DNA of 34,994 nucleotides from Bacillota bacterium (lineage in GTDB: Bacteria > Bacillota_I > Bacilli_A > Erysipelotrichales > Erysipelotrichaceae), in NCBI GenBank assembly GCA_029097145.1, contig JAQXNC010000037.1:1-34994 (forward strand), given 5' to 3'. Positions 1 through 34,994 of the stretch are shown here, one piece after another. The notes under the pieces were generated by a model. That model was not told where the DNA came from and did no database searches. It saw nothing but the letters and a program-made list of their open reading frames with translations. Positions within the stretch are counted from its first letter, which is position 1, and every line of letters starts with the position of its first letter. The translations under genes and the position numbers were made by a program.

Positions 1-1063
1 TGTATTAAATGCTACAAAAGATGTTAGAGAAAGATTTGGACGTTTAGTTCAGATGCATGCTAACCATAGAGCTGAAATTCAGGAAGTATATGCCGGTGAT
101 ATCGCTGCTGCTGTTGGTTTAAAAGCAACTACTACTGGTGATACTTTATGTGATGAAAAAGCTCCTATCATTCTTGAATCAATGGTATTCCCTGAACCAG
201 TTATCCAAATGTCTGTTGAACCTAAGACTAAGTCAGATTCTGATAAGATGGACAACGCTTTAGCTAAATTAGCTGAAGAAGATCCAACTTTCAAGACATA
301 TACTGATGAAGAAACAGGTCAAACAATCATCGCTGGTATGGGTGAATTACACTTAGATATCATCATCGACCGTATGAGAAGAGAATTTAACGTTGAATGT
401 AACGTTGGTGCTCCACAAGTTGCCTTTAGAGAAACTATCAGACAAGCTGCTGATTGTGAAGGTAAGTTCGTTAGACAGTCAGGTGGTCGTGGTCAATATG
501 GTCATGTATGGATTAAATTCGAACCAAATGAAGAAGGTAAAGGATTTGAATTCATCGACGCTGTTGTTGGTGGAAGTGTTCCAAGAGAATACATCAAGCC
601 AGTACAGGATGGACTTGTTGCCGCATTAAATAACGGTCTACAGGCTGGATATCCAGTTGTAGATATTAAAGCTACATTATTTGATGGATCTTACCATGAA
701 GTCGATTCATCAGAAATGGCGTTCAAGATGGCTGCAAGCTTAGCATTAAGAGAAGCTGCTAAGAAGTGTAAGCCAGTTATCCTTGAACCAATCATGGACG
801 TTGAAGTAATTGCCCCACAGGAATACTTAGGTTCTGTAATGGGTGATATCACTAAGCGTCGTGGACAGATTAGAGAACAGGAAGAAAGAGGAAATGCAAT
901 CTCTGTAAGAGCTTATGTACCACTTTCTGAAATGTTCGGTTACGCTACTGACCTGCGTTCATTTACACAGGGTCGTGGTAACTACGTAATGCAGATGGAC
1001 CACTATTCAGAGGTTCCTAAGAGCATTGCGGAAGAAATTATTAAGAAGAACGCTAAGAATTAA
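1..1063 (+). CDS. fusA: Elongation factor G, C-terminal part (5' end outside the window)
   Basis: EF-G is the GTPase that translocates tRNA and mRNA on the ribosome. The reading frame is already open at base 2, so this is the last 353 codons of a longer gene and the ATG at 53 is internal. The segment begins at the end of domain II ([10 protein letters not shown]) and continues through domain III ([18 protein letters not shown]), domain IV ([29 protein letters not shown]) and domain V ([22 protein letters not shown], then the [14 protein letters not shown] region). The GTP-binding domain lies upstream and is not visible. tuf follows after 65 nt without a clear terminator, the usual fusA-tuf arrangement of the str operon, so co-transcription is likely. 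Identification is essentially certain. Confidence 0.98.
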
Positions 1064-1128
1064 TTTTAATTGATTTTACATAGTGTTTATCTTAAAATAA
1101 AAAAGAAAATAGGAGGAAAATTTTTAAA

Positions 1129-2313
1129 ATGGCAAAAGCTAAATTTGACAGATCTAAAACTCATGTTAATATTGGTACTATCGGACACGTTGACCATGGT
1201 AAAACAACATTAACAGCTGCTATCACTAATTACTTATCTAAAAAAGGTCTTTCTGAAGCTAAAGCATACGATCAGATCGATGGAGCTCCAGAAGAAAAGG
1301 CTCGTGGTATCACTATCAACACTGCACACGTTGAATACCAGACTGAACACCGTCACTATGCTCACGTTGACTGCCCAGGACATGCCGACTACGTTAAGAA
1401 CATGATCACTGGTGCTGCTCAGATGGATGGTGCAATCCTTGTTGTTGCAGCAACTGATGGACCAATGCCTCAGACTCGTGAACACATCCTTCTTGCTCGT
1501 CAGGTTGGTGTTCCTTACATCGTTGTATTCTTAAATAAGTGCGATATGGTTGACGACGAAGAATTAATCGACTTAGTTGAAATGGAAGTTCGTGAACTAT
1601 TATCTGAATATGGATTCGATGGCGACAATACTCCAGTTATCCGTGGTTCTGCATTAATGGCTCTTGAAGGCGATCCAGCTTGGGAAGCTAAGATTGATGA
1701 ATTAATGGATGCAGTAGATTCTTACATCCCTGATCCAGCTCGTGAAACAGATAAGCCATTCTTAATGTCTGTAGAAGACGTATTCACAATCACAGGTCGT
1801 GGTACAGTTGCTACTGGACGTGTTGAACGTGGTATCGCTCACTTAAATGATGAAGTTGAAATCGTTGGTATTCACGAAACTAAGAAGACAGTTATCACTG
1901 GTCTTGAAATGTTCCGTAAGCAGTTAGACCAGGCTGAAGCTGGTGACAATATTGGTGCATTATTACGTGGTGTTAACCGTGACCAGATCGAAAGAGGACA
2001 GGTATTAGCTAAACCTGGTACAGTTACTCCTCATACAAACTTCAAGGCTCAGGTATATATCCTTACTAAAGAAGAAGGTGGACGTCATACTCCATTCGTA
2101 TCTAACTACCGTCCTCAGTTCTACTTCCGTACAACTGACGTAACTGGTGTTATCACTCTTCCTGAAGGAACTGAAATGGTTATGCCTGGTGACCACGTAG
2201 AAATGACTGTTGAACTGATCGCTCCTATCGCTATTGAAAACGGTACTAAGTTCTCAATTCGTGAAGGTGGTAGAACAGTAGGTTCAGGTAACGTTACAGA
2301 AGTTATCAAATAA
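1129..2313 (+). CDS. tuf: Elongation factor Tu
   Basis: EF-Tu delivers aminoacyl-tRNA to the ribosome as a GTP complex in the cytoplasm. The 394-residue product is full length. G1 (GHVDHGKT) is at residues 19-26, followed by the switch region [14 protein letters not shown]3 ([26 protein letters not shown]) and G4 (NKCD). Domains II and III follow ([13 protein letters not shown]; the [13 protein letters not shown] region). The start is fixed by the AGGAGG site at 1111-1116 and the family N-terminus MAKAKF. Codon use is strongly biased, as expected for a highly expressed gene. It lies directly downstream of fusA and ends at a strong intrinsic terminator. Confidence 0.99.
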
Positions 2314-2337
2314 TCTAAACCAAAGTATTAAACTCTA

Positions 2338-2381
2338 GAAAACTCTGATTCATTTGTCAGAGTTTTCTTTTTGTCTTTTTT
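2338..2381 (+). terminator. Intrinsic terminator after tuf
   Basis: An 11-bp perfect stem (GAAAACTCTGA at 2338-2348 pairs with TCAGAGTTTTC at 2357-2367) has an 8-nt loop and is followed by a long T-rich tract at 2368-2381. It ends the fusA-tuf unit. The -10 of the next gene begins only 5 nt after the T-tract. Confidence 0.93.
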
Positions 2382-2385
2382 AACT

Positions 2386-2391
2386 TATAAT
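2386..2391 (+). promoter_or_regulatory. -10 box of a probable leaderless promoter (HAD gene)
   Basis: A perfect TATAAT ends 6 nt before the ATG at 2398, so transcription should start at or next to the A of the start codon. There is no Shine-Dalgarno sequence. The -35 position (about 2363-2368) falls in the terminator tail and matches the consensus poorly. Confidence 0.6.
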
Positions 2392-2397
2392 ACTCTT

Positions 2398-3069
2398 ATG
2401 ATAAAAGCTATTATATTTGATTTTGACTATACTCTTTCTAACCGTGGCTATGCCATCTATGATGGCTTTGCATATATAGTCAATAAGTATTTTAATGATT
2501 ATGATGAGATGGAGAAAGAAGCTGTGATTCAGCGCATGGTTTATCTCGATGAAGAAGGAACTATCTCAAGAAGACACATTATCGATTATCTTGTGAATAA
2601 CTACCATCTCGATAATGATTCTCTAAGTAATGATTTTGCAACCTTAAGTGAAATCATGGCTCCAAAGACTGTTCTTGATGAATACGCTATTGAAGTTCTT
2701 GAATACCTAAGACATAACACGGATTATAAACTGGCTATTCTGACAAATGGTGATATCAAAACACAGAGAATGAAACTTGAAGTATCTGGTGTATTACCTT
2801 ATGTTGATGAAGCGATAGTAGCGATTGAATCAGGCTATAAAAAACCTGCCAGGGAAGCATTTGAATATGCTGCTAAGAAACTAAATCTTAAATGTGAAGA
2901 GTGTCTTTATGTGGGCGATGTAATGTTTAATGATATTTTAGGTGCATATAAAGCTCATATGCAGTATCTATTGCTCAACAATCATCGTAAACGCATCTAC
3001 AACCCTAAAATACCGACTATAAATCATCTCAATGAACTAATTGATTATATAAACCATGACCAAGACTAA
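2398..3069 (+). CDS. HAD-superfamily hydrolase (phosphatase-like)
   Basis: This is a probable cytoplasmic phosphatase of the haloacid dehalogenase superfamily, 223 residues, with an unknown substrate. Motif I is DFDYT (residues 8-12, with Asp8 as nucleophile and Asp10 as acid/base). Motif II is the ILTNGD segment, motif III the lysine of GYKKP, and motif IV GDVMFND. An inserted helical cap after motif I suggests a subfamily IA (phosphoglycolate phosphatase-like) fold. A TTG at 2371 would extend the frame, but it lies in the tuf terminator. The ATG at 2398 gives the canonical MIKAIIFDFD start and sits at leaderless spacing from a TATAAT. The stop overlaps the next gene by 14 nt, so the two are co-transcribed and probably translationally coupled. 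Confidence 0.85.
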   Translation: MIKAIIFDFDYTLSNRGYAIYDGFAYIVNKYFNDYDEMEKEAVIQRMVYLDEEGTISRRHIIDYLVNNYHLDNDSLSNDFATLSEIMAPKTVLDEYAIEVLEYLRHNTDYKLAILTNGDIKTQRMKLEVSGVLPYVDEAIVAIESGYKKPAREAFEYAAKKLNLKCEECLYVGDVMFNDILGAYKAHMQYLLLNNHRKRIYNPKIPTINHLNELIDYINHDQD

Positions 3070-4162
3070 CATTATTGATTACTTATACTGGCGTGGGGAT
3101 TTAAGCTTTGATGAATCCCCTTTTAATGAAATAGATAATCTGATTTTATCTAATCTTTGTTATGTCAGATTTACAGGTATTATTAAGGATAACTATGAAA
3201 AGATAACCATATCAAGGGCAGCGACTGACTTTTTGAAGCAGGAGGAAGCCTTAAGAATTACCAGAACTGAATATGATATAGAGTTTTTAAAGATTCTGAT
3301 GAATACAAGACGTTTTGGTAATCTTCACATCTTTAAACATAGAGAACTGTATTCAAAAGATGATGATATTCAGTTTGGCGCCATAAGCATCATGATTAAT
3401 CCAAAACTATGCTATATCAGCTACCGGGGTACTGATAATTTTATCGGTGGCTGGAAGGAAGATCTGGATATGTCATACAGTATCGTGCCTTCTCAGACTA
3501 TGGCCCTTGATTATCTAAGAGAGATAATCAAAGATACAGATAAAGGGATTAGATTTATGGTTGGCGGACATTCTAAAGGCGGTAATCTTGCAATGTTTGC
3601 ATGTGCCTTTTTAAGTAACCATGAATTCGCAAGAATTGAGAGGATATACAACAACGATGGACCTGGATTTGATTTTGGTGTCATGCCAAAAGAGAGATTT
3701 AGTCGCCTATTGGATATTCTTGTGACCTATACCCCTAAGACATCGATTGTCGCTTCATTCTTTGAACAGCCTGGAGAATTAACTGTCATTGAATCATGTG
3801 AGAAGAATCTGATGAGCCATGACCCATATACCTGGATTGCCGATGCGACACATTTTGTATACCTCGATGATACTGATGGTTTATCTAAGAATTTTAAAAA
3901 CAGATTTGATCAGTGGATCAACAGCCTTTCATATAATGAAAGAAAACATGTCATTGAAACCCTGTATGATATTATTCTAAAGATCAATATTAATACCCTG
4001 TCCGACATTATTCCTTCGCTCATTAATAATTATGGGGTTGTAATATCAATGCTGACTAAAACAGACGAAAAAACAGGCAGAGCTATCAAGTCTGCCATTA
4101 ATGTCATATTATCGACTGTTGCGTCAAACCTTGATGATAAGACTCGACGTTTATTTAAATAA
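3056..4162 (+). CDS. Mbeg1-like / DUF2974 lipase-fold protein
   Basis: This 368-residue protein belongs to the Mbeg1-like (DUF2974) alpha/beta-hydrolase group found widely in gut Bacillota, whose substrate is not established. The nucleophile elbow GGHSKGGNLAMF places the probable catalytic Ser at residue 173. The preceding YRGTDNFIGGWKED (about 123-136) is the strand and oxyanion-loop region typical of class-3 lipases. An NNDGPGFDFG segment follows the elbow. Candidate acid and histidine residues lie downstream (for example around DATHFVYLDD). There is no signal peptide or membrane segment, so it is probably cytoplasmic. It overlaps the upstream HAD gene by 14 nt. Its 3' end overlaps the convergent hydrolase gene by 8 bp, leaving no room for a separate terminator. 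Confidence 0.8.
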   Translation: MTKTNIIDYLYWRGDLSFDESPFNEIDNLILSNLCYVRFTGIIKDNYEKITISRAATDFLKQEEALRITRTEYDIEFLKILMNTRRFGNLHIFKHRELYSKDDDIQFGAISIMINPKLCYISYRGTDNFIGGWKEDLDMSYSIVPSQTMALDYLREIIKDTDKGIRFMVGGHSKGGNLAMFACAFLSNHEFARIERIYNNDGPGFDFGVMPKERFSRLLDILVTYTPKTSIVASFFEQPGELTVIESCEKNLMSHDPYTWIADATHFVYLDDTDGLSKNFKNRFDQWINSLSYNERKHVIETLYDIILKININTLSDIIPSLINNYGVVISMLTKTDEKTGRAIKSAINVILSTVASNLDDKTRRLFK

Positions 4163-4850
4163 TTATTCTATCTTCAATAAAGTCTCTAATAATCTGGATT
4201 GCGACATTACCAGTCTTCTCATCATCCAGAAGACGGTGCTGACCTTCAGCCAGAATGACGCATCTTTTACGCTCATGAGGGACTTTTTTATAATACTTCA
4301 ATGATACACTATAAGGAATAACTTCATCGTCCATATCGGCTATAAATAGGACTGGGCATGATATCTTTTCAATACCCTTCTTACAGTTATCAACTACATT
4401 AATAAAAGTATCAGTAAATTCCTTTGGTAAAGGTATATATTTCGATATCGTTTCCGGTTTCTTTTTTACCACATGATTAATAGCCGATGAAGCAGTCTGA
4501 ACGCTGATATATTCAAACGCAGGTGCTAAAAGTATCAGCTTTTTAATTTCAAATTTTGAAGCCAGATATGAGGCAATAACGCCACCCATACTAAATCCAA
4601 TCAGGATGATTTCACGATGATTATTCTTAGCTTCAATAATCTTCTCTTCAGCTCTTGATACCCAGTTATGCCAAATACGATCATCGACAAACTGCTGATT
4701 ATAAAGTTCAGGCATAATGACTTCATAATCGTTTTTCAGGTTCTCATAAAGCGGAATGAATTCATCTGTACGTCTTTTGCCAAAACCATGAATACAGATA
4801 ATAACCGGTTTTTTATTTACTTTTTCTTTCTTTTTAAACCAATTAAACAT
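4155..4850 (-). CDS. Alpha/beta-hydrolase (esterase-like, Hydrolase_4 type)
   Basis: This is a 231-residue alpha/beta-hydrolase of unknown substrate. The oxyanion motif is HGFG at residues 21-24. The nucleophile elbow GFSMGG puts the catalytic Ser at 87. A late acid lies in ADMDDEVIP and the catalytic His in EGQHRLLDD, so the triad looks complete. The basic N-terminus (MFNWFKKKEKVNKK) is not a signal peptide; the product is cytoplasmic or peripherally membrane-bound. It is the last gene of the eight-gene leftward unit and starts 2 nt after the CcdA-thioredoxin stop, with only a weak ribosome site, which suggests coupling. Its end overlaps the convergent Mbeg1-like gene, another alpha/beta-hydrolase. 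Confidence 0.8.
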   Translation of the reverse strand: MFNWFKKKEKVNKKPVIICIHGFGKRRTDEFIPLYENLKNDYEVIMPELYNQQFVDDRIWHNWVSRAEEKIIEAKNNHREIILIGFSMGGVIASYLASKFEIKKLILLAPAFEYISVQTASSAINHVVKKKPETISKYIPLPKEFTDTFINVVDNCKKGIEKISCPVLFIADMDDEVIPYSVSLKYYKKVPHERKRCVILAEGQHRLLDDEKTGNVAIQIIRDFIEDRIII

Positions 4851-4852
4851 AA

Positions 4853-6052
4853 CTAATGCCCTTCTTCATATAAATCTTCAGCCATATCAAGGATCTCTTC
4901 CATTATCTCATAACTGAGCATACCACTCTGATAACCAATATATGTTGAATCTGGACCGATAAATGCCATCGTTGGAAATGAACTGATACCCATATAGGCA
5001 AATAGAGAACCATCATCATTTAAGACACTGATCTTAATATCGTTATCCTTGATAAAATCAGCTGTTGTCCTTCCGCCATTTGACCGATTGACGCCCTCAG
5101 CCATTACATATAAACAGATAACGTCATCATTTTCAGCTGCGAATTTCTCATAGTCAGGTATTTCTTTCTCGCAATATGTACACCACGATGCCACAAAGTT
5201 TAATACGACATATTTACCCTGATAATCATAAAGCTTATGAACATTACCATACTGATCGGTCAACTCAAAATTATACATGATATCATCATTTTGATTGTTC
5301 TGTGTATTACCAGCCGCATTCTCATATTTTAAAAGACGATTATATTCTGAGTTAATACGAACTACTTCTCTTGTTCCGTTATATATCATATTAATTCCAA
5401 ATAACAGGATGATAATCGAAGCTACCATTGATAGTTTCAATAGAAGGTTTTTATGAGTCTTAAGAAATTCAAGACCTTTTTTATAGAATACTCCAAGGAT
5501 TATAAAAGGAACTGTAAAACCAATGGCATAAAGAAGAATATATAAATGACCTGCCATTGCGTTCTCTGATAATGCAAGCAAAATAACATTTGACAACATT
5601 GGACCAATACATGGTGTCCAGGCAAAGGAGAAAATAAACCCTAAAAGATAGGCTTTAAAATAATTCATGTTTCTGAAATCAGTCTTTGTATCAAGACGAT
5701 GTTCACGATTTATGAAGGATACATTAATAACTCCAAAACCATTTAGTGCCAAAAGCACCATGATAATACCGCCGAAGATATTAATCAGCATACGGTATTC
5801 ATCAATATACGAACCAATTAAATCAACAGATATTCCTAGAATAAAGAATACAGTTGAAATACCCAAAACAAAACATAGTGTAGTAATAATCACCTTGACT
5901 GTCTTATAGGTAATATTCCCTTCTTCATCTTCTTCTTTACATGATGATGTCAGATATGACATATATAAAGGAATCAGAGGTAAGACACATGGAGATATAA
6001 AAGACAAAATCCCCTCAATAAACACCGAAATAAGCGTAATACTTTCCATCAT
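4853..6052 (-). CDS. CcdA-thioredoxin fusion (DsbD/ScsB-like thiol-disulfide transporter)
   Basis: This membrane protein probably carries reducing equivalents across the membrane and delivers them through a fused extracytoplasmic thioredoxin domain. The N-terminal half (about 1-225) is CcdA-like, with six predicted membrane helices. Its two characteristic cysteines are Cys22 in SPCVLPLIP and Cys148 in WTPCIGPM, the redox pair of the family. A linker rich in Asn/Gln (about 235-258) leads to a TlpA/ResA-like domain with SWCTYCEKEIPD (CxxC at 291-294) and the conserved SSFPTMAFIG loop with its cis-Pro. Cytochrome c genes are absent nearby, so a role in reducing exported thiols is as likely as cytochrome maturation. 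The start is one of two adjacent ATGs, 4 nt after the uppP stop. Confidence 0.88.
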   Translation of the reverse strand: MMESITLISVFIEGILSFISPCVLPLIPLYMSYLTSSCKEEDEEGNITYKTVKVIITTLCFVLGISTVFFILGISVDLIGSYIDEYRMLINIFGGIIMVLLALNGFGVINVSFINREHRLDTKTDFRNMNYFKAYLLGFIFSFAWTPCIGPMLSNVILLALSENAMAGHLYILLYAIGFTVPFIILGVFYKKGLEFLKTHKNLLLKLSMVASIIILLFGINMIYNGTREVVRINSEYNRLLKYENAAGNTQNNQNDDIMYNFELTDQYGNVHKLYDYQGKYVVLNFVASWCTYCEKEIPDYEKFAAENDDVICLYVMAEGVNRSNGGRTTADFIKDNDIKISVLNDDGSLFAYMGISSFPTMAFIGPDSTYIGYQSGMLSYEIMEEILDMAEDLYEEGH

Positions 6053-6056
6053 CTAC

Positions 6057-6884
6057 CTACTTCATTAAGAAATATGCAAATACCAGAATACCTAATATAA
6101 TACGATAATATCCAAATATCTTGAAGTCATGTTTCTTGATATATGACATCAGGAATTTAATTACCAGAACCGACACTACAAAAGCTACCAGCATACCAAC
6201 AAACAGAATCCAGTATTCAATCATTGTAAATGCGAACCCTATTTTAATAATCTTTAAAAGACTGGCTCCAAACATTACTGGAATAGCCAGAAAGAATGTA
6301 AATTCAGCAGCGACCTTACGGCTGATACCAATCATCAAAGCACCAAGGATTGTTGCACCACTGCGTGATGTACCTGGAAAGATAGCAGCAATGAGCTGGA
6401 ATAAACCAATAATCATGGCATCTTTGTATGTCAATTCCTTTAATGTACCAACACGAGTTTCATGTTTCTTTGATTCGATATAAATAAAACCTACACCAAA
6501 GATAATCAACATGGTTGCGACAACATATGAGTTATATAGATATTTATCTAAGAAATCATCAAACAGTATTCCTACAACAGCAGCTGGTATACATGCCACC
6601 AGAATCTTAAACCATAAGACAAAGATATCTTTTTTAATAAACGGTCCTTTAGCCTTATTGAAGTTAAATGGGAATATCTTTCTGAAATAGATTAAGACAA
6701 CGGCCATAATAGCACCAAGCTGTATAACCACTAAGAACAGTTTCCAGAACTCAGCACTGACATTCATCTTTACAAATTCATCAAGCAATATCATATGACC
6801 AGTTGAACTGATAGGTAACCATTCAGTAATTCCTTCAACAAGGCCAAACAGTATGGCCTTTAAAGTTTCAATAATAAAATTCAT
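6057..6884 (-). CDS. uppP: Undecaprenyl-diphosphatase
   Basis: UppP (BacA) dephosphorylates undecaprenyl diphosphate to recycle the lipid carrier for cell-wall synthesis, and it confers bacitracin tolerance. At 275 residues it has the normal length. Motif 1 is EGITEWLPISSTGHMIL near residue 17, with the catalytic glutamates and the SSTGH segment. Motif 2 is FPGTSRSGATI near residues 168-178, with the phosphate-binding Arg. The rest is hydrophobic with about eight membrane helices. The ATG has an AAGGGG ribosome site. The gene sits 18 nt after the second GTPase gene and 4 nt before the CcdA fusion. Confidence 0.96.
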   Translation of the reverse strand: MNFIIETLKAILFGLVEGITEWLPISSTGHMILLDEFVKMNVSAEFWKLFLVVIQLGAIMAVVLIYFRKIFPFNFNKAKGPFIKKDIFVLWFKILVACIPAAVVGILFDDFLDKYLYNSYVVATMLIIFGVGFIYIESKKHETRVGTLKELTYKDAMIIGLFQLIAAIFPGTSRSGATILGALMIGISRKVAAEFTFFLAIPVMFGASLLKIIKIGFAFTMIEYWILFVGMLVAFVVSVLVIKFLMSYIKKHDFKIFGYYRIILGILVFAYFLMK

Positions 6885-6902
6885 TTCTATATCCCCTTTT
6901 GT

Positions 6903-7841
6903 TTAATTAAAATATACCAGTTCATTTTCAGGTTTTAAAGACTCAACAATCTTATCAGCATATAATACACAGGTCTTATATCCATCTTCATCATCGATGG
7001 CATGAATTGTACCTTCGATAGAATAATAGGTATCTTCTTTGATTTCTTTTGTCTTAATTCCAATCACAGTTAAACCAATAGGTTGTATATCATCAGCACA
7101 GCATACCATGGCTTCTCTACCCATGATGCAGGCTGTATCATAACCTTTGATCTCTTCAAGATATTTAACTTTGATGCGAATCTTCTTATTTTCATATTTA
7201 TTAGGATTATCTCCGGCATCCATATACCATAAACCATAATTAAAATCACTGATATCAATAATATCCTGATTCAAATCAAACAGCTCAACATCATCAAATT
7301 CAACGACTTCATGATTATTATCTTCAAAAATCAGTTCAACTCTTGGGTTAATAGCCTTGATATTATTACGGATAAAAAGATAATCATCATCATTACCAAA
7401 ACGGTTAAAGATAGCACATTCAGTAATCGAGATATGATTGAATACGAATTGTTTAAGATTATTGATCTGCAGTTTAAACATTGACGCATCAACAGTTGTC
7501 AGAATCTGTGCAACTTCCCAATTAGGAATCAGACGCTCTTCGCTGAATAAAATTCTTTCATCTTCAATTCCATTGCATTCAATAAAGACACGCTCGAAAC
7601 TATACTTATTGTCTATTTCTACCATTTTTTCTCTTGTCAGTTTAGTGATTGAATCCATATAAATTACAAATGAATTAGTATCAGACAGAAACTTATCATC
7701 ATAGGTTTCTTCACCATCTTCAAAAGATAGAATCAGTGTTCTTTCACCTTCATTAAAACGTGGGTTATATAAAGTCTCCTTGATTAAAGAAGTCTTACCA
7801 CTATCTAATAGACCAGAAACAATATATAGCGGCTTAATCAT
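6903..7841 (-). CDS. CobW-like GTPase with a YcgQ/TIGR03943-like C-terminal domain
   Basis: This 312-residue G3E-family (CobW/COG0523-like) P-loop GTPase is divergent. The Walker A GLLDSGKT is at 10-17, and residues to about 160 follow the G3E fold (VFIECNGIED replaces the usual EPSGVG). It lacks the CxCC metal motif of true COG0523 metallochaperones. The C-terminal half (about 205-312) is not the usual CobW_C domain. Its GREAMVCCADDIQPIGLTV segment resembles the cysteine motif of YcgQ/TIGR03943 (DUF1980) proteins, which normally partner COG0701 permeases; this similarity is from memory and is an inference. The gene overlaps the His-rich COG0523 gene by 4 nt (ATGA), so the two are coupled and probably act together in metal delivery. 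Confidence 0.7.
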   Translation of the reverse strand: MIKPLYIVSGLLDSGKTSLIKETLYNPRFNEGERTLILSFEDGEETYDDKFLSDTNSFVIYMDSITKLTREKMVEIDNKYSFERVFIECNGIEDERILFSEERLIPNWEVAQILTTVDASMFKLQINNLKQFVFNHISITECAIFNRFGNDDDYLFIRNNIKAINPRVELIFEDNNHEVVEFDDVELFDLNQDIIDISDFNYGLWYMDAGDNPNKYENKKIRIKVKYLEEIKGYDTACIMGREAMVCCADDIQPIGLTVIGIKTKEIKEDTYYSIEGTIHAIDDEDGYKTCVLYADKIVESLKPENELVYFN

Positions 7842-8920
7842 AGTCTGAACAGTCCTTTAATATATTCTTCATTTAAATGTGAACCGATAACAGTTACAAG
7901 TCCAGTATATTTACTCTGACCATTGCGAATGATGATATCATCTCCCGCCAGATCAAAATAAAGCCATGAATCTGTACCTTTGACAAAACCTTTAGCGCGG
8001 ATTACATCACCCTTCAGCTTTTCTAGAATACTTCTTATTTCTTCTTCAGTATATGTCTTAACAGTCTCAAATCCAATATTTTCAAAGACTTCATCAGCGT
8101 CGTGATCATGGTGATGATGGTGATGATGTCCACATTCACATTCCTCATCATGATGATGTTCATGGTGACAATCACATTCTTCATCATCCTCATCGTGATG
8201 ATGTTCGTGGTGACAATCACATTCTTCATCATGGTGATGATGTTTGTGGTGATGGTGTTCACATTCACATTCCTCATCATGATGGTGTAAATGATGTTCA
8301 AGTTCATCTTCATCCATCATTTCCATACAGTTTCTGCATGTAACGTTTTCTTCAATGATATCCATGAGATAATCGTTATCAAGTTCCATATATGGTGTAG
8401 TGACTACTGTTGCATCTTCATTCATTTCTTTAAGCATCGCTACTACACCCTCTAGCTTTTCTTCACTTACAAGATCGGCTCTAGATAGAATGATTGAATT
8501 AGCTGCCACAACCTGATCATCAAAGAACTCTTTATAGTTCTTATGATAAATAACAGCTTTTTTGGCATCTACCATACAGATATGACCTTTGATTTCCATA
8601 TCTTCCATTTCTGATACAGTATCCATAATCTCGGATAGTTTACCAACACCTGATGGTTCAATTACCAGAGCGTCAATATCATAGCTTCTGATTTCATCTA
8701 AAGCAGCCTTTAAATCACCCTTTAAAGAACAACAGATACAGCCACTGTTAATCTCTTTAACTTTCAACCCTTCATCAAAGAGATTGCCATCAATACCAAC
8801 CTCACCAAATTCATTCTCCAGCAGCATTACTCTATTAAACTTGCCATCTTCAAGCAGTTTCTTGATTAATGTTGTTTTTCCAGAACCTAAGAATCCTGAA
8901 ATAATATATACTTTTATCAT
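7838..8920 (-). CDS. COG0523 (CobW-type) metallochaperone GTPase with His/Cys-rich insert
   Basis: This is a probable cytoplasmic metal-insertion GTPase, most likely for zinc, 360 residues. Walker A GFLGSGKT is at 9-16, the family metal-binding CICC motif is at 61-64, the EPSGVGK switch is at 88-94, and the guanine-specificity motif SRAD is near 146-149. CRNC at 195-198 may add ligands. Residues 209-274 are an insert almost entirely of His, Asp, Glu and Cys, with recurring HHHDEECxC blocks, a typical metal-storage or sensing loop but unusually long and cysteine-rich. A CobW_C-like domain follows to the end. A GGGAGG ribosome site precedes the ATG. Its neighbours, a second CobW-like GTPase and two small membrane proteins, suggest a metal-homeostasis block. 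The metal identity is inferred. Confidence 0.9.
   Translation of the reverse strand: MIKVYIISGFLGSGKTTLIKKLLEDGKFNRVMLLENEFGEVGIDGNLFDEGLKVKEINSGCICCSLKGDLKAALDEIRSYDIDALVIEPSGVGKLSEIMDTVSEMEDMEIKGHICMVDAKKAVIYHKNYKEFFDDQVVAANSIILSRADLVSEEKLEGVVAMLKEMNEDATVVTTPYMELDNDYLMDIIEENVTCRNCMEMMDEDELEHHLHHHDEECECEHHHHKHHHHDEECDCHHEHHHDEDDEECDCHHEHHHDEECECGHHHHHHHDHDADEVFENIGFETVKTYTEEEIRSILEKLKGDVIRAKGFVKGTDSWLYFDLAGDDIIIRNGQSKYTGLVTVIGSHLNEEYIKGLFRL
8099..8296 (-). repeat. In-frame His/Cys-rich repeat region of the COG0523 gene
   Basis: About 200 bp of reiterated CAT/CAC, GAT/GAA and TGT/TGC codons encode residues 209-274. Near-identical blocks of the HHHDEECxCHHEH type repeat four to five times with small insertions. 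The same bases give low-complexity Met/Ile/Val-rich shadow frames on both strands that are not genes. Such a tract is prone to slippage, so its length may vary between strains. Confidence 0.85.
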
Positions 8921-9346
8921 TTACTTTCCTCCCTGATACTTTTTGATTTCTCTTCTAACTTCATCTTCATATTCCTTTTCCTTAAACAGGAAATATGTGC
9001 GATGTTTATATACAAATGACACCTCCAGGCGCTCATGTTCAATTACATATTCAATATTACTGATTTTACCATAAGGATATAAACGACCAATAATCATCAG
9101 TCCTTCCTTACAGATACCACTTGGTACAAGGCTATAGACTATACCTGATAATACCAGCGATATAAATGTCAACATAGATATAAAATCAGCATGAGCTATA
9201 TACTGAATAAGACCAAGTAAGAAAAACAGAATCATGATGATTTTACCATTACCACCGCTCATCTCATATCTGACTTTTTTACCCTCAAAAAGAAAGAAGA
9301 TCACTGCACCCCAGATTATCGCATTAATTAAAATCACAAGAAACAT
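8921..9346 (-). CDS. Small membrane protein of unknown function
   Basis: I do not recognise this 141-residue protein. The first 70 or so residues contain an N-terminal helix (about 2-20) and a pair of hydrophobic helices (about 36-70) separated by a short turn. The C-terminal half is charged and looks cytoplasmic (EYVIEHERLEVSFVYKHRTYFLFKEKEY). The layout, two or three helices followed by a small beta-rich domain, resembles PH-like or DUF5673-type membrane-attached modules, but this is only an impression. The stop directly abuts the COG0523 start. The start overlaps the stop of the 93-residue membrane protein by 1 nt and has an AAGGTGG ribosome site. Its position suggests membrane support for the GTPase pair, which is inference. 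Confidence 0.7.
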   Translation of the reverse strand: MFLVILINAIIWGAVIFFLFEGKKVRYEMSGGNGKIIMILFFLLGLIQYIAHADFISMLTFISLVLSGIVYSLVPSGICKEGLMIIGRLYPYGKISNIEYVIEHERLEVSFVYKHRTYFLFKEKEYEDEVRREIKKYQGGK

Positions 9347-9627
9347 TATGCCACCTTCTTTAAAAGAATCATCTTAACAATATAATCCATAATCACATTA
9401 AATATAACAAGCAATACAATGATAACTGTCATCTCTTCAAGAAAACCATTAAATCCAATCATCATTGCGATTCTGTCACCAATAACACACATAATCCCGA
9501 TCAGAATAAAATATAGACGATATATCTTCTTAGCCAGTTTACGTATACCATCATTAACTAGATATTTCTTACCCTTGATTTCAATCTCATCGACATCAAG
9601 TTTTACAATATTAATAATCTGATTCAT
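9346..9627 (-). CDS. Small membrane protein of unknown function
   Basis: This product has 93 residues and no recognised family. A short polar N-terminal part with alternating charges (MNQIINIVKLDVDEIEIKGK) precedes two hydrophobic helices (about 36-53 and 64-88 of the protein as called here). A longer frame from a TTG at 9642 exists. I chose the ATG at 9627 because AAAGGA lies at correct SD distance immediately upstream, while the TTG has none. The gene overlaps the PPC-domain gene by 17 nt upstream and the next membrane protein by 1 nt downstream, so translation is probably coupled along the unit. Confidence 0.65.
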   Translation of the reverse strand: MNQIINIVKLDVDEIEIKGKKYLVNDGIRKLAKKIYRLYFILIGIMCVIGDRIAMMIGFNGFLEEMTVIIVLLVIFNVIMDYIVKMILLKKVA

Positions 9628-10024
9628 TCCTAATCCTTTCAAATACTATTTCATTATAACCAGTACTGTCATCAAAGCATCTCTGACTTCGATATTCTTC
9701 CAAAGCCCCAATCACAACTTCCAGTGTGGTATTGACAACAGAACCCTCTAACAGATGTCCACCCAAGACTTCGCCTTTATCATTACTGAGTGTGATATGC
9801 AGATGTGATCTGCCAAAAGATATTGTACCATTCAAAGATAAGACTTCAAAGTCATCTTCGACGTCCATAATATCAATAGCTTTAGCGAGTCTTATTTTAG
9901 CGTGGTATATACATCCAACTGCCGATAGTATAATACCTGTATTAATACCATTTTCAAGACAGTAATTCTCAATTGATCTTTTGATATCATCGCCGTGTTT
10001 TAATCTAAATGCATATTCTTTCAT
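9611..10024 (-). CDS. PPC-domain (DUF296) protein
   Basis: This is a 137-residue single-domain protein of the PPC/DUF296 family (plants and prokaryotes conserved). In plants the domain accompanies AT-hooks. The bacterial proteins form trimers and their function is not settled. The family core is visible: LKHGDDIKRSIENYCLENGI, GIILSAVGCIYHAKIRLA, NGTISFGRSHLHITLSN and GEVLGGHLLEGSVVNTTLEVVIGAL, with the conserved His residues and GGH segment. It is the first gene of the leftward eight-gene unit. A TAAAAT box with TG extension ends 7 nt before the ATG and there is no usable SD (the AGG touches the ATG), so a leaderless start is likely. Whether it regulates the unit cannot be told from sequence. 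Confidence 0.85.
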   Translation of the reverse strand: MKEYAFRLKHGDDIKRSIENYCLENGINTGIILSAVGCIYHAKIRLAKAIDIMDVEDDFEVLSLNGTISFGRSHLHITLSNDKGEVLGGHLLEGSVVNTTLEVVIGALEEYRSQRCFDDSTGYNEIVFERIRNESDY

Positions 10025-10031
10025 CCTATAT

Positions 10032-10037
10032 ATTTTA
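10032..10037 (-). promoter_or_regulatory. Extended -10 of a probable leaderless promoter (PPC gene, eight-gene unit)
   Basis: Read on the minus strand, TGATAAAAT (TGn plus TAAAAT) ends 7 nt before the start codon at 10024. No good SD is present. The -35 region (about 10055-10061) is only TTAATT-like, which the extended -10 may compensate. Confidence 0.5.
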
Positions 10038-10059
10038 TCATAATTAGATGATACAAATT

Positions 10060-10088
10060 AAAAAGATGACTATCTAACGATAATCATC
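10060..10088 (-). terminator. Intrinsic terminator of the pepV-HAD unit
   Basis: On the minus strand a 10-bp stem (GATGATTATC / GATAGTCATC, with one G-T pair) with a GTTA loop is followed by TTTTT at 10064-10060. It overlaps the last codons and stop of the HAD gene and separates it from the eight-gene unit. Confidence 0.85.
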
Positions 10089-10883
10089 CAGTCGCATATC
10101 TACATTAATACTGTCAATTATTCCTTTGACAATCTTATCGATCTTTGACCCTTCAGAATAATCAGCTTTAGCCATAAAGGTCGCTCTTTTATTTTCGAAG
10201 AGTTCTTCAGCCAGATCTTTAGCCTTATCCTTAAAGACAGCGATTGTATTACCACCAAATCCAGCCACAACCTTCATACTAGGGACATCAGTCAACCCAT
10301 CACCGAAATAAATCATACGGTTATATGGTATATATTTATCTTCATCCCTTGTTGATTTATTAAGATCGATATCATTGGTTTCATCCAGGACACCTTTATT
10401 AATTCTAAAGATATACTGTGTCTTGGTTGTGTAGTTTATAACCCTTGATGGCCATTTGACCTTTCCATCATCATCATAGTAGTAACTGCAGGCATAGATT
10501 TCCTTAAATTCCTTAGCTATAGGCGTACCTAAAATAATATCCTTTAAACCACTGGAAATAATATAGTGTTCAATAATAATATCTTTTTCTAAGGCATATT
10601 CATTAATACGCTTAAACCAGGTATCAACACCTTTATACAGTTTGACATATGACCCCTCTTCAATCAGAGAATCTCTTGTCATATCTGGATCTTCTTTTGC
10701 CATCAGTAACATATATGACAATATGCCATCCATATTGTGTTCATTTGAAATCTTTGAACACTTTTCCCAAAATTTTGATGGATCATCATAGCCAAATCTC
10801 TTTAATATATGAAATTCCTGCATATCTTTTGGTGAAAGCGTCTTATCAAAATCATATATTAATGCCATCTTGACTTTTTTCAT
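10074..10883 (-). CDS. HAD-superfamily phosphatase (subfamily IB-like)
   Basis: This is a 269-residue cytoplasmic HAD hydrolase of the phosphoserine-phosphatase-like type; its substrate is unknown. Motif I is DFDKT at 11-15. A helical cap follows (HILKRFGYDDPSKFWEKC and beyond). Motif II is the YIISSG serine and motif IV is YFGDGLTDVPSMK. The start ATG is supported by a GAGG ribosome site inside the end of pepV, one nt of spacing from its stop, and the MKKVKMALIYDFD opening. Its pairing with the dipeptidase gives no functional clue. The terminator at 10060-10088 lies across its stop codon. Confidence 0.85.
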   Translation of the reverse strand: MKKVKMALIYDFDKTLSPKDMQEFHILKRFGYDDPSKFWEKCSKISNEHNMDGILSYMLLMAKEDPDMTRDSLIEEGSYVKLYKGVDTWFKRINEYALEKDIIIEHYIISSGLKDIILGTPIAKEFKEIYACSYYYDDDGKVKWPSRVINYTTKTQYIFRINKGVLDETNDIDLNKSTRDEDKYIPYNRMIYFGDGLTDVPSMKVVAGFGGNTIAVFKDKAKDLAEELFENKRATFMAKADYSEGSKIDKIVKGIIDSINVDMRLDDYR

Positions 10884-10884
10884 A

Positions 10885-12234
10885 TTAAGCCTCGTTTAAA
10901 TTCTTGATTGCTTCAACAAATATCTCAATCTGTTTGTGAAGTTTAGCGATTTCCAGTCTTTCATTAGCGTCATGCATATGATTGTCATCATCTTCAAAAC
11001 CACAGCCAAAAGCGATGCAGTTATTGATAGCCTTGGCATATGTTCCACCACCAATTGCGACCATCTTTGAATCCATATCATGTGTGACATCCTGATATGC
11101 CTTAAGTAAAGCACTTAACCATGGTGTACTGGTATCGAAGAATAATGGCTTATGGCCACTCACAACTTCAAAGCGGTTATTACCAAGATTGAGACTCTTA
11201 ACCATTAAATCAGTCACTTCTTCAAATGTATGTGTAACAGGGAATCTGACATCAACGGTAAAACAGATTTCGTTACTTTCCTTATAGACCTTACCAATAT
11301 TTAAAGTAAAGATTGTATGTTCATCATTTAACAGATTAGCCTTAAACTTCTCACCATGAGTAGTTAATCCAATCTTATCATGATAATAAGATACCAGTTC
11401 ATCTTTAAATCCAGCTTCATATAAACCTTCCATCAGATAAGATATCGCATTAATACCCTCATCTGGTGTTGAGGCATGTGCAGCCTTACCATTTACTGCC
11501 AGACGGATACTCTCATTTGACTTGATAATATTGTAGTCAATATTATTGTCGCGCATAAACTCATTAAATGTTGATTCATCATATGAATTAACAGGCAATT
11601 CAACATTTACTCGTTTACATACGACATTAGTAGCTTCACCACCTGAAATATTGATAATCTTTGAATTAGTTGCACGAATAATACCACCTACAGCTCCTGA
11701 CTCTGCATAGATACCAGGGAATGAACCATCAGGTGTAAAGCCCATATCAATGTGACCTTCTTTTTCAACATAATGTTTAATACATCTTGAACCTGTCTCT
11801 TCATTACATCCTGTAATCAGACGCAGACGTTTTTTAAACTTATATCCACTCTCAAGAAGATACTTAATCGCATATAATGAAGCAATCACAGCACCTTTAT
11901 CATCAGATACACCGCGTCCATAGACAAAGCCATCTTTCTGAGTCATGGTGAAAGGATCGCTATCCCAACCATCACCTGCAGGCACTATATCAAGATGTGC
12001 CAATATACCAATCAGTTTATCACCTTCACCACATTCACCATAACCACAGTAGTAGTCAAGATTAGTTGTCTTTAAACCTTCTCTTTCCATCATTTTTAGT
12101 GCTTCATCCAGCACCAGACGGTTTTCCTGACCAAAAGGTTCAGCATCATCAGCCAGAACAGAATTATGTGATACAAGTACTCTTAAATCTTCCAGAATAC
12201 TTTCTTGATTTCTTTCAATAAAATCCTTAATCAT
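10885..12234 (-). CDS. pepV: Dipeptidase PepV (M20 family)
   Basis: This is a zinc-dependent dipeptidase of the PepV/Sapep branch of M20, which cleaves a broad range of L-dipeptides in the cytoplasm. The 449 residues match the family. Visible ligands and motifs are HLD in GILAHLDIVPAGDGW (His80), the bridging Asp in GVSDDKG (about 111), Glu145-Glu146 in NEETGS, the Asp in FTPDGSFP (169), and a late His in the FEDDDNHMHDANE segment. A dimerisation/lid domain is inserted from about 185 to 380. The start has a GGAGG site and lies 19-20 nt downstream of a predicted transcription start. The HAD phosphatase gene follows after 1 nt. Confidence 0.93.
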   Translation of the reverse strand: MIKDFIERNQESILEDLRVLVSHNSVLADDAEPFGQENRLVLDEALKMMEREGLKTTNLDYYCGYGECGEGDKLIGILAHLDIVPAGDGWDSDPFTMTQKDGFVYGRGVSDDKGAVIASLYAIKYLLESGYKFKKRLRLITGCNEETGSRCIKHYVEKEGHIDMGFTPDGSFPGIYAESGAVGGIIRATNSKIINISGGEATNVVCKRVNVELPVNSYDESTFNEFMRDNNIDYNIIKSNESIRLAVNGKAAHASTPDEGINAISYLMEGLYEAGFKDELVSYYHDKIGLTTHGEKFKANLLNDEHTIFTLNIGKVYKESNEICFTVDVRFPVTHTFEEVTDLMVKSLNLGNNRFEVVSGHKPLFFDTSTPWLSALLKAYQDVTHDMDSKMVAIGGGTYAKAINNCIAFGCGFEDDDNHMHDANERLEIAKLHKQIEIFVEAIKNLNEA

Positions 12235-12259
12235 ACAAAACCTCCAGTTATATGTCTTA

Positions 12260-12265
12260 ATTATA
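12260..12265 (-). promoter_or_regulatory. -10 box upstream of pepV
   Basis: A perfect TATAAT on the minus strand lies 25 nt upstream of the pepV ATG, giving a leader of about 19 nt with a GGAGG site. The -35 is weak (TTTTAA at 17 bp). Confidence 0.5.
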
Positions 12266-12290
12266 ATCCATCCATCACTTATTTAAAATA

Positions 12291-12320
12291 TAAAAAATAT
12301 AGCGGCATTTACCGCTATAT
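12291..12320 (-). terminator. Intrinsic terminator after xth
   Basis: On the minus strand a 9-bp stem (12320-12312 with 12305-12297, arms ATATAGCGG / CCGCTATAT) with a 6-nt loop is followed by ATTTTTTA. The stem begins at the last base of the xth TGA stop. Confidence 0.85.
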
Positions 12321-13072
12321 CATAGATTCACAAGTAATTTGACAGGACAGTGATCGGATCCAAATACTTCATGCATGATAATCGAATCTTCAACTTTCTC
12401 CATCAGTCTTTCACTGACCACAAAGTAGTCAATTCTCCACCCAATATTTCTCTCACGCGCTCTCATACGATAAGACCACCATGAATATTCAACTTTAAGA
12501 GGATATAGTTCACGATAAGTATCGACAAATCCAGCCTTTAAAAGTTCCTTAAACTTGGCTCTTTCCTCATCAGAGAATCCAGCATTGAAATGATTTGTAT
12601 CAGGATTCTTTAAATCAATTGGTTCATTAGCCACATTTAAATCGCCAGTATAAATTACTGGTTTAATCTTATCGAGTTTCATAAGATGGGCTCTTAAATC
12701 ATCTTCCCAAATCATACGATATGGTAGTCTTAACAGTCCATCCTTTGAATTAGGAACATATGCAGCTACAAAGAAGAAATCTTCATATTCCAGGGTTATT
12801 ACTCGCCCTTCATCCGGATGATCTTCACCTTCTATATTAAAGGTAACACTTAATGGTTTAATCTTACTTAAAACCATTGTCCCAGAATAACCCTTTCTCT
12901 CAGCAGAGTTCATATAGCGATAATAACCTTCAAATTCAACATCCAGCTGATCTTCAGTCATCTTGATTTCTTCAAAAGCCATGATATCTGGATCTTCGCT
13001 TGTGATAAAATCCATTAAACCTTTTTTAAGACAAGCTCTTAAGCCATTGACATTCCAGTTAATAATCTTCAT
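12320..13072 (-). CDS. xth: Exodeoxyribonuclease III / AP endonuclease
   Basis: This 250-residue DNA-repair enzyme cleaves abasic sites and removes 3' blocks. The exonuclease-endonuclease-phosphatase fold shows all the family motifs: the NWNVNGLRA opening, FEEIKM with the metal-binding Glu, GDLNVANEPIDL (Asp/Asn), WSYR and the catalytic GSDHCPV at the end. Its ATG shares one base with the pepP TAA stop (TAATG), so the two genes are co-transcribed from the leaderless pepP promoter. The terminator overlaps its own stop codon. Confidence 0.96.
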   Translation of the reverse strand: MKIINWNVNGLRACLKKGLMDFITSEDPDIMAFEEIKMTEDQLDVEFEGYYRYMNSAERKGYSGTMVLSKIKPLSVTFNIEGEDHPDEGRVITLEYEDFFFVAAYVPNSKDGLLRLPYRMIWEDDLRAHLMKLDKIKPVIYTGDLNVANEPIDLKNPDTNHFNAGFSDEERAKFKELLKAGFVDTYRELYPLKVEYSWWSYRMRARERNIGWRIDYFVVSERLMEKVEDSIIMHEVFGSDHCPVKLLVNL

Positions 13073-14826
13073 TAAATAGCCCTTGTAATATACTTCAGAT
13101 ATTCTCTTTCTTCATCATTTAGATATGGTGATACCTTTTCATATACAGTCGCATGATAACTGTTTAATATTTCAACAGTTTTATTATCAAGATATCGTTT
13201 ATCAATCAGATCCAGATCAAATGGTACCATAGTTACTGGTTCGAATGATAAAAACTGTCCATATTCATTCAGCTCATCATATTTACATAACAGAAGATTC
13301 TCTAAACGAATACCAAACCTTCCTTCAAAGTAAACTCCAGGTTCATCAGAGAAGATATTACCAGGTCTAAGTGGTGTATCAGCACCATTATTAGAACCTT
13401 TCTGATATCTGATATTAGGAGGCATTTCATGAACAGATAAAACCTGTCCAACACCATGTCCAGTGCCACAGCGATAATCAATACCAAGCTCCCACAAATC
13501 CTTACGAGCTAAAATATCCAGCTTATCACCACTTAAGCCTTCAATAAACTTAACACGTGCCAGGTTAAACATGCTCTGTAATACCAGCGAATAATACATC
13601 TTAATCTCATCACTTACTTCACCAAGTGCGAGTGTACGGGTAATATCGGTTGTACCTTCAAAATACTGACCACCACTGTCAATCAGAAGAATACCACTGT
13701 TATGTAATGGACTGTTCTTCTCCTTGGTTGGTGAATAATGCATCATGGCTGCATTCTCGTTATATCCTACAATTGTATTAAAACTTAAATCAAATGCCTT
13801 ATATTCTAGTCTGAAACGGTTAGCCTTAACTTTGACATCATATTCATTTAGACCTTCCATATCAGTATTCTTAAGCCACTTAATAAATCTTAACATCGCT
13901 ACACCATCATAGATATGAGCCATCTTAGAGTTTTCAATCTCTGTCTTATTCTTAATAGTCTTCATATCTTCAACAACACTGCGCATATGATAGATACGAT
14001 TTGATTTATTAATGTTGTGGTAGGCTTCATAGCTGATCTTATTCTCATCAATCAGGACAACTGATGAATTGATACTGCTGATAAAGTTATAGAAGCTTTC
14101 ATAAGGTCTGATGATTACACCATCATCATATAATTCACTGAGGATAACCTCAGGTATTCTATCAAGACTGATAAATAAATAAACATCGTTCTGATAGAAA
14201 ATCATATGTGAAAGAAATACTGGAGTATATGTAATATCATTACCTCTAAGATTTAATAGATAGGCAATTGACTCCAGGTTAGAAATAATATGAGTTTTAT
14301 TATCTAACCCTCTTTTAACTATATCTAGTTTCTGTCTTCTTGTAAGACCAGTGTATTTCTTATCAAGTTCATATAACATATCATTTGACAGAGCAGGTCG
14401 ATCTTCATAGATATCGCTGTAAAGATCAATACTTCTGACATTTAATCCATGTTTAATCAGGTTTTTGACAAACGCTGCACTTACAACACGTCCATCAAAA
14501 GCTACCACCTTATCCTTATAGTTTTGAATCAGGAATTCACTGGCTGTCAACACTCCTTTTTTGCCCAGCTTCATTACAGTTATGCCAGTATCTTCTGTTT
14601 CCTGATCGGCTTGTGTATGATAGCGTCCATCGATGAATAAATAAGCATTCTCACTATCAACAATCAGTGAACCTAAAGATCCACTGAAATTTGAAAAATA
14701 TCTCAAAGTTTTAAAATGTTCTGAGATATATTCAGACATATGATAATCATTAGTACCGATGTAGTACACATCTACATGATTATCAGCCATCTTTTTTCTT
14801 AAATCCTGTAATCTTTTTCTAATCAT
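13072..14826 (-). CDS. pepP: Xaa-Pro aminopeptidase (M24B family)
   Basis: This dinuclear metallopeptidase removes N-terminal residues that precede proline. The 584 residues match the long, three-domain aminopeptidase P type: a creatinase-N-like domain (1-130), a second similar domain (about 150-290), the M24 catalytic domain (about 300-515) and a C-terminal extension. Metal ligands are visible as two Asp in LLIDSGGQYFEGTTDIT, His in GTGHGVGQ, and the two Glu in DEPGVYFE and RLEN. There is no SD; a TGC-TAAAAT extended -10 ends 6 nt before the ATG, so a leaderless mRNA is likely. It is divergent from the rhomboid gene, which also looks leaderless. Confidence 0.93.
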   Translation of the reverse strand: MIRKRLQDLRKKMADNHVDVYYIGTNDYHMSEYISEHFKTLRYFSNFSGSLGSLIVDSENAYLFIDGRYHTQADQETEDTGITVMKLGKKGVLTASEFLIQNYKDKVVAFDGRVVSAAFVKNLIKHGLNVRSIDLYSDIYEDRPALSNDMLYELDKKYTGLTRRQKLDIVKRGLDNKTHIISNLESIAYLLNLRGNDITYTPVFLSHMIFYQNDVYLFISLDRIPEVILSELYDDGVIIRPYESFYNFISSINSSVVLIDENKISYEAYHNINKSNRIYHMRSVVEDMKTIKNKTEIENSKMAHIYDGVAMLRFIKWLKNTDMEGLNEYDVKVKANRFRLEYKAFDLSFNTIVGYNENAAMMHYSPTKEKNSPLHNSGILLIDSGGQYFEGTTDITRTLALGEVSDEIKMYYSLVLQSMFNLARVKFIEGLSGDKLDILARKDLWELGIDYRCGTGHGVGQVLSVHEMPPNIRYQKGSNNGADTPLRPGNIFSDEPGVYFEGRFGIRLENLLLCKYDELNEYGQFLSFEPVTMVPFDLDLIDKRYLDNKTVEILNSYHATVYEKVSPYLNDEEREYLKYITRAI

Positions 14827-14832
14827 ATAATC

Positions 14833-14838
14833 ATTTTA
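14833..14838 (-). promoter_or_regulatory. Extended -10 of a probable leaderless promoter (pepP)
   Basis: On the minus strand TGCTAAAAT ends 6 nt before the pepP ATG. No SD is present and no good -35 is seen at 16-18 bp. Confidence 0.55.
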
Positions 14839-14885
14839 GCACATTCACCATTTTCTTGTGCTTTAATTTATTTTAGATAATGGTC

Positions 14886-14891
14886 TATAAT
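14886..14891 (+). promoter_or_regulatory. -10 box of a probable leaderless promoter (rhomboid gene)
   Basis: A perfect TATAAT ends 6 nt before the ATG at 14898 and there is no SD. A weak TTAATT lies at 17-bp spacing (14863-14868). It is back-to-back with the pepP promoter in a 71-bp intergenic region. Confidence 0.6.
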
Positions 14892-14897
14892 TAAGTT

Positions 14898-15485
14898 ATG
14901 AAAAACTTTAAAATATATTTAAATGCCCCAATAACTCTGGGCTTTGTCTTCATCTCATTAATCGTTCTGATTGTATCCTATATTACACATGGCGCATCAG
15001 ATATCGCCCTTTTCTCAACATATAGAGCGTCGATAACCGATCCACTTCTGTACGTTAGACTCTTCACTCATATTTTTGGCCATATCGATATGACACACTT
15101 TATGAATAATATGTTGTATATCCTGCTTCTAGGACCAATACTTGAAGAGAAATATCATTCTAAAATGATTGGTATCATCATGGGTGTCGCCTTAACAACC
15201 GGTATAATCCACAATATCTTTACTGACTCGATATTAATGGGTGCCAGTGGCATTGTCTTCGCCTTTATTATTCTGGCATCAATTACTGGCGATAAAGAAG
15301 GCATCCCATTTACATTGATACTTGTGACGATTTTCTATCTTGGATCTGAACTCTATAGTGCTATATTTGTCAAAGACAATATCTCACAATTAACCCATAT
15401 CATCGGCGGTATTACCGGAGCTTTGATTGGTTTGATGCTTAAATCACCAAAATTCAAAAGTGAAAAACAGGACACAATGTTATAA
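14898..15485 (+). CDS. Rhomboid-family intramembrane serine protease
   Basis: This is a 195-residue rhomboid with about six membrane helices, a minimal core without extra domains. The catalytic serine is in GASG (Ser117) and the catalytic histidine is His167 in LTHIIGGITGALIG. The HFMNN motif (67-71) supplies the conserved oxyanion-side His and Asn, and a FTHIFGHID loop precedes it. All residues needed for activity are present. Its substrates are unknown. It is a single-gene unit, divergent from pepP and closed by a bidirectional terminator that overlaps its last codons. Confidence 0.9.
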   Translation: MKNFKIYLNAPITLGFVFISLIVLIVSYITHGASDIALFSTYRASITDPLLYVRLFTHIFGHIDMTHFMNNMLYILLLGPILEEKYHSKMIGIIMGVALTTGIIHNIFTDSILMGASGIVFAFIILASITGDKEGIPFTLILVTIFYLGSELYSAIFVKDNISQLTHIIGGITGALIGLMLKSPKFKSEKQDTML

Positions 15486-15502
15486 TGTGTCCTTTATTAT
15501 TT
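15464..15502. terminator. Bidirectional terminator between rhomboid and radical SAM genes
   Basis: An 8-bp perfect stem AGGACACA (15469-15476) / TGTGTCCT (15486-15493) has a T-rich flank on both sides: TTATTATTT on the plus strand and GTTTTT on the minus strand. It overlaps the rhomboid stop (15483-15485) and lies just beyond the radical SAM stop, so it serves both converging genes. Confidence 0.8.
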
Positions 15503-16615
15503 CATACGATAACTTCGTTCTCTTAAGGCAATAAGACGCAATCTTTCGTATGTATATTTTAAGAATTCTTCAAAACCACATTCATTATCTTGCATATCAA
15601 GACAGATACCACTGCGCATTCTGACACAGTTACCATAACACATACTCTGATATACACACTTATCACAATGTGATGGTAGAGCTTTTGGTTTTTTTGAAAA
15701 ATGTGTAGCCGATACCTGATATAATCCTTCAAGACTCACATTGGCAATATTACCAATCTTATATTCATCAAGACAATAAAAATCACAAGGGTAGACATCA
15801 CCATTAGCCTCAACAACAATCTGCGGCTGGCATTTTCCCATCATCCCACAGGCTGTAAGTTCTCTAAAAGCCAGAAGATTCACAAGATCATCAATGAGCT
15901 TAATACTGTAATAGTTTCCATTCATAAAATCCTGATACCAGAGATCAAAGATTTCCTTATAAAAGCTGCCAAAGCGTTTAGGTGTTATCGCAAAGACACT
16001 TCTTTTTTTAGAATCAAGTTCATCAAGACATGGTGTAAACTGAACATAGCGAATATCATATTCCTTAAGCTTCTGATATACCTTTTTTGGATATCTTGCC
16101 AGAGTATTACTCAAAGTACATAAGACATTAAATTCAACACCATATTTCTTTAAGAGATCCATGGTATTCTTAACCTTCAGATATGTCCCTTTATCTTCAT
16201 TATCAATGCGTATATCATCATGAATATCTTTAAGCATATCAAACGAAATACCAAGCAGGAAATGATTATCTCTAAAGAATTCTGCCCATTTTTCATCTAT
16301 TAATAAACCATTGGTCTGAAAGGCATAACTGACTTTAATCTTTTTAGTCCATTTATTTATTTCAGCTACAAAATGCTTAAACCATTCAAGCCCAGCAATA
16401 CTTGGTTCACCACCCTGAAAAGCTATATTCAAAGAGTCATAGTCAGATAATTCATCATGGATTCTACTCAAGAAATCATCAATCAGATTATATTCCATAA
16501 CACCATAAGATCTGACTTCTCTTAAACTGGCAATATCGTGATAAAAACAGTATTTACAGCGCATGTTACAAAGTGATGACGCTGGTTTTATCATGATTGA
16601 ATAATACTTTCTCAT
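15497..16615 (-). CDS. Radical SAM/SPASM enzyme, anaerobic sulfatase-maturase-like
   Basis: This is a 372-residue radical SAM protein of the anSME type. Such enzymes oxidise an active-site Cys or Ser of sulfatases to formylglycine under anaerobic conditions, and relatives modify peptides. The radical SAM cluster motif CNMRCKYC is at residues 16-23, and FQGGEPSIAGLEWF carries the SAM-binding GGEP. The C-terminal SPASM/twitch region has the Cys series CGMMGKC, YPCDFYC, CDKCVYQSMCYGNC and CGFEEF for two auxiliary clusters. No sulfatase or peptide substrate gene is nearby, so the substrate is unknown. It overlaps the flavin-reductase-like gene by 4 nt (ATGA) and is probably coupled to it. Confidence 0.88.
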   Translation of the reverse strand: MRKYYSIMIKPASSLCNMRCKYCFYHDIASLREVRSYGVMEYNLIDDFLSRIHDELSDYDSLNIAFQGGEPSIAGLEWFKHFVAEINKWTKKIKVSYAFQTNGLLIDEKWAEFFRDNHFLLGISFDMLKDIHDDIRIDNEDKGTYLKVKNTMDLLKKYGVEFNVLCTLSNTLARYPKKVYQKLKEYDIRYVQFTPCLDELDSKKRSVFAITPKRFGSFYKEIFDLWYQDFMNGNYYSIKLIDDLVNLLAFRELTACGMMGKCQPQIVVEANGDVYPCDFYCLDEYKIGNIANVSLEGLYQVSATHFSKKPKALPSHCDKCVYQSMCYGNCVRMRSGICLDMQDNECGFEEFLKYTYERLRLIALRERSYRMK

Positions 16616-17169
16616 TTAAGCTTTAACCCTTCATTAAAGGCTTTTCCAACCACATCACCAAGTTCACGATATACATGATTACAAGGATCAAAGACAATTG
16701 GATGGAATTTATCAAGATCAATATGTCCATCACTCATGATAGTATTGTCAGCAGATACATTGATAATCTTACCAATCATAATTTCAGTTTCATCATCATA
16801 GCTTAACACCTGACATTCAAGTGTTAACGGTAATTCATTGATGACTGGTGCATTTACAAATTCACTCTTTGTATAAGTGAAATTAACCTTAGCCATTTTA
16901 TCCTTATGAACATTCTGCGAAACAATGCCGACATAATCACATTCTTTGACATATTCTCTTATGCCCATCGATACAGTTAATGCTTTATTCTTCTTCAGAT
17001 TAGATGTAGTCTTATGACTGGCATCAATACAGATACTGATAGTATCTTCTCCACATATGCCTCCCCAGGCTGCATTCATGACATCGACATTATTATCTTC
17101 ATCATATGTCGCGATAATCAGAACTGGCTCAGGATAAATATATGTTTTAACTCCTAAATTATTACGCAT
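16612..17169 (-). CDS. Flavin-reductase-like / flavoredoxin family protein
   Basis: This 185-residue protein belongs to the FMN-binding split-barrel flavin reductase (flavoredoxin) group. The family opening PEPVLIIATYDEDNNVDVMNAAWGG is followed by the ICIDASHKTTSNLKKNKALTVSM FMN-binding segment and the late acidic region of the fold. It is a cytoplasmic flavoprotein expected to pass electrons, plausibly to the [4Fe-4S] clusters of the downstream radical SAM enzyme (inference from the ATGA overlap). A GTG at 17178 could extend the frame by three codons. I prefer the ATG at 17169 because AGAGGTG lies at proper SD distance before it. Confidence 0.85.
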   Translation of the reverse strand: MRNNLGVKTYIYPEPVLIIATYDEDNNVDVMNAAWGGICGEDTISICIDASHKTTSNLKKNKALTVSMGIREYVKECDYVGIVSQNVHKDKMAKVNFTYTKSEFVNAPVINELPLTLECQVLSYDDETEIMIGKIINVSADNTIMSDGHIDLDKFHPIVFDPCNHVYRELGDVVGKAFNEGLKLK

Positions 17170-17188
17170 AAACAACACCTCTTCTCTT

Positions 17189-17217
17189 ATTATCTTAAAA
17201 AAGAGTTACTGTTTCAA
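17189..17217 (-). promoter_or_regulatory. Promoter for the flavoredoxin-radical SAM unit, overlapping a terminator
   Basis: On the minus strand TTGAAA (17217-17212) and GATAAT (17194-17189) are separated by exactly 17 bp. The -35 box lies in the loop and inner stem of the histidine-kinase terminator hairpin, and the spacer contains the 3' stem and T-tract. Confidence 0.6.
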
Positions 17218-17226
17218 CAGTAACTC
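17197..17226 (-). terminator. Intrinsic terminator of the two-component operon
   Basis: On the minus strand a perfect 10-bp stem (GAGTTACTGT at 17226-17217 with its complement at 17212-17203), loop TGAA, is followed by TTTTTT (17202-17197). It lies 8 nt after the histidine kinase stop. Confidence 0.92.
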
Positions 17227-17234
17227 CCAGATTG

Positions 17235-19286
17235 TCATCCTTCATTTATATTAAAGATTAGTATAGCTTTAAACAGGTCGCCATCAGTTTCAATCTTAAA
17301 GCCAACATTCATCGCTTCAGTAAAGCTTTGAACAATCGCCAGTCCAATACCGCTGCCACTTTCACTTCTTGATTTATCTCCACGTTTAAATCTTTCAATG
17401 ATTTCTTCAGGAGTAAAGTTCATTTCTGATTTGGAAATATTCTTAAATGTTACGACAAGCTGATCAGCTATCCGATTGATATCGATATAGACACGGGTAT
17501 TATTAAGTGAGTATTTGACAATGTTATTTAAGAGATTATCAAATATGCGATATGTCTTATCAGAATCAAGATAACATATAGCCTTTTCAGAAGAACTGTT
17601 GAAGACAAGTTCCAGATTATTATCTCTTAAATCATCTTCTCTTTCTGATATCACCTGTCTTATCAGTTCAATCACATCAAGATTGAGCATATCAAGTTCA
17701 ATATTACCACTGTTTGCCTTTGAGATTTCAAACAGGTCTTCAATAAGACTCTCAAGTCTTGATGAGTATTTATCAAGCATTTTAAGATACTCCTGACGTT
17801 TTATTGGATCAAGATTTTCATCATTTAACAGTTCAGTATAATTTCTGATACCGGTAAGTGGTGTTTTAAGGTCATGCGAGACATTTGAAATAAGTTCTGT
17901 CTTCATTGACTGTGAAGCTGTTTCTTCTCTGATTGCTTCCTTAAAACCTGTTTCAATACTTGACAGTTCATTCTTAAGTGGATCAAAGATTCCCATATCT
18001 TCATTCAGATTATCAAAATCACCCTTGGCAACTCTTGATGCATAATTCAGAATTTTCTGATAATCATTTTCAATAACTTTATATCTGTCGTATACCAAAA
18101 GAGCAATAACCAATACATAAGCTACACCAAAGATAGCACCAAATCCTGGAATAATACCGATAATCACAACAATAACCAGATTGACAATAAAGATAATCAG
18201 CATCTTTCTGATATTATTGTCTTCAAAATCAATATCATAGAGTCGATTGAAGAATCCCTTAATCTTTCTGATACATAAAGCTATTAATGTATCTTCTTTT
18301 AAGAAGCGTCCAAAACCTCCAGTAAACATATATTTCAAATAGTAGATATCAGCTACTACAGTAAGCATAAATAGACCATATACAAGATAATTAATCACGA
18401 AGATTATCTCATTGTCATAACCCGTAAATCCTAAGGCATTGATAATTCCATAGAATTCCTTATCAATTGTAATCTTCATTATTAATAAACATCCAGCGCC
18501 CAAAAGAGTACTCATGGCAGTTAAAACAGTGATAGTCAGTTCAGCTTTGGTATCAGAACATATCTTAAATGGATTAATCTCTCTTAGATATCTGACTGGA
18601 TAGAAAAGGCCAAATATTAAGGCTATTCCTGCAATAATCATCATCGAAATAACGATATAAGTACTATCAAACGACGAAGCTAAAGCTGCCCCAAGTCTTG
18701 AATCCCAGCTGCGATACACTCCTTCATTGATGCTGTATTCAAAGTGATAGTCACTAGGGAAGTTAAGTTTTACTTCAACATTCTCATCTGCAATGATATT
18801 TTTAGATATTTCAGCACTTTCTTTGATATCTTCATTCATATAGTAAAGGATATCATAATAAAGCTGACCTTCCTTTTCATAAAAGCCACCACTATCAGCT
18901 TCAATCACTCCATAAAACAGTGATCCTTCCTTATTGACATTACCATATGATTCAATTATTTCATTACCTTTATATACTCTGTAATTGAAGTTTTCATCTT
19001 CAAGCAGATAGTTATAGTTATTTACTGGTCTTCTGACAATTACGTTATTAACTCTGTCAAGAGTTTCAGAATCCAGCTCTCCATCGATTGTGATAATTTG
19101 GTATTCTGGATTACTTGAGATAATCCTGTCATACATCAACTCTGCAATGTCATCACTGGCAGTATAACTCATATCACGTGACTGTAATTCACTCAGATAT
19201 ATTACATCATATTTATCATATAGTGTCGCTGTTGTGATTAGTGATAATAATATAAACAGCGTAAAGAATATAAGTTTCTTCTTCAT
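17235..19286 (-). CDS. Sensor histidine kinase with multi-helix membrane region
   Basis: This 683-residue membrane kinase is paired with the response regulator upstream. Helix 1 is at about 5-22 and an extracellular sensor domain of about 185 residues covers 25-208. Membrane helices follow near 209-229, 250-271, 292-316 and 362-398 (two). A HAMP-like linker (about 400-455) leads to HisKA with SNVSHDLKTPLTG (phospho-acceptor His471). The ATPase domain has its N box at DNLLNNIVKYS (583-593) and a G2 box GSGIGLAI (644-651). The G1 region reads NISKSE rather than DxGxG, as in several Bacillota kinases. The signal is unknown. It starts 2 nt after the regulator stop. Confidence 0.92.
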   Translation of the reverse strand: MKKKLIFFTLFILLSLITTATLYDKYDVIYLSELQSRDMSYTASDDIAELMYDRIISSNPEYQIITIDGELDSETLDRVNNVIVRRPVNNYNYLLEDENFNYRVYKGNEIIESYGNVNKEGSLFYGVIEADSGGFYEKEGQLYYDILYYMNEDIKESAEISKNIIADENVEVKLNFPSDYHFEYSINEGVYRSWDSRLGAALASSFDSTYIVISMMIIAGIALIFGLFYPVRYLREINPFKICSDTKAELTITVLTAMSTLLGAGCLLIMKITIDKEFYGIINALGFTGYDNEIIFVINYLVYGLFMLTVVADIYYLKYMFTGGFGRFLKEDTLIALCIRKIKGFFNRLYDIDFEDNNIRKMLIIFIVNLVIVVIIGIIPGFGAIFGVAYVLVIALLVYDRYKVIENDYQKILNYASRVAKGDFDNLNEDMGIFDPLKNELSSIETGFKEAIREETASQSMKTELISNVSHDLKTPLTGIRNYTELLNDENLDPIKRQEYLKMLDKYSSRLESLIEDLFEISKANSGNIELDMLNLDVIELIRQVISEREDDLRDNNLELVFNSSSEKAICYLDSDKTYRIFDNLLNNIVKYSLNNTRVYIDINRIADQLVVTFKNISKSEMNFTPEEIIERFKRGDKSRSESGSGIGLAIVQSFTEAMNVGFKIETDGDLFKAILIFNINEG

Positions 19287-19288
19287 AA

Positions 19289-19993
19289 TTATCTTTTTTC
19301 TATCTTATAACCAAGACCCCAGACAACCTTAAGATACTTAGGTCTTTTTGGATCGATTTCAATTTTCTCTCTCAGTTTTCTGATATGAACCATGATTGTT
19401 TCGGTATTAATCGCTTCTTCCTTCCAGATTCTTTCATATATCTCTTCTGAAGAGAAAACACGATTGGGATAACTCATCAGCAGTTCAAGGATACTGAATT
19501 CCTTAGGAGTCATTTTAATATACTTTCCATCAACACTGACTTCCTTGCTGGTCTTATTAAGTGAAATACCGCCTATTTCAATAATATCCTGACTGACTTC
19601 TTCCTTAGAACCTTTAAGTCTTAAGATCTGTTCATATCTTCTGATATGTGATCCCACACGGGCTATCAGTTCAATTGACTTAAATGGTTTGGTCATATAA
19701 TCATCAGCTCCAATATTGAGTCCACTGATCTTATCGATGTCTTCAGATTTGGCACTTAAAAAGATAATTGGAAAATCATAATTTTCCCTGATTTTCAATG
19801 TCATTTCCATTCCATCCATAACCGGCATCATAATATCAACAATTGCCAAATGAATATCATTATTTAAGACAATATCAAGTCCCTCAGCACCATTAAAAGC
19901 CTGATATACCTGATATCCCTGATTTCTCAAATAAATCGCAATCGCATCATTAATGCCTCTTTCATCTTCAACAACCAGTACCTTATGTTCCAT
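19289..19993 (-). CDS. OmpR/PhoB-family response regulator
   Basis: This is a 234-residue transcription factor. The receiver domain has the acidic pocket Glu9-Asp10, phospho-acceptor Asp53 in VDIMMPVMDG, the Ser in FLSAKSE (about 80) and Lys102 in TKPF. A winged-helix DNA-binding domain (about 135-232) has the TPKEFSILELLMSYPNRVFSSEEIYERIW and TIMVHIRKLREKI helices and the WGLGYKIE wing. The AAGGGA ribosome site lies inside the final codons of the small membrane ORF that stops 2 nt upstream, so its translation is probably coupled to that ORF. It sits with its kinase partner and likely binds the repeats at 20188-20228. Confidence 0.95.
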   Translation of the reverse strand: MEHKVLVVEDERGINDAIAIYLRNQGYQVYQAFNGAEGLDIVLNNDIHLAIVDIMMPVMDGMEMTLKIRENYDFPIIFLSAKSEDIDKISGLNIGADDYMTKPFKSIELIARVGSHIRRYEQILRLKGSKEEVSQDIIEIGGISLNKTSKEVSVDGKYIKMTPKEFSILELLMSYPNRVFSSEEIYERIWKEEAINTETIMVHIRKLREKIEIDPKRPKYLKVVWGLGYKIEKR

Positions 19994-19995
19994 AT

Positions 19996-20070
19996 TTATC
20001 CCTTTATACTACGATAGTAAAATGTCATGATCAGACATACAATAACAATCCCAACCGTTTCCATAATCAT
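19996..20070 (-). CDS. Micro-ORF 2: 24-residue putative membrane peptide upstream of the response regulator
   Basis: This short frame encodes MIMETVGIVIVCLIMTFYYR followed by SIKG and a TAA. It has one strongly hydrophobic helix (about 6-17) and a basic C-terminal tail, the shape of a single-pass membrane micropeptide (KdpF-sized). A second in-frame ATG at 20064 would give 22 residues. No SD precedes it, but it begins 13 nt after micro-ORF 1 stops, so reinitiation or coupling is plausible. Its last codons contain the SD of the response regulator, whose ATG follows 2 nt after the stop. The function is unknown; a regulator of the adjacent kinase is one possibility. Expression is unproven. Confidence 0.5.
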   Translation of the reverse strand: MIMETVGIVIVCLIMTFYYRSIKG

Positions 20071-20083
20071 TCATTTACTGTAT

Positions 20084-20152
20084 TTAGAATATCATTACAA
20101 TCAGTATCAGTGCAATTATTGCGGCAGATATTAGAAATACAGAATCTCTCAT
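20084..20152 (-). CDS. Micro-ORF 1: 22-residue putative membrane peptide with a strong SD
   Basis: The frame ATG-AGA-GAT-TCT encodes MRDSVFLISAAIIALILIVM followed by IF and a stop. It is one hydrophobic helix after a short charged N-terminus. An AAGGAGGG site lies immediately upstream, one of the strongest SD sites in the window, which is hard to explain unless this peptide is translated. It is the first frame of the two-component transcription unit, followed by micro-ORF 2, the response regulator and the kinase. I recognise no family. It could be a small membrane regulator of the kinase or a leader controlling downstream translation. The evidence is architectural only. Confidence 0.55.
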   Translation of the reverse strand: MRDSVFLISAAIIALILIVMIF

Positions 20153-20172
20153 TTACCCTCCTTGTATCTAAT

Positions 20173-20228
20173 ATTCTAAAGGGTAAATCTTAAGATAACC
20201 TGAATCCAAATCTTAAATAATTCTTAAA
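20173..20228 (-). promoter_or_regulatory. Control region of the two-component operon: direct repeats and -10
   Basis: Three TCTTAA(A/G) heptamers (plus-strand coordinates 20188-20194, 20211-20217 and 20222-20228) lie upstream of a TAGAAT -10 candidate (20178-20173 on the minus strand). The last two are exactly 11 bp apart, the helical spacing typical of OmpR/PhoB-type sites. The copy at 20188 is the centre of a near-palindrome. No good -35 is present, which fits activation by the encoded regulator (inference). Confidence 0.45.
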
Positions 20229-20229
20229 T

Positions 20230-20261
20230 ATAATTAATGGCATGATTAACACCATGCCATT
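20230..20261 (-). terminator. Terminator after the DUF349 gene
   Basis: A perfect 9-bp stem AATGGCATG (20236-20244) / CATGCCATT (20253-20261) with an 8-nt loop lies 4 nt beyond the DUF349 stop. The following minus-strand bases are AT-rich (AATTATATTT) rather than a pure T-run, so strength is uncertain. Confidence 0.7.
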
Positions 20262-20265
20262 TTAA

Positions 20266-21414
20266 CTATTTATTTAATTTAGCTTCGATATCAGCGATAT
20301 CTTTTTCCAGCTCTTCGATGAATTTATGTTTATCTTCGATTTCAGCTTTATAGTCAGCCATCATTGATTCACTAAGTGTTTCGCTCATTTCTCTTTCAAG
20401 ACGGTCGATATTACGCTTAGTCTTTAAAATCAGGTCATTCTTACGGTTTTTAACTTCATTCATTCTGTCTAACCATTCAGCCTGACGTTTTTCATTATTT
20501 TCCTTTAAAGAACCAAAGTATTCATCCATGATACCACGGAACTGCTTCCATACCTGATCATCCTTACGTTTACCACAAGAACCAATCTCTTTCCACTTAA
20601 CACTTAACTCTTTCATCTTAGCTGTATTAGCCTTGGTGATTTCATTAGTCTCAAGAATAGTTCGAGCTTCTTCAACAAGAGCAGATTTCTTAGTATGATT
20701 TTCTGCCTGTTGAGCATGCAGTTCATCGTAGAATTTATTTCGCTTATCATAGAAGACCTGTCTAGCTTCATTGAATCTTGACCATAATTCATCATCTTCT
20801 TCTCTTGATGCGCGAGGAGTAGACTTCCATGTCTCAAATAAAGCATTCATCTTATCATTTGCCTTAAGAATATCGTCTTCTTCAGCAATCTTCTTAGCTT
20901 CTTCAATCAGCTGTTCCTTTGCTGCCTTGGCATCCTTAAACTTAAGCTGAAGTTCTTCCCAATCCTGATGTCTCTTTTCAAAGAAAGCTTTTCTGGCTTC
21001 TGAGAATTCATTCCATAGACTGTCATCAGTTTCTCTATCCTTAGAGCTACCTGCAGCCTTCCATTCCTTCATTAAGGCATTCATTAAGGCATTGGCATTC
21101 TTTTCGTTAGATTCACATAAAGCTTTTGCCTTTTTAATAATTTCTTTCTTAGTTTCTTCGCTTTCCTTAGCTGCTTCGTTTTTCTTAGCATAGAATTTCT
21201 CTACATAACTGTCAAATTCAGCTGCCAGTTCATCTTCATAAGCTGATTCCCAGTACGGAATCTTCTTCCATCTCTTCTTTAATGTATTTATCTTTCTAAG
21301 TATTTCATTAGAGCTTGTAACTTCTTCAAGCTGTTTTACTTCTTCAATTAATTCCTTACGTTCTTTGATACATTCATCAATATCTCGTAATTCGATTTTT
21401 TCTTCGCTATACAT
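20266..21414 (-). CDS. DUF349-repeat coiled-coil protein
   Basis: This is a 382-residue, highly charged, largely alpha-helical protein built from tandem DUF349 repeats of unknown function. Each repeat has the pattern W-K-x(10-20)-D-D-x-L/V-W-x-x-F-x-x-A/M (for example WKAAGSSKDRETDDSLWNEF, WKSTPRASREEDDELWSRFN, WKEIGSCGKRKDDQVWKQFR), about 70-75 residues apart, with an N-terminal degenerate copy around WKKIPYWESAYEDELAAEFD. The C-terminal 80 residues are a continuous coiled coil. A frame extension to 21456 exists. I start at the ATG 21414 because GGAGG lies 6 nt before it. It is a single-gene unit with its own promoter and terminator, cytoplasmic, with no signal peptide. Confidence 0.85.
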   Translation of the reverse strand: MYSEEKIELRDIDECIKERKELIEEVKQLEEVTSSNEILRKINTLKKRWKKIPYWESAYEDELAAEFDSYVEKFYAKKNEAAKESEETKKEIIKKAKALCESNEKNANALMNALMKEWKAAGSSKDRETDDSLWNEFSEARKAFFEKRHQDWEELQLKFKDAKAAKEQLIEEAKKIAEEDDILKANDKMNALFETWKSTPRASREEDDELWSRFNEARQVFYDKRNKFYDELHAQQAENHTKKSALVEEARTILETNEITKANTAKMKELSVKWKEIGSCGKRKDDQVWKQFRGIMDEYFGSLKENNEKRQAEWLDRMNEVKNRKNDLILKTKRNIDRLEREMSETLSESMMADYKAEIEDKHKFIEELEKDIADIEAKLNK

Positions 21415-21447
21415 ATTAGTCCTCCAAGTATAATCACACGTATCTAT

Positions 21448-21476
21448 ATTATACATATTTTAATCGAAAAGGTTAA
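21448..21476 (-). promoter_or_regulatory. Promoter of the DUF349 gene
   Basis: On the minus strand TTAACC (21476-21471) and a perfect TATAAT (21453-21448) are 17 bp apart. The predicted start gives a leader of about 26 nt carrying GGAGG. Confidence 0.7.
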
Positions 21477-21487
21477 CCATAATTATC

Positions 21488-21501
21488 AGTAAGCGCTTCT
21501 T
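21488..21501. promoter_or_regulatory. Possible CcpA (cre) site
   Basis: AGTAAGCGCTTCTT contains the palindromic core AAGCGCTT and agrees with the catabolite-responsive consensus at seven of nine defined positions. It would overlap the -35 region of the EAL gene, consistent with repression by CcpA-type regulators. It is a single short match and could be chance. Confidence 0.3.
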
Positions 21502-21518
21502 TTTATGTTTTTATATGT

Positions 21519-21524
21519 TATGAT
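21519..21524 (+). promoter_or_regulatory. Extended -10 of a probable leaderless promoter (EAL gene)
   Basis: TGTTATGAT (TGn plus TATGAT) ends 6 nt before the ATG at 21531 and no SD is present. The -35 is weak, as expected for an extended -10 promoter. Confidence 0.5.
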
Positions 21525-21530
21525 TTTTGT

Positions 21531-23570
21531 ATGAAATCTAATGTTGAAGTTTTAAATAACCTTAAATATCTTGATGAACTGCCAGAAGCTTTTTGTATTC
21601 TGGAAGTTTTAGATCCCGATGACAGTCATCCATCAAACTATGTCATAAAATATGCCAATAATGAGTTATCAAGACTATCGGGTTTTAATAAAGATAAGAT
21701 TTTAAACGCAACATTCGATGATATTTTCCCAAACTCTAAGGAAAAGTGGTTTGAAATAATCAAAACTACAGCCTTTGAAGGTAAAAAACAGAATGTAATC
21801 AAATATATACCATTACTCAAACGCTTTATCTCAACCGATTTATATCGTATGGAAGATGGATATTGCGGATGCATCATCAAGGAAGTTATCGGTTATAAAG
21901 ACAGTCTTACGAACTGTTTGAGTCTTGATGGCTTTAAAATCAGAGCCGAAGAGATCATTACTAACAACCCTAAACTGGACTTTGTCTTCTGGTATTGCGA
22001 TATTAAACACTTCAAATTTATTAATATGAATTATGGCTATGATGAAGGTGATCACGTACTGTCCTTTATCAGTCATGAAATTCAGAAATATCTCAGTGAT
22101 TATGAAATCATGGGTCGTATTTCAGGTGATATTTTCATCATAATGTCAGTCTTTAAAAATCACCAGTATTCAATTGACCGTTTTAATGAACTGTTACTCA
22201 GCAGTGAGAAAAAACTGGAATTCGAAGTATCACATTCACATAAAATAGATATCGCCGCTGGTGCATATATCTCATATGCATCAACGCGTGAATCAATCGA
22301 TATTATCAGATTCATCGATTATGCACATTCAGCCGAAATCTCTGCCAAGAAAGAAAAAGGCAGCTATTTTGAATTCTTCTCAAATGAATTATTTGAAGAA
22401 GAGAAACGGGCTGATGAAATCATCAAACATCTGCCATCAGCTCTCAGCAATAACGAAGTAGACATCTACCTTCAGCCACAGTATAACTACCTTGAAGGAT
22501 TTGTATCAGGTGCTGAGGTTCTTGCGAGATGGAAACACCCAGAATTTGGTAATATCTCTCCTGCTGAATTTATACCAGTTCTTGAAAAGAGTGGACATAT
22601 CTTTGAATTTGATATCTATATCTGGGATCGGGCTTTAAAATTTCTTAAAAGACTGAATAATCTCGGTTACTTTATACCAGTTTCCATCAACCTATCACGC
22701 AATGATATCTTCTCAAACCGTATCATTAATGTCTTGATCAACCTGACTGATAAATATGGCATTGACCGCAAATACCTGCATCTTGAGATAACTGAGACAT
22801 CATATATCAATAATCCAAAACAGCTCATCGATGTCGTCAACGAACTTTCGGACAATGGTTTCCATGTCGAAATGGATGATTTTGGCAGTGGTTTTTCATC
22901 GCTCTCAATGTTTAAGGATTTATCGATCAAAACCATTAAACTCGATTTGAATTTTATGAAGAATCTTCGTGGTAATAATAAATCAGTCGGCATAATCAGT
23001 TCAATTGTCAGAATGGCGCACAATGCCGGTGTCAGTGTAATTGCCGAGGGTGTTGAATCCAAGAATCAGGCTGAGTTTTTAAAGAATGTCGGATGTTTTA
23101 ACATGCAGGGTTTCTTTTTTTCAAAACCATTGCCAAAAGAAGAATTCACAAAATTATTAATCTCATCATCACTTGGTGACCAGCAAAAAGAGGAGCATGA
23201 ATGTCTCTTTGATGACCTTGTCAAAGCTTTTAATAATTCTGATTACCTCTTTGGCAAATGCATTGGTCCATCAGTCGTTGTTGAATATATCAATGACAGT
23301 ATTGAAATAGTTTATGCCAATGATGAATTTCAGATGTTGAACATGTCTGATTTTTCTACCATCGATTTTAAGAATCCTTTAAGCAGTCCATTTGAAGAAT
23401 CAGAAGTCAAAGTTATCGAAGAAGCTATTAAAGAGACTGTCAAAAAAGGAACTTATAAGCTGGAACATTATTTCAAAAGAACTGATAAACATTTTAGAAT
23501 CAAGTATACACTTATTACCAGAAGTTCAGCTAATGCCTTTATTTTTATCGAGCTTTCTGATTTATCATAA
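21531..23570 (+). CDS. c-di-GMP phosphodiesterase: PAS-like, degenerate GGDEF, EAL, PAS-like
   Basis: This is a 679-residue cytoplasmic signalling protein without membrane segments. Residues 15-120 look PAS-like. Residues 125-285 are a GGDEF domain whose signature has become SGDIF (198-202), so cyclase activity is unlikely and it may be a regulatory nucleotide site. Residues 300-545 are a complete EAL domain with Glu329 (EVLAR), Asn387 (SINLSR), Glu419 (LEITE), Asp449-Asp450 (DDFGSG), Lys470, Glu506 (AEGVE) and Gln526 (MQGFFFSKP), so c-di-GMP hydrolysis is expected. About 560-679 is a second PAS-like region, which is unusual after EAL. The transcript looks leaderless, and a possible cre site overlaps the promoter. 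Confidence 0.9.
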   Translation: MKSNVEVLNNLKYLDELPEAFCILEVLDPDDSHPSNYVIKYANNELSRLSGFNKDKILNATFDDIFPNSKEKWFEIIKTTAFEGKKQNVIKYIPLLKRFISTDLYRMEDGYCGCIIKEVIGYKDSLTNCLSLDGFKIRAEEIITNNPKLDFVFWYCDIKHFKFINMNYGYDEGDHVLSFISHEIQKYLSDYEIMGRISGDIFIIMSVFKNHQYSIDRFNELLLSSEKKLEFEVSHSHKIDIAAGAYISYASTRESIDIIRFIDYAHSAEISAKKEKGSYFEFFSNELFEEEKRADEIIKHLPSALSNNEVDIYLQPQYNYLEGFVSGAEVLARWKHPEFGNISPAEFIPVLEKSGHIFEFDIYIWDRALKFLKRLNNLGYFIPVSINLSRNDIFSNRIINVLINLTDKYGIDRKYLHLEITETSYINNPKQLIDVVNELSDNGFHVEMDDFGSGFSSLSMFKDLSIKTIKLDLNFMKNLRGNNKSVGIISSIVRMAHNAGVSVIAEGVESKNQAEFLKNVGCFNMQGFFFSKPLPKEEFTKLLISSSLGDQQKEEHECLFDDLVKAFNNSDYLFGKCIGPSVVVEYINDSIEIVYANDEFQMLNMSDFSTIDFKNPLSSPFEESEVKVIEEAIKETVKKGTYKLEHYFKRTDKHFRIKYTLITRSSANAFIFIELSDLS

Positions 23571-23590
23571 TATGATATTTAATTATACGT

Positions 23591-23660
23591 TATAATGTAG
23601 CGCTAGTGCGTATCCCCTGTTCGGCTTATAAATAGGGTTTCACAAAGGGAGGATAAGAAA
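23591..23660 (+). promoter_or_regulatory. -10 box and structured 5' leader of the lipoprotein gene
   Basis: TATAAT at 23591-23596 predicts a leader of about 58 nt. In it CCCTGTT (23615-23621) can pair with AATAGGG (23631-23637). TATCC (23611-23615) can pair with GGATA (23651-23655), which is part of the SD region AAAGGGAGGATA. The leader can therefore fold to hide the ribosome site. I could not match it to a riboswitch class I know. Confidence 0.4.
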
Positions 23661-24218
23661 ATGAAAAAAATACTGGCACTTTTAATTATTGTGTTACTTT
23701 GTGGCTGTGGCATTAAGGAAAAAGAAAAGACTGTTGACTGCATCTTAAAACCATATGCCGAACTGATAAGCGAAGAAAACCGTCAAAATCTTGTTATCTA
23801 TTATGATTATGATGGTGTATTTGATCGATATACTATTTCTTCTTTAGTTTCACGTGAACTCGCTGATATATCAGCTTTAGATCTCAGCGATAAGAAAGAA
23901 GAGACTAAGGAACAGATTGCCGATAAATATAACAGTTTCTATAAGACGCTCACTGAAAAGATGACCTTCATCTTTAACTATGAATATGAAAGTCTTGAAA
24001 AGGCCACTATCGATGAGAACACTATCAGAATTATCATCGATAGTGATGATGTCCGTTTCTACATCTATGAAGGAGGTTACATCAAGATTATTGATAATGG
24101 TGTCAGGACCTTCTATCATACAGAAAACAGCAGTTTCAATAAAGACCTCGAGAACTTCTATAAAACAGTCAAAGAAATGGGAAATTATGGGATGAAACTC
24201 GCAACATCTATCGAATAA
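23661..24218 (+). CDS. Small lipoprotein of unknown function
   Basis: This is a 185-residue exported lipoprotein. The signal peptide MKKILALLIIVLLCGCG ends in a lipobox with Cys16 as the probable lipidation site. The mature part is charged, mixed alpha/beta and has no recognised domain. It contains a KKEETKEQIADKYNSFYKTLTEKMTFIFNY-like helical region followed by beta strands, somewhat like DUF1307/YehR-type lipoproteins, but I cannot assign it. A GGGAGGA ribosome site 7-9 nt upstream supports the start. It follows the EAL gene by 90 nt with its own -10 and possible structured leader, and ends in a strong terminator. Confidence 0.75.
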   Translation: MKKILALLIIVLLCGCGIKEKEKTVDCILKPYAELISEENRQNLVIYYDYDGVFDRYTISSLVSRELADISALDLSDKKEETKEQIADKYNSFYKTLTEKMTFIFNYEYESLEKATIDENTIRIIIDSDDVRFYIYEGGYIKIIDNGVRTFYHTENSSFNKDLENFYKTVKEMGNYGMKLATSIE

Positions 24219-24225
24219 TTACACT

Positions 24226-24265
24226 CTGTCATCAGCTGATTTTAAGCTTTGATGACAGTTTTTTA
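24226..24265 (+). terminator. Intrinsic terminator after the lipoprotein gene
   Basis: CTGTCATCA (24226-24234) pairs with TGATGACAG (24250-24258), with an inner AGCT/AGCT pairing in the loop, followed by seven T residues. Confidence 0.9.
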
Positions 24266-24326
24266 TGCCTTAAAAACCGATAAAATAAGATTATTTTATG
24301 ATTTTCATATTTTTTATAAAAATTTA

Positions 24327-24354
24327 TTGCATTATGGTTCAGGATATGTATAAT
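24327..24354 (+). promoter_or_regulatory. Promoter of the PotD-like/aguB unit
   Basis: TTGCAT (24327-24332) and a perfect TATAAT (24349-24354) have a 16-bp spacer. The predicted start near 24361 gives a leader of about 77 nt. Confidence 0.7.
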
Positions 24355-24379
24355 GATTATTAGCATTGTGAAACTTTAT

Positions 24380-24396
24380 GTTTAGTAATACTAAAC
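24380..24396. promoter_or_regulatory. 17-bp perfect palindrome, probable repressor operator
   Basis: GTTTAGTA-A-TACTAAAC is a perfect 8-bp inverted repeat around one central base, about 20-35 nt downstream of the predicted transcription start of the PotD-like gene. The position suits a roadblock repressor. In RNA it could only form a weak hairpin. The regulator is unknown and is not encoded next to it. Confidence 0.5.
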
Positions 24397-24437
24397 AAAG
24401 GGCTTCAAAATGCCAGTTAATATAAGTGAGGAGAAGA

Positions 24438-25529
24438 ATGAAAAAGATTTTAACTGTTATTGCTGGAATATGCATATTATTGAGCGTATGTGGATGCTCA
24501 AAAGGTGGTAACACATCTGAAATCGATCCTAATGAAGTTTATGGATGTGATGTATTAAACGTCTATAACTGGGGCGAATATATCGGTGAAGATGTAATCC
24601 GAAACTTTGAAGACAAATATAATGTCACTGTTAACTATTCACTGTTTGATTCTAATGAAATCATGTATACAAAACTCATGAGCAATAATGCCTATGATGT
24701 CATTGTACCAAGTGATTACATGATTGAAAGACTTATCAGTGAAGATATGTTACAACCTCTTGATTACAGTTATATGACTAATGTCAAAGACCTGGATCCA
24801 GAAATTCTGGCTTTAAGAGATGCCTATGATAATGGTGGAGTTTACTCTATTCCTTATTTCTGGGGTTCTGTAGGTATTGTCTACAATAAGAATGTTGTTG
24901 ATGAAAGCAAACTTGAATCATTAGGCTGGGAAATCTTAAGAGATACAGAATATAAAGGACGTATTTTCATGTACGATTCTGAAAGAGACTCATTCATGGT
25001 AGCTTTAAAAGCTTTAGGTTACTCAATGAATACTGAAAATCTTGATGAGATTAATGAAGCTAACGAATGGCTGATTGAATTACATGAAACTATGGATCCT
25101 GCATATGTTACTGATGAAGTAAATGACGCAATGATTAATGGTGAAAAGGATCTGGCTGTTGTATATAGTGGTGCTGCTGCATATATCATTTCTGAAAATG
25201 AAGATATGGGCTTCTATATGCCAAAAGAAGGAACTAACATCTGGTCTGATAGCCTTGTGATTCCTGCAAATGCCAAGTGTCCTAAACTGGCTAATGAATT
25301 CATTAACTTCATGCTGGATTATGAATCTGCAAAAGACAGTTCAATTACTGTAGGTTACACTTCTGCCAACAAGAAAGTTACAGATGACTTATCGGCACCT
25401 GGCGAAATGTTTGATGGTAATGAAGCTTATGTCTTCGATGTAACTAATCCAAAAAATGAAGTATTCAAACATAACGATACATTAAAGAAGATTCTATCTG
25501 ATCTCTGGATTAAAGTTAAGGTAAGATAA
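24438..25529 (+). CDS. PotD-like polyamine ABC-transporter substrate-binding lipoprotein
   Basis: This is a 363-residue periplasmic-binding-type lipoprotein of the PotD/PotF family, which binds spermidine or putrescine at the cell surface. The signal peptide has a lipobox with Cys20 (SVCGC). The family opening LNVYNWGEYIGEDVIRNFEDKY and the NAYDVIVPSDYMIERL, YSIPYFWGSVGIVYNKN and YSGAAAYIISENEDMGFYMPKEGTNIWSD segments are all recognisable. The frame is open upstream to 24426; I chose the ATG at 24438 because GAGGAG lies just before it. No permease or ATPase genes (potABC) are in the window, so it may serve a transporter elsewhere. The TAATG overlap with aguB ties it to putrescine metabolism. 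Confidence 0.9.
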   Translation: MKKILTVIAGICILLSVCGCSKGGNTSEIDPNEVYGCDVLNVYNWGEYIGEDVIRNFEDKYNVTVNYSLFDSNEIMYTKLMSNNAYDVIVPSDYMIERLISEDMLQPLDYSYMTNVKDLDPEILALRDAYDNGGVYSIPYFWGSVGIVYNKNVVDESKLESLGWEILRDTEYKGRIFMYDSERDSFMVALKALGYSMNTENLDEINEANEWLIELHETMDPAYVTDEVNDAMINGEKDLAVVYSGAAAYIISENEDMGFYMPKEGTNIWSDSLVIPANAKCPKLANEFINFMLDYESAKDSSITVGYTSANKKVTDDLSAPGEMFDGNEAYVFDVTNPKNEVFKHNDTLKKILSDLWIKVKVR

Positions 25530-26404
25530 TGCGCAAGGTTAAGGTTGCAGCTGTTCAGATGGCTCCATCCATCAATCTTGAAGAAAGTCTCGATACTGCT
25601 GAAAAGATGATAAGAGAAGCTCACTTAAATGGCGCGAATATCATCCTTCTGCCTGAGCTCTTTGAAAGGCAGTACTTCTGTCAGGAAAGACGTTATGATT
25701 ACTATCAGTATGCTAAAGAAACTTCTTCAAATGATGCCGTAATTATGGGTTTAAGATTATCTAAAGAATTAGGCGTTGTCTTGCTGATCAGTTTCTATGA
25801 ACTCGATGGTAATAATACCTATAATACACTCGCTTTTATCGATGCAGATGGTACACTTTTAGGAACATATCGTAAGACACATATCCCTGATGATCACTAT
25901 TACCAGGAAAAGTTTTACTTCACACCTGGCAACACTGGATTTAAGGTATTTAAGACAGCCTATGGCAATATTGGTGCTGGTATATGCTGGGATCAATGGT
26001 TCCCAGAAACTGCCAGAGTATTAGCTTTAAAAGGTGCTGAACTGATCTTCTATCCAACAGCCATTGGCAGTGAACCAATCCTTGAGGTTGATTCAAAAGA
26101 TCACTGGCAGACAGTTATGTGTGGCCATGCTGGAGCTAATATTATTCCTGTTATAGCTGCCAATCGTATTGGCAAGGAAGAAGTTAAACCTTGCGAAGAA
26201 AATGGTTATCAGGAGTCAGCATTAACCTTCTATGGTTCATCATTTATGAGTGATGAAACCGGTAAGATAGTTGAATGTGCTTCAAGAGATAAAGAAGAAA
26301 TTCTCTATCATGAATATGAACTTGATGCGATTTGTGAAAAGAGGATGTCATGGGGTTTATTTAGAGATAGAAGACCTCATATGTATTCTGATATTACTGA
26401 ATAA
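25529..26404 (+). CDS. aguB: N-carbamoylputrescine amidase
   Basis: This nitrilase-superfamily enzyme hydrolyses N-carbamoylputrescine to putrescine, CO2 and ammonia, the last step of the agmatine route. The 291 residues match the family. The catalytic triad is Glu43 (LLPELFERQYFCQ), Lys116 (YRKTHIPDDHYYQEKFYFTPG) and Cys153 (GAGICWDQWFPE). The long FERQYFCQ and GNTGFKVF signatures separate AguB from other amidases. Agmatine deiminase (aguA) is not in the window. The ATG overlaps the stop of the PotD-like gene by one base. A hairpin terminator begins at its stop codon. Confidence 0.93.
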   Translation: MRKVKVAAVQMAPSINLEESLDTAEKMIREAHLNGANIILLPELFERQYFCQERRYDYYQYAKETSSNDAVIMGLRLSKELGVVLLISFYELDGNNTYNTLAFIDADGTLLGTYRKTHIPDDHYYQEKFYFTPGNTGFKVFKTAYGNIGAGICWDQWFPETARVLALKGAELIFYPTAIGSEPILEVDSKDHWQTVMCGHAGANIIPVIAANRIGKEEVKPCEENGYQESALTFYGSSFMSDETGKIVECASRDKEEILYHEYELDAICEKRMSWGLFRDRRPHMYSDITE

Positions 26405-26425
26405 GGAGCGAATTTCGCTCCTTTT
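26403..26425 (+). terminator. Terminator after aguB, between converging genes
   Basis: A 9-bp perfect stem AAGGAGCGA (26403-26411) / TCGCTCCTT (26415-26423) with a 3-nt loop has TTTT on the plus strand. It overlaps the aguB stop and abuts the arsC stop. On the minus strand the flank is only TTATT, so it works mainly for aguB. Confidence 0.85.
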
Positions 26426-26801
26426 ATAATGCCTTGATTCGTCTTTCAATTTCTTTAATTACTTCTTTGAATGTTTCATCACTCATGCCACTTGGGTCAA
26501 TCAGACCCCAATCATCATCAAATGAGCGACTGAGTATAGGACAGCTGACATTACAGCCCATCGAAATTAATATATCACATTCAGGTATTTGATCTATCAG
26601 TTTCGGATATTGACCCATGGCTTCCATATCAACACCATAAAGTTCCTTCATTATTCTTAAGGCATCTTCATTAATCCTATCTTTAGTCATCGATCCAGCT
26701 GAATAACATTCGTATTTATCCTTAAGATATATTCTTCCTAAAGCTTCAGCCATCTGAGAACGACATGAATTATGTACGCAGATAAAGGCAATCTTCTTCA
26801 T
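26424..26801 (-). CDS. arsC: Arsenate reductase, thioredoxin-coupled LMW-phosphatase type
   Basis: This 125-residue enzyme reduces arsenate to arsenite. The low-molecular-weight phosphatase loop CVHNSCRSQ begins at Cys8 (nucleophile) with Arg14. The redox pair Cys83 and Cys87 in SMGCNVSCP matches the thioredoxin-linked family in which the disulfide is passed out of the active site. The DPSGMSDETF segment with the catalytic Asp is near the end. It is the last gene of the arsenic operon and overlaps the thioredoxin-like gene by one base, its probable electron donor. Confidence 0.93.
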   Translation of the reverse strand: MKKIAFICVHNSCRSQMAEALGRIYLKDKYECYSAGSMTKDRINEDALRIMKELYGVDMEAMGQYPKLIDQIPECDILISMGCNVSCPILSRSFDDDWGLIDPSGMSDETFKEVIKEIERRIKAL

Positions 26802-27142
26802 CAGGCTTTATAACCTTCAATCAGTTTCAAAACTTCATCAGCGCTTAATACACGACCCATTGATACAACCTTCTCATTGATTACAACCGCTGGCATACTC
26901 ATGACACCATAGTTCATGACAATCTGCATATCAGTAATATATTCAACAACGACTTCTCTTGTCGATTTCAAAGCTGCACTTTTAGTATTTTCATAGAGTT
27001 CATGGCACTTTTTACATCCTGCACCCAACACTTTAACACTTAGTTTTTCACCATGACACTCACTTTTAACTGGTTCAACTTCCACAAAGCTGCAGTTACA
27101 TTCTAATGGTTTATCACCCTTTTTAAATAGATTCATATTCAT
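26801..27142 (-). CDS. Thioredoxin-like small protein (redox-active disulfide protein 2 family)
   Basis: This is a 113-residue single-domain thioredoxin fold of the TM0996/MTH895 type. The active site is GAGCKKCHEL (Cys43, Cys46), with the cis-Pro loop GVMSMPAVVINEKVVSMGRVLS and a final helix. The N-terminal 30 residues add CNC (15-17) and Cys29, extra thiols not usual for the family and possibly metalloid ligands. The ATG has an AAGGAG site. It sits between the COG0701 permease and arsC, a combination common in arsenic operons, so it probably reduces ArsC or the permease cargo (inference). Confidence 0.87.
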   Translation of the reverse strand: MNMNLFKKGDKPLECNCSFVEVEPVKSECHGEKLSVKVLGAGCKKCHELYENTKSAALKSTREVVVEYITDMQIVMNYGVMSMPAVVINEKVVSMGRVLSADEVLKLIEGYKA

Positions 27143-27151
27143 TTTTCTCCT

Positions 27152-28147
27152 TTATAAAATAATATATTCCAAGGCATTGAAAATATATCCAACACCAATA
27201 ATACCTAAGGTACAGATTAAGATAAATATCAAAAGCAGTTTAGGTTTAATGGCTTTTTTAAGCATTATCATCGATGGAAGACTTAAGGTCGTTACAGCCA
27301 TCATAAATGATAATACTACTCCCAGTCTGGCTCCCTTGGCCAGTAAAGCTTCTGCAATTGGTATGCAACCAAAAATATCGGCATACATTGGAATACCGGC
27401 AAGTGTCGCAATAAATACCCCTAATGGATTACCATTACCAAGGAAGCTGATAATCAGATTTTCAGGAATATAGTTATGAATAAAGGCTCCAATCATTACT
27501 CCAAGTAACATACATGGTAAGACCTTCTTATATGTTGAAGACACAGCTTCAAAGGCATATTTAATACGTGTCCTGATATCTATTTCATCTTCATCAAGAT
27601 CTATCGCTTTAGCTTTATATATGAATTCCTCAACCTCACTTTCAAGGTGCATCTTTTCTATCATACTGCCACCTAAAACAGCTATCACAAGACCTAATAC
27701 AACATATATCAAAGCTATTCTAGCCCCAAAGATGCTCATCAGTAAGACTAACGAACCAAGATCGACCATTGGTGATGAAATCAGAAAACTGAAGGTTACT
27801 CCAAGTGGCAGACCAGCACTGGTAAATCCTATAAAGAGTGGTATAGATGAACATGAACAGAATGGTGTAACCGTTCCAAGTAAAGCTGCAATGACATTGG
27901 CAGTTAGTCCATGAAAGTTCCTGATTATTCGCTTAGACTTTTCAGCACTGAAATAACTCTGTATATAACTGATAATAAAGATTAATGTACAAAGTAATAT
28001 CGATATCTTAATCACATCATAGATAAAGAATTGTAATGATGCCCCAAAACGATTATCTAAATCAAGCCCCATTCCCATCAGTAAATTACCAATGAGTCGA
28101 CTCAGCCACTTCATACCCAGAATCTCTTTTTCAATAAACGACCACAT
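27152..28147 (-). CDS. COG0701 permease (ArsP/YraQ-like), probable arsenical efflux
   Basis: This 331-residue integral membrane protein has about eight to ten helices and belongs to the predicted permease family COG0701 (DUF318). The diagnostic TPFCSCSSIPLFIGF segment with two cysteines is followed by GLPLGVTFSFLISSPMVDLGSLVLL. A second repeat carries AGIPMYADIFGCIPIAEALLAKG and a SLPSMIMLKKA end. A cytoplasmic loop (about 165-210) is highly charged. Members include ArsP exporters of trivalent organoarsenicals and thiol-linked permeases. No Acr3 or ArsB is present, so this is the only candidate exporter of the operon. It starts 3 nt after the arsR stop. Confidence 0.85.
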   Translation of the reverse strand: MWSFIEKEILGMKWLSRLIGNLLMGMGLDLDNRFGASLQFFIYDVIKISILLCTLIFIISYIQSYFSAEKSKRIIRNFHGLTANVIAALLGTVTPFCSCSSIPLFIGFTSAGLPLGVTFSFLISSPMVDLGSLVLLMSIFGARIALIYVVLGLVIAVLGGSMIEKMHLESEVEEFIYKAKAIDLDEDEIDIRTRIKYAFEAVSSTYKKVLPCMLLGVMIGAFIHNYIPENLIISFLGNGNPLGVFIATLAGIPMYADIFGCIPIAEALLAKGARLGVVLSFMMAVTTLSLPSMIMLKKAIKPKLLLIFILICTLGIIGVGYIFNALEYIIL

Positions 28148-28150
28148 ATT

Positions 28151-28444
28151 TTACTTAACCTCGATATGACATTTATCGCAGCTTATTCTCATGATATATA
28201 ACTTAAATTCCTTAAACTTTTCAGAATTGATTGAATATATCTGCCATTTACCATTCTTTTTGGAATTTAAAAGATTACATTCTGTTAGAATCTTCATATG
28301 GTGTGAGAGTGTTGGCTGACTTATATCAAGTTCTTCAAGTATTTCACAGCCACATTTTTCACCATCCACAAGCATTTCTATAATTCTTATACGATTGGCA
28401 TCAGATAATGCCTTCGCTATTAAAGCTACTTCTTCTCTTTCCAT
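28151..28444 (-). CDS. arsR: ArsR/SmtB-family metalloregulator
   Basis: This is a 97-residue winged-helix repressor that opens the operon and should release DNA on binding arsenite or a related soft metal. The family core is complete: LIAKALSDANRIRIIEML, the sensor GEKCGCEILEEL with CGC in the alpha-3 position typical of As(III) sensors, the recognition helix ISQPTLSHHMKILTEC, and the wing SKKNGKWQIYSI. The C-terminal tail CDKCHIEVK adds another CxxC. Two 20-bp operator-like palindromes cover its promoter. A GAGG ribosome site precedes the ATG. Confidence 0.93.
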   Translation of the reverse strand: MEREEVALIAKALSDANRIRIIEMLVDGEKCGCEILEELDISQPTLSHHMKILTECNLLNSKKNGKWQIYSINSEKFKEFKLYIMRISCDKCHIEVK

Positions 28445-28452
28445 AATACCTC

Positions 28453-28472
28453 ACATCGATAATTATCTATGT
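28453..28472. promoter_or_regulatory. ArsR operator 1 (transcription-start side)
   Basis: The near-perfect palindrome ACATCGATAA / TTATCTATGT (nine of ten positions symmetric) covers the predicted transcription start and lies between the -10 and the SD. Its core ATnGATAATTATCnAT resembles ArsR/SmtB-family sites. Confidence 0.65.
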
Positions 28473-28474
28473 GT

Positions 28475-28503
28475 ATTATAACTTACATATAGATGATTAT
28501 CAA
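28475..28503 (-). promoter_or_regulatory. Promoter of the arsenic operon
   Basis: On the minus strand TTGATA (28503-28498) and a perfect TATAAT (28480-28475) have a 17-bp spacer, a strong promoter bracketed by two operators. Transcription should start near 28468. Confidence 0.8.
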
Positions 28504-28506
28504 TAT
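28487..28506. promoter_or_regulatory. ArsR operator 2 (overlapping the -35)
   Basis: The imperfect palindrome ATATAGATGA / TTATCAATAT (eight of ten symmetric) shares the ATAGAT and TTATC half-sites with operator 1 and lies across the -35. The two centres are 34 bp apart. Confidence 0.55.
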
Positions 28507-28529
28507 AAAAAGACTTCATAAGCGAAGTC
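28505..28529 (-). terminator. Terminator after the CDF gene
   Basis: On the minus strand GACTTC (28529-28524) pairs with GAAGTC (28517-28512) with a 6-nt loop, followed by TTTTTATA. It begins at the base after the CDF stop and directly abuts the arsR promoter. Confidence 0.75.
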
Positions 28530-29429
28530 CTACTTATCTGGATTGACATGAACCATGATATGTTTAACCTTAGGGAAACTACTTTCTATCTTGTCATGGA
28601 CAATTTCGGCTATTTCATGAGCTTCATGAAGTGTATGATTACCATCTACCACAATCTCAACATCAACATAAATCTTATTACCAAAAACTCTGGTTTTAAG
28701 TAAATCAATACCCATTACCTCATGAGAACTGTTGATACATTCTCTTATACTGTTTTCAGTATCCTTATCACAGGCATGATCAACCATCTTATCCATAGCA
28801 TCCTTAAAGATATCATAAGCAGCTTTGACTATAAATACACATATCACAAGGCTGGCTAAGGAATCCATAATTGGAAAGCCCATTCTGGCTCCAGCAATTC
28901 CAATCAGTGCTCCCACTGATGAGAAGGCATCTGAACGATGATGCCAGGCATCAGCCATTAAAGCACTTGAGTCAATCATCCTGGCATAATATCTTGTATA
29001 CCAGTACATGGCTTCCTTGGATACAATCGAGATAACTGCAGCTATAAGTGCCATAATACCTGGTATTTCAAGATCGTTATAATTTCCTTCGGTGATATTT
29101 TCAAACGCATTAATACCTATTCCAAGACCTGTAATCAATAATACTACTGCCAGAAGAATAGCTGCCACACATTCAAAGCGTTCATGACCATATGGATGAT
29201 CGTCATCTGGTTTCTTTGAAGCCAGTTTAACTCCAATAATTACGACAACGGTACTAAAGACATCAGAAGCTGAATGAATCGCATCTGATACCATGGCACT
29301 GGAATTGGCAATAATACCGGCAATCAGTTTTAAAACTGATAATATGGCATTACCCATAATTGTCGTAAACGATACTTTGTTGGCAATCCTTTCAAAATCA
29401 TCCTGGGTTGCCTTTGTTTCTTTAAACAT
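28530..29429 (-). CDS. czcD: Cation diffusion facilitator, probable Ni/Co exporter
   Basis: This 299-residue CDF antiporter has about six membrane helices and a C-terminal cytoplasmic metal-sensing domain. Transport-site motifs are visible in helix 2 (SAMVSDAIHSASDVFSTVVV) and helix 5 (SALMADAWHHRSDAFSSVGA), an HD-DD type arrangement. The soluble domain (about 205-299) has HEVMGIDLLKTRVFGNKIYVDVEIVVDG and HEIAEIVHDKIE. The longer frame to 29456 lacks an RBS; the ATG at 29429 follows GGGAGG. A NiCo riboswitch and terminator in the leader indicate that Ni(II) or Co(II) induces it, so export of those ions is the probable role. The symbol follows the usual name for NiCo-controlled CDF genes. Confidence 0.9.
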   Translation of the reverse strand: MFKETKATQDDFERIANKVSFTTIMGNAILSVLKLIAGIIANSSAMVSDAIHSASDVFSTVVVIIGVKLASKKPDDDHPYGHERFECVAAILLAVVLLITGLGIGINAFENITEGNYNDLEIPGIMALIAAVISIVSKEAMYWYTRYYARMIDSSALMADAWHHRSDAFSSVGALIGIAGARMGFPIMDSLASLVICVFIVKAAYDIFKDAMDKMVDHACDKDTENSIRECINSSHEVMGIDLLKTRVFGNKIYVDVEIVVDGNHTLHEAHEIAEIVHDKIESSFPKVKHIMVHVNPDK

Positions 29430-29493
29430 AAATTTCCTCCCTTTAAGACAACTCAATTAACACTAAATAATTTATGGATTTTATATTATAGGT

Positions 29494-29541
29494 AAATAAA
29501 AAATCCACGAATCAGTATTAGCAACTACTGTCCCGTGGATT
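29494..29541 (-). terminator. Riboswitch-controlled terminator in the CDF leader
   Basis: On the minus strand AATCCACG (29541-29534) can pair with CGTGGATT (29509-29502), followed by TTTT-A-TTT. The 5' arm is the same sequence that forms the 3' side of aptamer helix P4, so aptamer folding and termination exclude each other. Confidence 0.85.
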
Positions 29542-29600
29542 ATAATTCCACTGTCACATTTGTGACCCGACTCCATGATATACACGGTCTGCTCAGTTTG
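29522..29600 (-). promoter_or_regulatory. NiCo riboswitch (czcD RNA motif)
   Basis: The minus-strand leader holds the conserved pieces of the NiCo aptamer in order. They are AACTGAGCAG (P1 and junction), helix CCGTG/CATGG, GAGTCGGG, helix GTCAC/GTGAC, ACA, helix GTGGA/TCCAC (P4) and GGGACAGT closing P1. This four-way junction binds two or more Ni or Co ions cooperatively. Because P4 shares bases with the terminator, metal binding should turn expression on. The match is by recall of the known Erysipelotrichaceae example, not by a covariance search. Confidence 0.87.
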
Positions 29601-29637
29601 TACTGTAGATTTATATGCAGTGCAAAGAGTTTTTCAT

Positions 29638-29666
29638 AATATATCACGGATAAGTGATCATGTCAA
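29638..29666 (-). promoter_or_regulatory. Promoter of the riboswitch-CDF unit
   Basis: On the minus strand a perfect TTGACA (29666-29661) and TATATT (29643-29638) are exactly 17 bp apart. The -35 overlaps the final codons of the cupin gene. The predicted start lies about 30 nt before the aptamer. Confidence 0.85.
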
Positions 29667-30068
29667 ATCTAACTTCTGACATATTTCATCAAGTTCTGGA
29701 TATGAATGCCAGTCATTACTCAAAGCTCCATACTTAACAGTATGGATTATTGAATCTTCAAAGATATAAAGATTATGAGCTACACCAGGTTTAATCATTA
29801 ACGATTCATTTTCATAAAGTCTTTTAAGCTGATATCTTTCGTTTTCATATATCACAATTATCGCACTACCCTTTTCTACAAGATAGAGTTCCGTCATCAT
29901 TTGATGAAGATGAGCTTTCTGCCAGTATGCAGTATGTCCTGATTTTGTGAGTATATAGGAACTTCCATGACCTGATATAAGTCTGAAACGCATTTCATCA
30001 TTATCCATGATTTCATGATTTGTACTGATTCCAAACATTAATGCATCACTATTATCAATCTTTTTCAT
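29658..30068 (-). CDS. Cupin-domain protein
   Basis: This is a 136-residue single-domain cupin beta-barrel of unknown substrate. The first cupin motif reads AHLHQMMTELYLVEKGSAIIVI (HxH and Glu as likely metal ligands) and the second MIKPGVAHNLYIFED (PxxxH). WYWQ-like residues and SGHGSSYILTKSGH lie ahead of the barrel. It is cytoplasmic, with no signal. It starts 1 nt after the TauE/SafE stop without a clear SD and is the last gene of the RlmD unit. The strong promoter of the CDF gene is embedded in its 3' end, and no terminator separates them. Confidence 0.83.
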   Translation of the reverse strand: MKKIDNSDALMFGISTNHEIMDNDEMRFRLISGHGSSYILTKSGHTAYWQKAHLHQMMTELYLVEKGSAIIVIYENERYQLKRLYENESLMIKPGVAHNLYIFEDSIIHTVKYGALSNDWHSYPELDEICQKLDLT

Positions 30069-30069
30069 C

Positions 30070-30846
30070 TTAGATTATCGCATTAACAGCGTTATAGACA
30101 TTTAAAAGAATAATCATAAAAACTGAAACATTAAAGATCATCGTAATAATCTTTTTATCTGATCGATGATTAACTGCTGTTCCAACAATACCACCTAATA
30201 TCGCAGCTGGTAGTGCAAACAGTAAAAGTGATAAATCATATTTCATAAAGCCACCATTTAAGCCAATCGTTACCAGTTTGCTGGCTTGTGAAAACAGAAT
30301 GGTCGCAATTGAATATACCGTTGCATTCTTCATATCGATATTAAAGAAGAAGACAAAGACCGCAACATTTATAGGTCCTCCACCAATCCCAAGAAAACTT
30401 GAAATAAATCCAAGAGAAAAACCGATAATTAAGATGACAAAGCGGTTTTTAACTTCCAGATTCTTATGACTGGTATTAATATTTATTAATACTACTATTA
30501 ATAAAGCAGCTAGGATAATGGCTTGAGCACATTTAATCAGTGACTCATCCATTATATTTAAAAGCATATTAAAGACATTACTACCAATATTTCCACCAAC
30601 AATTGCTCCTATAGCCACAAGCACTATCATAATAAAGTCAAATTTAACTTTATTACTAATCTGTTTGATTGTTGAATAAATAGCCATGGTAAAGACAGCG
30701 CTGGTTGATAAGAAACTGATAGTCGCTAAATCATGAGCACCAATAAAGTCTAATACTGGCTTGATGATAACTCCGCCACCAAGACCTGCGCAGGCTCCAA
30801 GAAATGTCGCAATAAAGATAACGACTCCATATATAACACCAATCAC
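30070..30846 (-). CDS. TauE/SafE-family (DUF81) membrane transporter
   Basis: This 258-residue membrane protein has about eight helices and belongs to the sulfite-exporter TauE/SafE family. The two repeats have their signature glycine-rich turns: FLGACAGLGGGVIIKPVLDF near residue 17 and SSFLGIGGGPINVAVFVFF near 149. Substrates of this family are organic or inorganic sulfur anions and others; none can be fixed here. The start is GTG with AGGAGG about 9 nt upstream. It lies 13 nt after the AI-2E family gene and 1 nt before the cupin gene, within the same unit. Confidence 0.85.
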   Translation of the reverse strand: MIGVIYGVVIFIATFLGACAGLGGGVIIKPVLDFIGAHDLATISFLSTSAVFTMAIYSTIKQISNKVKFDFIMIVLVAIGAIVGGNIGSNVFNMLLNIMDESLIKCAQAIILAALLIVVLININTSHKNLEVKNRFVILIIGFSLGFISSFLGIGGGPINVAVFVFFFNIDMKNATVYSIATILFSQASKLVTIGLNGGFMKYDLSLLLFALPAAILGGIVGTAVNHRSDKKIITMIFNVSVFMIILLNVYNAVNAII

Positions 30847-30859
30847 TACTTACAGCCTC

Positions 30860-31948
30860 CTAAAACTTATGAATACCATTAATATCATTCTTAATTATGC
30901 GATATACACAGGCAAATAACGGTACTGAAATAAGCATACCCATAATACCCATCATACCACCACCAATTGTAACTGCAAATAGAACCCATAATCCAGGTAA
31001 TCCCATTGAAGAGCCAACAACTCTTGGATAGATGAGATTTCCTTCAAACTGCTGCAGTACAACAAGGAATACAAGGAATATAAGGGCTTTAACAGGTGAT
31101 ATTGTCATAATCATAAAGGCACCTACAAAGGCTCCGATATAGGCTCCAGCCACTGGTATTAAAGCTGTCAGAGCAATCAAGGCTCCAATCATTGTCGCAT
31201 ATGGTAAAGACATAATTGTCATACCAAGCATACATAAAGTACCAAGGATGCAGGCTTCAAGACACTGACCTACAATATAGCGATGGAAGCAGTCATTCAT
31301 GACTTCAAGGACATAATAGATATTCTCATATACTCTTTTTGAAAGATAGTGTTCAAGCAGTTTTTTAAACTGTCTTTTCAAATTATCTTTATTTGATAAC
31401 AGATATACTGAAAATATTAAAGCAATTAAAGCTGTAACCACTCCACTAAAAATTGATGTCACGGCTTTTAAGGCTACATCAAAGACACCACTGATACCAG
31501 TTTTAAAAAGATTAATCAGTTCATTAATACCCTTCTCCCAGTTTAATCCTGATAATAACTTAGACAGTTCTTCAGATAATATATGATTCTCATTAAGATT
31601 TTCTACAAGTTCTTCAATAGCCTCAGGTAATTCATTAATGACTAAAACAATACATGAAACAAACTCTGGTACAACAATCAATACTACAAGAGCGATTATT
31701 AGAAACAGTGTCAAAAATGACAGTAACATATTAATCGCATTGCGATACTTCTTAATTGGCAGATACTTTTCATAAAAGCTCATCAGTATATTTACAAGAT
31801 AAGCTATAACTGCACCAATTATAAGTGGCATCGACGCACTTATAAATCCGATAAATATATCATGCACAAAAGGATAGTAATTAATCAGAAGATATAAACA
31901 AAAGATACTGACAACTATCTTAAAACAATCTTTCCATTCTATTTTCAT
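30860..31948 (-). CDS. AI-2E family (YdiK/YtvI-like) transporter
   Basis: This is a 362-residue polytopic membrane protein of the AI-2E (formerly UPF0118) family. Helices near the N-terminus (about 10-90) are followed by a long amphipathic extracytoplasmic part (about 100-150, ELPEAIEELVENLNENHILSEELSKLL). The C-terminal helix bundle has the family signatures RYIVGQCLEACILG, LIPVAGAYIGAFVGAF, QQFEGNLIYPRVVGSSMGLPGLWVLFAV and GMLISVPLFACVY. Members export varied small molecules or act as Na+/H+ antiporters, so the name should not be read as function. Its ATG overlaps the RlmD stop (ATGA). Confidence 0.87.
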   Translation of the reverse strand: MKIEWKDCFKIVVSIFCLYLLINYYPFVHDIFIGFISASMPLIIGAVIAYLVNILMSFYEKYLPIKKYRNAINMLLSFLTLFLIIALVVLIVVPEFVSCIVLVINELPEAIEELVENLNENHILSEELSKLLSGLNWEKGINELINLFKTGISGVFDVALKAVTSIFSGVVTALIALIFSVYLLSNKDNLKRQFKKLLEHYLSKRVYENIYYVLEVMNDCFHRYIVGQCLEACILGTLCMLGMTIMSLPYATMIGALIALTALIPVAGAYIGAFVGAFMIMTISPVKALIFLVFLVVLQQFEGNLIYPRVVGSSMGLPGLWVLFAVTIGGGMMGIMGMLISVPLFACVYRIIKNDINGIHKF

Positions 31949-33264
31949 CTACTAACCTGCTTTCTCTTTAATACAGTAATACTCTCAACAGATGCACAGT
32001 TTGAAAACATATCTACAGGTTTAACCTTTAATACATTATAGTATTTCTTTAAAACCATAAGATTCTTAGCCAGTGTTGATGGATTACATGATACATAAAT
32101 CATATTATCAACTCTTGATCTGATTATAGCCTCAAGCATATCATCACTAAGACCTGTACGTGGTGGGTCGACTATCAATGTATCGATATGTTCCTTTTTG
32201 GCATATCTTGTAAAGGATAATGGGGCATCATCACATACAAAAGATACATTATCAATCCCATTATCTTTAGCGATCTTTCTGGCGTTATTTACTGCATCTG
32301 CAATACTTTCAACACCAATTATTTTCTTAGCCTTATCCTTCATCATTAAAGACATAATTCCTATACCTGAATATGCCTCAAATATCACATTTTGATTATC
32401 TTTTACTTCTTTTTTAACAAGCTCATACAGTCTTGATGACTGTCTGGTGTTTAGCTGAAAAAAGGCTCTAATACTAAGATTAATCCTTAACCCATTAAAG
32501 GTAAATCCAATACTTTTTTTACCTCTTAAATGAATCATCTGTTTACCAAAGAATTCATGTGACTTAGTTGTATGGATTGACTGATATATTGATTCAAGAC
32601 CTTCAATTCTTTCAAGATCATCAAGACACTTACTGTCTAAGACATCTTCTCCCGTAACAATACATGCCTGATAGTGATTATCAATCACTCTGATAAATAA
32701 TGATCTGATACCCTTTTTATTCTTATAATCATATACAGCATAACCATATTTATTTAATACATTGACAATATTCTTTCTAACTCTTTCAAGGCCCTTATCA
32801 TGTATCAGACATTTATCGATATTCATGATATGATTAGAATCTTTCTCATATAGACCAGTGGTCAATTTACCATGATGATTCATAAATGGCAGTTTAAGAC
32901 TGTTACGGTAACCAAATACATTCTCATTAGATAAAGTATCTTCAACAACACTCTCATCAATTAAGGCATACTTATTTAATGCCTCAACAACCATATCTCT
33001 TTTATAGTCTAACTGTGCACTATAATTCATATGCATTATCTGACATCCACCACAACGTTTATAGTACGGACACTCAGGTTCTTTTCTATCCTTTGACCTC
33101 TCATATACCTTCAGGCATTTTGCTTTCTTATAAGCCTTAGAATCTGATATAACCTGGTATTCAACCATTTCCCCTGGTAAAGCATCCTCTATAAATAATA
33201 CTGATTTACGATCATAGGCAATACCTTCACCATTGATCCCCATTTTCTCTATTCTTGTCTTCAT
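31945..33264 (-). CDS. rlmD: 23S rRNA (uracil-5)-methyltransferase, RumA/RlmD type
   Basis: This 439-residue enzyme methylates U1939 (and, in RlmCD-type enzymes of Bacillota, also U747) of 23S rRNA. The N-terminal TRAM domain spans about 1-55. A [4Fe-4S] cluster motif is CPYYKRCGGC (Cys65, 71, 74) with a later Cys in IDKCLIHD. The SAM site is FEAYSGIGIMSLMM, and the catalytic Cys is in VSCNPSTLAKNL, preceded by VDPPRTGL. The frame is open to 33333, but the 23 extra residues are unrelated to the family and lack an RBS. ATG 33264 gives the typical MKTRIEKMGINGEGIAY start and lies 7 nt after a TGA-TACAAT extended -10 without SD, so it is probably leaderless. Confidence 0.93.
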   Translation of the reverse strand: MKTRIEKMGINGEGIAYDRKSVLFIEDALPGEMVEYQVISDSKAYKKAKCLKVYERSKDRKEPECPYYKRCGGCQIMHMNYSAQLDYKRDMVVEALNKYALIDESVVEDTLSNENVFGYRNSLKLPFMNHHGKLTTGLYEKDSNHIMNIDKCLIHDKGLERVRKNIVNVLNKYGYAVYDYKNKKGIRSLFIRVIDNHYQACIVTGEDVLDSKCLDDLERIEGLESIYQSIHTTKSHEFFGKQMIHLRGKKSIGFTFNGLRINLSIRAFFQLNTRQSSRLYELVKKEVKDNQNVIFEAYSGIGIMSLMMKDKAKKIIGVESIADAVNNARKIAKDNGIDNVSFVCDDAPLSFTRYAKKEHIDTLIVDPPRTGLSDDMLEAIIRSRVDNMIYVSCNPSTLAKNLMVLKKYYNVLKVKPVDMFSNCASVESITVLKRKQVSR

Positions 33265-33271
33265 ACATATG

Positions 33272-33277
33272 ATTGTA
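33272..33277 (-). promoter_or_regulatory. Extended -10 of a probable leaderless promoter (rlmD unit)
   Basis: On the minus strand TGATACAAT ends 7 nt before the rlmD ATG. No SD and no convincing -35 are present. Confidence 0.5.
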
Positions 33278-33314
33278 TCATTTTTTATGCAATAAATAAC
33301 CATACGATTCAGGT

Positions 33315-33364
33315 TTAAAAAAGATATATTCAAATCAGTTTTATAATCTGTATGAATATATCTT
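33315..33364 (-). terminator. Intrinsic terminator after the chorismate mutase gene
   Basis: On the minus strand a perfect 12-bp stem (33364-33353 with 33332-33321; arms AAGATATATTCA / TGAATATATCTT) has a 20-nt loop and is followed by TTTTTTAAA. It lies 4 nt after the stop codon. Confidence 0.88.
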
Positions 33365-33368
33365 AATT

Positions 33369-33638
33369 TTACTTTCTGATTATTTCTTTTTGATAATCCT
33401 TAGAAATCTTAAGCATGGCATTCAAAAACTCAAGATAGTAAGGTTTTAATTCTTCTTCAACATCCTTTGAGAGTTTTTCAATCAGTTCCTTTTCTCTTGT
33501 TTCATCAAAGACCGGAAGATTGTTTTCTAGTTTATATAAAGCCACATCCTTAACAGTCTTCATTCTTTCAAGAAAGAGTTTTCTGATTTCAGGATCAATC
33601 TGATTGATGATTTCTCTTGATTCAGTCAATGTTTTCAT
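33369..33638 (-). CDS. Chorismate mutase type II (AroQ) domain protein
   Basis: This is an 89-residue all-helical protein matching the CM_2 domain. ESREIINQIDPEIRKLFLERMKTVKDVALYKLENNLPVFDETREKEL gives helix 1 with its Arg, the ERMKTVKDVALYK helix with the active-site Arg and Lys, and the conserved LPVFDETRE turn. The last helix ends at QKEIIRK. It would convert chorismate to prephenate for Phe/Tyr synthesis, but stand-alone domains in gut Bacillota sometimes lack other aromatic genes nearby, as here. The ATG has an AGGAAG site and overlaps the end of the EamA transporter gene by 17 nt. Confidence 0.85.
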   Translation of the reverse strand: MKTLTESREIINQIDPEIRKLFLERMKTVKDVALYKLENNLPVFDETREKELIEKLSKDVEEELKPYYLEFLNAMLKISKDYQKEIIRK

Positions 33639-34494
33639 TTTTCTTCCTGCCTTTCATCTGTGATAATATTACTGCAATAAACATCAATATGCATCCCCAC
33701 AATTCTCTTTGAGATAAAGCCTCATGCAAGATAAAATAACCAGCTATCGCTGCAATAACTGATTCAAGTGACATCAGTAATGATGCGATAGTAGGATCAG
33801 TATATCTTTGACCGACAATCTGCAGAGTATAAGCGACACCAGTAGAGAAGATACCGGTATATAATATCGCAATTGAGGCATTTGATATGGCAGTTATATT
33901 AATTTCTTCAAAACATAAAGCCAGAGCCAGCGATAATAATCCAGCCACTATATACTGTATCAGAGATAACAGTACCGAATTGACATCACGGGCATATTTA
34001 CCGACAATAATAATCTGCATCGCAAAGAAAAAAGCACAGATAATGAGCGCAAAATCAACTGTTTCAAGGGCAAAGCTTGTTTCGCCGCATAAAAAATAAA
34101 GTCCAATAACTGCTACAAATATACTGATTACGACATATTTCGACGGTTTCTGTCTGTATATCAGAAAGGCAATAATCGGTACCATCACCATATATAACGA
34201 TGTCAGAAAACCAGCTTTGCCAGCACTGGTATAGCCAATGGCGAACTGCTGCAAATTGGAAGCTATCCCGATACATGCTCCTAGTATAATTCCAAGTTTC
34301 AGACACTTTTTCAGATCGATATTATGTCTGTTAAAACCCATTAGAGGTAACAGTGATATAGCTCCAAGCAGGAACCTTAAGCCGTTAAAAGTATATGGTC
34401 CAATATAATCGGCTGCCTCACTTTGAAAGATAAAAGCCAGACCCCAGATCAGGCTTGTAAATAGTAAAATAATTTCCCCTTTAAGCTGTCTCAT
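33622..34494 (-). CDS. EamA/DMT-family transporter
   Basis: This is a 290-residue drug/metabolite transporter-like protein with ten predicted helices in two EamA repeats. The N-terminal repeat opens with ILLFTSLIWGLAFIFQSEAADYIGPYTFNGLRFLLGA, the family signature. The second repeat contains SLIQYIVAGLLSLALAL and ends with the LLMSLESVIAAIAGYFILHEALSQRELWGCILMFIAVIL signature. Substrate unknown; members export amino acids or other metabolites. The start is a clear case of leaderless geometry: TTGAGA-17 bp-TGA-TAGAAT, then 7 nt to the ATG, with no SD. The chorismate mutase gene overlaps its 3' end. Confidence 0.9.
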   Translation of the reverse strand: MRQLKGEIILLFTSLIWGLAFIFQSEAADYIGPYTFNGLRFLLGAISLLPLMGFNRHNIDLKKCLKLGIILGACIGIASNLQQFAIGYTSAGKAGFLTSLYMVMVPIIAFLIYRQKPSKYVVISIFVAVIGLYFLCGETSFALETVDFALIICAFFFAMQIIIVGKYARDVNSVLLSLIQYIVAGLLSLALALCFEEINITAISNASIAILYTGIFSTGVAYTLQIVGQRYTDPTIASLLMSLESVIAAIAGYFILHEALSQRELWGCILMFIAVILSQMKGRKKNENID

Positions 34495-34501
34495 GAAAAG
34501 A

Positions 34502-34530
34502 ATTCTATCATAGAAAAACTATTTTCTCAA
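34502..34530 (-). promoter_or_regulatory. Leaderless promoter of the EamA unit
   Basis: On the minus strand TTGAGA (34530-34525), a 17-bp spacer and TAGAAT (34507-34502) with a TG extension form a near-consensus promoter. Its -10 ends 7 nt before the ATG, so transcription starts at the start codon. Confidence 0.75.
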
Positions 34531-34543
34531 TGAAAGCAATTAC

Positions 34544-34561
34544 TTATTAATTTTTTCACAA
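34544..34561. promoter_or_regulatory. Possible Rex redox-repressor site
   Basis: On the minus strand TTGTGAA-AAAA-TTAATAA has one perfect half-site of the Rex consensus (TTGTGAA-N4-TTCACAA) and five of seven positions in the other. It lies 6 bp upstream of the -35 of the adhE-like remnant. Rex commonly controls adhE in Bacillota. Half-site AT richness makes a chance match possible. Confidence 0.35.
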
Positions 34562-34567
34562 TTAGTA

Positions 34568-34594
34568 TTGACGGTCGATTTCTCTTCGTATAAA
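34568..34594 (+). promoter_or_regulatory. Promoter of the adhE-like remnant
   Basis: TTGACG (34568-34573) and TATAAA (34589-34594) are 15 bp apart (17 bp to a TAAAAA at 34591). The -10 lies in the 5-bp hairpin TTCGT/ACGAA (34585-34600). AGGAGG (34626-34631) precedes the ATG at 34636. Confidence 0.5.
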
Positions 34595-34635
34595 AACGAA
34601 CTTGCTGAAAGTTAAAAATTTTACCAGGAGGAAAT

Positions 34636-34994
34636 ATGGCAGCTAAAACAAATGAAATTAAAGAATTATCTCCAGCTAAATTAGAGGTCAATAGGCTCAT
34701 TAGCGATGCGATGAAAGCACTTAAGGAATATGAAGAATACGATCAGGAAAAGATTGATTATTTTGTCGTAAAATGTTCAGTAACCCTTTGGATAAACACG
34801 GTGAACTGGCTCGTGCTATCGGTCTTAAGTTCAATACAGTTGAAGAAGGTGTTAAGGCTTATGCTGATGCCTGCTACAAACTGGGTAAGGAAGTTGGTAT
34901 TGCCATGGCCTTTAAAGATCAGAAGAACTGTGAAGAAGCCAAGTGGATGGAAAACGTTGAAAAACTGGCATATCTTGCATACGAAGATCAATGT
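34636..34994 (+). pseudogene. Collapsed, frameshifted adhE-like remnant (runs off the window)
   Basis: After a strong AGGAGG site the first frame encodes an aldehyde-alcohol dehydrogenase N-terminus (MAAKTNEIKELSPAKLEVNR, then DQEKIDYFVVKCSV). From about 34785 the homology continues in another frame as LDKHGELAR, compatible with loss of a single base. Then, without the remaining roughly 740 residues of AdhE, the sequence becomes an AdhE C-terminus-like stretch (AIGLKFNTVEEGVKAYADAC, then EAKWMENVEKLAYLAYEDQC at the window edge). Both the aldehyde dehydrogenase active site and the iron-binding domain are missing. I read it as a pseudogene from an internal deletion plus frameshift; an assembly error is the main alternative. 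Family assignment is by recall. Confidence 0.6.

Follow-up and report, generated by a model that had tools for sequence, protein, structure and literature searches.

Small membrane proteins that are tied to two-component systems (TCS) are already known as a kind, and those that regulate kinases are best documented in enteric bacteria. The PhoQ inhibitor MgrB (47 aa) is regulated by PhoP, contacts PhoQ through its helix and closes a feedback loop (PMC8534201, PMC8404706), and SafA and UgtL are small membrane activators of the same kinase (PMC8534201). Firmicutes have their own pairs of kinase and partner in LiaF-LiaS and WalH/WalI/SpdC-WalK (PMC8541618, PMC8534201); WalK is controlled through its transmembrane (TM) helices by WalH/WalI and SpdC, the latter being itself under WalKR control (PMC8534201).

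The locus described here lies in a 34,994-nt stretch of DNA (hereafter the window), which is one entire contig of a 1.65 Mb genome (134 contigs, 87% complete) from the order Erysipelotrichales. It probably contains two unannotated genes for tiny (22–24 aa) membrane peptides that head a self-regulated sensor operon. Like MgrB, these would be small single-helix membrane proteins with expression governed by their kinase's regulator and a similar feedback logic, but MgrB is longer, is encoded by a gene of its own apart from the TCS operon, carries cysteines on the periplasmic side and belongs to enteric bacteria. With SafA and UgtL they would share the action of a small membrane protein on a kinase, although both of those are longer and act via periplasmic segments, which the window peptides do not have, and SafA is induced by another TCS. 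LiaF, WalH/WalI and SpdC are likewise membrane partners of a kinase but are much larger proteins. Scans against Pfam and NCBIfam, whose models are weak for 22-residue queries, assigned neither peptide to any family, in agreement with a preliminary description of this DNA that had considered the peptides unrelated in sequence to MgrB and SafA; we do not claim membership of either family, and the likeness is one of analogy. Peptides of this sort were not described for this operon in the open-access literature searched. The novelty lies in a lead slot that occurs across the lineage within a TCS operon and can be recognised by measuring the operator spacing, and in the peptides that occupy it.

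Layout of the locus and its two micro-ORFs

Between the stop codon of a DUF349 gene (20266) and the ATG of the response regulator (RR; 19993) there are 272 bp, with two short frames inside, all read on the minus strand. The features of the locus are as follows.

20236..20261, minus strand: terminator-like hairpin of the intrinsic type, AATGGCATGGTGTTAATCATGCCATT plus a T-rich tail, closing the upstream DUF349 gene
20208..20227, minus strand: putative direct-repeat operator TTAAGAATTATTTAAGATTT with an 11-bp period, a motif common to the orthologous operons
about 20193–20185, minus strand: possible third half-site TTAAGATTT, just downstream of the operator
20173..20178, minus strand: putative −10 element TAGAAT, from reading of the sequence
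20084..20152, minus strand: micro-ORF1 (ORF1), 22 aa, single helix, MRDSVFLISAAIIALILIVMIF, read as the first gene of the operon
19996..20070, minus strand: micro-ORF2 (ORF2), 24 aa, single helix, MIMETVGIVIVCLIMTFYYRSIKG, with no Shine-Dalgarno (SD) site of its own
19289..19993, minus strand: response regulator of the OmpR/VanR type, 234 aa, PF00072 and PF00486
17235..19286, minus strand: sensor histidine kinase, 683 aa, with TM1, an extracellular domain, five TMs, HisKA and HATPase

The two consecutive hydrophobic single-helix frames of 22 and 24 codons that the preliminary description had reported were indeed found (20152 to 20084 and 20070 to 19996), as was the gene order of peptide, peptide, regulator and kinase. 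The strong SD that it had attributed to ORF1 is AAGGAGGG, with an anti-SD duplex of −11.7 kcal/mol. ORF2, which could alternatively start at an internal ATG at 20064 (giving 22 aa, with an anti-SD duplex of −0.8 kcal/mol), begins 13 nt after the stop of ORF1. It ends, as had been noted, 2 nt before the RR ATG, with the moderate RR SD AAAGGGAT (−5.3 kcal/mol) within its last codons. Hydropathy over 17 residues is 3.3 for ORF1 and 1.9 for ORF2, and both, at less than 70 aa, fit one TM helix that would insert into the membrane; the charges of the N-terminal flanks are 0 and −1, respectively. In dinucleotide shuffles, the probability of an ORF1-like frame (start 45–65 nt past the operator, SD and membrane helix) was p = 0.00025; for a hydrophobic frame like ORF2, with its end at the RR, it was p = 0.005. 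The case for coding, which had been proposed for both frames, is strong for ORF1 and moderate for ORF2, and we consider ORF1 very probably and ORF2 probably a real coding gene.

A different use of these frames would be as leader ORFs, with their translation serving the coupling or attenuation of the RR and the peptides being by-products. The tight intervals, the location of the RR SD inside ORF2 and its moderate strength suit that idea, which we nevertheless judge improbable. The leader RNA has no Rfam match and is less folded than its shuffles (z = +1.6), so that an RNA leader was rejected, and most of the orthologous operons lack such a leader. Further evidence on this point comes from the relatives (see below).

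One terminator-like hairpin was found behind DUF349 versus 0.3 expected. The operator at 20227–20208 and the putative −10 element at 20178–20173 support a promoter region upstream of ORF1, and we infer a transcription start at about 20166. Elsewhere in the window, there are two adjacent CobW-family GTPases (6903–8920, minus strand), one of which (6903–7841) is fused to a DUF1980 C-terminal domain, and a thioredoxin-like 113-aa protein that adjoins an ArsP-type permease (26801–28147, minus strand).

The curated NCBIfam models nearest to the RR are those of VanR (E 9e-79), but its score against vanR_ACDEGLN (264 bits) is under the cut-off of 350, and the kinase likewise scores 141 bits against VanS (cut-off 400). 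Despite the resemblance to VanRS, the window kinase differs in its large extracellular domain and its six predicted helices, and no resistance genes were seen in the operon. About 185 extracellular residues separate the N-terminal helix from the other five, which correspond to the five-helix membrane region of the preliminary description with TM1 as an addition. The extracellular domain (18669–19205, minus strand) has a predicted alpha/beta fold, for which Foldseek returned nothing significant and the top rows of VIA-align (with Z of 2.4–2.9, too weak for any use) were mainly two-component and PhoQ sensor domains; a structure search with the whole kinase matched the catalytic core only. RR orthologs with 58–72% identity are found across the order; Lachnospiraceae and other Clostridia contribute a small number, and a kinase of the window's architecture follows nearly all of them.

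Operator spacing and the first gene of the transcript

A 22-position operator motif, trained on the 320 bases preceding each of 96 RR orthologs, proved to be a direct repeat, TTTAGAAATTC TTTAGAATT, with an 11-bp period, which precedes the VanR-like operon across the order and resembles OmpR-family binding sites in form. Of the 50 RR-led loci in which an operator was detected, 41 have the motif ending 49–65 nt ahead of that gene's ATG. In the 14 loci that are led by a membrane micro-ORF or a small two-helix ORF, the same spacing separates the operator from the ATG of the lead ORF in 12 cases, and measurement to the RR instead gives it in none (0/14). The window belongs to this pattern, with the motif ending 53 nt before the ATG of ORF1. 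Where a VTT-domain gene (TVP38/TMEM64, PF09335) heads the operon, the operator ends 49–59 nt before the VTT start in 15 of 15 loci; these operators lie about 670–790 nt upstream of the RR, outside the regions on which the motif was trained, and therefore provide an independent check of the spacing.

Because hydrophobicity and SD strength play no part in this rule, it argues independently for a transcript that begins upstream of ORF1 and has ORF1 as its first gene. Operator-to-first-ATG spacing is the strongest evidence that the micro-ORFs are likely genes. The operator consensus pattern, allowing one mismatch at most, has a single site in the whole window genome, so that, TCS genes aside, only the micropeptide genes are clearly under the operator. 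A wider regulon was rejected, since the counts of the pattern in 20 genomes were close to those of a reversed-pattern control.

Lead-slot proteins among the relatives

We defined membrane micro-ORFs as having an ATG, an SD duplex of −5.5 kcal/mol or stronger, 14–80 codons and one hydrophobic stretch, and as not being the tail of a larger ORF. By these criteria, which were fixed after the window had been seen and were applied identically to shuffles and controls, a membrane micro-ORF precedes the RR at 18 of the 96 ortholog loci versus 0.35 expected from shuffles of the same regions, and at none of 89 other OmpR-type regulators (Fisher p = 4e-6). Candidates of 31–36 residues at L032, L038, L044, L046 and L047 were dropped as C-terminal ends of VTT genes. 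The other 78 operons carry no micropeptide so defined, and the kinase therefore does not generally need one. On the RR tree, presence and absence must have switched at least eight times, so that the feature recurs through repeated gain, loss or both, and the micro-ORF loci are not all independent. Among the peptides is a 29-residue lead peptide of the cultured Faecalibacillus intestinalis (G038, locus L012).

Five close pairs of relatives' peptides show 24 synonymous changes per 77 sites versus 32 nonsynonymous changes per 316 (p = 1e-5), and these peptides are under purifying selection. The pair L151/L154 has six synonymous and no nonsynonymous differences, the 23 residues being identical, while the Faecalibacillus pairs say little by themselves because the entire upstream region is conserved there. 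Only two of the nine genomes in the window's genus have good RR orthologs; the window's own frames thus have no close relatives, and selection is demonstrated on the relatives' peptides only.

Locus L004 (G007:C30), from a genome of the same genus, is the sister of the window RR on the tree (aLRT 90). Its kinase has the multi-helix block but no extracellular sensor domain, and its operon still has a micropeptide, a hydrophobic one of 22 residues that ends 9 nt before the RR. Compared over the 22 residues from the relevant ATG, ORF2 resembles this equal-length peptide (MFIIGLILLMWIVISYYRESKD) with p = 0.00025 against shuffles preserving helix and tail composition, and the L004 peptide in G007 is probably the one ortholog of ORF2; none was found among the relatives for ORF1. 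Membrane micro-ORFs do recur upstream of homologous kinases, but the exact twin pair is not conserved, with a probable ortholog for ORF2 only. Nine of the relatives' peptides nearest the RR defined a class A (GF..H), in which a Gly and a His at the end of the helix never vary (GFYIHYQK, GFLLHRNI, GAIVHSDQ). A profile search for this class in 272 family genomes gave 11 strong loci, every one at this operon and none in the window genome (G000). ORF2, which has ..TFYYR.. and lacks both invariant residues, was rejected as a member. Given this diversity of sequence, several unrelated families may be lumped together under the micropeptides.

The size and hydrophobicity of the peptides recall streptococcal short hydrophobic peptides, and a peptide-led autoregulated operon would suit autoinduction, if the peptides were exported and cleaved and their C-terminal part were sensed by the extracellular domain of the kinase. 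This origin as pheromone precursors is nonetheless very unlikely. The N-termini of ORF1 and ORF2 are not Lys-rich; those of most relatives' peptides are acidic or neutral, with several having a charge that favours N-out/C-in. The operon has no processing or export gene, and L004 keeps its peptide with a kinase that has no extracellular domain to sense it. The neighbours of the micro-ORFs are the RR, the kinase, DUF349 and a flavin reductase, and no gene for an Rgg-type receptor is found beside them.

The lead slot may be empty, leaving the RR alone, or hold a VTT protein, single-helix peptides or, at particular loci, other combinations: a small two-helix protein and then a peptide at L034, and VTT plus a micro-ORF at L042, L043, L052 and L136. 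The DedA-like VTT proteins head the operon at L032, L042–L047, L052, L136, L145, L178–L180 and others; given the operator before them, the TCS probably controls the VTT protein in many relatives. The Faecalibacillus family often has two operators, one before VTT and another before the RR. At L050, the lead ORF (−308..−53 relative to the RR ATG) is a truncated VTT gene, and at L041 the slot holds an apparently frameshifted one (−650..−554); both are apparently cases of VTT decay in progress. In seven further loci (L003, L176, L177, L139, L155, L033 and L056), the operator is 79–107 nt from the RR with no clear ORF between, and these are possible cases of lost micro-ORFs. L003 retains a strong SD (AAAGGAGG) followed by ATG GTA TAA, as if a peptide had been lost there. 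The short lead ORFs at L031 (17 aa) and L035 (19 aa), each with an SD, are not hydrophobic; all stand-alone lead ORFs of at least 20 aa with an SD at operator spacing are. Judged from these comparisons of sequence, what is conserved is not the twin pair but a leading position in the operon, taken either by membrane peptides of various kinds or by a VTT-domain protein.

The hydrophobicity of these longer lead ORFs, the presence of VTT proteins in the same slot and the purifying selection on amino acids of the relatives' peptides all argue against leader ORFs whose products do not matter. Translational coupling had been one of the roles suggested at the outset: its geometry fits, but coupling alone probably does not explain everything, since nearly all occupants of the slot are membrane proteins.

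The shared slot and spacing, together with the truncated and frameshifted VTT genes, might also suggest that a VTT gene underwent an internal deletion and survives at its two ends as ORF1 and ORF2. On average, ORF1 is weakly similar to VTT N-ends (p = 0.025), but in the same kind of shuffle test its best match was unremarkable (p = 0.85), as was that of ORF2 to VTT C-ends (p = 0.93 for the best match and 0.73 for the mean), so that a remnant origin found no support. With a strong SD and a helix retained, and with VTT and a micro-ORF standing side by side at other loci, such descent appears most improbable.

Possible roles of the peptides

The likeliest role of the two peptides is feedback on the kinase, and we give an even chance to the reading that both frames are genuine small membrane-protein genes that lead an autoregulated operon and act in this way. 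In the order operator, ORF1, ORF2, response regulator and kinase, the VanR-like regulator would bind the direct-repeat operator and drive the entire transcript, peptides included. ORF1 would be translated from its strong SD, ORF2 through reinitiation after ORF1, and the regulator from the SD inside ORF2. Each peptide would insert as one membrane helix, and the two might contact the six-helix membrane domain of the kinase helix-to-helix, providing feedback, of either sign, as MgrB does with PhoQ. Whether the peptides do modulate the kinase is evenly poised; the kinase is taken as their target because of gene order only.

A close second is a role on the envelope: a lead membrane protein induced by the regulator would act on the envelope, whose state the kinase would sense. 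Responses to envelope stress are a task of VanR-type regulators, the VTT-domain gene occupies the slot of the peptides at 15 loci with the same operator spacing, and no VTT gene was found in the window genome (87% complete). A 22-residue helix cannot be a transporter, however, and the coexistence of VTT and a micro-ORF at four loci means that neither simply replaces the other. We regard an effector role as possible but on the unlikely side.

Returning to feedback on the kinase, the varied membrane proteins of the lead slot suggest a little-known class of sensor partners. Tentatively, and with some doubt, the slot might be viewed as a modular position at which bacteria of this order swap TCS-induced membrane partners, be it a VTT/DedA-like protein, a small protein with two helices or single-helix peptides of 17–41 residues, all acting on the same six-helix kinase. 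A single type of kinase accompanied by a peptide, a VTT protein, both or neither amounts to a natural experiment. Genes of 17–30 codons are normally missed by gene callers, and the operator provides a landmark, beyond hydrophobicity alone, that singles out such genes in Gram-positive bacteria. The outcome is a concrete list of peptide–kinase pairs, including that of F. intestinalis. If the slot is indeed modular, the micropeptides would constitute, for Bacillota, a new class of kinase modulators that extends across the lineage.
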